From positions 1 to 64,000 of the forward strand of contig JAUMXI010000002.1 in the NCBI GenBank assembly GCA_030529185.1: a DNA stretch of 64,000 bases. The letters run 5' to 3'. A program made the position numbers and the translations under genes. This document shows, piece after piece, positions 1-64,000 of this stretch (position 1 is the stretch's first letter; the number at the start of each line of letters is the position of its first letter). The stretch is from Flavobacteriaceae bacterium (lineage in GTDB: Bacteria > Bacteroidota > Bacteroidia > Flavobacteriales > Weeksellaceae). Below the pieces are notes generated by a model that ran no database searches, was not told where the DNA came from, and saw only the letters and a list, made by a program, of their open reading frames with translations.

Positions 1-73
1 TCTATTTTTTATAATATTCTAAAAAAAACTGTAGTTTTATGGGCTTTTTAAATAAATTTTTATTTTTTTGATT

Positions 74-1258
74 ATGAAACGATTATATTTTTTTATTCTT
101 ACTTTTATTGGTTTGAACTTCAACGCTCAGCTTAAAAGAACAGCTACAATCGGATTTTATAATGTAGAAAACCTTTGGGATACCATACAATCCGCTGATT
201 ATATAGACGGAACTTTACCCCAAAACCATAAGAATTTTCACCGAAGTGTGCCTTTGGATTCATTAAAATATTTAGAAATTACCCACGACTATAAAGGCTC
301 TTGGAGTTATGAAAAAATCAAAGGTAAAAAAGTGGTGAGAAAGCAAATCTTAACGGAGGATTTCACCCCAAAAAGTGCTAAAAACTACACCTTTGAAATT
401 TATCAGCAAAAACTAAAAAACACTGCCCAAGTTATCTCCGAGATTGGAGCAAAATACACCAAAACAGCTCCCGTAGTAGTTGGCTTAGTGGAAATTGAGA
501 ACCGAAAAGTATTGGAAGATTTGGTAAATCAAGAGGCTTTGAAAAGATATGATTACGGTATCGTGCATTACAATTCCTTTGATGCGAGGGGAATTGATGT
601 GGCACTCATTTATCAAAAGAAAAGATTTTTCGTGACCCATTCTTACAAAAAAGAACTTATTTTATTTAACCCTAATGGAAAAAGGGAATATACGAGAGAT
701 TTGCTTGTAGTTTCTGGAATTTTAGATGGAGAAAAAGTGGCGTTTTTTGTAAATCACTGGCCATCAAGAAGAGGAGGCGAAGCCGTTTCTATGCCAAAAA
801 GAAACGCCGCCGCTACTTTATTAAAACAAGAAATGGATGCTCTGCGAGAGAAAAACCCCAATATAAAACTCATTGCGATGGGGGATTTTAATGACGACCC
901 TATTAGCCCGAGTTTTAAAAATCATCTCAAAGCTGTAGGAAACGAGAAGGAACTCAGCGAAGAATATCCTTACTTCAACCCGATGTACAAAATGTATAAA
1001 AAAGGCATCGCAACTTTGGCTTATCAAGACGCTCCCAATCTTTTTGACCAAATTATTTACTCTAAAAATTTAGTATCGTCAAAAGATAGCAAAGGCTACA
1101 CGGCTTACAAAACCGAAGTTTTTGCCCCTGCCTACCTCATCAACAAGCAAGGGAATTACAAAGGTTATCCTTTCCGCTCGTGGAATGGCGACCAATGGAC
1201 GAACGGGTATAGCGACCACTTCCCTGTTTTTACCATTTTGCAAAAAGATATTCAGTAG
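74..1258 (+). CDS. Secreted endonuclease/exonuclease/phosphatase-family protein
   Basis: This is a DNase I-like phosphohydrolase of the endonuclease/exonuclease/phosphatase superfamily. After a signal peptide ending in FNAQ it shows the fold's motifs in order: NVENLWD near the mature N-terminus, the metal-binding Glu in VEIEN, DARGIDVAL, NHWPSRRGG, GDFNDDP and the C-terminal SDHFPV. The first ATG is at 74; a TTG six bases upstream in the same frame is less likely. The substrate cannot be read from sequence; relatives are annotated as extracellular nucleases or phosphatases. A terminator-like hairpin follows directly. The superfamily is clear, the exact activity is not. Confidence 0.85.
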   Translation: MKRLYFFILTFIGLNFNAQLKRTATIGFYNVENLWDTIQSADYIDGTLPQNHKNFHRSVPLDSLKYLEITHDYKGSWSYEKIKGKKVVRKQILTEDFTPKSAKNYTFEIYQQKLKNTAQVISEIGAKYTKTAPVVVGLVEIENRKVLEDLVNQEALKRYDYGIVHYNSFDARGIDVALIYQKKRFFVTHSYKKELILFNPNGKREYTRDLLVVSGILDGEKVAFFVNHWPSRRGGEAVSMPKRNAAATLLKQEMDALREKNPNIKLIAMGDFNDDPISPSFKNHLKAVGNEKELSEEYPYFNPMYKMYKKGIATLAYQDAPNLFDQIIYSKNLVSSKDSKGYTAYKTEVFAPAYLINKQGNYKGYPFRSWNGDQWTNGYSDHFPVFTILQKDIQ

Positions 1259-1284
1259 TTGGAAAAAATTCCAACTATTTTTCT
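1257..1284 (+). terminator. Rho-independent terminator after the nuclease gene
   Basis: A short inverted repeat (AGTTGG...CCAACT, arms 1257-1262 and 1271-1276) overlaps the stop codon and is followed by a T-rich run. Confidence 0.6.
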
Positions 1285-1338
1285 TGATTTTGTAACAAAA
1301 TACAGACAACCGCAACTAATAGTTTTAAAATAAAATAA

Positions 1339-2199
1339 ATGATAAAATACACATTGACGGAATTTTTAAATTTCATAAAAAAACCTACGGATACACAATG
1401 GAATATTAATTTTTGGGAAAAATTAAAAGTAGTTTTTATTCTTCTTATCGCGGAAGTCATCTTATTTTGGATTGTTATTTACCCCATTGACATTATTATT
1501 GATAGTTATTTTGTTAATCTAAAACCATTAAGATTAGAATATGACTATACTATTGGGTTCCAATTTTTTATGCTGGTTGTTTTCGCACCGCTGATAGAAG
1601 AATTGATGTTTCGTTGGGTGTTGAGAAGACAGGGACTCATCCATTCCCTTGTTACACAAAAAGAATGGGATAAAGCCTTTCCTTACTTGGTTTATATCAC
1701 GGCTATTCTTTTCGGGTTTGTCCATATGAGCAATTACACCAATGATGAAACGATTTTCTACATTCTCTCACCGATTATTTTAGGTTCGCAATTGATGGGT
1801 GGTTTTATCATTTCATTTATTCGGGTAAGGTTTAATATTCTCTGGGGAATGCTTTATCACGCTCTTTGGAATTTCAGTGTGGTTTTTCTGATTACACTGA
1901 CTTGGGGGCAATTTCAACCTCCTTACCAAGATAAAACGGAACATTATGAAATAGAAATCTCCGAAAGTCCGTTTTTTAACGATGAAAAAAAGCAAGTTCT
2001 AAAAATAGATAGTACCAATGGGAAAATCCACAAAATGGAAGTAGAGCAATACACTTTCAGGCATTTATTGGATACGCTTTATCAAAAGGATAAATATTAT
2101 GTAGATGATAGTTTTATCCAGCTGAAATTCAACTCTAAAAAAGGCGTAAGCAAAGAAGAATTTTTAGAAATTTTAAAGAAAGAATACGATATAGAATAA
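1339..2199 (+). CDS. CPBP-family intramembrane glutamic endopeptidase
   Basis: This is an integral membrane protein of the CPBP (CAAX protease / bacteriocin-processing, 'Abi') family. It has several hydrophobic segments and the three family motifs: EELMFR (EExxxR), FGFVH (FxxxH) and HALWN (HxxxN). The N-terminal ~45 residues are cytosolic-like, and the last ~80 residues form a hydrophilic tail beyond the usual core. Family members cleave prenylated or other membrane peptides; no specific substrate is suggested here. It is transcribed alone between two hairpins. Confidence 0.85.
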   Translation: MIKYTLTEFLNFIKKPTDTQWNINFWEKLKVVFILLIAEVILFWIVIYPIDIIIDSYFVNLKPLRLEYDYTIGFQFFMLVVFAPLIEELMFRWVLRRQGLIHSLVTQKEWDKAFPYLVYITAILFGFVHMSNYTNDETIFYILSPIILGSQLMGGFIISFIRVRFNILWGMLYHALWNFSVVFLITLTWGQFQPPYQDKTEHYEIEISESPFFNDEKKQVLKIDSTNGKIHKMEVEQYTFRHLLDTLYQKDKYYVDDSFIQLKFNSKKGVSKEEFLEILKKEYDIE

Positions 2200-2201
2200 A
2201 A

Positions 2202-2230
2202 AAAATCCGAGCAATTTAAACTCGGATTTT
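2202..2230. terminator. Bidirectional terminator
   Basis: The arms AAAATCCGAG and CTCGGATTTT enclose a 9-nt loop between convergent genes. A- and T-runs on both sides suit termination on both strands. Confidence 0.8.
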
Positions 2231-2243
2231 CTCTTTTTCAAAT

Positions 2244-2618
2244 TTATTTTGTGGTATTAATCATAATTCTTATTCTTTTTCCACTCTTTACATCTGTGAT
2301 ATGAGTAGAAGCCGTTCCTCCATCTTGAAGAGCTGTAATTTCTAAATACTGTTTATCTGCTGATAAATTTATGATAGCAAGAGGGATTTGCCTTAAAAAT
2401 AATGTTTGTTGATAATCATAATCTCCATTTCCAGAGGTAATTTTGATTCTCTCAGTTGTTCCTTTCTTTACAAAAACATCTGTTTTTTCCAGAGTAAAAT
2501 CGTTCAAAGGAGCGTTTTCTTTTTTAGGTTGCTCTATTGTTTTGGGCATCTCCTCATCTCTTCCGCAACTTACGACTGAAAAGACCGCTACCACTAAATA
2601 CATTGATATTTTTTTCAT
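2244..2618 (-). CDS. Small predicted lipoprotein of unknown function
   Basis: This 124-residue protein has a type II signal peptide with lipobox VVSC, followed by a charged linker (GRDEEMPKTIEQPKKEN). The remainder is a single small domain with beta-strand-like alternation and a conserved-looking stretch around GNGDYDYQQTLF. I recognise no enzymatic motif. It is probably anchored to the periplasmic face of a membrane, or the cell surface as is common in Bacteroidota. It is monocistronic. Confidence 0.75.
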   Translation of the reverse strand: MKKISMYLVVAVFSVVSCGRDEEMPKTIEQPKKENAPLNDFTLEKTDVFVKKGTTERIKITSGNGDYDYQQTLFLRQIPLAIINLSADKQYLEITALQDGGTASTHITDVKSGKRIRIMINTTK

Positions 2619-2750
2619 TACATTAACATTTTAAATTTATTTTCCTAAAATTGACAAACTCTATGCCAAAAAATTTCACTTTAAAATAAAAATTCCGTAT
2701 ATCTTTTTTTCAGATACACGAAATTTCATTACCTAAAACAATTTAAATTT

Positions 2751-3827
2751 TTATTCTTCTCCCTTCATTTTTTCGGCATTTTCTGCGATAATTAAGGCTT
2801 CCAACATTTCCTCAATATCTCCATTCATAAAAGCATCAAGGTTATAAATGGATTTGTTAATTCTATGGTCGGTTACCCTTCCTTGTGGATAATTATAGGT
2901 TCTGATTTTCGCCGACCTATCTCCCGTAGAAACCATTGTTTTTCTCTGAGCTGCAATATCTCCTTGCACTTTTTGAAGTTCTATATCATACAATTTTGTT
3001 CGGAGCATTTCCATTGCCAATTCTCTGTTAGCCAACTGCGAACGCGCTTGCTGACAAACCACCACAATACCCGTTGGCTTGTGCGTAAGCTGAACTTTGG
3101 TTTCCACCTTATTAACATTCTGCCCACCAGCACCACCAGAACGAGAAGTTTGCATTTCTATATCCGCAGGGTTAATTTCTACATCTACCTCCTCTGCCTC
3201 TGGAAGAACCGCCACCGTAATCGCCGAAGTATGCACACGCCCCTGAGATTCCGTTTCAGGAACACGCTGAACCCTATGCACCCCAGATTCAAACTTCATT
3301 ATTCCATAAACACCATCGCCTTCCACTCTCATAATGAGTTCTTTATAACCCTTTGAAGCCTCGTTATAATCGGTAATTTCATGTCGCCAACCTTTGGTTT
3401 TGAAATACATAGAGTACATTCTATACACATCTTCCACGAAAATAGCCGCCTCGTCTCCACCCGTTCCCGCACGGAGTTCCACCATTACATTTTTATCATC
3501 AGCGGGGTCTTTCGGAATCAATAATATTTTTAATTCTTCTTCAATGCTTGGGATTTTATCAATCGCCTCCTGTCTTTCTAATTTGGCTAAATCTACCAAA
3601 TCCTTATCCGAACCATCAGAAATAATTTCATCAGCTTCTTCAATGGCTTTAAGTGTAGCCGAATATTCATCAAAAACCTTCACGACTTTTCCCAAATCGC
3701 TGTATTCTTTATTAAGGGAAGAATAACGCTTTTGGTCGGAGATTACATCGGGCTGGATAATCAAATCCGCCACCTCATTATATCGTTGTTTTATCGCTTC
3801 TAATTTGGGTATTAAACTTTTTGACAT
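2751..3827 (-). CDS. prfA: Peptide chain release factor 1
   Basis: Class I release factor of 358 residues, which reads UAA and UAG stop codons and triggers hydrolysis of peptidyl-tRNA on the ribosome. The universal GGQ motif lies in [15 protein letters not shown], and the stop-recognition PxT position is PET in VPETESQGR, marking RF1 rather than RF2. Length and N-terminal helical region are normal for the family. A Bacteroidota -7 element lies ~18 nt upstream of the start. Confidence 0.97.
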
Positions 3828-3844
3828 TGTTGAAATTTATCCTG

Positions 3845-3852
3845 CAAAGATA
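3845..3852 (-). promoter_or_regulatory. Predicted prfA promoter (-7 element)
   Basis: On the minus strand the sequence reads TATCTTTG, a perfect match to the Bacteroidota -7 consensus TAnnTTTG, just upstream of prfA. Confidence 0.55.
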
Positions 3853-4030
3853 ATAATTAATGTTTAAAAAATAAATTCCCTTTCTCCTTGAAAACAATTT
3901 CATTTTCAGAAAAAATCATTTATTTTTAGTTTATTTAAGTGATTTTTATCATATTTGCACCCCAAAACTATACCAAATTGATATGGTTTTTGTCAAAAAG
4001 GAATATTATTTAAATTTTTTAATTACAATT

Positions 4031-4945
4031 ATGAAGAAGATTTTATTCGTGTTAGGAACTCTTTCTTTCGGAGTTCTTTCAGCACAAGAAACAACAGAGG
4101 AAACTCCAAAGACTGGAAACTGGTCCATTGAAGGACAAAACACGCTAATGCTTAATCAGGCTGCTTTCTCCAACTGGGTAGGAGGGGGAGCAAACAACCT
4201 CGGCTGGTTAGTAGGAACTAACTACAACTTTACTTACCAAAAAGATAAAGACCTTTGGGAAAACACCATCGTATTAGGATACGGACAAAACGACACGCAA
4301 GGTTTAGGGAAAAGAAAAACTCAGGATATCATCAATTTAAGTTCTAACTACGGAAGAAGCATTTCTAAAAATTGGTATGCATCTGCAGGGGTAAGCTTTG
4401 CCACACAATTTACCAATGGTTATGAAGATGGAAACAACCCTTCTGCTGAGAAAATTTCTAACTTTATGGCACCTGGATACCTGAATTTAGGAGCTGGTTT
4501 CACTTACAAACCGAGTGAAAACTTCACTGCTACAGTTAGACCTGCAAACGCAAGAATGACTTTCGTAATGGATAAAGATTTGCAGAAAAAAGGGAAATAC
4601 GGATTGAAAAACGACGGTGATAGTATGTTGTTCCAATTCGGTCTTTATGCAAATGCTACTTACAAAATCCAATTAATGGAAAATGTGCATTTGAGCAATA
4701 CGGCGTGGGCATTCTCTAATTATTTAGACCACCCAGAAAGAATCGCTTTAGGATACAGCGGAGTACTTAACTTCAAAGTGAATAAATACATTTCTTCTAA
4801 TGTAACTTTGGATTTAGTGTATGACCACAACCAAATCCAAAGAACTCAGCTAAAACAAACATTAGGAATTGGCTTTGCTTACAACATCAGCAACGGAGTG
4901 AAAAGAGCAAATACCTCTAACCTATCCGACTGGAAACAAAAATAA
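4031..4945 (+). CDS. DUF3078-family protein, predicted outer-membrane-associated
   Basis: I place the start at the ATG at 4031, which begins a standard signal peptide ending SAQ; a frame extension to 3983 would precede it with non-signal residues. The mature protein begins with the DUF3078 signature around WSIEGQNTLMLNQAAFSNW and continues as alternating polar/hydrophobic strands with many aromatic residues. This is consistent with a beta-barrel or outer-membrane protein. The function of the family is not established. A UUCG-capped terminator follows. Confidence 0.8.
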   Translation: MKKILFVLGTLSFGVLSAQETTEETPKTGNWSIEGQNTLMLNQAAFSNWVGGGANNLGWLVGTNYNFTYQKDKDLWENTIVLGYGQNDTQGLGKRKTQDIINLSSNYGRSISKNWYASAGVSFATQFTNGYEDGNNPSAEKISNFMAPGYLNLGAGFTYKPSENFTATVRPANARMTFVMDKDLQKKGKYGLKNDGDSMLFQFGLYANATYKIQLMENVHLSNTAWAFSNYLDHPERIALGYSGVLNFKVNKYISSNVTLDLVYDHNQIQRTQLKQTLGIGFAYNISNGVKRANTSNLSDWKQK

Positions 4946-4955
4946 AATCTACACC

Positions 4956-4987
4956 AAAAAAGTTTATCCTTCGGGGTAAGCTTTTTT
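4956..4987 (+). terminator. Rho-independent terminator with UUCG loop
   Basis: An A-run leads into an arm ending TTTATCC, then TTCG, then GGGTAAG and a T-run. This is a classic tetraloop terminator. Confidence 0.8.
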
Positions 4988-5013
4988 ACTTTTAATTAAT
5001 TCAAAAGAATAAT

Positions 5014-5021
5014 TATCTTTG
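5014..5021 (+). promoter_or_regulatory. Predicted queH promoter (-7 element)
   Basis: TATCTTTG matches TAnnTTTG exactly and lies 23 bp before the queH ATG. Confidence 0.6.
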
Positions 5022-5044
5022 CTTCCTATTAATATATTGATATA

Positions 5045-5695
5045 ATGACATTAGTTCGTGAGAAATTAGAACTTCCTAATGGAGGTAAAAAACTTTTATT
5101 GCACTCTTGTTGTGCTCCCTGTTCTGGTGAAGTGATGGAAGCAATTATGGCTTCTGGGATTGAATTTACCATTTTCTTCTACAATCCTAATATCCACCCA
5201 AAACAAGAATACGAAATTCGTAAAAACGAGAATATTCGCTATGCCGAAAAACTCAACATTCCGATAATTGATGCTGATTATGATGTAGATAATTGGTATG
5301 AAAGAGCCAAAGGAATGGCACACGAACCAGAACGAGGTATTCGTTGCACAATGTGTTTTGATATGCGTTTTGAAAGAACAGCCCTTTACGCTTACGAAAA
5401 TGGTTTTGACACCATTACCAGTTCTCTGGGGATTTCTCGCTGGAAAGATTTCAACCAAATCAATGGCTGTGGGCATAGAGCCGTAGCACCTTATGAAGGA
5501 TTGACTTATTGGGACTACAATTGGCGTAAAAAAGGAGGTTCTGCCCGAATGCTGGAAATCAGCAAGAGGGAAGAATTCTATATGCAAGAATATTGCGGTT
5601 GTGCCTACTCACTCCGAGATTCCAACAAATGGAGATTAGAAAACGGAAGAGAGAGAATAAAAATCGGGGAAAAATATTACGGAAGAGATAATTAA
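5045..5695 (+). CDS. queH: Epoxyqueuosine reductase QueH
   Basis: QueH catalyses the last step of queuosine biosynthesis, reducing epoxyqueuosine in tRNA to queuosine; it is the non-homologous replacement for the cobalamin enzyme QueG. The family's cysteines are visible: HSCCAPC (C22, C23, C26) near the N-terminus, RCTMC (C101, C104), and a C-terminal YCGC motif. Length (216 aa) is normal. queE, an early gene of the same pathway, lies 20 kb away at 25458. The MBL hydrolase gene follows at 12 bp and may be co-transcribed. Confidence 0.92.
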
Positions 5696-5707
5696 AATTT
5701 TGATTTA

Positions 5708-6574
5708 ATGAAACTTTATCCTATCCAATGCGGGAAATTCAAATTAGATGGTGGGGCAATGTTCGGCGTTGTTCCAAAATCCCTTTGGCAAAAAACAAAT
5801 CCAGCAGATGAGAAAAACCTTATAGATTTAGGTTCTCGCTCTCTTTTAATAGAAGATGGGAAAAAATTAATCCTCGTTGATTGTGGCTTGGGAAATAAAC
5901 AAGATGAAAAATTCTTTGGGCATTATTCCCTTTTCGGAGATGATTCTTTGGAGAAAAATTTGGCGAAATATGGTTTTATAAAAGAAGACATTACCGATGT
6001 TTTTCTCACTCATTTACATTTTGACCACTGCGGTGGAGCTATAGAATGGAATGATGACAAAACAGGCTACCGACCTGCTTTTAAAAACGCTAAATTCTGG
6101 ACTAATGAAAATCATTGGGAATGGGCAATCACCCCCAACCCTCGCGAAAAAGCAAGTTTCTTAAAAGAAAATATTTTGCCAATGCAGGAAAGTGGGCAAT
6201 TGAACTTCCTCCCTATTCCTAAAATTGGAAATTATAGCTTTGCTCCCGACCTCAAAATGGATATTATTTTCGTAGATGGGCATACCGAAAAACAAATGCT
6301 TCCCGTGATTAAATATCAGGATAAAACGATTGTTTTTGCAGCAGATTTAATTCCGACCGCAGGTCATATTCCTTTGGTTTATGTGCCAAGTTATGACACT
6401 CGCCCACTCCTCACAATGGAAGAAAAAGAAAAATTCTTAAAGCAATGCGTGGAAAATGAATATTTACTCTTCTTGGAACACGATGCCACCCACGAATTAG
6501 CCTCTCTAAAAATGACAGAAAAAGGTGTAAGACTAGACCAAACATTTAGTTTTAACGATGTGTTCGGATATTAA
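5708..6574 (+). CDS. MBL-fold metallo-hydrolase
   Basis: This is a metallo-beta-lactamase-fold hydrolase. The zinc-binding signature HLHFDHCGG (HxHxDH) is present, with the later His in VDGHTEKQ, an Asp in FAADLIPT and the C-terminal His in LEHDATHE. There is no signal peptide, so it is cytoplasmic. Overall form resembles the quorum-quenching-lactonase/YtnP-like subgroup, but substrate cannot be assigned. It sits 12 bp after queH and ends in a strong bidirectional terminator. Confidence 0.85.
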   Translation: MKLYPIQCGKFKLDGGAMFGVVPKSLWQKTNPADEKNLIDLGSRSLLIEDGKKLILVDCGLGNKQDEKFFGHYSLFGDDSLEKNLAKYGFIKEDITDVFLTHLHFDHCGGAIEWNDDKTGYRPAFKNAKFWTNENHWEWAITPNPREKASFLKENILPMQESGQLNFLPIPKIGNYSFAPDLKMDIIFVDGHTEKQMLPVIKYQDKTIVFAADLIPTAGHIPLVYVPSYDTRPLLTMEEKEKFLKQCVENEYLLFLEHDATHELASLKMTEKGVRLDQTFSFNDVFGY

Positions 6575-6606
6575 AAAACCACCAAAAAAGTTTTTGGTGG
6601 TTTTTT
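6573..6606. terminator. Bidirectional terminator
   Basis: A near-perfect inverted repeat (ACCACCAAAAA / TTTTTGGTGGT) is flanked by A- and T-runs between the convergent MBL and porW-like genes. Confidence 0.85.
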
Positions 6607-6615
6607 GAATTTACT

Positions 6616-9042
6616 TTAATTTGGTTTTAAATAATTTTCGTCCCAGCTATAAACAGGGCGTTCCAATTTATCCGTTTTCTTCTTTCGCTCTTTTTTAGGC
6701 TGTTCCTTCACAGGCTTTTCTGGTTCTTTTGAAGAAAAAATTTCATCTCTCAATTCTTCTTGCGATATAGATTGATGATTATCTAAATTTTGCTTCGTTT
6801 TTTCATCATCTTTCTTTTCTGCACCTCCTTTAAAGAAATCTAAAATCTCCTTTGCCTTTGCTCCCTCTTGTGTTTTTTCATAATTAAAAACTATCTGTTG
6901 AAGTTGAGAAATCATCGCTTCCTTTCCTTCTGTTTTTCCTGTAATAAAGGCATCGAGCAATTCAAATTTCGGAATTAAAGCATCTTGCGGATATTTCTCT
7001 CTAACATTTGCGATGATACCTTTTGCCTCTGAAAATTTTTCTTCCGAATACAATTCATAAGCCTGTTGATAGATTTTTTTCACTCCTTCATCAGATTGAG
7101 TAAAATTAGTCTTTCTCGGATTTTTAACAAACTCCGCATAAGGCGTTTGAGGAAACTCCTGCAAAATCATATTTTTTGCCTTTTCCGCTACACTTGCATC
7201 TTTCTCAAAATTGATAGAAAAAAGCAGGTATAAAGCCTGTAATTTCAATTCTTCTTCTGGTTTGTGAGCAATCAAATCAAAAAGCGTTTTATTCGCCAAT
7301 GCTCTGTTTTGGAAATAGGCATGATACATTCTCCCCATTCCAAGACTTGCCGTATCTCTGTCTTTTTTAAGGTTGAGAATAACCTCTTTATCCGTTGGGA
7401 TTTTTTCTGTGTAATAAGCCACCTCAAATCTCCTTGCATCTGCAACGGATTCTCTCCCCAAGGCTTGATTTTTAACCTCATCTATGGAGCTACTTTGGTT
7501 TTGAGAAATACGCCAATTATCGCCTAAACTTCTCTTCCCCCAAACTTTTTTAAACTCCAAACTTCCTTTAGCAATGGTCTCTCGATTAGAAAAATAAAAT
7601 TTATTAGATTTTGGGGTGTTAAAATCATTTTTCATTACAAAATCGTTATGAGCAAAATCCACCTCTATTTGTTGGTTTTGTCTTGATTTTTCAGCTTCTT
7701 CCTTACGCTGTTTTTCTTCTTTTTCTTTAAGTTTTTCAATATGCTTTTGGAAATACTCCACTCGCTGTGGCTCACTCATTTGCGTTAGAGCCAAAATGCT
7801 ATCATTTTTCTTTACCAAATAATAGTTTTGCGAAAAAGCCTTGATATTTTTTGTAAGTTCGGCAATATTTTCCTTCGTTGCCTCATGTTCCATCACCACC
7901 AAAGCACTATCGTAATACGCCCCAGAACTAATGTAATCTTCTTTCTCAAAATGAGATTTACCAATTTCAAAATAAGCAAGTCCTCGTATATTATTATCCG
8001 AAACTTTCTCTTTTACAGATTTTTGGAAAAATTCTTGAGCCTCTTCTTTCTTTCCAGCCTTGTTGGCCATTAGCCCCAAAGCATAGTAAAATTCATTTTT
8101 TCGAGAAGCATAAATACCTTTCTCACTGATTTTTTCAAGATAGTTTTTCGCCTCTTCATAATTATCTCCATCACTAAAAGTTTTCGCAATTTCCATTTGG
8201 GCTTTTACCTCAAATTCAAAATTATTTGCGTATTGATAAGCACTTACAAAACTCTCTCTTGCCTCTTCTTTTCTTCCTAATTCTGCTAAAACTTGCCCTC
8301 TCTTGTAAGCAATTCTACTTCTAATTTCCCTTGATTTATAAAGTTCCATTGCGATTTCTAACTGCTCTACAGCTTCTTCTTTTCTATTAGAATAAAGCAA
8401 GTTTTCGGCATAATATACGCTCAAAAGTTTTCGGTACTTTTTCTTTAAATTTGGATCTTTATCTAAAGCTAAAAAAATCTCATCGGCACGAACGAAGTTT
8501 TTCATTTTAGAATAAATAAAACCCTCATAAATTTTCGCCAAAGGCAATCTTTTGTCCTTTGACATTGTTAAATATATTTGATTGATAGCCTCTAAAGCTT
8601 CAAACAATTTTCCTTGATAAATACGAGCCTCTACCAAAAGAATGTATGCATTAAAAACTTCAGAGTTTTTTTCTACACCTCTAAAAATCATAGAGTTTTT
8701 TTCTATCACTTTCAAGGCTTTTTCTTCCGCCTTTTGAAAAGCATTTCCCGAAGATTGTACATTATTTTCTCCGCCAAAAAACAATGCTGCACCTACCGAC
8801 ATATCTTCCTTTTCGTCTATCAAATAGTTTTGGGAGAAGATTTCAATATATCCATCGTAAAAATTGTCTTTATGCTCTTTTTTCTTGGCATTTAACTCTG
8901 ACTTTAAGGCTTCTTTTCCGTGAAATAAAGTATTATAATACGCAATAAAACTCTGGTAAGTTCGGTTGGCAAAAGCATCTTTCTTGGTAGAACAAGCCAC
9001 CAAAAACATCATCACAGATAGTACAAATATGTATTTTTTCAT
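6616..9042 (-). CDS. TPR lipoprotein, PorW/SprE-like type IX secretion component
   Basis: This is an 808-residue lipoprotein (lipobox LVAC, then STKKDAFANRTYQSF) consisting of tetratricopeptide-like helical repeats over most of its length. It has a charged coiled-coil stretch near residues 430-460 (EKLKEKEEKQRKEEAEK) and a Lys/Glu-rich C-terminal tail. The N-terminal segment after the lipobox and the overall size match PorW/SprE, an outer-membrane-associated lipoprotein needed for type IX secretion and gliding in Bacteroidota. The assignment rests on architecture and remembered N-terminal similarity, so it is probable rather than proven. No other T9SS genes are in the window. Confidence 0.75.
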   Translation of the reverse strand: MKKYIFVLSVMMFLVACSTKKDAFANRTYQSFIAYYNTLFHGKEALKSELNAKKKEHKDNFYDGYIEIFSQNYLIDEKEDMSVGAALFFGGENNVQSSGNAFQKAEEKALKVIEKNSMIFRGVEKNSEVFNAYILLVEARIYQGKLFEALEAINQIYLTMSKDKRLPLAKIYEGFIYSKMKNFVRADEIFLALDKDPNLKKKYRKLLSVYYAENLLYSNRKEEAVEQLEIAMELYKSREIRSRIAYKRGQVLAELGRKEEARESFVSAYQYANNFEFEVKAQMEIAKTFSDGDNYEEAKNYLEKISEKGIYASRKNEFYYALGLMANKAGKKEEAQEFFQKSVKEKVSDNNIRGLAYFEIGKSHFEKEDYISSGAYYDSALVVMEHEATKENIAELTKNIKAFSQNYYLVKKNDSILALTQMSEPQRVEYFQKHIEKLKEKEEKQRKEEAEKSRQNQQIEVDFAHNDFVMKNDFNTPKSNKFYFSNRETIAKGSLEFKKVWGKRSLGDNWRISQNQSSSIDEVKNQALGRESVADARRFEVAYYTEKIPTDKEVILNLKKDRDTASLGMGRMYHAYFQNRALANKTLFDLIAHKPEEELKLQALYLLFSINFEKDASVAEKAKNMILQEFPQTPYAEFVKNPRKTNFTQSDEGVKKIYQQAYELYSEEKFSEAKGIIANVREKYPQDALIPKFELLDAFITGKTEGKEAMISQLQQIVFNYEKTQEGAKAKEILDFFKGGAEKKDDEKTKQNLDNHQSISQEELRDEIFSSKEPEKPVKEQPKKERKKKTDKLERPVYSWDENYLKPN

Positions 9043-9090
9043 TTTTTGTTTTTCAAATAAAAGATAATTGAAGTGCTAAATTACTAATTT

Positions 9091-9648
9091 TTATTTCATT
9101 TCTTTTAAAAATTGATAAACCAATGCCGTGGGAAGTCCCATTATCGTGTAAAAACTCCCGTTGATTTTCGTGATTTTTGCCATTCCCAACCATTCTTGAA
9201 CGCCATAAGCACCAGCCTTATCCAAGGGCTGAAAATTTTTAATGTAAAAATCTATTTCCTCCTCCGAAATCACTGAAACTTCTACTTCTGCCTTATCCGT
9301 TTGGGTAAAAATTTGATCAAAAGTTCGCAAACTAATTGCCGTATAGACCTGATGAATTTTTCCAGAAAGAAATCTTAACATCTCTTTTGCCTCGTCATTA
9401 TTTTTAGGTTTCCCTAAAATTTTTTCGTCAATGGCAACAATGGTATCAGCGGTGATTAAAACCTCATCATTTTCTAATTCCCTGAAATTTTTTGCTTTTT
9501 CTTCCGACAAATACCCTGCAACTTTATGAGCTGGTAAGTTTTCGGGGTAATTTTCATCACAGAGAATATCAACTACCTCAAAATCATAACCCAAAGATTG
9601 CAACAATTCCTTCCTGCGAGGAGATTTAGAACCTAAATAAATTTTCAT
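9091..9648 (-). CDS. maf: Maf-family nucleoside triphosphate pyrophosphatase
   Basis: House-cleaning pyrophosphatase that hydrolyses dTTP/UTP or modified nucleotides to the monophosphate. The family signature SKSPRRKELL is at the N-terminus, followed by ITADTIVAIDEKILGKP and a C-terminal INGSFYTIMGLP. Length (185 aa) is standard. It is the last gene of a three-gene minus-strand unit, 3 bp after kdsC, with no promoter between them. Confidence 0.93.
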   Translation of the reverse strand: MKIYLGSKSPRRKELLQSLGYDFEVVDILCDENYPENLPAHKVAGYLSEEKAKNFRELENDEVLITADTIVAIDEKILGKPKNNDEAKEMLRFLSGKIHQVYTAISLRTFDQIFTQTDKAEVEVSVISEEEIDFYIKNFQPLDKAGAYGVQEWLGMAKITKINGSFYTIMGLPTALVYQFLKEMK

Positions 9649-9651
9649 AAA

Positions 9652-10170
9652 TTAAACCGATGCTGTTTCGTCTTCTGTCCATTTCCCTTGGGCTTTCATT
9701 ACTTGCTCAATGATTTCCCTCACACAGCCTTTCCCACCGTGAATTGGCGAAATATAGTCGGCGATTCCCTTAATTTCTGCCACAGCATTACTCGGACAAG
9801 CCCCTATCCCAGAGAGTTTTATCATATCAAAATCAGGAATGTCATCTCCCATTGAGAGTATTTCTTCATTTTTCAGCCCGTATTTTGCTTTAAAATCTTC
9901 AAAATCATCTAATTTATAACGAGATTGAGGATAGTAATCCGTAATACCGAGATAATTCAATCTATGCTTGACCGTCGGGTCATTTCCTCCTGTAATACAA
10001 CCGATTATATAGCCGTTTTTTACTGCTTTGGCTACGGCATATCCGTCTAACACATTCATTATTCGGCTCATACTTCCATCAGGCATTAGCACTACACTTC
10101 CATCGGTGAAAACGCCATCAATATCAAATACAAATGCCTTAATACCTTTTAATTTCGCTTTATAGCTCAT
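9652..10170 (-). CDS. kdsC: 3-deoxy-D-manno-octulosonate 8-phosphate phosphatase
   Basis: HAD-family phosphatase of the C0-cap-less KdsC type that makes KDO for lipopolysaccharide. The HAD nucleophile motif is FDIDGVFTDG near residue 15, and the Asp-pair motif MGDDIPDFDM and the C-terminal GGKGCVREIIEQVM are diagnostic of KdsC. Length is 172 aa. Its start overlaps the end of the DUF2520 gene by 11 bp, suggesting translational coupling. Confidence 0.92.
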   Translation of the reverse strand: MSYKAKLKGIKAFVFDIDGVFTDGSVVLMPDGSMSRIMNVLDGYAVAKAVKNGYIIGCITGGNDPTVKHRLNYLGITDYYPQSRYKLDDFEDFKAKYGLKNEEILSMGDDIPDFDMIKLSGIGACPSNAVAEIKGIADYISPIHGGKGCVREIIEQVMKAQGKWTEDETASV

Positions 10171-10912
10171 ACATTTTTTTTATTGATTGATTAAATACTT
10201 TATAAATTTGTTTTTGCTCCTCGTTTTCAATGATTTGCTCGTGAAGTTGCAGGGTTTTTTCATCATTTCTCACTGCTGGTCCCGTTTGTGCTTCTTTGGG
10301 CGAAAGGTATTTTATCTTATCCAAAGTTTCATCAATTAAAGGTAAAAAATACTCAAACGGAATGTCTTGCCTATCTGTAATCTCTTGAGTTTTAGCCCAA
10401 AGATGATTTACAAAATTACAAGAAAAAACCGCCGCAAGATGAATGTATTTCCGTTTTTCATCATCTATGAACATTATTTTTTTAGAGATTTTTTGTGCCA
10501 ATTGGAGTAAAATCTGTCTATCTTCTTCCGTTTCAGCATCTATAAAAAACGGAATTTCAGAATAATTTAATGCCTTTTTCTTGGAAAAAGTTTGTAATGG
10601 ATAGAAACTCGCCTTTCGGTATTCTCCTTCCAAAACATTTTTAGAAGTTGAGCCCGAAGTATGGGCAACCAATGCGTTTTTGTTCTTTATTTTTGAAGAA
10701 ACCTCTGCTATCGCATCATCTTTTACCGAAATAATATGCAAATCTGCTTCTGCCAATTCGTTTGTAGAATAAGGAATTCCAAATTCGGAGGAAATTTCCT
10801 TCAAGGCCTTTTCATTTCTTCCAAAAACTTGCACCAATGAAACTCCTTTCTCCGAAAAAGCCTTTACCAAATGGTACGCCACATTTCCTGAACCTATAAT
10901 CACTATTTTCAT
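10160..10912 (-). CDS. DUF2520 / Rossmann-fold oxidoreductase-like protein
   Basis: The N-terminus is a dinucleotide-binding Rossmann motif (IIGSGNVAYHL, GxGxxA/G). It is followed by a segment around AHTSGSTSKNVL and a C-terminal helical DUF2520 domain with NFVNHLWAK and PAVRNDEKTL. This arrangement is that of ProC/ketopantoate-reductase-like dehydrogenases, but the substrate of DUF2520 proteins is not known. It is the first gene of the unit DUF2520-kdsC-maf. Confidence 0.85.
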   Translation of the reverse strand: MKIVIIGSGNVAYHLVKAFSEKGVSLVQVFGRNEKALKEISSEFGIPYSTNELAEADLHIISVKDDAIAEVSSKIKNKNALVAHTSGSTSKNVLEGEYRKASFYPLQTFSKKKALNYSEIPFFIDAETEEDRQILLQLAQKISKKIMFIDDEKRKYIHLAAVFSCNFVNHLWAKTQEITDRQDIPFEYFLPLIDETLDKIKYLSPKEAQTGPAVRNDEKTLQLHEQIIENEEQKQIYKVFNQSIKKMYEL

Positions 10913-10938
10913 AAAACAAAAGTAATGTTTTAAATTCT

Positions 10939-11862
10939 TTATTTTTTTGGCAAAAACACCTCAGCGAGCATACATCTGGCACTGCCTCCACCATTGGTTT
11001 CTATGGTATGGAGATCTGCATGAAGGATTTCGCAATATTGCTCAATTTTTGAAATTTGATCAGAAGTTAAAGATTGATAGGCTGTTTGGCTCATTACCAA
11101 AAATTTTTCGCCTTTATCATTTTGAACTTGTAGCATATTTCCAGCGAAATTCTGAATTTGTGTTTCTGTAATTTCTACAATCTCTTTCCCCGAGTTTTTG
11201 ATGGTTCTCACTACATTTTGGCGTTCCGTTTCATCATCAATACAATCAAGGCAAATGACTACGAATTTATCTGCCACGCACATCATTACATTGGTGTGAT
11301 AAATCGGCAAACGCTTTCCATCAGCCGTTTGAAACGAATGAAATACGACTGGCGTAAAACCTTTTTCTTTACAAAAATCTCTAAACAATTCTTCATCTAA
11401 ACGCAAAGAAACCGAACCATAAGCAATTTTATTCTCGTGGTCAAAAATCATACTGCCCGTACCTTCAAGGAATTTATTTTCGCTTTCGGAATGAGTCAAA
11501 TCCACAATTTCTTTTACCTCAAAGCCTTTGTTTTTAATTTCCTCAACGATTTCCATTCGGCGTTCATCTCTTCTGTTTGGTGCAAACATTGGGTAAAGCA
11601 CCACTCTTCCATCTCGCCCAAAACTTACCCAATTATTAGGAAAAATGGAATCTGGCGTGTGCGGATTAAGAGTATCTTTAATGCTAATCACATTAATGCC
11701 TTTCGCACGGAGTTTTTCCACAAAAGACATAAATTCTTCCAGAGCCTTCGCTTGGGTATTCTCATTTTCAGAATTGATTTGAAAATAATTATTTTTCGCC
11801 GTTTGGGCATTATAACCAAATGCCACAGGCTCTATCATCAGTAGTGTATCGGTAGTTTGCAT
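10939..11862 (-). CDS. ctlX: CtlX-like citrulline-utilisation hydrolase (guanidine-modifying enzyme)
   Basis: This is a member of the guanidine-modifying (amidinotransferase/arginine deiminase) superfamily, in the branch annotated CtlX. Visible active-site elements are the N-terminal EPVAFGYNAQT segment, FLEGTGSMIFD (acidic pair region), the catalytic His in YHTNVMMCV and the nucleophile Cys297 in GGGSARCMLAEV. CtlX homologues are linked to citrulline use; the chemistry here is inferred from the family. The gene follows a DDAH-like gene by 15 bp on the same strand, so two related enzymes are likely co-expressed. Confidence 0.82.
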   Translation of the reverse strand: MQTTDTLLMIEPVAFGYNAQTAKNNYFQINSENENTQAKALEEFMSFVEKLRAKGINVISIKDTLNPHTPDSIFPNNWVSFGRDGRVVLYPMFAPNRRDERRMEIVEEIKNKGFEVKEIVDLTHSESENKFLEGTGSMIFDHENKIAYGSVSLRLDEELFRDFCKEKGFTPVVFHSFQTADGKRLPIYHTNVMMCVADKFVVICLDCIDDETERQNVVRTIKNSGKEIVEITETQIQNFAGNMLQVQNDKGEKFLVMSQTAYQSLTSDQISKIEQYCEILHADLHTIETNGGGSARCMLAEVFLPKK

Positions 11863-11877
11863 TGTAATTTTTAAATT

Positions 11878-12792
11878 TTATTCTCTAACTAATGGCATTG
11901 TAGAACACCTCAAAAGTCCGCCCATTTTGGAGATTTCTCGATAAGGGACTTCCTCCACGGTGATTCCCCATTCGTTTCTCAAATGATTATTCATTCTCGT
12001 AAAAGCCTTATCAGAAACCACTACATTTGGTGCAATGGAGAAAATATTTGGGAACATCTCAAACATCTCTTGGTCATTGATATGGAAGCAGTTTTCTTCC
12101 CCAAAAATCCTTAAAATCAACTCGTAATCTTCTTCATTCACAAAGCCATTTTTGTAGATGATACATTTATCTTTTCCCACAGGATTAAAGGTGCAATCCA
12201 GATGTAAAACCCCTTGATAAGGCACTCTGTCGTTTTTCTTTAAATCTAAATCAATAATTCTCTTCTTTGGGAAATATTCCTTCAAAATTTCAATGGCATA
12301 TTCGTTGGTTCTGGCTGTTTTAAAATTGCGATAATCTTCGCTAAAACAAGTCCCTATAAACAAAAAATCATTCCAAACGATTACATCTCCCCCCTCTATA
12401 TGAGCCGTTTCTGGCAGGTTGATAATATCTCGCCATTTGACTTTCTCAAAAATCTCTTGGTAAGCATCTTGCTCGTCTGCTCGGTCTGGGATAACATTAG
12501 AGATGATCATTTTATCCTCTATTACAAAGGCAACATCTCGGGCAAAAACTTGATTATAATCTTGAATAATTTGAGGACGAAAAACTTCTACATCGTATTT
12601 TTTTAACACTTTCTCAAATTCCGTCATTTCAAAAACAATATCCTGCTCCGTAGGGTAAAAATTATTTTCAATGGAATGATAAGATTTCGCATCATAACTT
12701 TCCTCCAAAGTAGGCGTTGCCCCCATAGACAAAGGCTGTCCCAAAACCACAGATTTTAGTTTTCCAGTTTCGTTTTTGATGTTTAGTTTCAT
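11878..12792 (-). CDS. DDAH/amidinotransferase-like guanidine hydrolase
   Basis: This is a second guanidine-modifying enzyme, resembling dimethylarginine dimethylaminohydrolases. Motifs are the substrate-side FARDVAFVIEDK, the acidic HIEGGDVIVW, the catalytic His in VLHLDCTFNPV and the nucleophile Cys296 in GGLLRCSTMPL close to the C-terminus. It probably hydrolyses the guanidino group of arginine or a derivative to citrulline, though the substrate is not defined. It is upstream of the ctlX-like gene (15 bp gap), and a 30-bp palindrome separates it from eno. Confidence 0.82.
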   Translation of the reverse strand: MKLNIKNETGKLKSVVLGQPLSMGATPTLEESYDAKSYHSIENNFYPTEQDIVFEMTEFEKVLKKYDVEVFRPQIIQDYNQVFARDVAFVIEDKMIISNVIPDRADEQDAYQEIFEKVKWRDIINLPETAHIEGGDVIVWNDFLFIGTCFSEDYRNFKTARTNEYAIEILKEYFPKKRIIDLDLKKNDRVPYQGVLHLDCTFNPVGKDKCIIYKNGFVNEEDYELILRIFGEENCFHINDQEMFEMFPNIFSIAPNVVVSDKAFTRMNNHLRNEWGITVEEVPYREISKMGGLLRCSTMPLVRE

Positions 12793-12809
12793 TTTTTCCT
12801 ATTTATAAA

Positions 12810-12839
12810 TTGAGCCAAAATAAATTTATTTTGGCTCAA
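12810..12839 (-). terminator. Perfect 30-bp palindromic terminator after eno
   Basis: TTGAGCCAAAATAAA is followed immediately by its exact reverse complement. It lies 6 bp beyond the eno stop codon, between eno and the next minus-strand gene. It lacks a long T-run, so termination strength is uncertain. Confidence 0.6.
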
Positions 12840-12845
12840 CATTCG

Positions 12846-14177
<1,332 letters not shown>

Positions 14178-14217
14178 AACAAATATGCTGGAATTCTAAA
14201 ATTAAATCTCAAAACTT

Positions 14218-15114
14218 TTAGGCGATTCCTTCTTTTTTATCTTTTAAAATTTTTTGTTGTAAATTTTCTCGGTATTTTTTCGGCGTGATATTGGTGATTT
14301 TTTTAAACAACCTCGTAAAGTAAGATGCCGACTCAAAGTTGAGTTCATAGGCTATTTCTGCAATGTTTTTAGAGAAATTCTGAAGCAAAATTTTCCCCTG
14401 TTCTACGCAATACTCATCAATCCAATGTTTAGGGGATTTTCCTGTCGTTTTTTTGATGCATTTATGGAGATAGCTCTGCGAAATGGCAAGGCTATCCGCA
14501 TAAAACGAAACCGATTTATGCTCCAAAAAACACTCCTCCAAAAGCGATTTAAATTTAGTAGAAATAGCAATATCCTTTACATTAGCAAGGTCTAAGGTCT
14601 GATAATCAACCAATCTCGCTAAAATAGAATTAAATAAATTGAGGGAGACCGTAAATCTCCCTCTCTTTTCTTTTAACTCCTTTTCTAAAAGGTATAGGCT
14701 TAAATCCATTGATTCCGTGTCGCTGTTATCCAGAGTATAAAGAGAGTGCTTCCCATCAGAAAACTGAAAAGAGCAAGTGAAAGATTCTATCTCATAATTT
14801 ACCACATAACCTTCCGCGTCGTTAGAAATATCCAAAGTTCGGGTAGAATCCCCTTGTTTCACATTGATACACTGAGACTTTTCAACCTTAAAAACTTTTT
14901 TTTCTAATTGTTGAGTAACGGAACCACAAGTGACGAAAATCAGAAACCCGAAAGCTGTCTTGTAGGGCTTTTCCACTGGAAGAATGCCCTTCAGGTAGTT
15001 TTGTATCCTATACACTTGTATTTTGTCTTTATTCAATATAATATTATTAGGAAGGAAAGACAAAAATCTTTTTTTATATTCTGTGCAAGTTAAAATTTCA
15101 CCAATTTTTTTCAT
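14218..15114 (-). CDS. AraC-family transcriptional regulator, divergent from urease
   Basis: The protein has an N-terminal ~170-residue sensing region of cupin-like character. The C-terminal AraC double helix-turn-helix starts near SFYADSLAISQSYLHKCIKK and continues to NIAEIAYELNFESASYFTRLFKKITNITPKKYR. I choose the second Met (15114). The upstream Met at 15147 lies on the gene's own predicted -7 element, so the longer form is unlikely to be translated. It is divergent from ureAB, an arrangement like that of the urea-responsive AraC activator UreR in Proteus, and is therefore the best candidate for the urease regulator. The inducer is unknown. Confidence 0.88.
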   Translation of the reverse strand: MKKIGEILTCTEYKKRFLSFLPNNIILNKDKIQVYRIQNYLKGILPVEKPYKTAFGFLIFVTCGSVTQQLEKKVFKVEKSQCINVKQGDSTRTLDISNDAEGYVVNYEIESFTCSFQFSDGKHSLYTLDNSDTESMDLSLYLLEKELKEKRGRFTVSLNLFNSILARLVDYQTLDLANVKDIAISTKFKSLLEECFLEHKSVSFYADSLAISQSYLHKCIKKTTGKSPKHWIDEYCVEQGKILLQNFSKNIAEIAYELNFESASYFTRLFKKITNITPKKYRENLQQKILKDKKEGIA

Positions 15115-15144
15115 TTTAGTGCTACTTTTATTAAAATAGTAATA

Positions 15145-15152
15145 CAAATTTA
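15145..15152 (-). promoter_or_regulatory. Predicted promoter of the AraC gene (-7 element)
   Basis: The minus strand reads TAAATTTG (TAnnTTTG). A GTGCTA sequence, like those in front of ureAB, lies at 15119-15125, just downstream of the expected transcript start, so autoregulation is possible. Confidence 0.5.
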
Positions 15153-15200
15153 AGATAATTTTTGGGATTAAAAAAACTTTGTAATGTTTTGTGGTATAAA

Positions 15201-15300
15201 ATTCCTTATTTGTGCTATATTTTTAATTAGTCTCTTTTTGTGCTACAAAAGTATTATTTTGTAATATTTTTTTTGAATTATAGACTATACCTTTGTCTCA
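15201..15300 (+). promoter_or_regulatory. Urease promoter with repeated TGTGCTA candidate operators
   Basis: TACCTTTG at 15288-15295 is a perfect -7 element. Upstream, TGTGCTA occurs twice in direct orientation (15211-15217 and 15239-15245, 28 bp apart), the pattern expected for AraC-dimer half-sites. The predicted 5' leader of ureAB is only ~20 nt. About 73 bp of this region recurs with ~78% ungapped identity downstream of ureC. Confidence 0.6.
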
Positions 15301-15322
15301 CTAATTAAAAAAACAAATAGTT

Positions 15323-15946
15323 ATGCATTTAACCAAACAAGAAAGCGAAAGACTATTATTGCTTTACGCTTACGACGTTGCAAAACGCAGAAAAGAGTCT
15401 GGATTGAAGTTGAACTACCCTGAAACTTGTGCTTACCTGTCTGGGTACATTTTAGAAAGTGCAAGAGAAGGGAAGAAAACCGTTCGTCAATTAATTGAAG
15501 ACTGCGGTAAATTACTTAAAGCAGACGAAGTAATGGAAGGTGTAGCAGATTTGATTACAGACTTCCAGCAAGAGGCTGTTTTCCCTGATGGAACTAAAAT
15601 GGTATGTCTTAACAACCCTATCCCTTCAAGTGGAGCGACTCCAGTAGGAGCTTATGAGTTTGCAAAAGATGATATTGAGCTAAATGAAGGAAGAGAGAAA
15701 ATAAAAGTAAGCGTGACGAACAGAGGTTCTCGCCCTTGCCAAGTAGGTTCTCACTACCACTTCTATGAAGTAAACCCTGCATTAGAATTTGACAGAAAGA
15801 AAACTAGAGGATTCAGATTAGATATCGCAGCTGGACTTTCTGAAAGATTTGAGCCAGGACAAACAAAAGAAGTGACTCTTGTTGCTTATGGAGGAACAAG
15901 ACAAGTAATTGGCTTCTGGAACAAGGTTAATGGTTCATTAGACTAA
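15323..15946 (+). CDS. ureAB: Urease subunit gamma/beta fusion
   Basis: This single 207-residue chain combines the urease gamma subunit (residues ~1-100, [18 protein letters not shown] to [14 protein letters not shown]) and beta subunit (~101-207, with [17 protein letters not shown] and [18 protein letters not shown]). Such fusions are known from Helicobacter. Unlike Helicobacter pylori UreA it ends at ...[11 protein letters not shown], lacking the extra C-terminal tail. With UreC it forms the urease that hydrolyses urea to ammonia and carbamate. ureC starts 42 bp downstream. Composition is richer in GC and more codon-restricted than neighbours, suggesting high expression. Confidence 0.96.
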
Positions 15947-15988
15947 AAAACTATTTAGCGAAATTATAACATTATTAAACAATTAGTT

Positions 15989-17695
15989 ATGAAAAATAAA
16001 ATAAGCAGAAAAGAATACGCTCATTATTTTGGTCCTACAAAAGGAGATAAAATAAGATTAGCAAACACAAACCTTTGGGTAGAAATAGAAAAAGACTATA
16101 CCGTTTATGGTGAGGAAGTTGTTTTCGGGGGAGGTAAAGTAATTAGAGATGGTATGGGGCAACACCCAACTGCTCTAAAAGACCAAGTAATGGACTTGGT
16201 AATCACAAATATTACAGTAATTGACTATACTGGAATTTATAAAGCTGATATCGGTATTAAAGATGGAAAAATCGCTAATATCGGTAAAGCAGGAAACCCT
16301 TTCACACAAGAAGGTGTTACGATGACTATCGGGGTTGGAACCGAAATCATCGCTGGGCAAAATAGAATAATGACAGCAGGATGTATTGACCCGCATGTTC
16401 ACTTTATTTGTCCTCAACAATATGAAATCGGATTGGCATTAGGAACAACTACTTTGATTGGTGGTGGTTCTGGACCACAAGAGGGTGGTTTGGCTACTAC
16501 TTGTATGTCAGGGGTTTGGCATACACAAAACATGGCTCAGTCTACTGACCATTTGCCAATCAACTTTGTAATGTTAGCAAGAGCAAACAGCTCAAGCAAA
16601 CTTGCTATCAAAGAAATCGTAGAAGCAGGTTGTGGTGGTCTTAAAATTCACGAAGACTGGGGAAGTACTCGTAATGTATTAGACACTGCAATGAAAGTTG
16701 CTGACGATGAAGATATTCAAGTTTGTATCCACACCGATACATTGAATGAAGGTCTTTATGTAGAAGATTCATTAGACGCTTTTGAGGGTAGAACTATCCA
16801 CACTTACCACTCTGAAGGTGCTGGTGGAGGACACGCTCCTGACCTTTGCGTTGTGACAAGATTTAACAACATTCTTCCATCTTCTACTACACCTACCAAC
16901 CCATTCACTATCAACACAATGGATGAGCACATGGATATGATTTGTACTTGCCACCACTTGGACAAAGAAATTCCAGAAGATTATGCTTTCGCTGAATCAA
17001 GAATTAGAAGAGGAACAATGATGGCAGAAGGTGTTCTTCAAGATATGGGTGCTATCAGTATGATGTCTTCTGACTCTCAGGCGATGGGTAGAATTGGAGA
17101 GGTGGTTATCCGTACTTGGCAAATTGCTGACAAGATGAAGAAAGATAGAGGACCTCTTCCACAAGATAAAAATAACGACAACTTCAGAGTGAAGCGTTAT
17201 GTTTCTAAGTATACCATCAACCCTGCTATTACTCACGGTATTTCTGAGCATGTAGGTTCTATTGAGGTAGGTAAAATGGCAGACCTTATTATCTACACTC
17301 CAAATATGTTTGGTGTAAAACCTCATATGGTATTAAAAGGAGGATTCCCAGTTTATTCTGCAATGGGAGACCCAAGTGCATCTATCCCAACTCCTCAACC
17401 GATTATCTACAGACCATCTTGGGGTAATTTCGGTGAGACTGTAGGACAGACATCTGCTCTATTCGTTGCTCAATCTGCAATTGACAAAGGAGAGTTGAAA
17501 GAACTTGGAATTAAAAAACAATTGCTTCCTGTGAAGAACACTCGTAATTTGAAGAAAACAAATATGATTTTCAACGCAGCGATGCCAGAGGTAAAAGTTG
17601 ATCCGAAAACTTATATCGTATCAATAGACGGTGAAGAGATAGATATCAAACCATCTGACAAACTACCTCTTACGCAATTGTATCACTTAGGATAG
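15989..17695 (+). CDS. ureC: Urease alpha (catalytic) subunit
   Basis: Catalytic urease subunit of 568 residues. All metal-site and catalytic residues are present with a constant +2 offset from Klebsiella numbering: H136 and H138 (DPHVHFICP), the carbamylated K219 and H221 (LKIHEDW), H248 (CIHTD), H274 (HTYHSEG), flap C321-H322 (TCHHLD) and D362 (SSDSQAMGR). The sequence looks closest to Helicobacter-type UreB. Remarkably, no ureE, F, G, D/H or urea transporter gene adjoins or occurs anywhere in the window. Either the accessory genes are elsewhere, or the enzyme is of the type that does not need them, as in Helicobacter mustelae UreA2B2. Confidence 0.97.
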   Translation: MKNKISRKEYAHYFGPTKGDKIRLANTNLWVEIEKDYTVYGEEVVFGGGKVIRDGMGQHPTALKDQVMDLVITNITVIDYTGIYKADIGIKDGKIANIGKAGNPFTQEGVTMTIGVGTEIIAGQNRIMTAGCIDPHVHFICPQQYEIGLALGTTTLIGGGSGPQEGGLATTCMSGVWHTQNMAQSTDHLPINFVMLARANSSSKLAIKEIVEAGCGGLKIHEDWGSTRNVLDTAMKVADDEDIQVCIHTDTLNEGLYVEDSLDAFEGRTIHTYHSEGAGGGHAPDLCVVTRFNNILPSSTTPTNPFTINTMDEHMDMICTCHHLDKEIPEDYAFAESRIRRGTMMAEGVLQDMGAISMMSSDSQAMGRIGEVVIRTWQIADKMKKDRGPLPQDKNNDNFRVKRYVSKYTINPAITHGISEHVGSIEVGKMADLIIYTPNMFGVKPHMVLKGGFPVYSAMGDPSASIPTPQPIIYRPSWGNFGETVGQTSALFVAQSAIDKGELKELGIKKQLLPVKNTRNLKKTNMIFNAAMPEVKVDPKTYIVSIDGEEIDIKPSDKLPLTQLYHLG

Positions 17696-17726
17696 AATAT
17701 CTAATTTAGCCTATTTCCATAATTTC

Positions 17727-17760
17727 AAAAGCCTTCCCATAAATTTTTGGGAGGGCTTTA
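17727..17760 (+). terminator. Terminator of the urease operon
   Basis: AAAGCCTTCCCA and TGGGAGGGCTTT pair around an 8-nt AT loop, 31 bp after the ureC stop codon. This supports a two-gene operon that ends here. Confidence 0.8.
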
Positions 17761-17770
17761 TTTCTTGGTT

Positions 17771-17853
17771 TAAATTCCTATTTTGTGCTATAAATGTATT
17801 AATTTGTATTATTTTTATTGATTTGTCGGTTATACCTTTGTATCGTCAGTTAG
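17771..17853 (+). promoter_or_regulatory. Second copy of the urease promoter region
   Basis: This segment aligns without gaps over ~73 bp (17780-17852 with 15236-15308, about 57 identities) to the ureAB promoter. It includes a TGTGCTA (17784-17790), a TTTG 26 bp before the -7 element, and the exact TACCTTTG -7 element (17833-17840). It also retains AAATTCCT ahead of TGTGCTA, as in the first upstream half-site. No protein gene follows it; the next ~78 nt end in a terminator. Confidence 0.6.
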
Positions 17854-17922
17854 TGATATGTGAAGCATATCTAAATTTAGCCAATTTTCAAAAAAGACTA
17901 CCCAAATGCGTAGTCTTTTTTA
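17845..17922 (+). ncRNA. Predicted ~78-nt small RNA downstream of ureC
   Basis: From the duplicated urease-type promoter a transcript of about 78 nt is predicted. It begins near 17845, forms a first hairpin GATATG-TGAAG-CATATC (17855-17871), has the palindrome CTAAATTTAG (17871-17880), and ends in a terminator hairpin with arms AAAAAGACTAC and GTAGTCTTTTT (17891-17920). The only start codon is followed at once by a stop, so it is non-coding. It may be a co-regulated sRNA or only a remnant of a duplicated urease operon. Confidence 0.45.
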
Positions 17923-18002
17923 TTTTATAAAAGTGTTAATTTTTTTTAAACAATACTTTTCCTAAAAATCCATAAAAACATCTTTAATCTTGTTTTTCAT
18001 AC

Positions 18003-18029
18003 TGTTAAAATTGTTAAAAATTGTTAAAA
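18003..18029. repeat. Three tandem TGTTAAAA motifs
   Basis: TGTTAAAA occurs at 18003, 18012 and 18022, one helical turn or less apart, 50-75 bp ahead of the -7 element of the NlpC/P60 gene. It could be a regulator site or simple AT-rich repetition. Confidence 0.35.
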
Positions 18030-18076
18030 AAACATTCTAACTGACAAATATCATTAGAATTTTTAATTGAGTTTTT

Positions 18077-18084
18077 TACCTTTG
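18077..18084 (+). promoter_or_regulatory. Predicted promoter of the NlpC/P60 lipoprotein gene
   Basis: TACCTTTG exactly matches the TAnnTTTG -7 consensus and lies 57 bp before the start codon, giving a ~50-nt leader. Confidence 0.55.
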
Positions 18085-18141
18085 TGGCATCAAAAATAAA
18101 ACTGGGAAAATTCATCGCAAAACTCCATATTTATAATTGTT

Positions 18142-18795
18142 ATGAAAACAAAAAATAGTTTATTTTACATCTTTGCTATAAGTTTTTTTTCTATATTTCA
18201 ATCTTGTGTGTCTAACTATATGGTTACCGCACCACAAATAACACCAAATCTCAATAAAGAAGAGGTTAAACTTGTAGAAATAGCTACTACAAAGCCTGCA
18301 TTAATAAACCAGAATATCATCAAACCAATTCTAATAAAAGAAGAAAACACCGAAACCCTTGCTACAATAGAAAAGGAAATAAGAAAATCAAACACTATTG
18401 ATGGTATCTTAAATGAAGCAAGTTCTTATTTGGGAACGCCTTATAGATTAGGAGGAATGTCAAGAAGAGGGATAGACTGCTCTGCGTTTGTACTTTCTGT
18501 ATTTGATTCCGTAGGTATTAATTTACCAAGAGTTTCCGCTGCACAAGCTCAAGAGGGAGAAAGAATAGAAAAATCAAATATTGAAAAAGGCGATTTGTTA
18601 TTTTTCCAAACCGTAGGAAAAAGAATTTCCCATGTTGGAATTGTTCAGGAAGTGACTCCAGAAGGAGAAATTAAATTCATCCACGCATCTTCTTCAAAGG
18701 GGGTGACCATTTCTTCTCTTAATGAGAGGTATTGGGGAGCAAGATACAGATTTGCAAAAAGAATACTTACCGACTCAGAAGGAGAAATTTTATAA
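18142..18795 (+). CDS. NlpC/P60-family peptidoglycan endopeptidase lipoprotein
   Basis: This is a lipoprotein (lipobox FQSC, Cys22) with a ~60-residue linker and a C-terminal NlpC/P60 domain. The catalytic triad is visible: Cys113 in GIDCSAF, His164 in ISHVGIV and His181 in FIHASSS. Such enzymes cut the gamma-D-Glu-diaminopimelate bond in cell-wall stem peptides and act in the periplasm. It is monocistronic between the urease region and convergent menD. Length (217 aa) is normal for Spr-like hydrolases. Confidence 0.92.
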   Translation: MKTKNSLFYIFAISFFSIFQSCVSNYMVTAPQITPNLNKEEVKLVEIATTKPALINQNIIKPILIKEENTETLATIEKEIRKSNTIDGILNEASSYLGTPYRLGGMSRRGIDCSAFVLSVFDSVGINLPRVSAAQAQEGERIEKSNIEKGDLLFFQTVGKRISHVGIVQEVTPEGEIKFIHASSSKGVTISSLNERYWGARYRFAKRILTDSEGEIL

Positions 18796-18857
18796 ACTTA
18801 CACACTCTCATATATGAAAAAGAAATTTTGTAATTGTTTTACGAAATCTCTTTTTTT

Positions 18858-20525
18858 TTATATCATATTTTTAGAATATTCCTTTAGATATTCAGCGTTA
18901 TTAATATCAGAGGTATTAATTTCCAACACTTTAGGTCTTTCACTTGGAGAAAAGAAAGGAGTAAGGATTTTTCTAAAACCATTTTCGCTATCAACTTTAT
19001 GATAATCTAAGCCAAAACTTTTAGCTAAATCTTCTGCATTTCTATTATGTTGAGTTGCAATTAATTCATTTACAACTTGAGCAGAATTTGGACCAGGGAT
19101 AATTCGGAAAATATCGCCTCCACCATTATTGATGATGATGATTCTTGTAGTTGCAGGAATGTATTGATTCCAAAGCCCATTAATATCATAGAAAAAACTT
19201 AAATCTCCTGTTATTAGGAGGGTGGGACGAGATGAGAGCATCGCATAGCCCATCGCTGTAGAAGTAGAACCATCAATCCCGCTCACACCTCTATTGCAGT
19301 GATAATCATGGCTTTCATTAAATTTAAAAAGTTGAGCATACCTTATCACCGAACTATTGGAAAAATGAATGTGATAATTTTCTGGGATTTCGCTTTTCAA
19401 AATATCATAAACTTTAAAATCTGAAAAATCTACATTCTGGCAATATTGCTGATGAACACCCTCTAATTTACTCCTTTTTTTATCCCAAAACTGATAATAT
19501 TTTCGGGGAATTAAATCAATTTTTTTCAATAATTGACAAAAAAATATTTCAGGGTGAGCATTTACTTTTTCTGTTAAACAAAAATAAGTATCTGGTTGCC
19601 AATACGGGTCTATATGCCAATGTTCATCAGGTTTAGCTTTTCTTAAAAATTCCTTCACCTTTTTAGAAACCACATTTTGCCCAATGGTGATGAGCAAATC
19701 TGGGTTAAATTTTTCTAAATCACATTCTTTTAAATTAAAAAAATATCGGTCTATATGAGGAAAAAAATGAGCATTATGAAGATTAGAATTCATCTCTGTT
19801 AGAACTACAACCAACTGATTTTCAGCTAATGATTTTAAATAATTTTCTAATTCTTTATTTTTTGACAAAGTCCCTGTGAGAATTAAAATCTTTTCAGCCT
19901 TTTGCCATTTCTCAATTAATTTTTTGGGAATTTCATAAGTTTTTTCTTCTTGTTTTGGCTGAATTTCAGGAAATAAAGGCAATTCTGAAACATATTCGTA
20001 GAGCGGTTCACTAAGTGGAATATTGATATGCACGGGGCTTTTCTTTTCAATGCAAAGCTCTATGGCTTGTTTTATCATTTCAAAATTTTGTTCATCGGCG
20101 GTTGGCTCATCATCTTCCAATAGGTTAAAATTCCCACAAGAATGTTGCTGAAATACATTATTTTGCCGAATGGTTTGCCCATCAAAAACATCCACAAAAT
20201 GAGATGGTCTGTCTGCTGTAATCACAAGCAATGGAATATTTGCATAAAAAGCCTCTACGATAGCAGGATAATAATTCACCACAGCCGAACCACTCGTGCA
20301 AGATAATACAACAGGATTATTTAAAAATTTCGCCATACCAAGTCCCACAAACCCTGCGGAACGCTCATCTACAATACTATAACAATCCATCTCCTCCAAA
20401 GAAGAAAAATGAATTGCCAAAGGTGCATTCCTTGACCCTGGCGAAATAATCGCCTTAGAAATTCCGTATTGTTGTAAAATATGCCCTAAAATCTGAACGC
20501 TTCGTTTAGAGGAAAATTGATTCAT
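18858..20525 (-). CDS. menD: 2-succinyl-5-enolpyruvyl-6-hydroxy-3-cyclohexene-1-carboxylate synthase
   Basis: Thiamine-diphosphate-dependent enzyme of menaquinone synthesis that joins isochorismate and 2-oxoglutarate. The N-terminus carries ISPGSRNAPLAIHF and VDERSAGFVGLGMAK, then CTSGSAVVNYYPAIVEA and ITADRPSHFVD. The C-terminal ThDP-binding segment is ITGDLSFFYDINGLWN...NNGGGDIFRIIPG. I use the ATG at 20525; a TTG two codons upstream is in frame but less likely. No other men genes are adjacent. Confidence 0.96.
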   Translation of the reverse strand: MNQFSSKRSVQILGHILQQYGISKAIISPGSRNAPLAIHFSSLEEMDCYSIVDERSAGFVGLGMAKFLNNPVVLSCTSGSAVVNYYPAIVEAFYANIPLLVITADRPSHFVDVFDGQTIRQNNVFQQHSCGNFNLLEDDEPTADEQNFEMIKQAIELCIEKKSPVHINIPLSEPLYEYVSELPLFPEIQPKQEEKTYEIPKKLIEKWQKAEKILILTGTLSKNKELENYLKSLAENQLVVVLTEMNSNLHNAHFFPHIDRYFFNLKECDLEKFNPDLLITIGQNVVSKKVKEFLRKAKPDEHWHIDPYWQPDTYFCLTEKVNAHPEIFFCQLLKKIDLIPRKYYQFWDKKRSKLEGVHQQYCQNVDFSDFKVYDILKSEIPENYHIHFSNSSVIRYAQLFKFNESHDYHCNRGVSGIDGSTSTAMGYAMLSSRPTLLITGDLSFFYDINGLWNQYIPATTRIIIINNGGGDIFRIIPGPNSAQVVNELIATQHNRNAEDLAKSFGLDYHKVDSENGFRKILTPFFSPSERPKVLEINTSDINNAEYLKEYSKNMI

Positions 20526-20612
20526 TACCAAAATTTAGCCCCAAATTTAATTAAATCTCGTCTATATTAAAAATCAGAAAAAAAGAGTATTTTTGTTGCA
20601 GAGTATTTGCCA

Positions 20613-21701
20613 ATGATAGAAAAGAAAGAACTTCAAAATTATTTTAAAACATTAAAGATTGAGCATCTTATTACCAATGTACAAATAACGGACAATGTGG
20701 TATATGTAGATGTGCAGTCTCCTTCTCCTGCTATGCACGAAAAAAAGAAGTTGGAAAATGTGGTAAGGCAAAATTTTGTGGAAACTTTTGGGGATATTCA
20801 ACTGAAAGTAAAAATTTCCTCTCCCGAACCTGCTCCAAAACAAAAAAAAGGCAAACCTATTGAGGGCGTGAAAAACATCATCGCTATTGCTTCTGGGAAA
20901 GGTGGTGTAGGAAAATCTACCGTGACGACTAACTTGGCAATAACTTTATCAAAAATGAATTTTACGGTAGGAATTTTAGATGCGGATATTTATGGCCCAT
21001 CTATTCCTACAATGTTTAATACTGAAGGAGCAAAACCTACCAGCTCAAAAGTTGGAGAAAGGCATTTAATGAACCCTATTGAAGCTCATAATATAAAACT
21101 CATGTCTATTGGATATTTTTCAGGAGTTTCAAAAGCGGTAGTTTGGCGGGGACCAATGGCAGGGAAAGCTCTCTATCAAATGATTAGAGACACGAATTGG
21201 GGAAATTTAGATTTTCTTTTGATAGATTTGCCACCAGGCACTGGAGATATCCACCTATCTCTTGTTCAGGAACTTCCCATTACGGGGGCTGTAATTGTAA
21301 GCACACCTCAAAAAATAGCATTGGCAGATGTAAAACGAGGGATAGCGATGTTTCAAATGGAGAGCATTAATGTTCCTGTTTTAGGCTTAATAGAAAATAT
21401 GGCATACTTTAGCCCAAAAGAATTTCCAGAAAACAAATATTATATTTTTGGGAAAAAAGGAGCTCAAAATTTGGCAAAAGAATTTAGTATTTCTGTTTTA
21501 GGAGAAATTCCTATAGTTCAAGGATTAAAAGAAATCGGAGGTAATGAAGAACTTACTGCATTAACTGATGAAAATTCTTTTAAAATTTATAAAGAAATAG
21601 CAGAAAATATAATACAAAATTTAGAAAATAGAAATGTTAATTTACCCCCAACAGAAGCAGTGAAAATCACCAATATGTCTGGGTGTTCATCTAAAAAATA
21701 A
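20613..21701 (+). CDS. Mrp/ApbC-family iron-sulfur cluster carrier ATPase
   Basis: This is a P-loop NTPase of the Mrp/NBP35 family. An N-terminal ~90-residue DUF59-like domain precedes the ATPase with the deviant Walker A ASGKGGVGKST, LDADIYGPSIP, and LLIDLPPGTGDIHLSL. The C-terminus ends in ...NMSGCSSKK with a single Cys rather than an obvious CxxC. It is thought to bind and transfer Fe-S clusters. The ATG at 20613 is preferred over an in-frame TTG at 20607. The NifU-type gene follows at 5 bp, a functionally coherent pair. Confidence 0.93.
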   Translation: MIEKKELQNYFKTLKIEHLITNVQITDNVVYVDVQSPSPAMHEKKKLENVVRQNFVETFGDIQLKVKISSPEPAPKQKKGKPIEGVKNIIAIASGKGGVGKSTVTTNLAITLSKMNFTVGILDADIYGPSIPTMFNTEGAKPTSSKVGERHLMNPIEAHNIKLMSIGYFSGVSKAVVWRGPMAGKALYQMIRDTNWGNLDFLLIDLPPGTGDIHLSLVQELPITGAVIVSTPQKIALADVKRGIAMFQMESINVPVLGLIENMAYFSPKEFPENKYYIFGKKGAQNLAKEFSISVLGEIPIVQGLKEIGGNEELTALTDENSFKIYKEIAENIIQNLENRNVNLPPTEAVKITNMSGCSSKK

Positions 21702-21706
21702 TAAAA

Positions 21707-21955
21707 ATGAGTTCAAAAACATCAGGAAAAACACACGAACAGGTTTTACAGGCCTTGGAAAGCATCAGACCTTTTCTGAAAAGAGATGGTGGAGATATTG
21801 AATTGATAGAAGTTAAGGATAATATTGTTTATGTTAAACTATTGGGGAATTGTTCTGGTTGTCATATCAGCGATTCCACTATGAAATTGGGGGTAGAAAA
21901 TGTCGTAAAACAATTTGCTCCAGAAATTAAAAGCGTGATAAATTTGGATAAATAA
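21707..21955 (+). CDS. NifU C-terminal-domain iron-sulfur scaffold protein
   Basis: This small 82-residue protein corresponds to the NifU C-terminal (Nfu) domain. Its Fe-S ligand motif is GNCSGCHISDSTMK (CxxC). It begins with the typical FLKRDGGDIELIEV. It likely holds a [4Fe-4S] cluster for delivery to target enzymes together with the Mrp protein encoded immediately upstream. A terminator follows. Confidence 0.93.
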   Translation: MSSKTSGKTHEQVLQALESIRPFLKRDGGDIELIEVKDNIVYVKLLGNCSGCHISDSTMKLGVENVVKQFAPEIKSVINLDK

Positions 21956-21956
21956 A

Positions 21957-21981
21957 AAATCCCACTCAATATGTGGGATTC
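21957..21981. terminator. Bidirectional terminator
   Basis: AATCCCAC and GTGGGATT pair around an 8-nt loop between the convergent nifU-like and rpmA genes. Confidence 0.8.
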
Positions 21982-22003
21982 CTTATTATAAAATACTTGT
22001 ATA

Positions 22004-22261
22004 TTAAGCATTAGGCTCTACCGAAACAAAAGATCTATTATCTCTTTTCTTCGTGAATACTACCTTTCCATCTACAAGGGCAAATAATGTATGGTCTTTT
22101 CCAATTCCTACATTTTCGCCTGGGTGGTGCTGAGTTCCTCTTTGTCTTACGATAATATTACCAGCAATAGCCTCCTGACCACCAAAAATCTTCACGCCTA
22201 ATCTTTTAGAGTGAGATTCTCTACCGTTTTTGGAGCTACCAACTCCTTTCTTGTGTGCCAT
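22004..22261 (-). CDS. rpmA: 50S ribosomal protein L27
   Basis: Ribosomal protein L27, at the peptidyl-transferase centre. It begins [16 protein letters not shown] with no N-terminal leader peptide to be cleaved, and contains the conserved [25 protein letters not shown]. Length is 85 aa. It lies 57 bp after rplU in the usual L21-L27 operon. Confidence 0.98.
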
Positions 22262-22318
22262 TTCTTTACAACTTTAATTTTTAAGATTAATACCAACTCT
22301 TTTTAATACACTTTACGA

Positions 22319-22630
22319 TTAAGCTCCCTTAATAGCAGTGATTTTAATTTGAGTTAATTGTTGTCTGTGTCCTTTTTTCACCTTGTAACCTTTTCTTCTT
22401 TTCTTTTTGAAAACGATTACTTTATCCGCTTGGATATGCTCTAAAATTTCTGCCTCAACAGAAACACCACTTACAGCTGGGGCGCCCACCGCTACTGTTC
22501 CACCAGAAGTAAGAAGAACTTTTTCAAAAGAAAGTTTTTTCCCTGCTTCTCCTTCTAATCGGTTTACAAATAGCTTTTGGTCTTGCTCAACTTTGTATTG
22601 AAGCCCTGCTATCTCTACAATTGCAAACAT
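22319..22630 (-). CDS. rplU: 50S ribosomal protein L21
   Basis: Ribosomal protein L21 (103 aa), binding 23S rRNA. It begins MFAIVEIAGLQYKVEQDQ and has the basic RNA-binding tail FKKKRRKGYKVKKGHRQQLT. It is the promoter-proximal gene of the rplU-rpmA operon. Confidence 0.98.
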   Translation of the reverse strand: MFAIVEIAGLQYKVEQDQKLFVNRLEGEAGKKLSFEKVLLTSGGTVAVGAPAVSGVSVEAEILEHIQADKVIVFKKKRRKGYKVKKGHRQQLTQIKITAIKGA

Positions 22631-22661
22631 TTTATGTAATTATTTAATTAAAATTAGTCTG

Positions 22662-22669
22662 CAAATATA
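22662..22669 (-). promoter_or_regulatory. Predicted rplU-rpmA promoter (-7 element)
   Basis: The minus strand reads TATATTTG (TAnnTTTG), 31 bp upstream of rplU. The rest of the ~245-bp gap to pgi is AT-rich, with no further structure that I can recognise. Confidence 0.55.
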
Positions 22670-22848
22670 GAGTTTTTTATTTAAACTACAAAAAATAATA
22701 CCATTTATATTTTTGAATTGTTTTTATAACCACAGTATTCTAACTTTATAACAGCATGAAAATCATTTATTTAACTTACAAAAAAGTATTTTCAAGTTTA
22801 AGAAATAATAATATTCTCAAAAACACTCTCAAATTCGGGACTATTTTT

Positions 22849-22856
22849 TAATTTTG
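22849..22856 (+). promoter_or_regulatory. Predicted pgi promoter (-7 element)
   Basis: TAATTTTG matches TAnnTTTG and lies 19 bp before the pgi ATG. Confidence 0.5.
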
Positions 22857-22875
22857 TTCGTTTAATTATTGAATA

Positions 22876-24525
22876 ATGCTATCAAAAATAAACCCTACAC
22901 AAACACGAGCTTGGAAGAAACTCAATCAATATTTTGCTGAAAACGATTTGGATTTGAGGTCTTTATTTTCGGAAAATCCGCAACGTTTTGAAGAATTTTC
23001 CATTAAAAGAGAAAATTTCATTTTTGATTATTCTAAAAACCTCATCAACAAAGAGGTGAAAGATTTGCTTCTCCAATTGGCAGAAGAATGCCAGTTAAAA
23101 GATGCGATTTCTAAAATGTTCGGTGGAGAAAAAATCAACGAAACGGAGGTAAGAGCGGTTTTGCATACGGCACTTCGGGATTTTTCGGAAAAGGAAATTT
23201 TGGTTGATGGCGAGAATATAAAACCTTCCATAAAAAAAGTGCTTAACCAAATGAAAATCTTTTCGGAGTGTGTGATTTCTGGTCAGCACAAAGGTTTTAC
23301 AGGAAAGGAAATTACCGATGTAGTGAATATCGGTATTGGAGGCTCAGACCTTGGTCCAGTGATGGTTTGTTCGGCTTTGAAGCATTTTAAAACTCGCCTT
23401 AATGTGCATTTTGTCTCCAATGTAGATGGCAATCATTTGGCAGAAACGCTTAAAAATCTTAACCCAGAAACTACGCTTTTCATCATTGCTTCTAAAACTT
23501 TTACGACCCAAGAAACGATGACCAACGCTGTCTCTGCGAAAGATTGGTTTTTAAAATCGGGGACGGAGCAAGATGTTGCCAAGCATTTTGTGGCACTTTC
23601 TACCAACATTTCGGAAGTGAAAAAGTTCGGAATTTCAGAAGACCATATTTTTGAGTTTTGGGATTGGGTTGGTGGTCGCTATTCCTTGTGGAGTGCGATT
23701 GGTTTGAGCATCGTTTTAGCAGTAGGATATGAGAATTTTGAGCAATTATTAAAGGGGGCTTACGACACAGATGTTCATTTCCAAACGGCAAATTTCAGCG
23801 AGAATATCCCCGTTTTAATGGGGCTTCTGGGCATTTGGTATCGCAATTTTTATGATGCGACCAGCTATGCCATTTTACCTTATTCTCAATATCTTGACCG
23901 ATTTCCTGCCTATCTTCAACAAGGCGATATGGAAAGCAACGGCAAATGCGTAGATAGAAACGGCGAATTTGTGGATTACCAAACTGGGGCGATTATTTGG
24001 GGCGAACCAGGGACGAACGGACAACACGCTTTTTATCAACTCATTCATCAAGGGACGGAACTTATCCCAGCGGATTTTATCGCTTATGTAAAATCTTGCA
24101 ATCCTGTTTCCGACCATCAAGAAAAGTTAATAGCCAATTATTTTGCCCAAACAGAAGCTTTAGCATTCGGAAAAACAGAGGAAGAAGCAAGGTTAGAATT
24201 GATAAAATCTGGAAAAAATGAGGACGAAACTAACTTTTTAGTCAATTATAAAATTTTCCACGGCAATACACCAACCAACTCTATTTTATTTGATGAATTA
24301 ACGCCATTTTCATTAGGTCAACTTATCGCTCTTTATGAACATAAAATTTTCGTTCAAGGTGTGATTTGGAATGTATTTAGCTTCGACCAATTCGGCGTAG
24401 AATTAGGGAAAATTTTAGCAGTAAAAATCCTCACCGAACTGAAAAACAAAGAAAAAATAACCTCTCACGATAGCTCTACCAATGGGTTGATGAATTATTT
24501 TAAGGAAAAGAATGCTAATCAATAA
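22876..24525 (+). CDS. pgi: Glucose-6-phosphate isomerase
   Basis: Glycolytic isomerase (549 aa) converting glucose 6-phosphate and fructose 6-phosphate. Diagnostic segments are [35 protein letters not shown], the catalytic region [33 protein letters not shown] with the catalytic His, and [16 protein letters not shown] with the C-terminal Lys region. folD follows 57 bp downstream but has its own promoter-like element. Confidence 0.97.
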
Positions 24526-24544
24526 TTCTTAAAATTTTATTTTG

Positions 24545-24552
24545 TAATTTTG
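24545..24552 (+). promoter_or_regulatory. Predicted folD-queE promoter (-7 element)
   Basis: TAATTTTG fits TAnnTTTG, 30 bp before the chosen folD start at 24583. This supports that start over an in-frame TTG at 24550, which lies inside the element. Confidence 0.5.
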
Positions 24553-24582
24553 TCGCTATATTTTTCACTAAAAAATAAAATT

Positions 24583-25467
24583 ATGGCACAAATTTTGGAT
24601 GGACTTAAAATTTCTAATGAGATAAAGCAAGAAATCAAAGAAGAAGTAGAAAAATTAGTCGCAGAAGGAAAGAAAATTCCTCATCTGGCAGCGATTTTGG
24701 TTGGAGAAAACGGAGCGAGTAAAGCTTATGTGAATAGCAAAGTGAAGGATTGCAAGGAAGTTGGATTTGCTTCATCTTTGATTAGATTTAATGAAAACAT
24801 CTCTGAGGAAGAACTTTTGGAAAAAATCAATGAATTAAATCAAAATCCAGAAGTAGATGGATTTATCGTGCAGTTGCCATTACCAAAGCACATCAACCAA
24901 GAGAAAATCATTATGGCAATTGACCCGAGCAAAGATGTAGATGGTTTTCACCCAGAGAATTTTGGGAAAATGGCATTGGAAATGGATGCTTTACTTCCCG
25001 CTACTCCTTATGGGATATTAGAATTATTAGAAAGACATAAAGTAGATACACAAGGGAAGCATTGCGTAGTTATCGGAAGAAGCCGAATCGTAGGAAAGCC
25101 TATGAGTATCTTGATGAGCAGAAAGGGGTTCCCTGGAAATTCTACCGTGACTTTAACGCACTCTTACACTCCTAATATTGAGGAATTTACCAAAAATGCA
25201 GATATTGTAATTACAGCCCTTGGAAATCCTCTTTTCCTAAAAGGAGAAATGATAAAAGAAGGAGCAGTAGTGATTGATGTAGGAATTACCAGAGTAAATG
25301 ATGATAGCGAAAAAGGTTATAAATTGGTTGGTGATGTAGATTTTGATAGTTGTGTAGAAAAAGCAAGTTACATCACGCCCGTTCCTGGTGGAGTAGGACC
25401 GATGACCAGAGCAATGCTAATGAAAAACACACTATTAGCATACCAAAATAAAATAGAATGCAAATAA
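24583..25467 (+). CDS. folD: Bifunctional methylenetetrahydrofolate dehydrogenase/cyclohydrolase
   Basis: FolD interconverts methylene-, methenyl- and 10-formyl-tetrahydrofolate with NADP. The catalytic Lys motif is [15 protein letters not shown], followed by [35 protein letters not shown] and the C-terminal [16 protein letters not shown]. The real start is the ATG at 24583, giving the usual N-terminus [11 protein letters not shown]. The 3' end overlaps queE by 10 bp, so the two genes are coupled. Confidence 0.97.
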
Positions 25468-26093
25468 CAGAAGAACAAAAAATATTATTAGAACAAGGTA
25501 AAATGCTCCCCGTAATGGAGCATTTTTATACTATACAAGGCGAAGGTGCTCACACAGGGAAAGCCGCTTATTTTATCCGTTTAGCAGGTTGCGATGTAGG
25601 TTGCCATTGGTGCGATGTAAAGGACAGTTGGGACCCAAACATTCACCCTTTGATGGATATGGAAGAACTTGCCAAAACAGCAGCAAACCACTGCAAAACT
25701 ATTATTTTAACAGGAGGAGAACCTTTAATGTGGAATTTAGAAGTTCTAACTCAAAAGTTAAAAGAATTAGGTTGCACCATTCATATTGAAACTTCGGGGG
25801 CTCACCCTAAAAAAGGGCATATTGATTGGATTTGCCTTTCTCCTAAAAAAATGAAGCTTCCAACAGAGGAAATTTACCAAGAAGCCGATGAATTGAAAAT
25901 AATCATTTTCAATAACCACGATTTTAAATTCGCGGAAGAACAAGCGAGTAAAGTTTCCTCAAAATGCAAACTTTACCTCCAAGCAGAGTGGAGTAGAAGA
26001 GAGCAAAATTACCCTAAAATTACGGAATATATCCTCCAAAACCCCAAATGGCAAGCCTCAGTGCAAACGCATAAATATTTGAATATTCGTTAA
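25458..26093 (+). CDS. queE: 7-carboxy-7-deazaguanine synthase
   Basis: Radical SAM enzyme of the queuosine pathway, converting carboxy-tetrahydropterin to the 7-deazaguanine ring. The N-terminus shows [18 protein letters not shown] and the [4Fe-4S] ligands in [11 protein letters not shown] (CxxxCxxC). LTGGEPLMW (GGE motif) and IHIETSG follow. Length (211 aa) is normal. It overlaps folD, and its last codons form one arm of the terminator shared with the convergent helicase gene. Confidence 0.94.
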
Positions 26094-26110
26094 ATACACT
26101 AACGAATATT
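26082..26110. terminator. Bidirectional terminator overlapping the queE end
   Basis: AATATTCGTTA and its exact complement TAACGAATATT flank a 7-nt loop. The left arm is inside the last queE codons. Confidence 0.7.
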
Positions 26111-29100
26111 TTAATCCAAATAAATAATATGAGAGCCTACCACATTTTTGCCTAATTTTTCAAGGGCAGATTGGTAGGTTTCTATTTGTTTTTTGTGCTT
26201 TTTCTCGTTTTCTTTTCCTGTTTTAAAGTCTATAACTACATAGCCTTCCGAAGTTTTCACAATTCTATCTGGGCGATAAAGCTCCACATTACCAGCCTCC
26301 GAAGTAATGAAAATCTCCCGCTCGTTGAGAACCTCCAAAACATCTTCCGAAAAATAAGGAGCATAATCTTCATTAACTAAAATCTTCTGAATTTTTTCAG
26401 CGATAAAAGCTCTTTCCTTTTGGGTGATATTTCCCGACAAAAGCTGGTGTTCCAAGACTTTTTCCACATCGTTTTTAGAGATGATTTTCGCCAAAATATC
26501 GTGAATCAAAATCCCCATTCGTACCTGTTCTTTCCTATTTTGATAACTTTTTGATGGAGTCGCAATTTTAATGTTTTGAAAACTCTGTTCTGGGCTACTC
26601 ACAGAGAGAATTCCCATCGTATTGTGCTGTTTTTCTTGTTTTGAGATTTGTTTTTTCAGTGGATTTTCATCAATTGGGAACAAATCAAAACTGTCTTGAT
26701 TTTCAATATTTTTCGTTTCAACAAACTCCAAAATTTCCAGATGATTTGCCGAAGCATTGGCTTTTTCTAAATACAAAAATAATTGCTCCACAGGACGCGT
26801 AGTTGCCACATATTGCACACAAATTCTATCAATCAGATTTTTATTCACATTCTCTTGATTGAAATTCGCAATATCTTCATCATAGACCTCAAGCTCTTTC
26901 CCAAAACCAGCAATATTCACTGCATTGAGGTATTCATTATCTTGTAAATCATACCATTCCGTAAATTTTCCATCTTGAGTTTTGTTTTCCATCGGCAAAA
27001 ATACCACTGGAAATTCCAAACCTTTTGCCTTATGTATGGTCATAATCTGTATGGCATCTACACTTTCAGAGGCTTGAATAGAGGTGTTTTGCCCTTCTTC
27101 TTCCCAGAATTTTAGAAAATCTTTGATGGTCATTCCTGCGTGTTGAGAGAAATTATAAATCAGCTCCAAAAAGTTCAAAATAAAATCTGTTTCTTTGCCC
27201 TTTACCGAAAATTCATTCGTAAAATATTCAATAAAATTATAAAGATTTAATCTCGGTAAATGCTTTGGCGAAAGGTTTAAATTGTATTTTTTTTGAAGAA
27301 AATCAAAAATTTCCTCTTGGTTTTTCAGTTCTAAAATCTCCAACATTGCCGTAGAAAAATCATTGATTTTTATTCTTTCCAGCTTGTTCAGGAAATACAG
27401 CATCATCACCATATTGCTTTTATTATCGGGGAATGCCTTCCATTGCAAAAAGTGTATTAACGCATTAATGGTTTTGGATAAATTCAAGGTCAAACCTTTA
27501 TCTGAAATAGTTTTAATGAAAACTTCTTCGCCTTTGTACTCCACTTCTTGATGCCCCAAAAGTTGAGAATAATTGAAAATATCAAAATTCCCACGGCAGA
27601 GAATACAAATATCAGAAAATGAAAATCCATTGTCTAAACACTGCTGAATGTCTTCTCGCATTTTTTCCACCACATCGGCATAGAAATCGTCTTTATTAGA
27701 ATTTTCTATTAAATTAACCTTCACTCGCCCTTCAATTTTGGATTTTGGGTTTTGTTGAGCATCTTCGCCAAAGATATTTTGATGATCTTCTCCTAAATTT
27801 TTAGAAAGATATTGATAAAGCTCATTGTTGAATTTCACAATATTTTTAGCACTTCGGTAATTGTCTGCCAATGTTTCTTTTTGTGCAGGAACAGGCGAAT
27901 ATTCCTTAGCATTAATGATATCCAACATCAATTGGCTATCTCCCCCACGAAAGCGATAAATGCTTTGTTTCGGGTCGCCTACAAGGGTAAAACTGGTATC
28001 ATCAGAGGAAATCGTATGGTCGCGAAGTGGAAGAAAATTCTGCCATTGCAACGCCGAAGTATCCTGAAACTCATCAAAAAAATAATGCAAATATTGGGTT
28101 CCTACCTTTTCGTAAATAAAAGCAGAGGGTTCATTTTTAAGGTTTTCATTAATCAAAATATTGAATTTGGAAAGCAAAACTAAATCCTTTTCCTCCTCTA
28201 TTTTTGCCAATTCATCTTGAATATCTTTATTCACCCTCAAAGGAAGTAAAGCCCTAAGCACACGCTCTTTTTTATGACTTAAAATATGATTTTGAATGAT
28301 GGTTTGGCGATTTTCCAGCAAGAAATTTAAAATATCAAGAATTTCATTTTCTTTATGTTTTCCCTTGCTTGATGCTCCTTTTTCAAAGGTTTCAAGGGCG
28401 GAACTTTCATTGCTCGGCAAAGGAAATCCGCTTCTTTCTTTGTTGAAAAACTTAATAATATCGTAGAAAAATTTGCCAATGCCTCGCTGTTTTCCCCCTG
28501 CAAAATCTTCTATTTCCAGATTTCTACTTTTCATCAAATCAATGGCTTTTTGGGCGATTTGAAGCGAATTTTCCCTTAAATCCTTAATGTCTTTTCTGAT
28601 ATTATTTTTGAGTGTTTCGTAAGATTTCCAATCAAAATCTTTGTTGTCCAAAAGCCTTTTATAGTGAATGTCTTTTACAAACTCTTTGGCAGATTGATAA
28701 AGTTCCTGACTGAGATTTACCCTCTTTTCATTGTCCAAATTATACTCCACAAAATCCATAAAAGCCTCCGAAACTTTCTTATTTTCACCGATTTGGCTAA
28801 GCATTTGGTCAACAGCTTCTATCAAATAAGGTTCGGGCTGAATTTCCAAATTAAAATTTTGAGCCAAGCCCAATTCATAAGAAAATGAACGAATTAGCTT
28901 CGTATTAAATTTATCAATCGTGGAAATATTTAGCGTAGAATAATGGTGCAAAATATAATCCAAAACATTTTTAGCACGGCGATGGAGTTCTTCCAAAGGA
29001 ATATTCTGTCCGTTTTCTTTAAATTTCGCTTGAATATCCAAAAGTTCAGGACATTCCATATAGTTATTTGCAACGAATTTTCCCAACCATTTTAAAATCC

Positions 29101-29269
29101 TCTCTTTCATTTCGTTGGCAGCCTTGTTGGTGAAAGTCAGTGCCAAAATATGCCGAATAGCATCTGCTTGGTGAGGCTGACTTAAACAAATCATCAACAA
29201 TCGCTGAACCAAAGTATAGGTTTTCCCAGACCCTGCCGATGCACTAATTACTTTATATGTAGATTTCAT
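26111..29269 (-). CDS. AddA/RecB-like UvrD-family helicase-nuclease
   Basis: This is a 1052-residue superfamily 1A helicase fused to a RecB-type nuclease. Near the N-terminus is Walker A SASAGSGKTYTL, followed by LALTFTNKAANEMKERI (motif Ia), FFDEFQDTSALQWQNFL (motif II), LVGDPKQSIYRFRGGD (motif III) and MTIHKAKGLEFPVVFLP (motif V). The C-terminal PD-(D/E)XK nuclease core is VVIDFKTGK, after a RPDRIV segment. It probably processes double-strand breaks for recombination. The AddB-type partner often found next to such genes is not adjacent: a divergent TPR gene lies upstream. Confidence 0.92.
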   Translation of the reverse strand: MKSTYKVISASAGSGKTYTLVQRLLMICLSQPHQADAIRHILALTFTNKAANEMKERILKWLGKFVANNYMECPELLDIQAKFKENGQNIPLEELHRRAKNVLDYILHHYSTLNISTIDKFNTKLIRSFSYELGLAQNFNLEIQPEPYLIEAVDQMLSQIGENKKVSEAFMDFVEYNLDNEKRVNLSQELYQSAKEFVKDIHYKRLLDNKDFDWKSYETLKNNIRKDIKDLRENSLQIAQKAIDLMKSRNLEIEDFAGGKQRGIGKFFYDIIKFFNKERSGFPLPSNESSALETFEKGASSKGKHKENEILDILNFLLENRQTIIQNHILSHKKERVLRALLPLRVNKDIQDELAKIEEEKDLVLLSKFNILINENLKNEPSAFIYEKVGTQYLHYFFDEFQDTSALQWQNFLPLRDHTISSDDTSFTLVGDPKQSIYRFRGGDSQLMLDIINAKEYSPVPAQKETLADNYRSAKNIVKFNNELYQYLSKNLGEDHQNIFGEDAQQNPKSKIEGRVKVNLIENSNKDDFYADVVEKMREDIQQCLDNGFSFSDICILCRGNFDIFNYSQLLGHQEVEYKGEEVFIKTISDKGLTLNLSKTINALIHFLQWKAFPDNKSNMVMMLYFLNKLERIKINDFSTAMLEILELKNQEEIFDFLQKKYNLNLSPKHLPRLNLYNFIEYFTNEFSVKGKETDFILNFLELIYNFSQHAGMTIKDFLKFWEEEGQNTSIQASESVDAIQIMTIHKAKGLEFPVVFLPMENKTQDGKFTEWYDLQDNEYLNAVNIAGFGKELEVYDEDIANFNQENVNKNLIDRICVQYVATTRPVEQLFLYLEKANASANHLEILEFVETKNIENQDSFDLFPIDENPLKKQISKQEKQHNTMGILSVSSPEQSFQNIKIATPSKSYQNRKEQVRMGILIHDILAKIISKNDVEKVLEHQLLSGNITQKERAFIAEKIQKILVNEDYAPYFSEDVLEVLNEREIFITSEAGNVELYRPDRIVKTSEGYVVIDFKTGKENEKKHKKQIETYQSALEKLGKNVVGSHIIYLD

Positions 29270-29363
29270 TGTAAAAAATTATGAATGGCAAATTACAAAA
29301 TTTAGTGAAAACATTAATCATTTCGTTTATAGAAAAAGACTTATTTATTATTTTAAAATTTAT

Positions 29364-29371
29364 TAAATTTG
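29364..29371 (+). promoter_or_regulatory. Predicted promoter of the TPR membrane protein gene
   Basis: TAAATTTG (TAnnTTTG) lies 17 bp before the ATG at 29389. Confidence 0.5.
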
Positions 29372-29388
29372 CAGTTTAAAATTTAGAA

Positions 29389-29952
29389 ATGAATAAATAT
29401 ATAAAATTAGTCATCGCTGGTTTGATGATTGTTGGAGGGATTTTTCTAATGTTTAATAGAGAGGTTGGCTGGGGCATTGTCTCCATCGTTCTTTCAGGGG
29501 TTCCTATTTTTCTTTTTTACAGAAATGAATACATTTGGTTAGCCTTCTGGAAGTTAAGAAACCAAGATTTAGCCAAAGCAGGAGACTGGTTGGCTCACAT
29601 CAGTGATTATCAAAAACAACTTCATAGAAGTCAGTTTGGGTATTTTCATTATATGAAAGGACTTGCCCTTGCAGAAAACCCTACCAAAGCGGAAACCTAT
29701 ATGAAAAGAGCGTTAGAGTACGGCTTGAATATGAAACACGATAGAGCTTTGGCGACATTCAATTTAGCGGCCGCCGCTTTGTCCAAAGGAAATAAAACAG
29801 AGGCTCAAAAACTCCTTAACGAAGCTAGAAAATTAGACTCTGCGGGATTGCTTACAGAGCATATGAACACGATGAAAAACCATCTAAAAATGCCTAATAT
29901 GCAGAAACATATGCATAACCCACAAATGAGAAATAGAGGAAAATACTTTTAG
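29389..29952 (+). CDS. Small TPR-like membrane protein, unknown function
   Basis: The 187-residue protein begins with two short transmembrane segments (residues ~5-22 and ~28-45), followed by a soluble helical domain with TPR-like pairs (YMKRALEYGLNMKHDRALATFNLAAAALSKGNKTEAQKLL is interrupted here only for length reasons: residues ~98-138). The C-terminus is Met/Asn/His-rich (KMPNMQKHMHNPQM), an unusual composition that could bind metal, though this is speculative. I know of no assigned function. It converges with a glycosyltransferase gene and shares its terminator. Confidence 0.75.
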   Translation: MNKYIKLVIAGLMIVGGIFLMFNREVGWGIVSIVLSGVPIFLFYRNEYIWLAFWKLRNQDLAKAGDWLAHISDYQKQLHRSQFGYFHYMKGLALAENPTKAETYMKRALEYGLNMKHDRALATFNLAAAALSKGNKTEAQKLLNEARKLDSAGLLTEHMNTMKNHLKMPNMQKHMHNPQMRNRGKYF

Positions 29953-29976
29953 GAATTTATTCTTAAAAGTATTTTT
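29940..29976. terminator. Bidirectional terminator spanning the convergent stop codons
   Basis: AAATACTTTTA and TAAAAGTATTT pair around an AT-rich loop, followed by a T-run. The two coding regions overlap inside the hairpin. Confidence 0.7.
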
Positions 29977-30920
29977 TTGATGTCAATTTCATTCAGACAA
30001 GCCCAATCGCCGCGATAGCATTTTTTATTTCCAAAAATAGAGCAGGGGCGACAAGTAAGGTCTTTGATTTGAACTACATCTTCTTCGCTTTGTCCATAGC
30101 CTAAAAATCCAGCGAAAGGGTGAGTTGCTCCCCATACAGAAACGCACCTCGTTCCCACCAAACTCGCCAAGTGCATATTGGCAGAATCCATTGATACCAT
30201 TACTTTCAAATTAGCGATTTTCTCTAATTCCTGCCGTAATGAGAGTTTCCCTGCCAAAGATTCTGCATTGGGAATTTCCTTTTCCCATTTTGAAAGAATT
30301 TCATTTTCTTTTTTTCCTCCACCGAAAAAATAAACTTTGTGATTTTCGGCTAATTTTTGAGCCAATTCATAAGATTTTTCCAAAGGAAGCATTTTCCCAA
30401 AATGTTGAGCAAAAGGTGCAAAACCAATGCCTTCTTTATTTTCAGAAATAGGCTTTAATTGATGAGATAGCTCAAAATGAAATCCCATTTTCCTTAAAAC
30501 ATCAGCGTATCTTTCGGTATTCTTTTTTAAAGGAATTTTGTGAAGGTTATCAATTCGAATTAATTGTTTTTTCTCCTTTCTCCCTTTGTCCAAACGATGG
30601 ATAGGCAATCCCTTTAAACGAAAGAAAAAATTAAGAATTTGCGAACGAAGCACACTATGAAAATCACCTACTATTTGAGGTTTAAATTCCTGATAAACCT
30701 CATCGCTCAATCGTTTTAGCCCAAAAACTCCGCTATATTTCTTTAAATCAACTCCTTTAAAATATAAACGAGGAATTCCGTGAAATAAATCCTTAAATCC
30801 CGCTCGGGAAAGCATTAGGATTTCTACATTAGGATGTTGCTTTAAGAACTCCCTAAATACAGGCACGAGCATTGCTACATCTCCGAATGCCGAAAAACGA
30901 TAAGCTAAAATTCTAATCAC
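29949..30920 (-). CDS. Glycosyltransferase family 9 (heptosyltransferase-like)
   Basis: This 323-residue cytoplasmic GT-B enzyme has the ADP-heptose:LPS heptosyltransferase pattern. The N-terminal ILAYRFSAFGDVAMLVPVF is typical, and the C-terminal donor-binding part is VSMDSANMHLASLVGTRCVSVWGATHPFAGF. It probably adds a sugar to LPS core or a related surface glycan. It starts with GTG, and the sufE stop overlaps that start (GTGA), showing translational coupling. The C-terminus has four Cys (LTCRPCSIFGNKKCYRGDWAC). Confidence 0.88.
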   Translation of the reverse strand: MIRILAYRFSAFGDVAMLVPVFREFLKQHPNVEILMLSRAGFKDLFHGIPRLYFKGVDLKKYSGVFGLKRLSDEVYQEFKPQIVGDFHSVLRSQILNFFFRLKGLPIHRLDKGRKEKKQLIRIDNLHKIPLKKNTERYADVLRKMGFHFELSHQLKPISENKEGIGFAPFAQHFGKMLPLEKSYELAQKLAENHKVYFFGGGKKENEILSKWEKEIPNAESLAGKLSLRQELEKIANLKVMVSMDSANMHLASLVGTRCVSVWGATHPFAGFLGYGQSEEDVVQIKDLTCRPCSIFGNKKCYRGDWACLNEIDIKKILLRINS

Positions 30921-31339
30921 GATTTTAATTGAAAGGCTACGGCAAAGAATTTGATTTGCTTGGTCATCGCTGAAAGTCCATTGGCACGAGAGGGGGACAA
31001 GAATTCTTTCAGTCCCGTTTTAGAAATAAATTCAAAATCAGAAGCGATGATTTCTTCTGGTGTATGCCCGTTGTAAAGGCTTATCAGCAAGGAAATAATT
31101 CCTTTAGGTAAAATCCCATCAGAATCAGCATAAAAAATCACTTTTCCATCTTGAAACTCCGCATCCAACCATACCTGAGATTGACAACCTTTGATGAGAT
31201 TGCTTTCTTTTTTCCTTTCCTCAGGCATATTTTTAAGCTCCTTTCCCAAGTCTATGATATACTCATATTTTTGCTCCCAATCCGAGAGAAACTCAAAGGT
31301 ATCAATCAATTCTTGTTGTTTTTCTTGTATCGTCTTCAT
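30917..31339 (-). CDS. sufE: SufE-family sulfur acceptor
   Basis: SufE takes sulfur from the cysteine desulfurase SufS and passes it to the SUF Fe-S assembly complex. The reactive Cys is in NLIKGCQSQVWL, with the family segment ADSDGILPKGIISLLISLYNG. I use the internal ATG at 31339 because the longer frame overlaps the upstream gene. Start and upstream stop share one base (TGATG). It is located in a mixed operon and not beside other suf genes. Confidence 0.93.
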   Translation of the reverse strand: MKTIQEKQQELIDTFEFLSDWEQKYEYIIDLGKELKNMPEERKKESNLIKGCQSQVWLDAEFQDGKVIFYADSDGILPKGIISLLISLYNGHTPEEIIASDFEFISKTGLKEFLSPSRANGLSAMTKQIKFFAVAFQLKS

Positions 31340-31557
31340 CAATTCTTTTTGTCTAAAACTAAATAATAAACTTGCACCAAACAAATCACGGCATTAGGGA
31401 TAATAATAGGCCAAAGCATACCCTTCATCACGCCATAAGCAATGAAAAACAAGCAACCTACGAAATTAACCATTCTAATGGCACGAATGTTTTTCAGCAC
31501 GAAACTCATTACCACAAAGAAAGAAGCCAAATAACCTACAATTTCTACACTATCCAT
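31339..31557 (-). CDS. Small SemiSWEET/YgjV-like membrane protein
   Basis: This 72-residue protein has three predicted transmembrane helices (roughly residues 4-20, 28-45 and 48-66). The pattern VGYLASFFVVMSFVLKNIRAIRMVN is typical of half-SWEET-like bacterial membrane proteins. Such proteins may transport small sugars or be of unknown role. It overlaps the thioesterase gene by 8 bp and sufE by 1 bp, so it is translated as part of the operon. Confidence 0.75.
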   Translation of the reverse strand: MDSVEIVGYLASFFVVMSFVLKNIRAIRMVNFVGCLFFIAYGVMKGMLWPIIIPNAVICLVQVYYLVLDKKN

Positions 31558-31942
31558 TTATGTTGCATTTATCCGTATTATTTACTTCCGTTTTGCCGTG
31601 CTTGGTAGGGTGTCCATTTTCATCTAAGGCTACCATTACGATTTTGTCTATGGTAATGATGGTTTGGCAAGTCATCGTATTTCTCACCTTACATCTCAAA
31701 GTTAAAGAAGTATGCCCAAATTTCACGGGTTCAATTCCGATTTCTATAATATCTCCTTTTTTGGCAGAACTTACAAAATCTATTTCCGACATAGATTTGG
31801 TGACTATTCTCGGGTTTTCCAACTGCATAATGGCATACAGAGCCGCTGCCTCGTCTATCCACTCCAATAATCTCCCTCCAAAAAGGGAACTATTCGGGTT
31901 TAAATCCTCTGGTTTTACCCATTTTCTTATATGGTAGTTCAT
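31550..31942 (-). CDS. Hotdog-fold acyl-CoA thioesterase
   Basis: This YciA/BACH-like acyl-CoA hydrolase has 130 residues. The hotdog helix motif is NPNSSLFGGRLLEWIDEAAALYA, with the catalytic Asp in EWIDEAA, and the strand region VTKSMSEIDFVSSAKKGD. It hydrolyses acyl-CoAs to free acids; chain preference cannot be read. It lies between coaE and the SemiSWEET-like gene in one transcription unit. Confidence 0.87.
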   Translation of the reverse strand: MNYHIRKWVKPEDLNPNSSLFGGRLLEWIDEAAALYAIMQLENPRIVTKSMSEIDFVSSAKKGDIIEIGIEPVKFGHTSLTLRCKVRNTMTCQTIITIDKIVMVALDENGHPTKHGKTEVNNTDKCNING

Positions 31943-31973
31943 ATTTCGTAATTTTTTCCAAAAGTAAAAAAGA

Positions 31974-32570
31974 TTATTGAATAATTTTAATTTCCTTTAA
32001 AACTTGCTTTACTTTTTCTTGTAAATTATCCAGTTCTTGGTTATTTTCAATCACAAAATCAGCACGGGAGATTTTCTCCTTTTCGGGCATTTGCCGGTCT
32101 ATAATCGCCTTAACTTCTCGGTAAGTTTTCCCATCTCTATTCATCACTCTTTTTATTCGGATATTCTCCTCCGCAGTGATTAGGATGGATTTATAGCATT
32201 TTTTCTCTAAACCCAATTCAAATAAAAGAGCCGTTTCCTTAAAAACCAAAGGTGAATTTTGCTTTTTAAGCCAATCTTCAAAATCTTGCTTCACCGCAGG
32301 GTGAATAATTGCGTTGAGTTGAGAAAGTAAATTTTCATCTTGAAAAACTTTTTCGGCAATCCATTTTGTGTTGTATTTTCCTAAATTATCATAGGCATTC
32401 TCTCCCAAAAGAGCGATAATTTTGGTTTTTATCTCCTTTTTATTAACGATATTTTTAGCCTCAATATCAGAATAATAAACAGGAAATCCCTCTGCTTCCA
32501 ATATTTTTGCCACAGAACTTTTACCAGAGCCTATTCCTCCTGTAAGACCTATTAATAGAGGGAATTTCAT
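31974..32570 (-). CDS. coaE: Dephospho-CoA kinase
   Basis: This enzyme catalyses the final step of coenzyme A synthesis. Walker A is GLTGGIGSGKSSVAK, followed by YYSDIEAKNIV, the HPAVKQDFEDWL region and the lid MNRDGKTYREVKAIIDRQMP. The start at 32570 (MKFPLLIGLTGG) is chosen because an upstream in-frame Met would place the coding region across the terminator of the preceding gene. Two genes of the same strand follow closely. Confidence 0.95.
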   Translation of the reverse strand: MKFPLLIGLTGGIGSGKSSVAKILEAEGFPVYYSDIEAKNIVNKKEIKTKIIALLGENAYDNLGKYNTKWIAEKVFQDENLLSQLNAIIHPAVKQDFEDWLKKQNSPLVFKETALLFELGLEKKCYKSILITAEENIRIKRVMNRDGKTYREVKAIIDRQMPEKEKISRADFVIENNQELDNLQEKVKQVLKEIKIIQ

Positions 32571-32601
32571 TTTTAGTTTTTTAATCACTCCAAATTTAAA
32601 A

Positions 32602-32627
32602 AAAATCCGCAGAAATCTACGGATTTT
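32602..32627 (-). terminator. Terminator after the bacilliredoxin gene
   Basis: AAAATCCG and CGGATTTT pair, with inner AG/CT pairing. On the minus strand it ends in a T-run just past the bacilliredoxin stop codon. Confidence 0.75.
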
Positions 32628-32632
32628 CATTT

Positions 32633-33043
32633 TTAACAAAACTCTTCGTAAGCCGCTTGAAGGTTCGCAGCGATAGCTCCTGCTGGGCTTCCTTCAATGT
32701 GATGACGCTCCACCATATGCACTAACTCCCCATCTTTAAATAAAGCAATACAAGGAGAAGACGGCGGAAATGGTGCCATCAGTTTTCTTGCCTCTGCTAC
32801 GGCTTCTTTATCAAAACCCGCAAAAGCAGTTGCCAAATGATCTGGTTTCTTCTCTCCTGTAAGAGAATAAAGCACCCCTGGTCTTGCTGCACCTGCCGAA
32901 CAACCACATACAGAGTTGATTACCAACAATGTTGTTCCTGATTGTTTCAATGCTTCATTTACTTGTTCTGGTGTTGTCAAATCTGCGAAACCATTTTCTG
33001 TAAGCTCCGCTTTCATCGGTATTACTAATTCTTCTGGATACAT
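32633..33043 (-). CDS. BrxA/BrxB-family bacilliredoxin
   Basis: This thioredoxin-fold protein of the YphP/YqiW family (136 aa) has the redox motif CGC in NSVCGCSAGAARPG. Relatives remove bacillithiol from oxidised proteins. Many Bacteroidota make bacillithiol, so that role is plausible but inferred. It is the last gene of the acpP-fabF-rnc-pyk string, 12 bp after pyk. Confidence 0.9.
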   Translation of the reverse strand: MYPEELVIPMKAELTENGFADLTTPEQVNEALKQSGTTLLVINSVCGCSAGAARPGVLYSLTGEKKPDHLATAFAGFDKEAVAEARKLMAPFPPSSPCIALFKDGELVHMVERHHIEGSPAGAIAANLQAAYEEFC

Positions 33044-33055
33044 ATTAAATTTATT

Positions 33056-34501
33056 TTAAATTGTTGAAAGTCTTAATGTGTTGGTTTTCCCACACTCATA
33101 AACGGGCATTGCGTTGAGATTTACCACAAAATCTCCTTGTTTTACAAAGCCATAATTATGAGCCAACATATTCACCTGAATTACCGTTTCATCGGTAGAT
33201 TTTTGCATATCATAATAAAAAGCACGAACGCCCCAAAGGAGATTTAATTTCGTTAAAACCCTTCTATCCGAACAAAATACGATAATATGAGCATTTGGTC
33301 TGTGGGCAGAAATTTGAAATGCCGTATAGCCAGAGTTCGTCAAAGTAATAATTCCTTTTGCATTGGCTTTTTTGGCAATCCTTACCGCTGAATAACAAAT
33401 CATATTTGTAATATATCGGTCGTCTTCTTCCTCTTCAATTCTCTCAATTGGTTTGTTATTATGAAGATACAATCTGTCTTTTTCAATATTGCTGACGATT
33501 TTCGCCATATTTTTGATTACCTCCACAGGATAATTTCCCACAGAAGTTTCCCCAGAAAGCATCACTGCATCGGCTCCATCTAATACGGAGTTCGCCACAT
33601 CATTTACCTCTGCTCTCGTTGGCGTAAGGCTGTTAATCATCGTTTCCATCATTTGAGTAGCGATAATCACAGGTTTGGCGTGAAGTTTTGCCTCTGCTAC
33701 CAATTTCTTCTGAATTACAGGTACTTCCTCCATTGGCACTTCAACTCCCAAATCTCCTCTGGCAACCATTATTGCATCGCATTCTTTTAAGATTTCGTGA
33801 ATGTTTTCCACACCTTCTGGCTTCTCAATTTTAGCGATAATAGGCGTTTTAACCCTACCCTGAGTATGATTTTTAATTAAATCTTTTAAATCTTTAATAT
33901 CCTGAGCGTGTCTTACGAAAGAGAGTGCAATCCAGTCAAAATCGTTGTCCAACATAAATTTAGCATCTTCTATATCCTTCTCCGTAAGGGCAGGAAGCGA
34001 AATTTGGGTATTCGGTAAATTCACTCCTTTTTTAGAACTCAAGGCTCCTCCCTGAATGGCTTTTGCTTTTACAATATCCTTTCCGTTGGTTTCCACCACT
34101 TCAAAAACCAATTTTCCATCATCTATCAAGATTCGCTCACCGACTTTTACATCTTGGGCAAATCTTTCATAAGTCATATAAACTTTAGTGGCATCGCCTT
34201 CTACTTTTTCATTCGTAAAAGTCAGAATATCTCCAGGTTTGATAAAAGAGCCTTCTTTCACCACTCCTACTCTCAATTTAGGACCTTGCAAATCTCCTAA
34301 AATAGCCGTATTAAAGCCATATTCTTCATTAATAGAGCGAACTAAATCAATATTTTTCTTCACCAAATCATAATCGGCATGGGAAAAATTTACTCTAAAT
34401 ACATCTACTCCTTGTTTTATCATCTCCACCATCGTTTCTCTATTGGATGATGCTGGTCCCAAGGTTGCAATAATTTTTGTTTTCTTCATATTTTTATTCA
34501 T
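33056..34501 (-). CDS. pyk: Pyruvate kinase
   Basis: Glycolytic enzyme producing pyruvate and ATP from phosphoenolpyruvate. Typical segments are KIIATLGPASSNRETM, DLQGPKLRVG, the catalytic Lys region IIAKIEKPEGVENI, MVARGDLGVEVP and the signature GADAVMLSGETSVGNYPVE. Several in-frame ATGs precede KKTKII; I choose 34501 (MNKNMKKTK), although 34489 is also possible. The start overlaps the end of the IPExxxVDY gene by a few bases. Confidence 0.96.
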   Translation of the reverse strand: MNKNMKKTKIIATLGPASSNRETMVEMIKQGVDVFRVNFSHADYDLVKKNIDLVRSINEEYGFNTAILGDLQGPKLRVGVVKEGSFIKPGDILTFTNEKVEGDATKVYMTYERFAQDVKVGERILIDDGKLVFEVVETNGKDIVKAKAIQGGALSSKKGVNLPNTQISLPALTEKDIEDAKFMLDNDFDWIALSFVRHAQDIKDLKDLIKNHTQGRVKTPIIAKIEKPEGVENIHEILKECDAIMVARGDLGVEVPMEEVPVIQKKLVAEAKLHAKPVIIATQMMETMINSLTPTRAEVNDVANSVLDGADAVMLSGETSVGNYPVEVIKNMAKIVSNIEKDRLYLHNNKPIERIEEEEDDRYITNMICYSAVRIAKKANAKGIITLTNSGYTAFQISAHRPNAHIIVFCSDRRVLTKLNLLWGVRAFYYDMQKSTDETVIQVNMLAHNYGFVKQGDFVVNLNAMPVYECGKTNTLRLSTI

Positions 34502-34964
34502 CATAATCAAGTATTATTTGGTATAATTCATCTTCTAAATTTAGCGAACAATTTTGCATTGTATAAAACCAATCTTTAGGTAAATTTAGAGCAGAAAAGT
34601 CTGTTTCTCCTTCTTTGGAAAACAAGATAAAATCAATATTGCTGTTGATAAAAAATTTTTCTTCTTCTATCAAATCAAAAAGTCCTACAATTTGCTTTTC
34701 TTTTCTCCTAAAATCATAAGATTGATTGGCAATAATGGTATAAGTGATTTGTCTCACTTCATCAAAACCCTCAAAAACAGGAAATTGATAATATCCAGAA
34801 TCATCTTCTATCACTAAATCTTTTCTTCGGGAAAAATAAAAGGAATTTTGCTGGTTAATTTTAAAAAAAAGCTCGTGATAAGGAATTTTTTGTTTCAATT
34901 TTAGTAATTCTACTGAAACAAATTCCTCTTCATCAAAAGTTAAAACTAAATTTTTATTTTTCAA
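34494..34964 (-). CDS. IPExxxVDY-family protein
   Basis: This 156-residue, acidic, cytoplasmic protein of unknown function corresponds in position and length to the Bacteroidota family named for its IPExxxVDY motif. Here the motif appears degenerate (KIPYHELFFKIN). The assignment relies mainly on its conserved location between rnc and pyk. It overlaps rnc by 11 bp and pyk by 8 bp, so it is tightly coupled to both. No catalytic motif is visible. Confidence 0.7.
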   Translation of the reverse strand: MKNKNLVLTFDEEEFVSVELLKLKQKIPYHELFFKINQQNSFYFSRRKDLVIEDDSGYYQFPVFEGFDEVRQITYTIIANQSYDFRRKEKQIVGLFDLIEEEKFFINSNIDFILFSKEGETDFSALNLPKDWFYTMQNCSLNLEDELYQIILDYDE

Positions 34965-35712
34965 GAATATTTTCTTTTTTATTTAGTGTATAAAACGCCC
35001 TTTGAGCTGCCTTTTCTTCAGCCTTTTTCTTAGAAGACTCTGAAGCATTAACTATTTTTTGGTCATTCAGCAATACATAAGACTTGAATCCTATTCCTTT
35101 ATTGGGCAAATTTTCCTCTATGGTTTCGTATTGTATTTTTACTTTTTTCTTTTGGCTCCATTCCAAAAGCAAACTTTTGTAGCTCACCACTTTATGTTGA
35201 AGTCTTTTAATTTCTTCTGGATTGAGCATCCATTTTTCTACTATTTTTTCGCAAGTTTTATAGTTGGCATCTAAATAAACTGCTCCAATCAAAGATTCCA
35301 ATAAATTTCCTTCTATATCGCCACAAAGCAGAGATAAATTAGGATTTTGGATAAATTTAGTGAGATGAAGCTTTTCTCCTAAGCGGTTAAGATTTTTCCT
35401 ATTGACGATTTTGGATTTCATTTGAGTCAAATACCCTTCGTTGCGATTAGGATAATTTTTAAAAAGATAATAGGAAATAATGCTCCCTAAAACGGCATCA
35501 CCTAAAAACTCCAATCTCTCGTAATTTTTTCGGCAAGAAGCGTTTCTATTGGCATTTTTCAAAGAAAAAGCCTCACGATAAAGCTCTACATTTTGGATTT
35601 TAAACCCCAGTAGCTTGCTTATATCCGAAGCAAATTTTAAGTCTTTATCTGAATAAGTTTTACCTTTTTTTTGGGTAAGAAAATTTGAAATAAATCTTCT
35701 AATTCTATTCAT
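34954..35712 (-). CDS. rnc: Ribonuclease III
   Basis: Double-strand-specific endoribonuclease for rRNA and mRNA processing. The nuclease signature is ERLEFLGDAVLGSIISYYLF, with the second acidic site in EGNLLESLIGAVYLD. A double-stranded-RNA-binding domain occupies residues ~180-245 (KSLLLEWSQKKK...SKKKAEEKAAQRAFYTL). It directly abuts fabF with no gap and overlaps the IPExxxVDY gene. Confidence 0.96.
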   Translation of the reverse strand: MNRIRRFISNFLTQKKGKTYSDKDLKFASDISKLLGFKIQNVELYREAFSLKNANRNASCRKNYERLEFLGDAVLGSIISYYLFKNYPNRNEGYLTQMKSKIVNRKNLNRLGEKLHLTKFIQNPNLSLLCGDIEGNLLESLIGAVYLDANYKTCEKIVEKWMLNPEEIKRLQHKVVSYKSLLLEWSQKKKVKIQYETIEENLPNKGIGFKSYVLLNDQKIVNASESSKKKAEEKAAQRAFYTLNKKENILEK

Positions 35713-36957
35713 TTAGATTTTCTTAAAAAGCACACAAGCATTATGTCCCCCAAACCCAAAGGTATTACTCATTGCCACTTTTACTTCTCGTTCTTTTGCT
35801 TTGTTGAAAGTAAAATCAAGGCGAGAATCAATCTGCTCATCATCAGTAAAATGGTTGATGGTAGGAGGCACTACTCCATTAATAATCGTTCCCAAAGCTG
35901 CAATAGCTTCTATAACTCCAGCCGCACCCAAGAGATGCCCTGTCATAGATTTAGTAGAGTTGATTTGAATGTTATAAGCGTGTTCCCCGAATAACTTTAC
36001 AATAGCACTTGATTCTGCTACATCTCCAAGAGGGGTAGAAGTTCCGTGCATATTGATATGATCTACTTCTTCCATAGGAATTCCAGCATCTGCCAAGCAA
36101 TTTTTCATTACGAGATAAGCTCCCAAACCTTCTGGGTGAGGTGCCGTCATATGATAAGCATCAGCACTTAATCCTGCACCTTTCAACTCGGCATAAATAG
36201 TAGCCCCACGCTTCACGGCATGTTCGTATTCTTCTAAAATAATACACCCTGCTCCTTCACCTAATACAAAGCCATCTCGGTCTTTATCAAATGGTCTTGA
36301 AGCCGTTTTTGGGTCATCATTTCTTGTAGAAAGAGCCATCAAAGCATTGAAACCTCCCATTCCACTTGCTGTGACTGCCGCTTCTGAACCACCACAAACG
36401 ATTACATCTGCTTTTCCTAACTGAATTAGCATTTTAGAATCAATAATTGCATTAGTAGAAGACGCACAAGCAGATACGGTAGTAAAATTCGGTCCGTGGA
36501 AGCCATATTCAATAGAGATATGCCCAGGAGTAATATCTGCAATCATTTTAGGAATAAAGAAAGGGTTAAACCTTGGCACATCGGTATTTGCCCAAGCTAC
36601 GACTTCCGTCTCGAAAGTTCCAAGCCCTCCAATACCAGAGCCCCAAACAACGCCTATTCTCTCTTTATTTACCTCGTCTTCAATTATTCTACTGTGTGCT
36701 ACTGCCTCTCGTGCTGCAACAACTCCCAATTGAGTGTTTCTGTCCATTTTTTTCGCCTCTTTTTTGTCAAAATGTTCAAAAGGGTCAAAACCTTTGACTT
36801 CACACGCAAATTGAGTTTTGAAGTTAGTAGAATCAAAAAGAGTAATAGGTGCAGCACCACTTACACCTTTTATAAGATTTTCCCAATATTCTTGAGCATT
36901 ATTCCCAATAGGAGTTATGGCTCCAAAACCTGTAACTACTACTCTCTTCAATTCCAT
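35713..36957 (-). CDS. fabF: 3-oxoacyl-ACP synthase II
   Basis: Fatty-acid elongation condensing enzyme (KAS II). The Cys-His-His catalytic triad is seen in VSACASSTNAI, NMHGTSTPLGD and KSMTGHLLGAAG, and the C-terminus ends in NTFGFGGHNACVLF. I use the ATG at 36957 (MELKRVVVTGFG). It is 29 bp downstream of acpP, the classic partner whose acyl chains it extends. Confidence 0.97.
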   Translation of the reverse strand: MELKRVVVTGFGAITPIGNNAQEYWENLIKGVSGAAPITLFDSTNFKTQFACEVKGFDPFEHFDKKEAKKMDRNTQLGVVAAREAVAHSRIIEDEVNKERIGVVWGSGIGGLGTFETEVVAWANTDVPRFNPFFIPKMIADITPGHISIEYGFHGPNFTTVSACASSTNAIIDSKMLIQLGKADVIVCGGSEAAVTASGMGGFNALMALSTRNDDPKTASRPFDKDRDGFVLGEGAGCIILEEYEHAVKRGATIYAELKGAGLSADAYHMTAPHPEGLGAYLVMKNCLADAGIPMEEVDHINMHGTSTPLGDVAESSAIVKLFGEHAYNIQINSTKSMTGHLLGAAGVIEAIAALGTIINGVVPPTINHFTDDEQIDSRLDFTFNKAKEREVKVAMSNTFGFGGHNACVLFKKI

Positions 36958-36986
36958 AAATTTCAATTTTTAATCTTCAAAAATAA

Positions 36987-37226
36987 TTATTGTTTAATCA
37001 CTTCCTCAATGTAAGCGATAGCGTGACCTACTGTTTGGATTTTTTCAGCTTGGTCATCTGGAATTTGAATATTAAATTCTTTTTCAAACTCCATAATCAA
37101 TTCCACAGTATCCAATGAATCTGCACCTAAATCATTAGTAAAGCTCGCTTCTGGAGTTACTTCTGTTTCTTCAACATCAAGCTTATCAGCGATGATAGCT
37201 TTTACTCTAGATGTAATGTCTGACAT
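36987..37226 (-). CDS. acpP: Acyl carrier protein
   Basis: Small acidic ACP (79 aa). The 4'-phosphopantetheine attachment site is Ser37 in [15 protein letters not shown]. It carries growing acyl chains for FabF and FabG. It is the promoter-proximal gene of the string acpP-fabF-rnc-IPExxxVDY-pyk-bacilliredoxin. Confidence 0.98.
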
Positions 37227-37252
37227 AGCAATTTTATTTTAAATTATTTGTG

Positions 37253-37260
37253 CAAATATA
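37253..37260 (-). promoter_or_regulatory. Predicted acpP operon promoter (-7 element)
   Basis: The minus strand reads TATATTTG (TAnnTTTG), 26 bp ahead of acpP. Confidence 0.55.
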
Positions 37261-37305
37261 TAAAATTTTGATACAATCCAACTTAATTTTGGTTTAAAAT
37301 CATTT

Positions 37306-38550
37306 TTAATATTCCATTTTTCTCAATTTCGGCGATGAAAAGCCTACCAATAAAGCCACAAGCATCGTCATTCCACCACCAAAAACCACTGCGTTTACCA
37401 CACCTAAAAGCCTCGCCGCCAAACCGCTTTCAAATTGCCCCAACTCATTGCTGGACATTACAAACATACTATTAACACTCATCACTCTACCTCTCAAATG
37501 GTCAGGAGTTTTCAGTTGCACAATAGTTCCTCTTATCACCATACTAATTCCGTCCAAAACGCCACTCAAAAGCAAAGCAAAAAACGACAAAAGAAAATAT
37601 TTTGACAACCCGAACAACAGAATGCACAAACCGAAACCGAAAACAGAATAAATCAAAATCAAACCCTGATTTTTCCTTAAAGGGAAAAGTGTTAGAGTAA
37701 AAATCGTAATGGCAGCCCCAATATCCGTTGCCGCATTCAGAAAACCATATCCCGAAGCCCCCACTTGCAAAATATCTCTGGCAAAAATCGGAATCAATGC
37801 TACAGCACCGCCAAACAGCACTGCAAACAAATCCAATGTTAAAGCACCGATAATTTCCTTCGTTTTAAAAATATAGGCTAAGCCTTCCTTAATGCTTTCC
37901 AGAGTTTTTACTTTAATTCCTTTAAACTCCGAAGGTTGAGGATTTAATTTAAAATAAAACAGAAAAGCCAAAATAAGCGAAAATACAATGATTATTAAAG
38001 TTCCTTTCACCTCAAACCAGGAAACGAAAAAACCACCCAAAGAATGCCCCAAAACCGAAGCCGATAAAAAGGTTGTTTGATTGATGGTAATGGCTCTGGG
38101 TAAAAAATCCATGCTTACAATTTTGGGAATCATCGCTGGGACAATCGGTCCTAAAAACGCCCGTGAAATCCCTGTTAGAAAGACGATGAAATAAATGAAA
38201 TAAGAAACCTCAATATTCCCAAGCCCCAAATCTCGCTGAAACCAAGCAGGAACGAGCAACAGCCCCAAAAGAACGATATAAGAAAAATTACAAATAAGAA
38301 GTAATTTTCGTTTTTCATTCATATCGATAAAATGCCCCGCATACAAGGCACACCCCAAAGCAGGAATAACCTCCGAAAGCCCAATTATACCAATTGCAAA
38401 AGGATTGTTCGTTAAATCATACACCCACCAACCGAGTAGGGTAGAGGTCATCTTAAACGCCAAGATGATGAAAAATCTACCTGCAATTAAATCTTTGAAT
38501 TCCTTATTTTTAAGGATTTGCAAGGCTTCTAATGAGATTTTTGGGGACAT
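37306..38550 (-). CDS. MFS transporter (MFS_3/enterobactin-exporter-like)
   Basis: This 414-residue permease has about twelve hydrophobic segments and the major facilitator signature GHFIDMNEKRKLLL between helices 2 and 3. A conserved VIRGTIVQLKTPDHLRGRVMSVNSMF near the C-terminal half is characteristic of the MFS_3 group that includes EntS-like exporters. The substrate is unknown. It stands apart from the acpP promoter and is followed on the same strand by an unrelated operon order. Confidence 0.88.
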   Translation of the reverse strand: MSPKISLEALQILKNKEFKDLIAGRFFIILAFKMTSTLLGWWVYDLTNNPFAIGIIGLSEVIPALGCALYAGHFIDMNEKRKLLLICNFSYIVLLGLLLVPAWFQRDLGLGNIEVSYFIYFIVFLTGISRAFLGPIVPAMIPKIVSMDFLPRAITINQTTFLSASVLGHSLGGFFVSWFEVKGTLIIIVFSLILAFLFYFKLNPQPSEFKGIKVKTLESIKEGLAYIFKTKEIIGALTLDLFAVLFGGAVALIPIFARDILQVGASGYGFLNAATDIGAAITIFTLTLFPLRKNQGLILIYSVFGFGLCILLFGLSKYFLLSFFALLLSGVLDGISMVIRGTIVQLKTPDHLRGRVMSVNSMFVMSSNELGQFESGLAARLLGVVNAVVFGGGMTMLVALLVGFSSPKLRKMEY

Positions 38551-38561
38551 TTTTTTGACAA

Positions 38562-39032
38562 TTATAATTTTATTATTTTCCCAAGATAAGACAAAACCTT
38601 TTTAATGAAATTACGCTTTTTATTTTGTCTTAATTCATTGCAATATTTTACTGCCATTTTACATTGTTCATTATTAAACATTCCGAAATGTGTTAATTCT
38701 AATGGTAATTTCATTTTCTTGGATAGCCATTCATACGCTTCTTTTCTACTTTTGAAATAATCTTCATCTTTCCATAAAGGGTCAAAAATATTATGCCCTT
38801 GATTTTTCAATTTTCTCAATTCAAAATCGGCTACTCTACCCAAAGACCTTTTATTATCACCATAAGTGCCTACATAATGATTTTTATTTAAAATACACAC
38901 ATAATAAAACTTATCAACATACTTAGGTCTTACACCATTTTTCACAATAGGATAAATATAATCTCCTCTAACTAATTTTGTTTCACAATCACAATATGGG
39001 CAAATTTTACCATTAATGACTCTTTCATCCAT
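38562..39032 (-). CDS. DUF3268-family zinc-finger protein
   Basis: This 156-residue protein starts with a zinc-ribbon pair (ICPYCDCETKL, with a later YYVCILNKN). The characteristic DUF3268 body is SLGRVADFELRKLKNQGHNIFDPLWK...SRKEAYEWLSKKM and LTHFGMFNNEQCKMAVKYC. DUF3268 proteins are of unknown function and are frequent in phage and accessory DNA. Here it is flanked by chromosomal genes with no other phage feature. The final 25 residues are strongly basic. Confidence 0.8.
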   Translation of the reverse strand: MDERVINGKICPYCDCETKLVRGDYIYPIVKNGVRPKYVDKFYYVCILNKNHYVGTYGDNKRSLGRVADFELRKLKNQGHNIFDPLWKDEDYFKSRKEAYEWLSKKMKLPLELTHFGMFNNEQCKMAVKYCNELRQNKKRNFIKKVLSYLGKIIKL

Positions 39033-39035
39033 AAC

Positions 39036-40538
39036 TTATATTTTAAATTTTTCCAAAATCTCCGCTATTTTTCTATCATTTGCCAATCTTGGGATTTTGT
39101 TTTGTCCGCCCAATTTGCCTTCTTGTTTGGCATATTCTTGAAAAGCATTTTTCTTCAATTTTGAGATTTTCAAAGGTTGGAGTACATTTCCGCTTATCAA
39201 ATCATCGTAATAAACATTTCGCTTTCGCATTTCGTTGTCCAAAATTTTTCGGAAATTTTCCAAATCCTCAGGTTCTTTTTCAAATTCTATAAACCATTCG
39301 TGGTAAGGCAATTCTTCATTTTTTGGAGCAACTTGTGGAGCGAGATGAAACTCTGTAATTTGTGCTGGGCATTGTTCAATCGTGGCTTTCATTGCCTCTT
39401 CTACCTCAAAGGCAATAATATGTTCGCCAAAAGCCGAAGTATAGTGTTTCGTTCTTCCACTCACCAAAATACGATGAGGATTTTTGGAAATAAACCGCAC
39501 CACATCGCCGATGGAATAAGCCCAAAGCCCAGAATTAGTTGTTAAAATCAAAGCATAATCCTTATTGAGTTCCACATCTTTAAGGGTAAGACGAGAAGCG
39601 TTGGGATTTCCAAATTCTTCCAACGGAACAAATTCGTAAAAAATTCCGTGATTGGTTTGGAATAAAAGTCCCTCTTGGGTATAATCATCTTGAAAAGCAA
39701 AAAAACCCTCACTTGCGGGAAAAGTTTGCACAATATCCACTTCTCCTCCAAGCAAATCTTGCATTTTCTCGCGATAAGGTTCATAATTTACACCTCCTGT
39801 TATAATCAATTGAAGATTAGGGAATATCTGTTTGATTTTCTTCCCATTTCGCTCAATGAGTTTTTCAAAATACATCATCAGCCAAGGTGGAATTCCAGAA
39901 ATCAAAGTCATATTTTCTCGTTCGGTTTCTTCCACGATTTTATCTACTTTGGCTTCCCAATCTTCTATACAATTCGTTTCATAGGAAGGCAAACGATTTT
40001 TTTGCAAATAATTTGGGATATGATGAGCCACAATCCCCGAAAGTCGCCCTGTTTTTATTCCATTGATTTCCTCTAATTGAGGCGAACCTTGCAGGAAAAT
40101 CATTTTACCATTAACAAAATCAGCATTATTTTTCTTTGTAATGTAATGAAAAATAGCTGATTGTGCCGCTGCAATTTGATAAGGCATTCCCTCCTTGGAA
40201 ATGGGAATGTATTTCGCCCCAGAGGTCGTCCCCGAAGTTTTAGCGAAGTATTCGGGTATTTCTGTCCAAAGAATATTGGCTTCACCTCGTTTCATTTTCT
40301 CAATGAATGGTTTTAAATCTTCATAATCAGCAATGGGCACTTGCTTTTGAAAATCAGAAATACTTTTTATTTTATCAAATTGATGAAGCTTTCCGAACAA
40401 GGTTTTTTCTGCTTTCTTTAAAAGAGAAAACAACAATTTTTCTTGGTCGGCAACAGCATTTTTCTTGTATTGCTCTGCGTTTTGTGTATGTCTTTTTGCC
40501 CAAAGGAGGGCAATTTTCTTTTTAAGGAATTTTAGCAT
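39036..40538 (-). CDS. GH3-family acyl-adenylate/amide synthetase-like protein
   Basis: This ~500-residue protein resembles plant GH3 (auxin-responsive) acyl-acid-amido synthetases and their bacterial homologues. The ATP/AMP-binding motif is YFAKTSGTTSGAKYIPIS, followed by LLFQTNHGIFYEFVP and ALILTTNSGLWAYSIGDVVRF, and the C-terminal GRTKHYTSAFGEHI. In Bacteroidota its substrate is unknown. I start at the ATG at 40538; the frame extension upstream is unlikely. It is 3 bp upstream of the DUF3268 gene. Confidence 0.88.
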   Translation of the reverse strand: MLKFLKKKIALLWAKRHTQNAEQYKKNAVADQEKLLFSLLKKAEKTLFGKLHQFDKIKSISDFQKQVPIADYEDLKPFIEKMKRGEANILWTEIPEYFAKTSGTTSGAKYIPISKEGMPYQIAAAQSAIFHYITKKNNADFVNGKMIFLQGSPQLEEINGIKTGRLSGIVAHHIPNYLQKNRLPSYETNCIEDWEAKVDKIVEETERENMTLISGIPPWLMMYFEKLIERNGKKIKQIFPNLQLIITGGVNYEPYREKMQDLLGGEVDIVQTFPASEGFFAFQDDYTQEGLLFQTNHGIFYEFVPLEEFGNPNASRLTLKDVELNKDYALILTTNSGLWAYSIGDVVRFISKNPHRILVSGRTKHYTSAFGEHIIAFEVEEAMKATIEQCPAQITEFHLAPQVAPKNEELPYHEWFIEFEKEPEDLENFRKILDNEMRKRNVYYDDLISGNVLQPLKISKLKKNAFQEYAKQEGKLGGQNKIPRLANDRKIAEILEKFKI

Positions 40539-40558
40539 AGTACAAAAATACAGAAAAA

Positions 40559-40576
40559 CCAACGGATATCCATTGG
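40559..40576 (-). terminator. Terminator after the Lys-rich repeat protein
   Basis: CCAACGGAT and ATCCATTGG form an 18-bp inverted repeat with a T-run on the minus strand. Confidence 0.6.
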
Positions 40577-40589
40577 CTTTTCATTAAAA

Positions 40590-40901
40590 CTATTTATTTT
40601 CTTTATACCTTCTATCTGGTGTGCCGTCTTTTTTAAGATGTTTGTTTTGTTTATAGCGTCTATCTGGCGTTCCATCTTTTTTCAATTTCACGCCCACTGC
40701 TTTTTGCTCTACTTTTTCAGATTTTTTTTGAGCAATTTTTGCCTTTTTCCTGATTTCTTTCGCTTTCTTTTCAGTTGCTTTTGCTTTTTGTTCTACTTTT
40801 TTTGCTTCTTTCTTTACGAACTCTGCTTTTTCTTCCGTGCTTTGTGCTGTGGCAAACGAAACTCCGAAGACCAACAACAGCATTGTAAATAATTGTTTCA
40901 T
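40590..40901 (-). CDS. Secreted Lys-rich coiled-coil protein with GTPDRRYK repeats
   Basis: This small 103-residue protein has a signal peptide ending ATAQ, a ~45-residue Lys/Glu/Ala helical segment (KKAKEIRKKAKIAQKK) that is likely coiled coil, and two C-terminal tandem copies of LKKDGTPDRRYK(Q/E)NK. Similar 'KDGTPDxRYKxNK' tails are common in small Bacteroidota secreted proteins, function unknown. The repeats are also visible at DNA level (about 48-bp period, 40597-40690). It is transcribed alone with its own terminator. Confidence 0.75.
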   Translation of the reverse strand: MKQLFTMLLLVFGVSFATAQSTEEKAEFVKKEAKKVEQKAKATEKKAKEIRKKAKIAQKKSEKVEQKAVGVKLKKDGTPDRRYKQNKHLKKDGTPDRRYKENK

Positions 40902-41048
40902 TGCTTCTAAAATTTTAAAATTAATGTAAAATTACAATTATTTATCAAATAAGAAACGAATGCTTTAAAATTTAACTATTTATTCAACTAAAACATCTTT
41001 AAATTTAAAATTTTGTTAAATATTTAGCTTATTTATTTTAAAATTTAT

Positions 41049-41056
41049 TATTTTTG
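41049..41056 (+). promoter_or_regulatory. Predicted promoter of the prolyl oligopeptidase gene
   Basis: TATTTTTG (TAnnTTTG) lies 26 bp before the start codon. Confidence 0.5.
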
Positions 41057-41082
41057 GTCAAAGTTTTTAAATTTATAACAAT

Positions 41083-43188
41083 ATGAACATAAAAACCACT
41101 ATTGCTTTGGCAACGCTATGTTTCGCTACGAGCAATGCTCAACACAAAACGATGAAGTATCCTGAAACCAAAAAAGTGGCTCAAACCGATACTTACTTCG
41201 GAACAGAAGTTTCTGACCCGTATCGTTGGTTAGAAGACGACCGTGCTGATGATACCAAAGATTGGGTAAAGAGAGAAGTCGCTTTTACACAAGATTATTT
41301 AGCGAAAATTCCTTTCAGAGAAAATATCAAAAATCAATTAAAGGAAATTTGGAATTACGAGAGAATTGGTTCACCTTTCAAAGAGGGAAATTATACTTAT
41401 TTCTATAAAAACAACGGATTACAAGCCCAGTCCGTGCTTTACAGAACGGATAAAAATGGCAAAACAGAAGTTTTCCTTGACCCTAATCAATTCTCCAAAG
41501 AGGGCACAACTTCTTTAGCGGGAGTTTCCTTTAATAAAAAAGGGACTTTGGTGGCGTATAGAATTTCCGAAGGGGGTAGCGATTGGAATAAAATCATTAT
41601 TCTTGATGCCATTACCAAAAAACAAATTGATGAAACTTTGGTAGATGTGAAATTCGGAAGTGTGGCTTGGCTCGGCGATAAAGGTTTCTATTATTCCAGT
41701 TATGACAAGCCCGATGGAAGCGTTCTTTCGGCTCAAACCGATACTCATAAAGTGTATTTCCACAAATTGGGAACGAAACAATCCGAAGACCAACTCATCA
41801 AAGGGGGAAGCGATTTTAAAAGGAGATATATGAGTGCAGGAGTGTCTGACGACCAGCGTTTTCTTATCCTTTCGGCGGCGAATGCTACTAATGGAAATGA
41901 ACTTTACATCAAAGATTTAAAGAAAAATACGGATTTCATTCCCGTTCAAACAGGTTATGACTCAAATACATCTGTAATAGACACCAAAGGAGATATTATC
42001 TACGCACTTACGGACAAAAATGCTCCGAATAAAAGATTGGTGAAATTCAACATTAATAATCCAACGAAATGGACAGATGTTATCCCAGAAACGGAAAATG
42101 TGCTTTCGGTTTCTACGGGTGGCGGTTATCTTTTCGCTAAATATATGAAAGATGCCATTACTTTCGTTCAGCAAAGAGATTATAATGGTAAGTTAATCAG
42201 AAATATCAAGCTCCCAGGGGTGGGAACAGCAGGAGGTTTTGCAGGGAAAGAAAAAGAGCAAGATTTGTATTATTCTTTCACGAATTACATTACTCCAAGC
42301 ACGATTTATAAGTTTAATGTAAAGACTGGGAAATCTTCGGTTTATCAAAAGCCAAAAGTAAAATTTAACCCAGAAAATTATGTGTCTGAACAAATTTTCT
42401 ACACTTCATCAGATGGGACAAAAGTTCCAATGACTATCAGCTACAAAAAAGGCTTGAAACGAGATGGCAAAAACCCAACGATTTTGTATTCTTATGGCGG
42501 ATTTAACATTAGCCTAAATCCTTCATTCTCTGTGGTAAATGCCGTTTGGATGGACAATGGCGGAATTTATGCCGTGCCGAACATTCGTGGTGGTGGAGAA
42601 TATGGTAAAAAGTGGCACGATGCAGGAACGAAAATGCAAAAGAAAAATGTGTTTAATGATTTCATCGCAGCAGGAGAATATTTGCAGAAAAATGGCTATA
42701 CTTCCCCTGAATTTATGGCGATGTCTGGGCGTTCCAACGGCGGACTTTTGGTTGGTGCTACGATGACGATGCGACCAGATTTAGCCAAAGTGGCTTTCCC
42801 AGGCGTGGGCGTTTTGGATATGTTGAGATACCACACCTTTACAGCTGGTGCTGGTTGGGCTTATGACTACGGAACAAGCAACGACAGCAAGGAAATGTTT
42901 GAATACCTAAAATCTTATTCGCCAGTGCATAATGTGAAGCAAGGCGTTTGCTATCCTTCTACGATGATTATCACCAGCGACCACGACGATAGGGTAGTCC
43001 CAGCACATTCATTCAAATTTGGGGCTGAATTGCAGGAAAAACAATCGTGCGAAAATCCAATTTTGGTGAGAATTGAAATGAATGCAGGTCACGGAGCAGG
43101 CCGCTCCACCGAGCAAGTCATTAACGAAAATACCGATTTATTGAGTTTCGCACTTTATGAAATGGGAATTAGAAATTTGAAGAAGTAA
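41083..43188 (+). CDS. Prolyl oligopeptidase (S9 family), secreted
   Basis: This serine peptidase cleaves after proline in short peptides. The signal peptide ends ATSNAQ; the mature protein has a beta-propeller (residues ~70-410) and a C-terminal alpha/beta-hydrolase domain. The catalytic triad is Ser551 (SGRSNGG), Asp635 (DHDDRV) and His670 (NAGHGAG). It is strongly similar, as I recall, to the well-known prolyl endopeptidase of Elizabethkingia meningoseptica in length (701 aa), in the first 60 mature residues and in the whole catalytic domain. It is probably periplasmic and monocistronic. Confidence 0.95.
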   Translation: MNIKTTIALATLCFATSNAQHKTMKYPETKKVAQTDTYFGTEVSDPYRWLEDDRADDTKDWVKREVAFTQDYLAKIPFRENIKNQLKEIWNYERIGSPFKEGNYTYFYKNNGLQAQSVLYRTDKNGKTEVFLDPNQFSKEGTTSLAGVSFNKKGTLVAYRISEGGSDWNKIIILDAITKKQIDETLVDVKFGSVAWLGDKGFYYSSYDKPDGSVLSAQTDTHKVYFHKLGTKQSEDQLIKGGSDFKRRYMSAGVSDDQRFLILSAANATNGNELYIKDLKKNTDFIPVQTGYDSNTSVIDTKGDIIYALTDKNAPNKRLVKFNINNPTKWTDVIPETENVLSVSTGGGYLFAKYMKDAITFVQQRDYNGKLIRNIKLPGVGTAGGFAGKEKEQDLYYSFTNYITPSTIYKFNVKTGKSSVYQKPKVKFNPENYVSEQIFYTSSDGTKVPMTISYKKGLKRDGKNPTILYSYGGFNISLNPSFSVVNAVWMDNGGIYAVPNIRGGGEYGKKWHDAGTKMQKKNVFNDFIAAGEYLQKNGYTSPEFMAMSGRSNGGLLVGATMTMRPDLAKVAFPGVGVLDMLRYHTFTAGAGWAYDYGTSNDSKEMFEYLKSYSPVHNVKQGVCYPSTMIITSDHDDRVVPAHSFKFGAELQEKQSCENPILVRIEMNAGHGAGRSTEQVINENTDLLSFALYEMGIRNLKK

Positions 43189-43200
43189 AAATTTAAAATG

Positions 43201-43232
43201 ACAAAGGTTGTCCAACGCTGGGCAATCTTTGT
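43201..43232 (+). terminator. Terminator after the prolyl oligopeptidase gene
   Basis: An imperfect hairpin, CAAAGGTTGTCC against GGGCAATCTTTG, with a 6-nt loop lies 14 bp after the stop codon. Confidence 0.65.
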
Positions 43233-43440
43233 CTATACTGCGATAACACGCCCAAGAGGATTGAAAGTGCTGTCGCAGTCCGCGAAAGTGCTTTTTAGGC
43301 TTTTAACTCTATTTTCGCAACCTGTGAAAGTATATTTAAATGAATTGAGAAATCTTTTTCACCCTGAAAAAGATAATTTTAATAGATAAAATATACAATC
43401 GCAGTATGCGAGAGCGGTTTTAATAATCTAAAAAACATTT
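43231..43440. repeat. Degenerate 42-bp periodic repeat with TCGCA/TGCGA palindromes
   Basis: The intergenic stretch has units beginning at 43273, 43315, 43357 and 43399, exactly 42 bp apart. Three of them start with an imperfect palindrome (TCGCAGTCCGCGA, TCGCAACCTGTGA, TCGCAGTATGCGA), and the 43357 unit is more diverged. The sequence can be read in frame (43198-43389, 14-residue period), but there is no convincing start or protein signature, so I treat it as a repeat rather than a gene. Confidence 0.55.
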
Positions 43441-43447
43441 TTACACA

Positions 43448-43942
43448 TCAAAAATAAAACTTCACTTCAATAGAAGCGGAAGAATGCTTAAAAAACTCAT
43501 TTTCTTCAAACTCAATATGAGGATAGCCACGCAAAACATCATAGACCATTTCTTGCAAAATGCCATCGCCCAAACCGTGGATAATTAGGAGTTTTTTAAT
43601 CGAATTCTCTCGGCAATAATCCAAAGTTTCTACCAATTTTTCCTTTTGAATGAAACTTCTTTCCCAAGCCTCATATTTTTCGGGATTTTCTACCAATTGG
43701 TCAAAATGAAGGTCTAATTTCAGTTCGTTTTTGGTGTGTTTTTTAGAAATATTTTTGGTGTTTTCTTGCTTTTTCATCACCGAAATTTCTTGATAAATAT
43801 CCTGTTGAAGCACCAATTTAGATTGAGGAAAAGTATAGGAAAAACCAAAATTATCTTCTATTTCTACCAAATTTCCTTTAATGGAAATAATTTTCCCTTT
43901 CAAATCTTCATCTAAAACCGAAACTCTATCGCCTTTTTTCAT
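43448..43942 (-). CDS. Smr-domain protein
   Basis: The 164-residue protein has a KOW-like N-terminal beta segment (KKGDRVSVLDEDLKGKI, similar to the MutS2/DUF2027 N-terminal region) and a Lys-rich linker. The C-terminal Smr domain has the motif LDLHF and the catalytic loop IIHGLGDGIL (HGxGxG). Smr domains nick or cleave nucleic acids. There is no MutS ATPase part, so this is a standalone Smr protein. It overlaps the phosphoesterase gene by 4 bp. Confidence 0.87.
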   Translation of the reverse strand: MKKGDRVSVLDEDLKGKIISIKGNLVEIEDNFGFSYTFPQSKLVLQQDIYQEISVMKKQENTKNISKKHTKNELKLDLHFDQLVENPEKYEAWERSFIQKEKLVETLDYCRENSIKKLLIIHGLGDGILQEMVYDVLRGYPHIEFEENEFFKHSSASIEVKFYF

Positions 43943-44433
43943 TTTTTGCCTAATTCTATAATTTCCAAATCTTTGATTTCTGCTTTATCAATGCTAAATC
44001 TCATCATCGTGCGAACTTGGTGCCAACCAACTTTTCCACACGCACCAGGGTTGAGATGCAATAATTTTAAATCTTGGTCATACATCGCCTTTAAAATATG
44101 CGAATGCCCTGAAATGAAAAGTTGGGGAGGATTTTCCGTTAATTCTGGTTTAATATTAGGAGCATATTTTTTAGGATAACCGCCGATGTGGGTCATCAAA
44201 ACTTCTACTTCTTCGCAATGAAACCTTAAAATTTCGGGGAATTGCGTTCTAATTTTTGCATCATCAATATTGCCAAAAACACCTCGCAAAGGTTTTATTT
44301 CCATTAGTTTATCAATAACTTCTTGACTGCCAAAATCTCCGCCGTGCCAAATTTCATCAACCTGATGGGCATATTTTAAAATTAGCTCATCTATATAAGA
44401 ATGCGTATCGGAAAGTAAAAGTATTTTTTTCAT
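43939..44433 (-). CDS. YfcE/MJ0936-type metallophosphoesterase
   Basis: This calcineurin-like phosphodiesterase has the metal-binding blocks LLLSDTHSY (DxH), EIWHGGDFG (GD), VFGNIDD (GNxD), and MTHIGGYP and SGHSHIL (H...GHxH). Length (164 aa) is typical for YfcE-like enzymes, which cleave phosphodiesters of unidentified natural substrates. The start at 44433 avoids overlap with the divergent truA region. It overlaps the Smr gene by 4 bp (translational coupling). Confidence 0.9.
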   Translation of the reverse strand: MKKILLLSDTHSYIDELILKYAHQVDEIWHGGDFGSQEVIDKLMEIKPLRGVFGNIDDAKIRTQFPEILRFHCEEVEVLMTHIGGYPKKYAPNIKPELTENPPQLFISGHSHILKAMYDQDLKLLHLNPGACGKVGWHQVRTMMRFSIDKAEIKDLEIIELGKK

Positions 44434-44496
44434 TTTATCCGTTTGATGCAAGGCAAAAGTAATAGATTTTTAGCATTTTTGCAGAAAAAATTATCT

Positions 44497-45228
44497 ATGC
44501 GGTATTTTATAGAGTTTTCTTATAATGGAGCTAATTTTTTCGGTTATCAAATTCAGCCCAACCAAATCAGTGTGCAGGAAGTTTTGGAAAAGGCTCTTTC
44601 CACGATTTTGCGAGAAGAAATAAAAACCACTGGAGCGGGGAGGACAGACACGGGCGTTCACGCAAAAAAAATGTTTGCCCATTTTGATACGCTTCAAATT
44701 ATTGAGGAAAATTTACCTAAAAAACTCAACGCTTTTCTTCCTCCAAGTATCGCTATTCACAGGATTTTCCCCGTTCGCGAAGATTTACACGCTCGTTTTG
44801 ATGCCTTAAAAAGAACTTACGAATATTATATTTCCACGGAGAAAAACCCTTTTACAGAGAATTCTGCTTGGCAACTTTGGAGAAAACCCATCGATGTTAA
44901 TTTAATGAACGAATCTTGTAAAATTCTTTTTGAATATGAAGATTTTACGAGTTTTTCCAAACTTCATACCGATAATAAAACCAATCTTTGCAAAATCTAT
45001 CACGCAGAATGGACGCAAAACGGAAGTGAAATCACTTTTACCATTTCTGCCAATCGTTTTCTCCGAAATATGGTAAGGGCAATTGTGGGGACGATGGTGG
45101 ATATTGGTTTAGGGAAAATCAAGCCCGAAGATTTGCATCAAATTATCCAACAAAAGCATAGAAATAGTGCAGGAGCTTCTGCCCCCGCACACGGACTTTT
45201 TTTAGTGAATGTGGAGTATGATTTTTAA
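44497..45228 (+). CDS. truA: tRNA pseudouridine(38-40) synthase
   Basis: TruA converts uridines at positions 38-40 of tRNA to pseudouridine. The catalytic Asp is in TTGAGRTDTGVHA, with the N-terminal RYFIEFSYNGANFFGYQIQPN and the C-terminal RFLRNMVRAIVGTMVDIGLG. The start at 44497 gives the usual MRYFIEFSY beginning; the longer frame overlaps the divergent gene. It converges with panB, with abutting ends. Confidence 0.96.
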   Translation: MRYFIEFSYNGANFFGYQIQPNQISVQEVLEKALSTILREEIKTTGAGRTDTGVHAKKMFAHFDTLQIIEENLPKKLNAFLPPSIAIHRIFPVREDLHARFDALKRTYEYYISTEKNPFTENSAWQLWRKPIDVNLMNESCKILFEYEDFTSFSKLHTDNKTNLCKIYHAEWTQNGSEITFTISANRFLRNMVRAIVGTMVDIGLGKIKPEDLHQIIQQKHRNSAGASAPAHGLFLVNVEYDF

Positions 45229-46044
45229 TTAATAACTCTCGTTTTCATTCGGAAAATCTGTGGATTTTACATCTTTTACATACTGCTGAACTGCTTCGGT
45301 AATCATTGTGTGTAAATCCAAATATTTTCGGAGAAATTTAGGTTGAAAACCTTTGTTCATTCCTACCATATCTTGATAAACTAATACTTGCCCGTCGCAA
45401 TTTGCTCCTGCACCAATCCCAATTGTAGGAATATTCAAACTTTCGGAAACTTCTTTTGCTAAAGTACTCGGTACTTTCTCCAATACCAAAGAAAAACAAC
45501 CTAATTCCTCTAATAATTTAGCATCATCTTTTAATTTTTGAGCTTCGGAAACTTCTTTCGCTCTTAATTTATAACTTCCAAACTGATGAATGCTTTGCGG
45601 AGTCAAACCTAAATGTCCCATTACGGGAATTCCTGCTTTCACAATTTTTTTAATGGATTCTGCGATTTCTTCCCCACCTTCTAATTTTACGGCATTTGCT
45701 CCTGTTTCTTTCATTATTCTAATAGCAGAATCCAATGCCTTTTGGCTATCGCTTTGGTAAGTTCCGAAGGGTAAATCTACCACCACGAAGGCTCTTTTCG
45801 CTCCTCTTACCACACATTGGGCGTGGTAAATCATTTGATCAAGTGTAATAGGCAAAGTGGTTTCATAACCAGCCATTACATTAGCTGCAGAATCTCCTAC
45901 CAAAAGCATTTCTACACCTGCTTCGTCTAACATTTTTGCCGTTGTATAATCATAAGCTGTAAGCATTGCTATTTTTTCGCCTTCTGCTTTCATCTTACGA
46001 AAATTTGCTGTCGTGATTTTTTTTATTTCTGTATGTATTGACAT
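45229..46044 (-). CDS. panB: 3-methyl-2-oxobutanoate hydroxymethyltransferase
   Basis: First committed step of pantothenate synthesis. Conserved parts are [39 protein letters not shown] (residues ~28-67, given only in part here), [30 protein letters not shown] and [17 protein letters not shown]. Length (271 aa) is normal. coaE, of the same CoA route, is 13 kb away. Confidence 0.96.
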
Positions 46045-46096
46045 TTTATTTTTTTATTTATAAAACAAAAAATAGGCATTTTCAGCCTATATATTT

Positions 46097-46816
46097 TTAG
46101 TTAAATCCGATGACATGACCTAATTTTCTCAATCTATCGTGGTCTAAAATCTTAATATTTCTACCCTCAACTTCTATCAATTTATCTTGTTTAAATTCGG
46201 ATATAAGCCTAATGGTGCTTTCTGTAGCAGTCCCGATGAGGTTGGCAATTTCCTCTCTTGTAAGGCATAATTTGATGAAACCTTCTGGGTCTATTCCTAT
46301 TTTTTTCTCTAATAAAAGTAAGACTTCGGCTAATCTTTCTCTTACGGTTTTTTGAGCTAATAGGGCAATAGTGTTAGAATATTCGCCTAATTCACAAGAG
46401 ATTTTTTGGAGCATAGCATAGGAAAGTTTAGGAACATTCATTAATAATTTGTGAAATATATTGGCAGGAATGAAGCTCAATTGCACTGGAGTCATTGCCT
46501 CCGCCGATGCTCCGTATTCTTCCTCAGAAAGCAAAGAACGGTAGCCAATCAAATCCCCATCTTTTGCAAAACGCAAAATTTGTTCCTTTCTATTAAAACC
46601 CATTTTGTAGAGTTTTACGGCTCCTTTTTCTATAAAATACACTCCTTTGGGCATATCTCCTTCCTTGAAAACTAATTTTCCTTTCGCTACGGAAATCGCT
46701 TTTTTGCTATTCAAATATTTCTGAAATTCTTCCTCAGAAAGTGTCTTCTCAAAAGACTTTTCACAGAAAATATTCTGAAAATTATGCTCTATCTCCAAAT
46801 GATGTTCTATCAACAT
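46097..46816 (-). CDS. Crp/Fnr-family transcriptional regulator
   Basis: An N-terminal cyclic-nucleotide-binding-like beta-barrel (GKLVFKEGDMPKGVYFIEKGAVKLYK, ~residues 45-70) is followed by a dimerisation helix and a C-terminal winged helix (KLCLTREEIANLIGTATESTIRLISEFKQDKLIEV). The residues binding cAMP in Crp are not obviously conserved, and there is no N-terminal Cys cluster for an Fe-S centre, so the signal is unknown. The chosen start (46816) agrees with the -7 element at 46835. It borders the putative origin region. Confidence 0.9.
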   Translation of the reverse strand: MLIEHHLEIEHNFQNIFCEKSFEKTLSEEEFQKYLNSKKAISVAKGKLVFKEGDMPKGVYFIEKGAVKLYKMGFNRKEQILRFAKDGDLIGYRSLLSEEEYGASAEAMTPVQLSFIPANIFHKLLMNVPKLSYAMLQKISCELGEYSNTIALLAQKTVRERLAEVLLLLEKKIGIDPEGFIKLCLTREEIANLIGTATESTIRLISEFKQDKLIEVEGRNIKILDHDRLRKLGHVIGFN

Positions 46817-46834
46817 AAATATGATATTTATCAG

Positions 46835-46842
46835 CAAATATA
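46835..46842 (-). promoter_or_regulatory. Predicted promoter of the Crp/Fnr-type gene
   Basis: The minus strand reads TATATTTG (TAnnTTTG), 18 bp upstream of the chosen start. Confidence 0.5.
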
Positions 46843-46846
46843 ACAT

Positions 46847-47340
46847 TTTTTATTAAATATCAAATTTTTTCATTAGCTTTTGGCGATTTCATTTTTCCAA
46901 TTTTTCCCATTAAATCCACAAAATGTATAAATTTCTCATAATAAATCCTGCATTCTATGTGGAAAACTTTTAACAAAATCTACTTTTATATCTAAAAAAA
47001 ATATTTTATTGCAGAAAAAGTATTACTCAACAAAATTTATTTTTAGATAAGATTTAATGATGATATTTTAAGATTATTCACATTTATATTAATCACATTT
47101 TTTGATTTTACAATTTTTCCACTACCGTGGATAAATGACTTTTTTCATTAAAAATCAAATTGTTATAATGTGGATATTAGCAGAATAATTATAAAACTAT
47201 TTCTTTATAAATTTTACTCAATTTTTATCCACCAAATTCAGTTCTACAACAACAGCATACATTATTTATTTTTTTATAAAAAGAAAAAAGATGAATAATA
47301 TTGTGATTTTGTATTGGGGATTTTTTTTGGCGAAATAAAT
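46847..47340. other. Candidate chromosomal replication origin (oriC)
   Basis: A ~500-bp AT-rich region without a gene contains a cluster of DnaA-box-like 9-mers: TTATTCACA (47074-47082, fits TTATNCACA) and single-mismatch sites at 46958-46966, 47089-47097, 47126-47134, 47169-47177 and 47225-47233. Hand counts on the + strand show a change of G/C balance across it, and mnmG (gidA) with two parS-like sites is 4-6 kb away. This is inference; dnaA itself is not in the window. Confidence 0.6.
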
Positions 47341-47362
47341 TTTTTCTCCAGGTAATTAATCT

Positions 47363-47370
47363 TACCTTTG
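47363..47370 (+). promoter_or_regulatory. Predicted pgk promoter (-7 element)
   Basis: TACCTTTG exactly matches TAnnTTTG, 19 bp before the pgk ATG. Confidence 0.6.
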
Positions 47371-47389
47371 TAGGACTAAAATTTGAGAA

Positions 47390-48580
47390 ATGAAAACAAT
47401 AAAAGACTTTAATTTTTCAGGTAAGAAAGCTCTGGTAAGAGTAGATTTCAATGTTCCTCAGAATGAAAATTTTGAAGTGACAGATAATACGAGGATTGTG
47501 GCTGCAAAACCTACAATTGATAAAATCCTAAATGATGGTGGTTCGGTGATTATTATGACGCATTTGGGAAGACCAAAAGGAAAAGTAAATGCGGATTTTT
47601 CGCTTTCTAAAATAGTAGATGAAGTAGCGAAAGTTTTAGGAAAAGAAGTGAAATTCGTAGAAAATTGCGTAGGAGAGGAGGCAGAAAAAGTGGCTAACGA
47701 GTTGAAAGCTGGGGAAATTCTTTTATTGGAAAATTTGAGATTTCACGCAGAGGAAGAGGCTGGTGATGTGGGTTTTGCTGAAAAACTTTCTAAATTGGCA
47801 GATGTTTATATAAATGACGCTTTCGGAACGGCACACAGGGCTCACGCTTCTACGGCGGTGATTGCTCAATTCTTCCCACAAACTAAATTTTTCGGTTTAT
47901 TGATGGCGAAGGAATTAGAGGCAATAGATAAAGTTCTCAATTCAGGGGAAAAACCCGTGACGGCAATTCTTGGAGGTTCCAAAGTTTCTACAAAAATTAC
48001 CATTATTGAAAATATTCTTCCTGCGGTGGATAATTTGATTATCGGTGGAGGAATGGCATTTACTTTCATTAAGGCACAGGGCGGAGAGGTTGGAAATTCT
48101 TTGGTGGAAGAAGATAAATTGGATTTGGCTATTGAAATCCTTAAAAAGGCTGAAAATCAGAATGTAAAAGTTTATATTCCGGTAGATGTTGTAGTTGCCG
48201 ATGCGTTCAATAATGATGCAGAGCGTAAGGAAGTTTCTGCAAACGAAATCCCTGATGGATGGATGGGATTAGATGTTGGAAAAGAAACTCAATCTATTAA
48301 TAATGATGTAATTATGAACTCTAAAACCATTCTTTGGAATGGACCTTTGGGCGTTTTTGAAATGTCTAATTTTGCAGAGGGAACTAAAAAATTAGGCGAT
48401 AGCATTGCCGAAGCTACAAAGCAAGGAGCGTTTTCTCTTGTGGGAGGTGGCGATAGCGTGGCATTTGTGAAGCAGTTCGGTTATGCAGATAAAGTTTCTT
48501 ATGTTTCCACAGGTGGGGGAGCAATGTTGGAAAGCCTTGAAGGTTTGGAACTACCTGGTGTAGCTGCGATTAATAAATAA
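47390..48580 (+). CDS. pgk: Phosphoglycerate kinase
   Basis: Glycolytic kinase making ATP and 3-phosphoglycerate. Diagnostic blocks are [75 protein letters not shown] and the nucleotide loop [14 protein letters not shown]. Length (396 aa) is normal. It starts right beside the candidate origin and its + strand is strikingly G-rich relative to C, as expected on a leading strand. Confidence 0.97.
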
Positions 48581-48585
48581 TAAAA

Positions 48586-48614
48586 ATAAAACTCCCTATT
48601 GTGGGGAGTTTTTT
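48586..48614 (+). terminator. Terminator after pgk
   Basis: AAACTCCC and GGGGAGTTT flank a short loop and are followed by a run of T. Confidence 0.8.
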
Positions 48615-49155
48615 TATTCATCAATATCTTCAAGATTAGTTCATTTTTATTTTTCTTAAAGGAAATTCTTCTGAAAGTAGGGGCATAGCCTTTTCCAAAA
48701 GTTTCAAAATGTTCTTTTATATAAAAGTAAGGATTTTCATAATTAATAGTGGCAGTTTTCAGAATTTAAACAAATCGTAAAATTATCAGCATTTTTAATT
48801 TCGTTGATGATATTTTCCTTATCCTTATCCTTATCCGAAACGAAGATTTCAAAAATATCAAAGTTATCTTTGGAATGAAAGCCTGTTCCAATTTTTACAT
48901 CTTTAATTTTAAAATCATCTTTAAGAATAATATTTTATTGAGATAGCATTTATCTTACATCATTTTTAGAAAATAATTCTTCTGCAAAGATGGTGGAAAT
49001 GAAAATATAAATTGCGAATGCCAAATACGAAAAACTTAAAATTTTTCCGATAAAAGGTTTCCCCAATTTTTTTAAATATAAAATATGATAAGAGATGGAA
49101 TGATTGCAAAAATCCCAAAAATGATACTTAAAAATATTATATAACTAAAATTCAT
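48614..49155 (-). pseudogene. Decayed gene for a small membrane protein
   Basis: Minus-strand reading finds pieces of one gene in order. A start and first transmembrane segment (MNFSYIIFLSIIFGIF...) lie at 49155. There is then a one-base frameshift and a second membrane segment (FSYLAFAIYIFISTIF) ending SKNDVR, and two in-frame TAA codons. The soluble part follows (NIILKDDFKIKDVKIG, 48743-48934, ending KNADNFTICLNSENCHY), then another frameshift to NYENPYFYIKEHF, finishing near EDIDE-stop at 48614. The pattern matches small two-helix proteins with a LKDDFxI domain seen in Flavobacteriia. Several disabling changes make it a true pseudogene. It contains three tandem CCTTAT units (48812-48832, encoding DKDKDK). 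Confidence 0.65.
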
Positions 49156-49205
49156 CTTTTTTTAGTTAAAAATTGACTTTTATAAATATATCAAAAATCT
49201 ATTTT

Positions 49206-50084
49206 CTAAATTTTTCCTACACAATATATCAAACTTGAAAATTCACCCGTTTTTAATGCTTTAAAATTAGAAATTGCTCCGTGGATAGTTCCAAAAAGCC
49301 AAAAAAGTGGATTCTTCTTGTATTTTTCACTCAATATTGAAATGTAAAATGAGTCGAGTAGGAGAGGGACAACTTTCTCAACTTTCCATTTTTCGTTGTT
49401 CATTAGTTTGAATATTCCTTCCTTTGAGAAATGAAAAATGTGACGAGGAACATCGTATGCCGCCCAAAATTCTTTGTAATGCCGTGCATCATAAGAGGTG
49501 TGATTGGGAACTGCGATGATGAGTTTTCCGTTGGGTTTCAGTTTTTGATAAAAAATTTCCAATATTTCTTGCTGATTTTCTATATGCTCAAAAACATGCC
49601 ACAGCGTAATGACATCTAAACTTTCGTTTTCTATTTCCGATAGAGTAGGGGAGGAGAGGAAAGTTGTTTTATTGTTTTTTCGTTGAGCAAAATTTCGAGC
49701 ATTTTCGTTGGGTTCAAATCCGTAAGTTTTAAAATCCTTTGCCATGAATTTTATAAATTCTCCTGCACCACAGCCGTAGTCTAAAATGGTTTGAGATTCA
49801 AAATTTTGCTTCGTACAGTTCGGCTGAGCCTCGTGTGAAGTTTGAGATTGATTGCGAATTGCCCTCTGAATTACCTTTTTCTTATATCTCAAATTAATTT
49901 TTTGTAAGAATTTATATAATTTTTCTTTTAAACTTCCGCTATCTTGGTGGTGAGAAATATAGTTTTTGCTTTCGTAGTATTTGCCCAAATTTTCTGGAAT
50001 GGGATAAGTTTTTAGTATTCCGGAGATATTGGTTTCTTGGAGTTCAAATTCTTCTTGTGAAAGGAAATGGTCTTTAATTTTCAT
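49206..50084 (-). CDS. Class I SAM-dependent methyltransferase
   Basis: The protein has an N-terminal ~70-residue extension followed by a Rossmann methyltransferase domain with motif I ILDYGCGAGEFIKFMA, then DVITLWHVFEHIENQQEIL and LIIAVPNHTSYDA, a pattern of the UbiG-like group often linked to surface-glycan or lipid methylation. A 17-codon insertion (around SHEAQPNCTKQNFESQ) lies just before motif I and is bordered by a 10-bp direct repeat (see repeat entry). The start at 50084 agrees with the promoter-like TATCTTTG on the minus strand at 50103-50110. The substrate is unknown; a glycosyltransferase gene is divergent. Confidence 0.85.
   Translation of the reverse strand: MKIKDHFLSQEEFELQETNISGILKTYPIPENLGKYYESKNYISHHQDSGSLKEKLYKFLQKINLRYKKKVIQRAIRNQSQTSHEAQPNCTKQNFESQTILDYGCGAGEFIKFMAKDFKTYGFEPNENARNFAQRKNNKTTFLSSPTLSEIENESLDVITLWHVFEHIENQQEILEIFYQKLKPNGKLIIAVPNHTSYDARHYKEFWAAYDVPRHIFHFSKEGIFKLMNNEKWKVEKVVPLLLDSFYISILSEKYKKNPLFWLFGTIHGAISNFKALKTGEFSSLIYCVGKI
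49789..49849. repeat. Small in-frame insertion with 10-bp flanking direct repeat
   Basis: GTTTGAGATT occurs at 49789-49798 and again at 49840-49849, 51 bp apart (17 codons). Between them is a sequence with an imperfect hairpin (CTTCGTACAG...GGCTGAGCC...TGTGAAG, 49809-49840). In the protein the repeat appears as SQT...SQT, so removal would restore ...NQSQTILDYG. This looks like a small miniature element that left a target duplication and kept the frame. Confidence 0.55.
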
Positions 50085-50165
50085 TACAAAAACTTGATTT
50101 AACAAAGATAATATTTATAATTTTAGTTTGGAAACTTTTTAATTGGTTAATTTATTTCAAAAAAT

Positions 50166-50173
50166 TATCTTTG
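50166..50173 (+). promoter_or_regulatory. Predicted promoter of the glycosyltransferase gene
   Basis: TATCTTTG (TAnnTTTG) lies 16 bp before the ATG at 50190. Confidence 0.55.
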
Positions 50174-50189
50174 CTAAAATTTTATTTTT

Positions 50190-51105
50190 ATGCAAAATCA
50201 ACCCCTTATTTCGGTTATTGTTCCCTGTTATAATGTAGAAAAGTATGTAGCGGAATGTCTTGAAAGTATCATTGCTCAAACTTATCAAAATTTAGAAATT
50301 ATTGTGATAAATGACGGTTCAACGGATAATACTGTGGAAGCTATAAAACCTTTTTTATCGGATGATCGTATAAAATATATTCATCAAGAGAATAAAGGCG
50401 TTTCTGAGGCTCGTAATAGGGGTTTAGATGAAATAAAAATGGGGGGGTAGAAGCGAATATATTTGCTTTATAGATAGTGATGATTTTGTGCATAAGGATT
50501 ATGTTCAATTTCTTTATGAAGCCCTAATAAAATATGATGCTGATATTGCTATTTGTAAATTTCTTTATTATACTGGAAGGGAAGATATTTCTCTTAAGAG
50601 TAAAGATATAGAAACACTAGGAAATAGAGAAGAAAACATGAGATTAATTAATAGAAATTTGAATTATATAGTAGTTTGGAATAAATTATATAAAGCAACA
50701 TTGTTTAATAATTTAAGGTTTATTCCTAATAAAGTTCATGAAGATGAATTTATTATTCATCATATTTTTTGGAAAGCAGAAAAATCTGTAATATCAGAAA
50801 ATATTTTATATTATTATAGACAGGCAACAAATAGTATCACAAATTCTCCGTTTAATGATTCGAAACTACAAAATATAATAGAAGCATTTGATGATAGGAT
50901 AAGTTTTTATAAGAAAAACAAGATTGATGATTTAAAAATAGTTTTTAATAAAAAATGGAATATCATTATCCATAAAGGGGTTAAATCAAGATCAAACTAT
51001 GCAAGAAAGTATATATTAAATCATATTATAGAATTTTTTACTAAATTTCAGTTCCCTGTGAAAAAGAAAATTAAGTTGTATTTTAAACTTTTATTCAATA
51101 GATAA
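50190..51105 (+). pseudogene. Glycosyltransferase family 2, frame broken at a G7 tract (possibly phase variable)
   Basis: The first 86 codons encode a GT2 N-terminus (LISVIVPCYNVEKYVAECLESI, INDGSTDNTVE, KGVSEARNRGLDEIK), then seven G's at 50441-50447 run into a TAG. The rest of the enzyme continues in the +1 frame (SEYICFIDSDDFVHKDY with the DxD metal motif, to 51105). With six G's, or with nine, the frame would be whole, about 304 residues. The downstream part may be expressed alone only from a start at 50488, which lacks the DxD. It is likely a surface-sugar transferase in the OFF state, or there is a sequence error in the run. Confidence 0.75.
50441..50447 (+). repeat. Homopolymer of seven G within the glycosyltransferase
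   Basis: This is an unusual run for such AT-rich DNA, placed exactly at the frame break. Slipped-strand change by one base would switch the gene on. Confidence 0.8.
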
Positions 51106-51129
51106 GCCTGTAAATTTTACAGGCTTATT
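51102..51129 (+). terminator. Terminator after the glycosyltransferase
   Basis: ATAAGCCTGTAAA and TTTACAGGCTTAT pair almost perfectly, then T-rich sequence. The same hairpin can serve mnmG on the other strand. Confidence 0.75.
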
Positions 51130-51133
51130 TTAT

Positions 51134-51149
51134 AGTTTCACGTGAAACA
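51134..51149. promoter_or_regulatory. Candidate parS site 1 (ParB binding)
   Basis: AGTTTCACGTGAAACA differs at one base from the ParB/Spo0J target TGTTTCACGTGAAACA and is palindromic over its central 14 bases. It lies just after mnmG. Confidence 0.75.
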
Positions 51150-51168
51150 TTTAGTATCATTTTATAAA

Positions 51169-53031
51169 TTACCTCCCTAAAAATATCAATAGTACATTAA
51201 TATCTGCAGGAGAAACACCAGAAATTCTACTCGCTTGGGCAATAGTTTTGGGTTGAATAAGATTGAGTTTTTGTTTGGCTTCGGCAGAGAGACTGGCAAT
51301 TTTGGTAAAATCAAAATCTTCAGGGATTTTTATATTTTCTAACCGCTGGAGCTTGGCTACATTCTCTTTTTCCTTTTCTATATAGCCTTTGTATTTGATG
51401 TTAATTTCTGCTTGTTCCCTTACTTCATCAGAATATTGGGTGCTGACTTCCTTAATCTTTTCTAATTTGTCCAAAGTGCTCAGTGTGATATTCGGGCGGG
51501 TAAGAAATTGGGAGGCTCTGTATGCCTGATCTACGGGGTTAGATTCCATTTCCTCTAAAATAGGATTAATCTGATGTGGTTTCAGAGAAGTTTCTCTAAG
51601 AAAATTTTCCAGTTCTTGGCTTTGTTGGATTTTTTCTTCCACTTTTTTCAGTCGTTCATCTGTTGCTAAACCTATCTTATGAGATTTCTCTGTCAAACGG
51701 ATATCGGCATTGTCTTGTCTCAAGAGCAATCTGTACTCTGCACGAGAGGTAAACATTCGGTAGGGTTCTTCTGTGCCTTTGGTGATTAAATCGTCTATCA
51801 AAACACCTATATATGCCTCATCTCGGCTTAAAACAAACGGTTCTTTACCATGGACTTTTAGGTGGGCGTTGATTCCTGCAATGATGCCTTGTCCTCCAGC
51901 TTCTTCATATCCCGTAGTACCATTAATTTGCCCAGCGAAGTAAAGATTTTCTATCAGTTTGGTTTCCAAGGTATGCTTGAGCTGGGTAGGTGGAAAATAG
52001 TCATACTCAATAGCATAACCTGGGCGGAATACTCTTGCATTTTCAAAGCCTGGGATTTGCTGAAGGGCTCTAATCTGGATATCTTCAGGTAATGATGAAC
52101 TAAAACCATTGATATAATATTCTATGGTTTTCCATCCTTCGGGTTCGGCAAAAATTTGGTGTCTGTTTCTTTCTGCAAATCGATTAATTTTGTCCTCAAT
52201 ACTTGGGCAATATCTTGGACCGAGACTTTGGATGGTTCCGTTAAACATGGGGCTTCTGTCAAAGCCTTCGCGGAGGATGTCGTGTACCGTTTCATTGGTA
52301 TAGGTGATGTAGCATGAACGCTGATGCGTGAGTTTCGGTGTGTCTAAATAGGAAAATTTCTGTGGATTTTCATCTCCTTTTTGTTCTTCCATTTTAGAAA
52401 AATCAATGGTTCTGCCATCTACACGCACAGGGGTTCCTGTTTTCATTCGCCCCGCTTCAAAACCTAAAGAAACCAGTTGCTCGGTAATACCAAAGGCTTT
52501 TGGTTCGCCCATTCTACCGCCACCGAGCTGCTTTTCTCCGATGTGGATGAGCCCATTAAGAAAAGTGCCATTGGTTAAAATCACAGATTTCGCACGGAAT
52601 TTTACACCGATAGAGGTGATGACGCCAGTAACTTTATTATTTTCAATAATAAGTTCCTTGACCATATCTTGGAAAAAATCCAAGTTGGGTGTATTTTCTA
52701 AAGCCAATCGCCATTCTTCTGCGAAGAGCATACGGTCGTTTTGGGTTCTTGGTGACCACATCGCAGGTCCTTTGGAGAGGTTGAGCATTTTAAATTGTAT
52801 AGCAGATTTATCGGCAATAATTCCCGAATAGCCTCCGAGTGCGTCAATTTCTCTTACAATTTGTCCTTTGGCAATTCCGCCCATCGCAGGGTTGCAACTC
52901 ATTTTTCCGATGGTTTCCATATTCATCGTGATGAGGAGTGTCTTTGAACCCAAGTTTGCGGCTGCGGCTGCGGCTTCGTTTCCTGCATGTCCTGCTCCTA
53001 CTACAATTACATCGTATATTTCATTTGTCAT
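51169..53031 (-). CDS. mnmG: tRNA uridine-5-carboxymethylaminomethyl(34) synthesis enzyme MnmG
   Basis: This FAD-dependent enzyme (GidA) works with MnmE to modify the wobble uridine of tRNAs. The FAD motif is VVGAGHAGNEAAAAAA, followed by CNPAMGGIAKGQIVREIDALGG (~residues 46-67), LTNGTFLNGLIHIG and the C-terminal GYEEAGGQGIIAGINA and TSRAEYRLLLRQDNADIRLT. Length (620 aa) is normal. mnmG is a frequent neighbour of bacterial origins, and both its ends here carry parS-like sites. Confidence 0.97.
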   Translation of the reverse strand: MTNEIYDVIVVGAGHAGNEAAAAAANLGSKTLLITMNMETIGKMSCNPAMGGIAKGQIVREIDALGGYSGIIADKSAIQFKMLNLSKGPAMWSPRTQNDRMLFAEEWRLALENTPNLDFFQDMVKELIIENNKVTGVITSIGVKFRAKSVILTNGTFLNGLIHIGEKQLGGGRMGEPKAFGITEQLVSLGFEAGRMKTGTPVRVDGRTIDFSKMEEQKGDENPQKFSYLDTPKLTHQRSCYITYTNETVHDILREGFDRSPMFNGTIQSLGPRYCPSIEDKINRFAERNRHQIFAEPEGWKTIEYYINGFSSSLPEDIQIRALQQIPGFENARVFRPGYAIEYDYFPPTQLKHTLETKLIENLYFAGQINGTTGYEEAGGQGIIAGINAHLKVHGKEPFVLSRDEAYIGVLIDDLITKGTEEPYRMFTSRAEYRLLLRQDNADIRLTEKSHKIGLATDERLKKVEEKIQQSQELENFLRETSLKPHQINPILEEMESNPVDQAYRASQFLTRPNITLSTLDKLEKIKEVSTQYSDEVREQAEINIKYKGYIEKEKENVAKLQRLENIKIPEDFDFTKIASLSAEAKQKLNLIQPKTIAQASRISGVSPADINVLLIFLGR

Positions 53032-53061
53032 ATATTAAAAAATGATTATTGATTAAAAATA

Positions 53062-53077
53062 TGTTTCCCGTGAAACA
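53062..53077. promoter_or_regulatory. Candidate parS site 2 (ParB binding)
   Basis: TGTTTCCCGTGAAACA has one mismatch to the parS consensus and lies in the gap between mnmG and ybeY, 1.9 kb from the first site. Confidence 0.75.
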
Positions 53078-53097
53078 TTTAAAATTAAATTAGAAAT

Positions 53098-53505
53098 TTA
53101 TATTATATTCAAATAAAAATCCTCCTTGCTACGCATTTCTTTTATTTCGGTTTCGGTTTTGTCTTTGTAGCCACAAAGGTGGAGTATGCCGTGAGTCAAA
53201 ACTCTTCGGAATTCAGAGTTGTAGTCTTTGGATAGGGTAGAGGCATTATCCGAAACGCGAGTGATGGAAACAAAAATATCCCCTGAAATGATTTTGCCCT
53301 TTACATAATCAAAAGTGATGATATCGGTATAATAATCGTGATTAAGAAAATCCTGATTGACCTTTAAAAGATATTCATCATCACAAAAAATATAGTTAAT
53401 ATCTCCGAGTTTTTTCCCTTCGGAAAGAATGATATTCTCCAACCAATTTTTTAAATTTTCGTCCAAAGAAAACTCTTCTATATTCTCAAAAAAGAAGTTT
53501 ATCAT
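53098..53505 (-). CDS. ybeY: Endoribonuclease YbeY
   Basis: Metal-dependent ribonuclease for 16S rRNA maturation and ribosome quality control. The expected motif HGxLHLxGYxH appears as HGILHLCGYKDKTE: H105 and H109 are present, but the third metal ligand position has Asp115 instead of His. I recall the same KDKTE form in Bacteroidota homologues, so this seems a lineage variant rather than damage. It is short (135 aa) but complete. It lies between mnmG and the patatin gene on the same strand. Confidence 0.9.
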   Translation of the reverse strand: MINFFFENIEEFSLDENLKNWLENIILSEGKKLGDINYIFCDDEYLLKVNQDFLNHDYYTDIITFDYVKGKIISGDIFVSITRVSDNASTLSKDYNSEFRRVLTHGILHLCGYKDKTETEIKEMRSKEDFYLNII

Positions 53506-53518
53506 ATCTGCTTTATCA

Positions 53519-55672
53519 TTAAAACCAATGTCCTAAAATAATATTAAATATCCCTCTGGAATTTCGCTTCAAGGAAGTGCTGTAATTTACTTTTAACTGC
53601 CCAAAAGGAGATTTGTATCCCAAAGTAAGCCCTACATTAGAGTGTAGATTTTTCATCAAATTTAAGTTTTCAAAACTATTGAAAGCATTTGCTATGCTAA
53701 AATTAGGGATAATATAATAATGTTTATTCAATTTAATCGAAATACTATTGCTCAAACCAATCACATCATTGCTTTTGTGTTCGCCTAATAAATAGCCTTG
53801 AAAATTAAAGAAATTTCCTAAATTCTGCCCAAAAATTCCTCCTAAATGATATTGATAAAATAAAGGTGGTGCTTCTGTGCTTATCCCTCCAAATATCTCT
53901 AAGCGATTAGAAACCCAAGAATTGATGGGAAAATTAAACGCAGTATTAGCTTTGATTTGGAAAGAAGTATATGGGTCTTTTTTCAATAAATCTATGTATT
54001 TCCCTTCTACATTAATGGTAAATCCCTTCATCGGAAAATCTTTGTCGTCTTGTGTATCAGCTTTGATATAGGCATAAGGGTTGATATAGTTTTGTTTTTG
54101 TTGTGTTCTGTGAATATAATTATCAAGCTTAAAATAATCGTGGCTAATTCCTACGCCAATAGCATATTTATCCCGCCAAGTAGATTGTATAAAAGCCTCA
54201 TTTCTATACCATAACCATCTTTCTAAATTTACATTTTTATGATTGAATAGATTAAAACTCATTCCCGAAGTATATACGCCAAAACTTGGGATAAAACCAT
54301 TGTCTATAAAATAATTGAAGTAATAACGAGGGCTATCTCCGATAACGAGATCTAATGAAATCGTAGAGTTATTAAAAATCAATCGTTTCAAAGTTAGGTT
54401 CAGCAAAAGTCCTGTTCTGAAAATCTTGTCGTAGTGCAAACCGATTTTCGCTACATATTGGTTATCGCTTTCTGTAGTGTAGAGTGTAAGTATATTTTTA
54501 TGATTTTCGTAAGAAATATCGTAATTGATGATAGAAAAATTATTGGTAGCGTAGAGCTTTTTTATCATTTTATTGATATTCTCATAGGTTTGAATAGAAG
54601 GGATTTTCAGACCCATTTTCCCTTGAATATAATCCTCATTGTAGATGAAATTATTTTTTACTACCAAACTATCAATTTTGTAAAGATTGGAAAAGATAGG
54701 ATTGAGTGGAAATTTAATCAAATCTTCTTCCTTTTTTTTAGGAAGTTGGTCTAATATCTCTACATATTTCAAGGCTTCTTTGTGTCCGATAGTTAAAATT
54801 TCTTTTTTCTGGTCAAAACTCGTCACTTTCATCCCCTGCAAATTCGGGTGAATGTTAATATCCGTGTATTTTAACTGATTTTTAGTTTCTTTCTGTATTC
54901 CAAAATCCACGATTTGATTGAGGATATCCACAATATTATCAATCTGAGTTTTGTCACTTAAACCTGTACTGAGATTAACTCCGATGACGATATCTATACC
55001 CTTGTCTTTTAATGGTTTAGATGGGTAATTAATGGTCATTGCTCCATCAATATAAGTTTCGTTTCCTATTTTTACGGGGTCTATCAAAGAGGGAAAAGCC
55101 GAACTTGCTATAATAGATTTTACCAAATCTCCTTGTTCAAATATTTTCAAATCTCCCGTTTCTAAATTGGTGGCTACACACATAAACGGAATGGGAAATT
55201 GCGAAAAATCTTCAATATTCGCCACATTTTTGAATAATTCTTTTAGGGTATAAATCGCTTTTTGCCCAGAAGAAATAGAGGAAGGCAGGGTAATTTTCTT
55301 TTTCTGAATAGGAAAAGAAAGAATGTATTTATCTACATTTTTATCAAAAAAGGAGATTTCTTTTCGCTGTTTCTGATTGTCCAAAAGAGAGTAGAAATCC
55401 GTATCATTCATTATTTTTTCAATGTCCTTACCGCTATACCCAGAGGCGTATAATCCTCCCACGATAGCCCCCATACTCGTCCCCGAAATATAATCTATTC
55501 TCACCCCGAGAGAATCTAAAATTTTTAGCACTCCTATATGAGCAAAGCCTTTCGCTCCACCTCCTGACAAGGATAGTCCTATTTTCGGATTTTCAGGAAT
55601 GTTGAGGTTTTCCTTTACTTGTGCTTTGAAAAGGAAAGATAACAGAACAAAAAATAAAAATGCTTTTTTCAT
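53519..55672 (-). CDS. Patatin-like phospholipase with outer-membrane beta-barrel
   Basis: The signal peptide ends LFKAQ. A patatin domain (residues ~28-220) carries the oxyanion motif SGGGAKGFAHIG, the catalytic Ser in GTSMGA and the Asp in DGAMTINYP. A POTRA-like segment (~300-390) and a C-terminal beta-barrel ending in ...FNIILGHWF, with a terminal aromatic, follow. The layout resembles PlpD-type (type Vd) or BamA/TamA-related patatin proteins, which may present a lipase at the outer membrane. The lipid substrate is unknown. Length (717 aa) is typical. Confidence 0.9.
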   Translation of the reverse strand: MKKAFLFFVLLSFLFKAQVKENLNIPENPKIGLSLSGGGAKGFAHIGVLKILDSLGVRIDYISGTSMGAIVGGLYASGYSGKDIEKIMNDTDFYSLLDNQKQRKEISFFDKNVDKYILSFPIQKKKITLPSSISSGQKAIYTLKELFKNVANIEDFSQFPIPFMCVATNLETGDLKIFEQGDLVKSIIASSAFPSLIDPVKIGNETYIDGAMTINYPSKPLKDKGIDIVIGVNLSTGLSDKTQIDNIVDILNQIVDFGIQKETKNQLKYTDINIHPNLQGMKVTSFDQKKEILTIGHKEALKYVEILDQLPKKKEEDLIKFPLNPIFSNLYKIDSLVVKNNFIYNEDYIQGKMGLKIPSIQTYENINKMIKKLYATNNFSIINYDISYENHKNILTLYTTESDNQYVAKIGLHYDKIFRTGLLLNLTLKRLIFNNSTISLDLVIGDSPRYYFNYFIDNGFIPSFGVYTSGMSFNLFNHKNVNLERWLWYRNEAFIQSTWRDKYAIGVGISHDYFKLDNYIHRTQQKQNYINPYAYIKADTQDDKDFPMKGFTINVEGKYIDLLKKDPYTSFQIKANTAFNFPINSWVSNRLEIFGGISTEAPPLFYQYHLGGIFGQNLGNFFNFQGYLLGEHKSNDVIGLSNSISIKLNKHYYIIPNFSIANAFNSFENLNLMKNLHSNVGLTLGYKSPFGQLKVNYSTSLKRNSRGIFNIILGHWF

Positions 55673-55720
55673 TTTTCAAATATGAATGTTGATACAAAGT
55701 AAAGCAAAATTTCTGAATTT

Positions 55721-58171
55721 TCAATCCTTAATATACACGCGTTTCACCCTACGAGAAATAGAGGTCAGAATTTCGTAAGGGATTGTTTTAGCATAAGTTG
55801 CGAAATTTTCTAATTCCGAAATTGAACTAAAAATAAATACTTGGTCGCCTTCTTGTGCAGGAATATCGCCAAGGTCTATCATCAGCATATCCATACAAAC
55901 ATTTCCCACGATAGGACATTTTTTACCATTCACATACACCCAAGCATTTCCATTGCCTACCAAACGCGGAATTCCATCGGCATAACCAACTGGAATTGTG
56001 GCTATTTTAGTATCTTTTTCGGCGATATGTTTTCTGCTATATCCTATGCTGTCTCCCTTTTTTACTTCTGAAATTTGAGAAATTAAAGTCTTAAAACTTG
56101 CCACATTTTGCAACTGATTTTGAATATTTTTTGAAGAAGAAATTCCCAGCATTCCAATGCCAATTCTTACCATATCATATTGATAATCTGTATAATTGAC
56201 AATCCCAGAAGAGTTCAAAATATGCCGAATAGGTCGGTAGCCAATTCCTTCTGTAATTTGATTGGAAATTCGTTCAAAAATTGCTAATTGTTGAAGCGTA
56301 TATTCTTGTTCTTCAGGGACATCTGCCGAAGAAAGATGGCTAAAAATACTCGCTATTTTTATACGATTTTGCTTTAATTTTTCTATCAGTTTCGGAATTT
56401 CATTTTCCTTAAAACCAAGTCTGTGCATTCCCGTTTCTAACTTAATATGAATAGGATACACCTCTTGAATACCTTTATTTTGCAACTGCTGAATAAAAAG
56501 TTCCAAAACACGGAAATTATATATTTCTGGTTCAAGATGATAGTCTATAATGCTGTCATAACTGCTTTGCTCGGGGTTCATTACCAAGATAGGCGTTATG
56601 ATACCGTTTTTCCTCAAATCTACGCCCTCATCAGCATAAGCAACTCCCAGATAATCAATATGATGGTGTTGTAAAAATTCAGCGATTTCATAGCCTCCCA
56701 AACCATAGGAATAAGCCTTTACCATTGCACAAATTTTCGTCTGAGGTTTTAGTAAAGACTTGTGAATGTTGATGTTATGCAAAATCGCATTGAGGTTGAT
56801 TTCCAGCGTAGTGTCGTGGCTTTGGAGTTCTAAAAGTTTCTTGATTTTTTCTATCTCAAAAACTCTCGCTCCTTTTAGTAAAATTAATTGATTTTCAATG
56901 TGATGAAGATTGTTTCCATTTAATAACTCTTCCGTATTGGCGAAAGTTTTCGTTTGAGCGGAGAATAAATTTTGATATTTCGTGATGCGATTTCCGATAA
57001 GGAAAATTTGCTCAAAATTTTGTTCATTGGTGATTTTTGCAACTTTTGGATACAAATTTTCATCAGGCTCTATCGTGTCTAAAATATCGGTGAGAATAAG
57101 CGTTTTCTTTTGCTTTTTATATTGTTTAATGAATTGGTAAGCAATGATTAACGAATCAAAATCAAGGTTGAAAGAATCGTTAATGATGAGATTATTTCTC
57201 ACGCCATTCACACTCTCCAAACGCATTTCCACAGAGCGTAAATTATTGATTTTATTGATAATATCAGCATTGACAAAATTCAATTCCTTTAAAGTTGCAA
57301 TTACTGCCAAAACATTGGAAAGCGTGGCTTCGTCCCTTTGCTGGGCAGGGAAAGACAATTTTTCATCAAAATATTTTACCTGAATGTCCAGATTCCCATT
57401 TTTATAATCCGAAATAATGCAAACATCATTTCTTTGCTTTAATCCAAAACTAATTCTTTTTTTATCGGGATAAATCTCATTGATTAATTTGAAAGTCAAA
57501 TCATTATCTCCATTAAAAATAATAATTTCATTATGCTTGAAGAGCTGAATTTTTTCATTAATGAGATGTTCTTCGCTTTGAAAATTAGACGAATGAGCAG
57601 AGCCAATATGCGTTAAAATTCCGATTTTTGGTGAAAAAATTGACTCTAAAATTTCCATTTCTTTGGGTTTGGAAATTCCGACTTCAAAAATCCCCAATTC
57701 GTGCTGTGGGTCAATCTGAAAAAGGGAAATTGGTAAGCCAATCTGAGAATTAAAACTTTTGGGAGATTTAACTACAGTAAATTCGTTCCAAAGGCATTGA
57801 TAAAGCCATTCTTTTACAATAGTTTTTCCGTTGCTTCCCGTAATCCCAATGCTATTTTTGAGTTGAGAGTTTTGCAAATGAAACTTTGCTAACTTCTGCA
57901 AAAACTGAACGGAATTTTCTACAATAATCCAATTAACTCCCTTATATTGAGGATAATATCTCTCCGAAATAATAATTTTTATTCCTTTTTCAATGGCGGT
58001 GGCAATGTATTTTTCCCCAGAATTATTCGGTGTATTGATGGCGATAAATGCCGTATCCTTTGCCGTGAAAATATTTCTGCTATCAAACGCAATGTTTTTC
58101 ACGACCAAATTTTTATCCCCAATCAATTCAGAATGAGTAATTTCGGAAAGTTGTAAAGTGGTGTAATTCAT
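55721..58171 (-). CDS. Bifunctional MurF ligase / alanine racemase
   Basis: This fusion joins two peptidoglycan enzymes. The N-terminal ~440 residues are MurF (UDP-MurNAc-tripeptide:D-Ala-D-Ala ligase) with Walker-like GITGSNGKTIVKEW. The C-terminal ~370 residues are alanine racemase, with the PLP Lys in CAMVKAYSYGLGGYEIAEF, the KLETGMHRLGF loop and the catalytic Tyr segment GYSRKHIAE. Supplying D-Ala and ligating it in one protein is a known Bacteroidota arrangement. It overlaps tdk by 1 bp. Confidence 0.95.
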   Translation of the reverse strand: MNYTTLQLSEITHSELIGDKNLVVKNIAFDSRNIFTAKDTAFIAINTPNNSGEKYIATAIEKGIKIIISERYYPQYKGVNWIIVENSVQFLQKLAKFHLQNSQLKNSIGITGSNGKTIVKEWLYQCLWNEFTVVKSPKSFNSQIGLPISLFQIDPQHELGIFEVGISKPKEMEILESIFSPKIGILTHIGSAHSSNFQSEEHLINEKIQLFKHNEIIIFNGDNDLTFKLINEIYPDKKRISFGLKQRNDVCIISDYKNGNLDIQVKYFDEKLSFPAQQRDEATLSNVLAVIATLKELNFVNADIINKINNLRSVEMRLESVNGVRNNLIINDSFNLDFDSLIIAYQFIKQYKKQKKTLILTDILDTIEPDENLYPKVAKITNEQNFEQIFLIGNRITKYQNLFSAQTKTFANTEELLNGNNLHHIENQLILLKGARVFEIEKIKKLLELQSHDTTLEINLNAILHNINIHKSLLKPQTKICAMVKAYSYGLGGYEIAEFLQHHHIDYLGVAYADEGVDLRKNGIITPILVMNPEQSSYDSIIDYHLEPEIYNFRVLELFIQQLQNKGIQEVYPIHIKLETGMHRLGFKENEIPKLIEKLKQNRIKIASIFSHLSSADVPEEQEYTLQQLAIFERISNQITEGIGYRPIRHILNSSGIVNYTDYQYDMVRIGIGMLGISSSKNIQNQLQNVASFKTLISQISEVKKGDSIGYSRKHIAEKDTKIATIPVGYADGIPRLVGNGNAWVYVNGKKCPIVGNVCMDMLMIDLGDIPAQEGDQVFIFSSISELENFATYAKTIPYEILTSISRRVKRVYIKD

Positions 58172-58755
58172 TATTTTTTATTCAAAACTTCATCGGCGAA
58201 AACTCTTCGGCTAACGGCTTCATAGCTGTCGGTTTCCCCCAATTGAACCAAATTTTTATCACCAGAAATTCGCATAGAGTAATTAGCTAAATTCCCCGTT
58301 CTACGACAAATGGCATGAACTTTCGTCACATACTCAGCGGTCGCCATTAGGTTGGGCATCGGTCCAAAAGGTCGCCCCATATAGTCCATATCCAGCCCTG
58401 CAATTACCACACGAACGCCATTATTCGCCAATTGATTGGCAACCTCTACAATATTATCATCAAAAAACTGGGCTTCATCAATCCCTACTACATCGCAAGT
58501 TGAACCCAAGAGCAAAATTTCCGTAGAGCTGGCAACGGGTGTGCTTTTTATTTTTGTTTTGTTGTGAGAAACAATATCTTCTTCATCATAGCGTGTATCT
58601 ATTTGAGGTTTAAATATTTCTACATTTAGCCCAGCCATTTCTGCACGGCGAAGCCTTCTGATAAGTTCCTCGGTTTTACCAGAAAACATAGAGCCACAGA
58701 TGACCTCCATCCAGCCACTTTGTTTCGCGTGATTGATTGTATTTTCTAAAAACAT
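58171..58755 (-). CDS. tdk: Thymidine kinase
   Basis: Type II thymidine kinase of the nucleotide salvage pathway. Walker A is GSMFSGKTEELIRRLRRAE, the Mg-site is VVGIDEAQFFDD, and the thymidine-binding lasso is in TKVHAICRRTGNLANYSMRISG. The zinc-site Cys are reduced relative to other members (one CRRTG Cys and an earlier Cys in GSTCDVV). The stop overlaps the murF-alr start by one base. Confidence 0.94.
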   Translation of the reverse strand: MFLENTINHAKQSGWMEVICGSMFSGKTEELIRRLRRAEMAGLNVEIFKPQIDTRYDEEDIVSHNKTKIKSTPVASSTEILLLGSTCDVVGIDEAQFFDDNIVEVANQLANNGVRVVIAGLDMDYMGRPFGPMPNLMATAEYVTKVHAICRRTGNLANYSMRISGDKNLVQLGETDSYEAVSRRVFADEVLNKK

Positions 58756-58811
58756 TGTAAATTAGCCGTAATTTTAGAGTTCAAAAATAAGGAAAATTAA
58801 AATAAATCAGA

Positions 58812-59483
58812 ATGAGTGGAACATTATATTTTGTGCCGACCCCTGTGGGAAATTTGGAGGATATGACTTTCAGGGCGATAAAAATTTTAAAAGAAGTGGA
58901 TTATATCCTCTGTGAAGATACGCGAACTTCGGGCGTTTTGCTGAAACACTTTGAAATTTCCAAACCTTTGAAATCCTATCATCTTCATAATGAGCATCAA
59001 GCTACGCAAAAAGTGATTGAGGATTTACGAAACGGACGAAATATTGCTCTAATTACCGATGCGGGAACACCTGGAATTTCCGATCCTGGTTTTCTTTTGG
59101 CAAGAGCCTGTGCAGATGCCGAAATAGAAATGATTTGTTTGCCTGGAGCTACGGCGTTTGTCCCCGCTTTGGTGGTTTCTGGATTGCCGAATAATGAGTT
59201 TTTATTTGTGGGATTTCTTCCACAGAAAAAAGGAAGACAAACCAAATTGAAACAATTAGCCGAAGAAAAAAGAACCATCGTTTTGTATGAGAGTCCGCAT
59301 AAAATTAATACGACATTGGAACAAATTAAGGAGTTTTTTGGCGAAGAAGTAAAAGTAAGTTTGAGCCGAGAAATCTCCAAAAAATTTGAAGAAACTAAAC
59401 GAGGAAGCATTAACGAGTTGATAGAATTTTCTCAATCTAAAACTCTAAAAGGAGAAATCGTGTTGATAGTGGATAACAATTAA
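58812..59483 (+). CDS. rsmI: 16S rRNA (cytidine-1402-2'-O)-methyltransferase
   Basis: RsmI methylates C1402 of 16S rRNA. Visible features are LYFVPTPVGNLEDMTFRAI, the CEDTRTSGVLLKHF motif, LITDAGTPGISDPGFLLAR, CLPGATAFVPALVVSGLP and FLPQKKGRQTKL. Length (223 aa) is normal for the SAM-dependent tetrapyrrole-methylase fold. It is divergent from tdk and followed 45 bp later by fabG. Confidence 0.95.
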   Translation: MSGTLYFVPTPVGNLEDMTFRAIKILKEVDYILCEDTRTSGVLLKHFEISKPLKSYHLHNEHQATQKVIEDLRNGRNIALITDAGTPGISDPGFLLARACADAEIEMICLPGATAFVPALVVSGLPNNEFLFVGFLPQKKGRQTKLKQLAEEKRTIVLYESPHKINTTLEQIKEFFGEEVKVSLSREISKKFEETKRGSINELIEFSQSKTLKGEIVLIVDNN

Positions 59484-59528
59484 AATAAAAATATTCCGTA
59501 AATTTGGAGCATTAAAAATTTAAGGATT

Positions 59529-60272
59529 ATGAAATTATTAGAAGGAAAAGTAGCCTTGATTACAGGTGCGGCATCAGGGATTGGGAAAAGAATTGCAGAA
59601 GTTTTTGCGGAACACGGAGCAAAAGTAGCTTTCTCTCACATCGGTCCAGATGATGTGGCAAAACAAATAGAAGCAGATTTGAATAAAATTACCGTAGCAA
59701 AAGAATACCACTCTAATGCGGCGGATTTTGACCAAGCTCAAAAATTGATTGATGATGTAGTGGCAGATTTCGGACAGATTGATATTTTGATTAACAATGC
59801 AGGAATTACGAGAGATAACTTGGTGTTGAGAATGACCAAAGAAGATTGGGATATTATTCAAAGAGTGAATTTAGATTCTGTGTTTAATCTTACAAAAGCT
59901 GCCATTAAACCAATGATGAAAGCGAAAAGCGGTTCTATTATCAATATGGCATCTGTGGTAGGAGTGAAAGGTAATGCAGGACAGGCAAACTACGCAGCGT
60001 CAAAGGCGGGAGTTATTGGTTTTTCAAAATCTATCGCTTTGGAATTAGGTTCAAGGAATATCCGTTGTAATGCCATTGCACCAGGGTTTATTGAAACAGA
60101 TATGACGGCTAAATTAAGCCCAGAAGTGGTGCAAGGTTGGAGAGATGCTATTCCGTTGAAGAGAGGAGGACAAACTACCGATGTAGCCAATGCTTGTGTG
60201 TTCTTGGCGAGTGATATGTCTTCTTACATCACAGGTCAAGTGTTGAATGTAGATGGTGGAATGCTTACTTAA
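59529..60272 (+). CDS. fabG: 3-oxoacyl-ACP reductase
   Basis: NADPH-dependent short-chain dehydrogenase that reduces 3-oxoacyl-ACP in fatty-acid synthesis. Rossmann motif ALITGAASGIGKRIAE, LINNAGITRDNLVLRM, the catalytic Ser-Tyr-Lys in NMASVVGVKGNAGQANYAASKAGVIG, and the terminal ITGQVLNVDGGMLT. The ...NAGITRDN...MKEEDW-like pattern is typical of FabG. A TAAATTTG element precedes it, so it may be transcribed separately from rsmI. Confidence 0.94.
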   Translation: MKLLEGKVALITGAASGIGKRIAEVFAEHGAKVAFSHIGPDDVAKQIEADLNKITVAKEYHSNAADFDQAQKLIDDVVADFGQIDILINNAGITRDNLVLRMTKEDWDIIQRVNLDSVFNLTKAAIKPMMKAKSGSIINMASVVGVKGNAGQANYAASKAGVIGFSKSIALELGSRNIRCNAIAPGFIETDMTAKLSPEVVQGWRDAIPLKRGGQTTDVANACVFLASDMSSYITGQVLNVDGGMLT

Positions 60273-60294
60273 ATTTCAGTCAAATTATATAATT

Positions 60295-60326
60295 AAAAAA
60301 TCAACCCCAATGGAGGTTGATTTTTT
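60295..60326. terminator. Bidirectional terminator between fabG and rnhA
   Basis: AAAAAATCAACC and GGTTGATTTTTT are exact complements around an 8-nt loop. Confidence 0.85.
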
Positions 60327-60333
60327 GTTATTT

Positions 60334-60807
60334 TTAAAATAATCCTTGATTTTGATTTTCAAAAAACTGGTCTATTTTGAGGTCATTTTTTTGAGAGGCT
60401 ACTACGGCAAGTTGGTCGGCTCTTTCATTTTCGGGGTGTCCTGCGTGTCCTTTTATCCAATGAAATTGAGGCTGAAATTTCCTATACAAAGGAATGAATT
60501 TTTGCCATAAATCAGGGTTTTTTACATTTTTAAAGCCTTTTTTTACCCAATTATCAATCCATTTTTGATTTACAGCATCGGCAACATATTTACTATCCGT
60601 GAAAATATGCACTTCGTGTTCATCAGATTTTAATTTTTCTAAAGCCACGATGACCGCCAAAAGCTCCATTCTGTTATTCGTAGTCAAACGAAATCCCTCC
60701 GAAAATACTTTTTCATAATTTTTCTGAGGCACACGCATTATCACACCAAAGCCCCCTCGCCCTGGGTTGCCACTACACGCACCATCGGTAAAAATTTCTA
60801 TTCTCAT
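60334..60807 (-). CDS. rnhA: Ribonuclease HI
   Basis: RNase HI removes RNA from RNA-DNA hybrids. The four acidic residues are seen in IFTDGACSGNPGRGGFG (Asp), NRMELLAVIVALE (Glu), IFTDSKYVADAV (Asp) and GHPENERADQLA (Asp). Length (157 aa) matches bacterial type 1 enzymes. The ATG at 60807 is preferred to an adjacent upstream Met. It is 10 bp before the dnaB stop on the same strand, but with dnaB ahead of it in the unit. Confidence 0.95.
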   Translation of the reverse strand: MRIEIFTDGACSGNPGRGGFGVIMRVPQKNYEKVFSEGFRLTTNNRMELLAVIVALEKLKSDEHEVHIFTDSKYVADAVNQKWIDNWVKKGFKNVKNPDLWQKFIPLYRKFQPQFHWIKGHAGHPENERADQLAVVASQKNDLKIDQFFENQNQGLF

Positions 60808-60816
60808 CATTTTGAG

Positions 60817-62352
60817 TTAGAATGGTGGCATATCGTCATCATTCATTGAAGAGCCAGAAATTTCAGATGTACCGAAAGCATCAGCAGGATTTGCATTAAT
60901 GCTAATTCTATTCGCGTCCGTAGTGCCTGTATAATAAGAATTATTATCTCCAAACATATCTAAATCCGAGAATTTTGCAATATGAGATTGGAAGGAAAGT
61001 CTAACATCCGTCACCGCACCATTTCTATGCTTGGCGATAATTAATTCTGCTTGATTTTTACAAGGGGTTTCATCTTCCCAAACTTCTAATTTATAATACT
61101 CTGGTCTGTATATAAAGGATACAATATCAGCATCTTGCTCTATCGCCCCCGACTCTCTCAAATCTGAAAGTTGAGGTCTTTTATTGGGTCTTGATTCTAC
61201 TGTTCTGGACAATTGTGAAAGTGCAATTACAGGAACATTCAATTCCTTAGCAATCGCCTTTAGGGAACGAGAAATGGTTGCAATTTCCTGTTCTCGGTTT
61301 CCTGCTCCTCCTTTTCCACTATTGGCAGTCATTAATTGAAGATAATCCACCATAATGACTTTTACCTTATGTTGCATCACTAATCTTCGGCATTTGGCTC
61401 TGAAATCAAAAATAGAAAGAGATGGAGTTTCATCAATAAAGAGAGGGGCGTTTTCTAATTCGGCTACATTTTCAAAAAGTCTTTGCCACTCCTCGTCGCT
61501 CATTTGCCCTTTTCTTAATTTCTCGGAAGAAATTTCCGTTTCCGAGGCAATCATTCTGGTAATCAACTGAACGGAAGACATTTCCAAGGAGAAAAGTGCC
61601 ATTGGGATTTGATGCTGAACTGTGATATTCCTTGCCATAGAAAGGATAAAGGCGGTTTTACCCATCGCAGGTCTTGCCGCAATAATGATGAGGTCTGATG
61701 GTTGCCAGCCTCCTGTTTCCTTGTCAATATCCTTAAAACCAGAAGGAATCCCCGAAAGCCCTTCTTTATCTTTAAGGGATTTGATTTTATCAATGGCGGC
61801 TTTTACCAAACTACTTGCCGTATCAAAGCCTTTTTTTATGGTTCCGTTGGTTACTTCAAAAAAACCTTGTTCTGCTTTATCTAAAAGTTCAAAAACATCG
61901 GTGGATTCTTTGTAAGATTCATCTATTACATTGGCTGAAATATTGATGAGCGACCTCAAAATATGCTTTTCGGAAATCACTCTGGCATAATATTCTGCGT
62001 GTGCCGAAGAAGAAACCCCCATTGAAAGCTCAATAATGTAGTGGTCGCCTCCTGCAACATTCAGTTTTTCCGTGCGTTTCAACTCCTGAATTACGGTCAT
62101 CAAATCCACAGGCTTGTTGCCATTAAATAAATTGACAATCGCCCTAAAAATTTCCTGATGCCTTGGGTCATAAAAAACCTCTGGACTCAATAAATCCACC
62201 GTTTCATCAAGCCCTTTCTTATCAATCAAACAAGAACCGATGATAAGTTTCTCAAATTCAAGAGCATTGGGCGGAAGTTTGCCCTGAGAAATAGAAAGTT
62301 CTTTTGCAAAATTTCCATTCGTAAGCGAAGACAATGTTTCTTTTTTTACCAT
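60817..62352 (-). CDS. dnaB: Replicative DNA helicase
   Basis: DnaB family hexameric helicase (511 aa). The N-terminal domain starts around LPPNALEFEKLIIGSCLID. The RecA-like part has Walker A IAARPAMGKTAFILSMA, VIMVDYLQLM (Walker B), VIALSQLSRTVESRPNKRPQLSDLRESGAIEQDAD (~residues 365-399, motif H4 region) and the arginine-finger area. The acidic C-terminus ends NDDDMPPF. rnhA lies 6 bp downstream. A perfect DnaA box lies between dnaB and the divergent mlaD gene. Confidence 0.97.
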   Translation of the reverse strand: MVKKETLSSLTNGNFAKELSISQGKLPPNALEFEKLIIGSCLIDKKGLDETVDLLSPEVFYDPRHQEIFRAIVNLFNGNKPVDLMTVIQELKRTEKLNVAGGDHYIIELSMGVSSSAHAEYYARVISEKHILRSLINISANVIDESYKESTDVFELLDKAEQGFFEVTNGTIKKGFDTASSLVKAAIDKIKSLKDKEGLSGIPSGFKDIDKETGGWQPSDLIIIAARPAMGKTAFILSMARNITVQHQIPMALFSLEMSSVQLITRMIASETEISSEKLRKGQMSDEEWQRLFENVAELENAPLFIDETPSLSIFDFRAKCRRLVMQHKVKVIMVDYLQLMTANSGKGGAGNREQEIATISRSLKAIAKELNVPVIALSQLSRTVESRPNKRPQLSDLRESGAIEQDADIVSFIYRPEYYKLEVWEDETPCKNQAELIIAKHRNGAVTDVRLSFQSHIAKFSDLDMFGDNNSYYTGTTDANRISINANPADAFGTSEISGSSMNDDDMPPF

Positions 62353-62456
62353 AAAGCAAAGATAAAATTTATAAAATCAAAATCATACATATTGTTGAAA
62401 AGAAATTTTAAATCAAAGTAAAATAAAGATTATCAGTTATTTATATAAATTAAAAT

Positions 62457-62465
62457 TGTGGATAA
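62457..62465. promoter_or_regulatory. Consensus DnaA box between dnaB and the MCE gene
   Basis: TGTGGATAA is the exact reverse complement of TTATCCACA. It stands alone ~92 bp upstream of the divergent mlaD-type gene and ~105 bp from dnaB, so it may be a DnaA-responsive operator or chance. Confidence 0.4.
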
Positions 62466-62518
62466 AACTCAAGGTTTTTTATCTGATAGAATATTAAATA
62501 CTTAAAATTAAAAATCAT

Positions 62519-62526
62519 TATCTTTG
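62519..62526 (+). promoter_or_regulatory. Predicted promoter of the MCE gene
   Basis: TATCTTTG (TAnnTTTG) lies 22 bp before the ATG at 62549. Confidence 0.55.
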
Positions 62527-62548
62527 TCGCCTTAAAATTAAATGATTG

Positions 62549-63481
62549 ATGAAATTTTCAAAAGAAATAAAAGCTGGACTTATTGCCGTTTTAGCGATTG
62601 CGAGTTTCGTAGTGTTTTTTCAATTTTTAAAGGGGAAAAATGTCTTCACTACGGATAATTTTTTCTATGTAAAATATGATAATGTAGATGGATTAGAGCG
62701 TTCTAATGCGGTTCTAATCAATGGTTTAAAGGTTGGGTTGGTAGATGATATTATCCCAATTACTGATGAAAAAGGGAGAATTAGTTTCATTGTAAAAATT
62801 TCGGTAGAAAATCAATATTCTTTCTCTAAAAATTCATTGGTAGAAATTTTTGAACCGAGCCTTATGGGTGGTAAGCAATTGAAAATCAATTTAGTATACG
62901 ACCAATTAACGGCAAAAGACGGCGACACTCTGAAAGGGAATTTCAAACTTTCTCCAATGGGGGCTATTGCTTCTGAGATGACTCCGAAAGTAGCCAGCGT
63001 TTTAGCGAAGATGGATTCTACTTTGGCACATACTTCTAAATTGTTGGATGAACAAAACAGGAGAGAAATAAAGGAGTTGCTACACAATCTAAACCAGACC
63101 GTTTCGGCTTTCAAAATCACCGCTGAACAAACCAACCGAATGCTTGCAGGAACAGAACCGAAAATTAATAATTTGTTGAACAACACCAACCAAACAATGG
63201 CTTCTGCTCAAAAAACTTTGGATAAGTTCGGAAATGTGGCAGAGGGGATTGACACGCAAAAACTCAGCACCTCCATTGAAAAACTTAGCGAAACAGCTGA
63301 TAAGCTAAACGGAGTAATCGCAGGAATAGAGCGTGGCGAAGGCTCTCTTGGAAAAATCACCAAAGATGAAGCTCTTTACAATAATTTGGTTAAAACCTCA
63401 AATTCTCTCAACGAACTCGTAGTAGATTTAAAAGAAAATCCTAAAAAGTATATTAATATTTCCGTGTTTGGGAAAAAGTAA
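62549..63481 (+). CDS. MlaD/MCE-family phospholipid transport protein
   Basis: An N-terminal single transmembrane anchor (residues ~8-27) is followed by the MCE domain (NVDGLERSNAVLINGLKVG, ~residues 45-65, and PSLMGGKQLKINL). A long helical C-terminal region (residues ~140-300, LNQTVSAFKITAEQT and related coils) follows. It resembles the periplasmic substrate-binding component of the MlaFEDB-type ABC transporter for lipids across the envelope. The partner mlaE/mlaF genes are not in the window. The ATG at 62549 is chosen over an adjacent TTG. Confidence 0.9.
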   Translation: MKFSKEIKAGLIAVLAIASFVVFFQFLKGKNVFTTDNFFYVKYDNVDGLERSNAVLINGLKVGLVDDIIPITDEKGRISFIVKISVENQYSFSKNSLVEIFEPSLMGGKQLKINLVYDQLTAKDGDTLKGNFKLSPMGAIASEMTPKVASVLAKMDSTLAHTSKLLDEQNRREIKELLHNLNQTVSAFKITAEQTNRMLAGTEPKINNLLNNTNQTMASAQKTLDKFGNVAEGIDTQKLSTSIEKLSETADKLNGVIAGIERGEGSLGKITKDEALYNNLVKTSNSLNELVVDLKENPKKYINISVFGKK

Positions 63482-63508
63482 AAACCTCAAAAAATTTTTG
63501 AGGTTTTT
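63481..63508. terminator. Bidirectional terminator between the MCE gene and lepA
   Basis: AAAACCTCAAAAA and its complement TTTTTGAGGTTTT flank a tiny loop and are followed by T's. Confidence 0.8.
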
Positions 63509-63512
63509 TTAT

Positions 63513-64000
63513 TTAATCATTCAGTTTCAGCACCGCCATAAAGGCAGATTGTGGCACTTCTACGCGACCAATTTGCTTCATTTTTTTCTTTCCTTCTTTT
63601 TGTTTTTCAAGGAGTTTTCGCTTTCTGGAAATATCCCCACCATAACATTTTGCCGTTACATCTTTCCTCAATGCTTTAATGGTCTCTCTGGCGATGACTT
63701 TCGTTCCTAAGGCAGCTTGTACCGCGATGTCAAACTGCTGTCTTGGGATCAGCTCACGCAGCTTCTCACACATCTTTTTTCCGATGTTATAGGCATTACT
63801 GTCGTGAATAAGAGAAGACAAGGCATCTACCATATCACCATTGATCAGAATGTCCATTTTTACCAATTTAGAAGCTCGGAAACCGATAGGGTGATAATCA
63901 AAAGAAGCATATCCTTTGGATATTGACTTCAGTCTATCATAAAAATCAAAAACCACTTCCGCCAGTGGCATGTTGAAAATCAATTCTACCCTATCTGATG
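63513..64000 (-). CDS. lepA: Elongation factor 4 (LepA), C-terminal part
   Basis: This translational GTPase back-translocates stalled ribosomes. Only the C-terminal ~160 residues are in the window, which ends inside the gene. The part seen is the unique LepA C-terminal domain: [48 protein letters not shown]-type [38 protein letters not shown] and [19 protein letters not shown]. The reading frame continues past the boundary ([11 protein letters not shown]...). Confidence 0.95.

Follow-up and report, generated by a model that had tools for sequence, protein, structure and literature searches.

A candidate small RNA gene under a copied urease promoter in a Flavobacteriaceae bacterium, with complementarity to the translation start of a second urease gene

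Introduction

RNA-mediated switching between isoenzymes with different metals has been documented for superoxide dismutases. In Streptomyces, s-SodF, an sRNA derived from the 3'UTR of one metal isoenzyme gene (sodF), is complementary to the 5'-terminal and start regions of the mRNA of the other (sodN), resulting in inverse expression of the Fe and Ni enzymes (PMC3919588). The known case of a bacterium with two ureases is transcriptional: in Helicobacter mustelae, UreA2B2 and UreAB are inversely regulated by nickel, with NikR acting on both promoters (PMC3919588). In Helicobacter pylori, the 5'ureB-sRNA (RF02514), a cis-encoded RNA of ~290 nt, causes transcription termination and lowers urease (PMC8322730).

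Here, a 64,000 nt stretch of a Flavobacteriaceae genome (referred to as the window) was analysed together with the remainder of its single draft assembly (118 contigs, 1.71 Mb). Positions 17781-17921 are likely to represent an sRNA gene under a copy of the ureAB promoter, the RNA of which would block translation of ureC1, a urease gene on another contig (C16), in trans and thereby act as an isoenzyme switch. Similar to s-SodF, the 3'UTR of the window ureC contains 14 nt that perfectly complement the beginning of the other isoenzyme gene, a match unique in the genome. However, s-SodF is processed from the sodF mRNA and has no promoter of its own, whereas a dedicated unit with a copied promoter is predicted here besides the 3'UTR copy; the enzyme, the phylum and the regulator (Nur in Streptomyces, AraC type here) also differ. 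The locus resembles that of H. mustelae in that a stand-alone, fused-subunit urease is present beside a nickel urease, with inverse expression (here proposed from sequence), yet an AraC-type regulator and an antisense RNA would take the place of NikR. Resemblance to the H. pylori 5'ureB-sRNA is functional only, as both are antisense to the 5' part of a catalytic subunit gene, the former being cis-encoded and the present candidate trans-encoded. What sets the candidate apart from s-SodF and the H. mustelae system is a predicted RNA gene of its own, driven by a copy of the operon promoter, and a search of a literature library retrieved no urease sRNA with such switch logic.

Results

A stand-alone urease operon and a second urease cluster

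The urease region of the window comprises the following features:

14218-15114, minus strand: AraC-family regulator (Pfam HTH_18/HTH_AraC), divergent from ureAB, start set at the ATG at 15114
15323-15946, plus strand: ureAB, fused urease gamma-beta subunit (Pfam Urease_gamma and Urease_beta)
15989-17695, plus strand: ureC, urease alpha subunit (Pfam), metal ligands conserved in an alignment to Klebsiella urease 1ejw
17728-17759, plus strand: intrinsic terminator of the ureAB-ureC transcript (terminator prediction)

The operon ureAB-ureC (15323-17695, plus strand) stands alone, with no accessory genes adjoining it in the list of open reading frames. Its closest relatives were found in Sphingobacterium (60% identity for UreAB and 68% for UreC), where three loci (L012, L013 and L014) display an identical layout, including an AraC protein (38% identity) encoded divergently from ureAB. 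No UreF or UreD matches were detected in the three Sphingobacterium genomes carrying these relatives, unlike the source genome, in which both are present on C16. This comparison suggests that the window urease and its Sphingobacterium kin represent an enzyme that may mature without UreD/UreF, and draws attention to a clade of stand-alone ureases within the Bacteroidota, whose genomes lack matches to these two proteins. The stand-alone urease is probably independent of nickel accessory proteins; Helicobacter UreA2B2 likewise reportedly matures without accessory proteins. The metal ligands of the window UreC correspond to the standard urease set, which does not distinguish between metals, and H. 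mustelae UreB2 was not the closest match among solved structures.

A family search identified ureAB matches in 92 of 299 genomes, none of which is near the source genome, while a class-wide search for the AraC protein returned weak matches only (best-scoring, 31%). The AraC/ureAB-ureC locus (14218-17695, with L012, L013 and L014) is in itself a candidate for an accessory-independent, possibly nickel-free Bacteroidota urease, and a search of a literature library found no accessory-free urease described from this phylum.

The cluster on C16 (L011) encompasses hypA- and hypB-like genes (the hypA-like gene being named by its sequence only), a urea transporter gene, ureA, ureB, ureC1, ureC2, ureE, ureF, ureG and ureD. 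As C16 carries the sole full-length IMPDH of the genome, it is taken to derive from the same organism and is unlikely to be a contaminant. Its two ureC genes (L011, 7712-11408) are arranged in tandem and are identical at 509 of 573 positions, with terminator-like sequence between them and promoter-like sequence preceding the second.

Recurrence of the ureAB promoter downstream of ureC

Three promoter-associated segments were delineated:

15187-15235, plus strand: upstream half-site pair, TTTTGTGGTA at 15187 and ATTTGTGCTA at 15208, direct repeats 21 bp apart, putative regulator site
15236-15299, plus strand: ureAB promoter, with half-sites TTTTGTGCTA and TTTTGTAATA (spacing 21 bp) and -7 box TACCTTTG at 15288-15295
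17781-17844, plus strand: second urease promoter copy, half-sites at 17781 and 17802, -7 box TACCTTTG at 17833-17840

The first-pass annotation had reported that 73 bp from upstream of ureAB recur after ureC with ~78% identity. This was confirmed, the earlier alignment being a slightly longer and looser version of a 64-nt ungapped direct repeat (15236-15299 versus 17781-17844) with 83% identity (BLAST E=2.6e-12 against its own genome); similarity further upstream is patchy (17761-17792 versus 15188-15219, 78%). Both copies carry TTTTGTGCTA, then another half-site at a 21-bp interval, then TATACCTTTG, and most of the mismatches between them fall elsewhere than in the half-sites and the -7 box. 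When three mismatches at most were allowed, the pattern TTTGTGCTAYNAANNTATTADTTTGTADTATT matched just these two promoters in 1.7 Mb (control matches, 0), and a looser pattern (a pair of TTTGTNNTA half-sites at 21-bp spacing, together with TANNTTTG) retrieved the same two and no others genome-wide. The second promoter is best explained by duplication.

The box TACCTTTG conforms to TAnnTTTG, the -7 box of flavobacteria, located at -12 to -5 in Flavobacterium psychrophilum (PMC9723704). This position places the predicted +1 of the candidate sRNA at 17845. The spacing of the half-sites (21 bp, i.e. two helical turns) and the adjacency of the genes indicate that the divergent AraC-type protein probably activates both promoter copies. 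A TTG box is usually situated 17-23 nt upstream of the -7 box; no TTG was read in that interval in either copy, as would be expected of activator-dependent promoters. No TTTGTGCTA sites were found upstream of the C16 urease genes, which are therefore probably outside the same promoter control.

Retention of the half-sites and their spacing would also suit an extra operator copy, either titrating the AraC regulator or activating the urease promoter from a distance, with the RNA as a by-product. We consider this very improbable, as the -7 box and a terminated transcript unit, neither of which a decoy needs, are kept as well, and the antisense content described below would be left unexplained.

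The candidate sRNA unit

The second promoter copy is followed by these features:

17845-17921, plus strand: candidate sRNA of ~77 nt, +1 deduced from the position of the -7 box
17890-17921, plus strand: intrinsic terminator of the candidate sRNA (fold and terminator prediction)
18074-18092, plus strand: separate promoter-like -7 box of the NlpC/P60 gene, TACCTTTG at 18077-18084
18142-18795, plus strand: NlpC/P60 lipoprotein gene (Pfam), the next gene after the sRNA unit

Two hairpins and a terminator had been proposed to follow the second promoter; on folding, segment 17843-17925 was predicted to form a small hairpin and a 12-bp terminator stem at 17890-17921 (z=-4.1), with none of 200 shuffled sequences folding as well. 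As ureC has a terminator of its own (17728-17759), which differs from that of the sRNA, the element after ureC constitutes a separate predicted transcription unit. In terms of sequence features, the candidate sRNA possesses its own promoter and intrinsic terminator and is devoid of a conserved ORF, the longest in-frame reading by eye being a short GTG frame of ~25 codons that runs into the terminator. The duplicated activator-type promoter, the separate terminators and the significant fold support the proposal of a small RNA co-regulated with the urease.

The segment 17781-17844 lies on the same strand as the NlpC/P60 gene, the next gene downstream, and could be viewed as the promoter of that gene. 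This is the least probable of the alternatives, as the terminator at 17890-17921 intervenes and a TACCTTTG belonging to the gene itself is present at 18077-18084.

Among 58 relatives (none congeneric), matches to the element were only terminator-like or short and AT-rich, and the element is absent from the Sphingobacterium relatives of ureAB (60% identity). The Rfam family RF02514 was considered for 17845-17921 and rejected, as its covariance model matches inside ureC genes and not at this position. Antisense matches to RF02514 were observed in all three ureC genes (window 16147-16430, minus strand; L011 10961-11258 and 8983-9280), which probably reflect coding conservation rather than an RNA.

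Complementarity to the ureC1 translation start

Three segments complementary to the beginning of ureC1 were identified:

17697-17711, plus strand: anti-ureC1 segment of the ureC 3'UTR, perfectly complementary over 14 nt to C16 ureC1 +3 to +16
17845-17854, plus strand: pairing region 1, GUCAGUUAGU, fully complementary to C16 ureC1 -24 to -15
17861-17883, plus strand: pairing region 2, matching the antisense strand of C16 ureC1 codons 1-12 (23/23 identity, two gaps of 6 and 3 nt)

GUCAGUUAGU represents the first ten bases of the candidate sRNA, the predicted +1 at 17845 being the first base of the 10-nt complement. In the 3'UTR, GGCTAAATTAGATA has exactly two occurrences in the genome, namely the ureC 3'UTR (antisense) and the ureC1 start (+3 to +16). 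Calculated helix energies were -12.9 and -10.9 kcal/mol for the sRNA and -17.5 kcal/mol for the 3'UTR. Pairing regions 1 and 2 meet ureC1 in parallel order, and one RNA is thus unable to form both as one continuous duplex; a single sRNA would probably use one pairing region at a time, or two RNAs would bind.

The segment noted earlier after ureC does recur within the candidate RNA, with ATATCTAATTTAGCC (17697-17711) and ATATCTAAATTTAGCC (17867-17882) both present and ~30 nt around them aligned at 83%. Its presence in both places, interpreted earlier as a leftover 3' end, is better explained by a common target: ATATCTAA(A)TTTAGCC is the reverse complement of the C16 ureC1 start.

These data bear on the possibility of a ghost operon, in which ureAB-ureC was duplicated in tandem and the genes of the duplicate were then lost, so that a promoter fused to a 3' end, now functionless, remains. 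The promoter copy (83%), the alignment of ~30 nt around ATATCTAA(A)TTTAGCC to the ureC 3'UTR (83%) and the tandem ureC copies on C16, which show that urease genes duplicate in this genome, are all compatible with such a history. As an account of the present element it is nevertheless unlikely: the unit contains no sense-strand leftover of the ureAB or ureC coding sequence, the two terminators differ, most of the promoter mismatches fall elsewhere than in the half-sites and the -7 box, and complementarity of both the 5' end and the middle of the sRNA to ureC1 would go unexplained. The earlier suggestion of a duplicated operon with deleted genes stands as a possible origin only: the sRNA unit may have arisen by a collapsed duplication, in which the ~30 nt around the shared segment were possibly duplicated too.

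Specificity of the predicted pairing

The proposal of pairing is post hoc, having been made with 12 urease-related starts in view, and its specificity was assessed against genomic backgrounds. Run length alone is misleading in an AT-rich genome, and energy- and composition-weighted scores were used instead; base composition was weighted because unweighted gapped alignment over the 12 starts (score reached by 93 of 12,548) was not decisive. In the composition-weighted antisense alignment of the sRNA against the 12 urease-cluster starts, none of 12,542 genomic 47-mers reached the observed score. When only the 5' end of the sRNA was aligned to ureC1, the corresponding score was reached by 10 of 18,868; for the ureC 3'UTR it was reached by 13 of 12,564. 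A same-strand control of the sRNA and 3'UTR against those 12 starts gave no comparable match, the sRNA scoring at background level. The stacking energy of the 3'UTR-ureC1 helix exceeded that of all 282 other real downstream segments against the 12 starts, and was reached by 2 of 16,925 random pairs.

Translation starts were also ranked across 1.01 of the 1.71 Mb (59% of the genome; 785 starts). In three separate tests, with the 5' end of the sRNA, its middle portion or the 3'UTR of ureC as the query, ureC1 ranked first; the sRNA middle and the 3'UTR are mutually related, while the sRNA 5' end is independent of both. By generic folding energies, ureC1 was high but not first (5/785 by cofold and 2/785 by duplex), and with a shorter target window (+30) it ranked 17/300.

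A co-regulated sRNA that mainly targets another gene or serves as a sponge, for which the ureC1 match would be a chance event, could draw on these energy rankings, in which a few other genes score as high or higher, and on a 12-nt complement upstream of a pyruvate kinase-like gene (33059-34507). We regard this as improbable, to the same degree as the ghost operon, given that three separately tested stretches place ureC1 first and that two independent stretches would agree on a urease start by chance with an estimated probability of ~2e-5. Allowing for the post hoc choice among a dozen starts, the residual probability of chance is estimated at roughly 1e-5 to 1e-4. The candidate sRNA thus appears to be complementary, above chance, to the region around the translation start of a trans-encoded mRNA.

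The start region of the pyruvate kinase-like gene (33059-34507, minus strand) represents the second-best antisense match of the sRNA (12 nt, GCTAAATTTAGA), indicative of either a second target or chance.

Discussion

In the mechanism that we favour, the AraC-type regulator would jointly turn on ureAB-ureC and the ~77-nt RNA. The 5' end of the sRNA would pair in trans just upstream of the ureC1 start codon, and its middle would pair across the start codon and the first ~12 codons. Occupation of the ureC1 start by the sRNA, and perhaps also by the 3' end of the ureC mRNA, would stop translation, such that the nickel-type urease is off when the stand-alone urease is on.

A broader interpretation, to which we would assign slightly less than an even chance, is that of a one-way switch assembled at one locus, in which an accessory-independent, probably nickel-free urease and its AraC-type activator are combined with a promoter-copied sRNA and a 3'UTR segment that silence ureC1, the sRNA having arisen from a promoter copied beside an antisense fragment of the rival urease. 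Control of one urease at its start by an sRNA having the same promoter as the other urease would represent a compact second solution to urease switching, in a phylum for which few sRNA targets have been characterised and a genome in which no Hfq was found.

The pairing site is lacking in ureC2 (antisense score of 15.5, versus 30.1 for ureC1), and nickel-type UreC might therefore not be fully shut off. The gap of ~440 nt between ureC2 and ureE (L011, 7271-7711) contains a terminator-like hairpin, TACCTTTG and a second possible hairpin, and may hold another small RNA.
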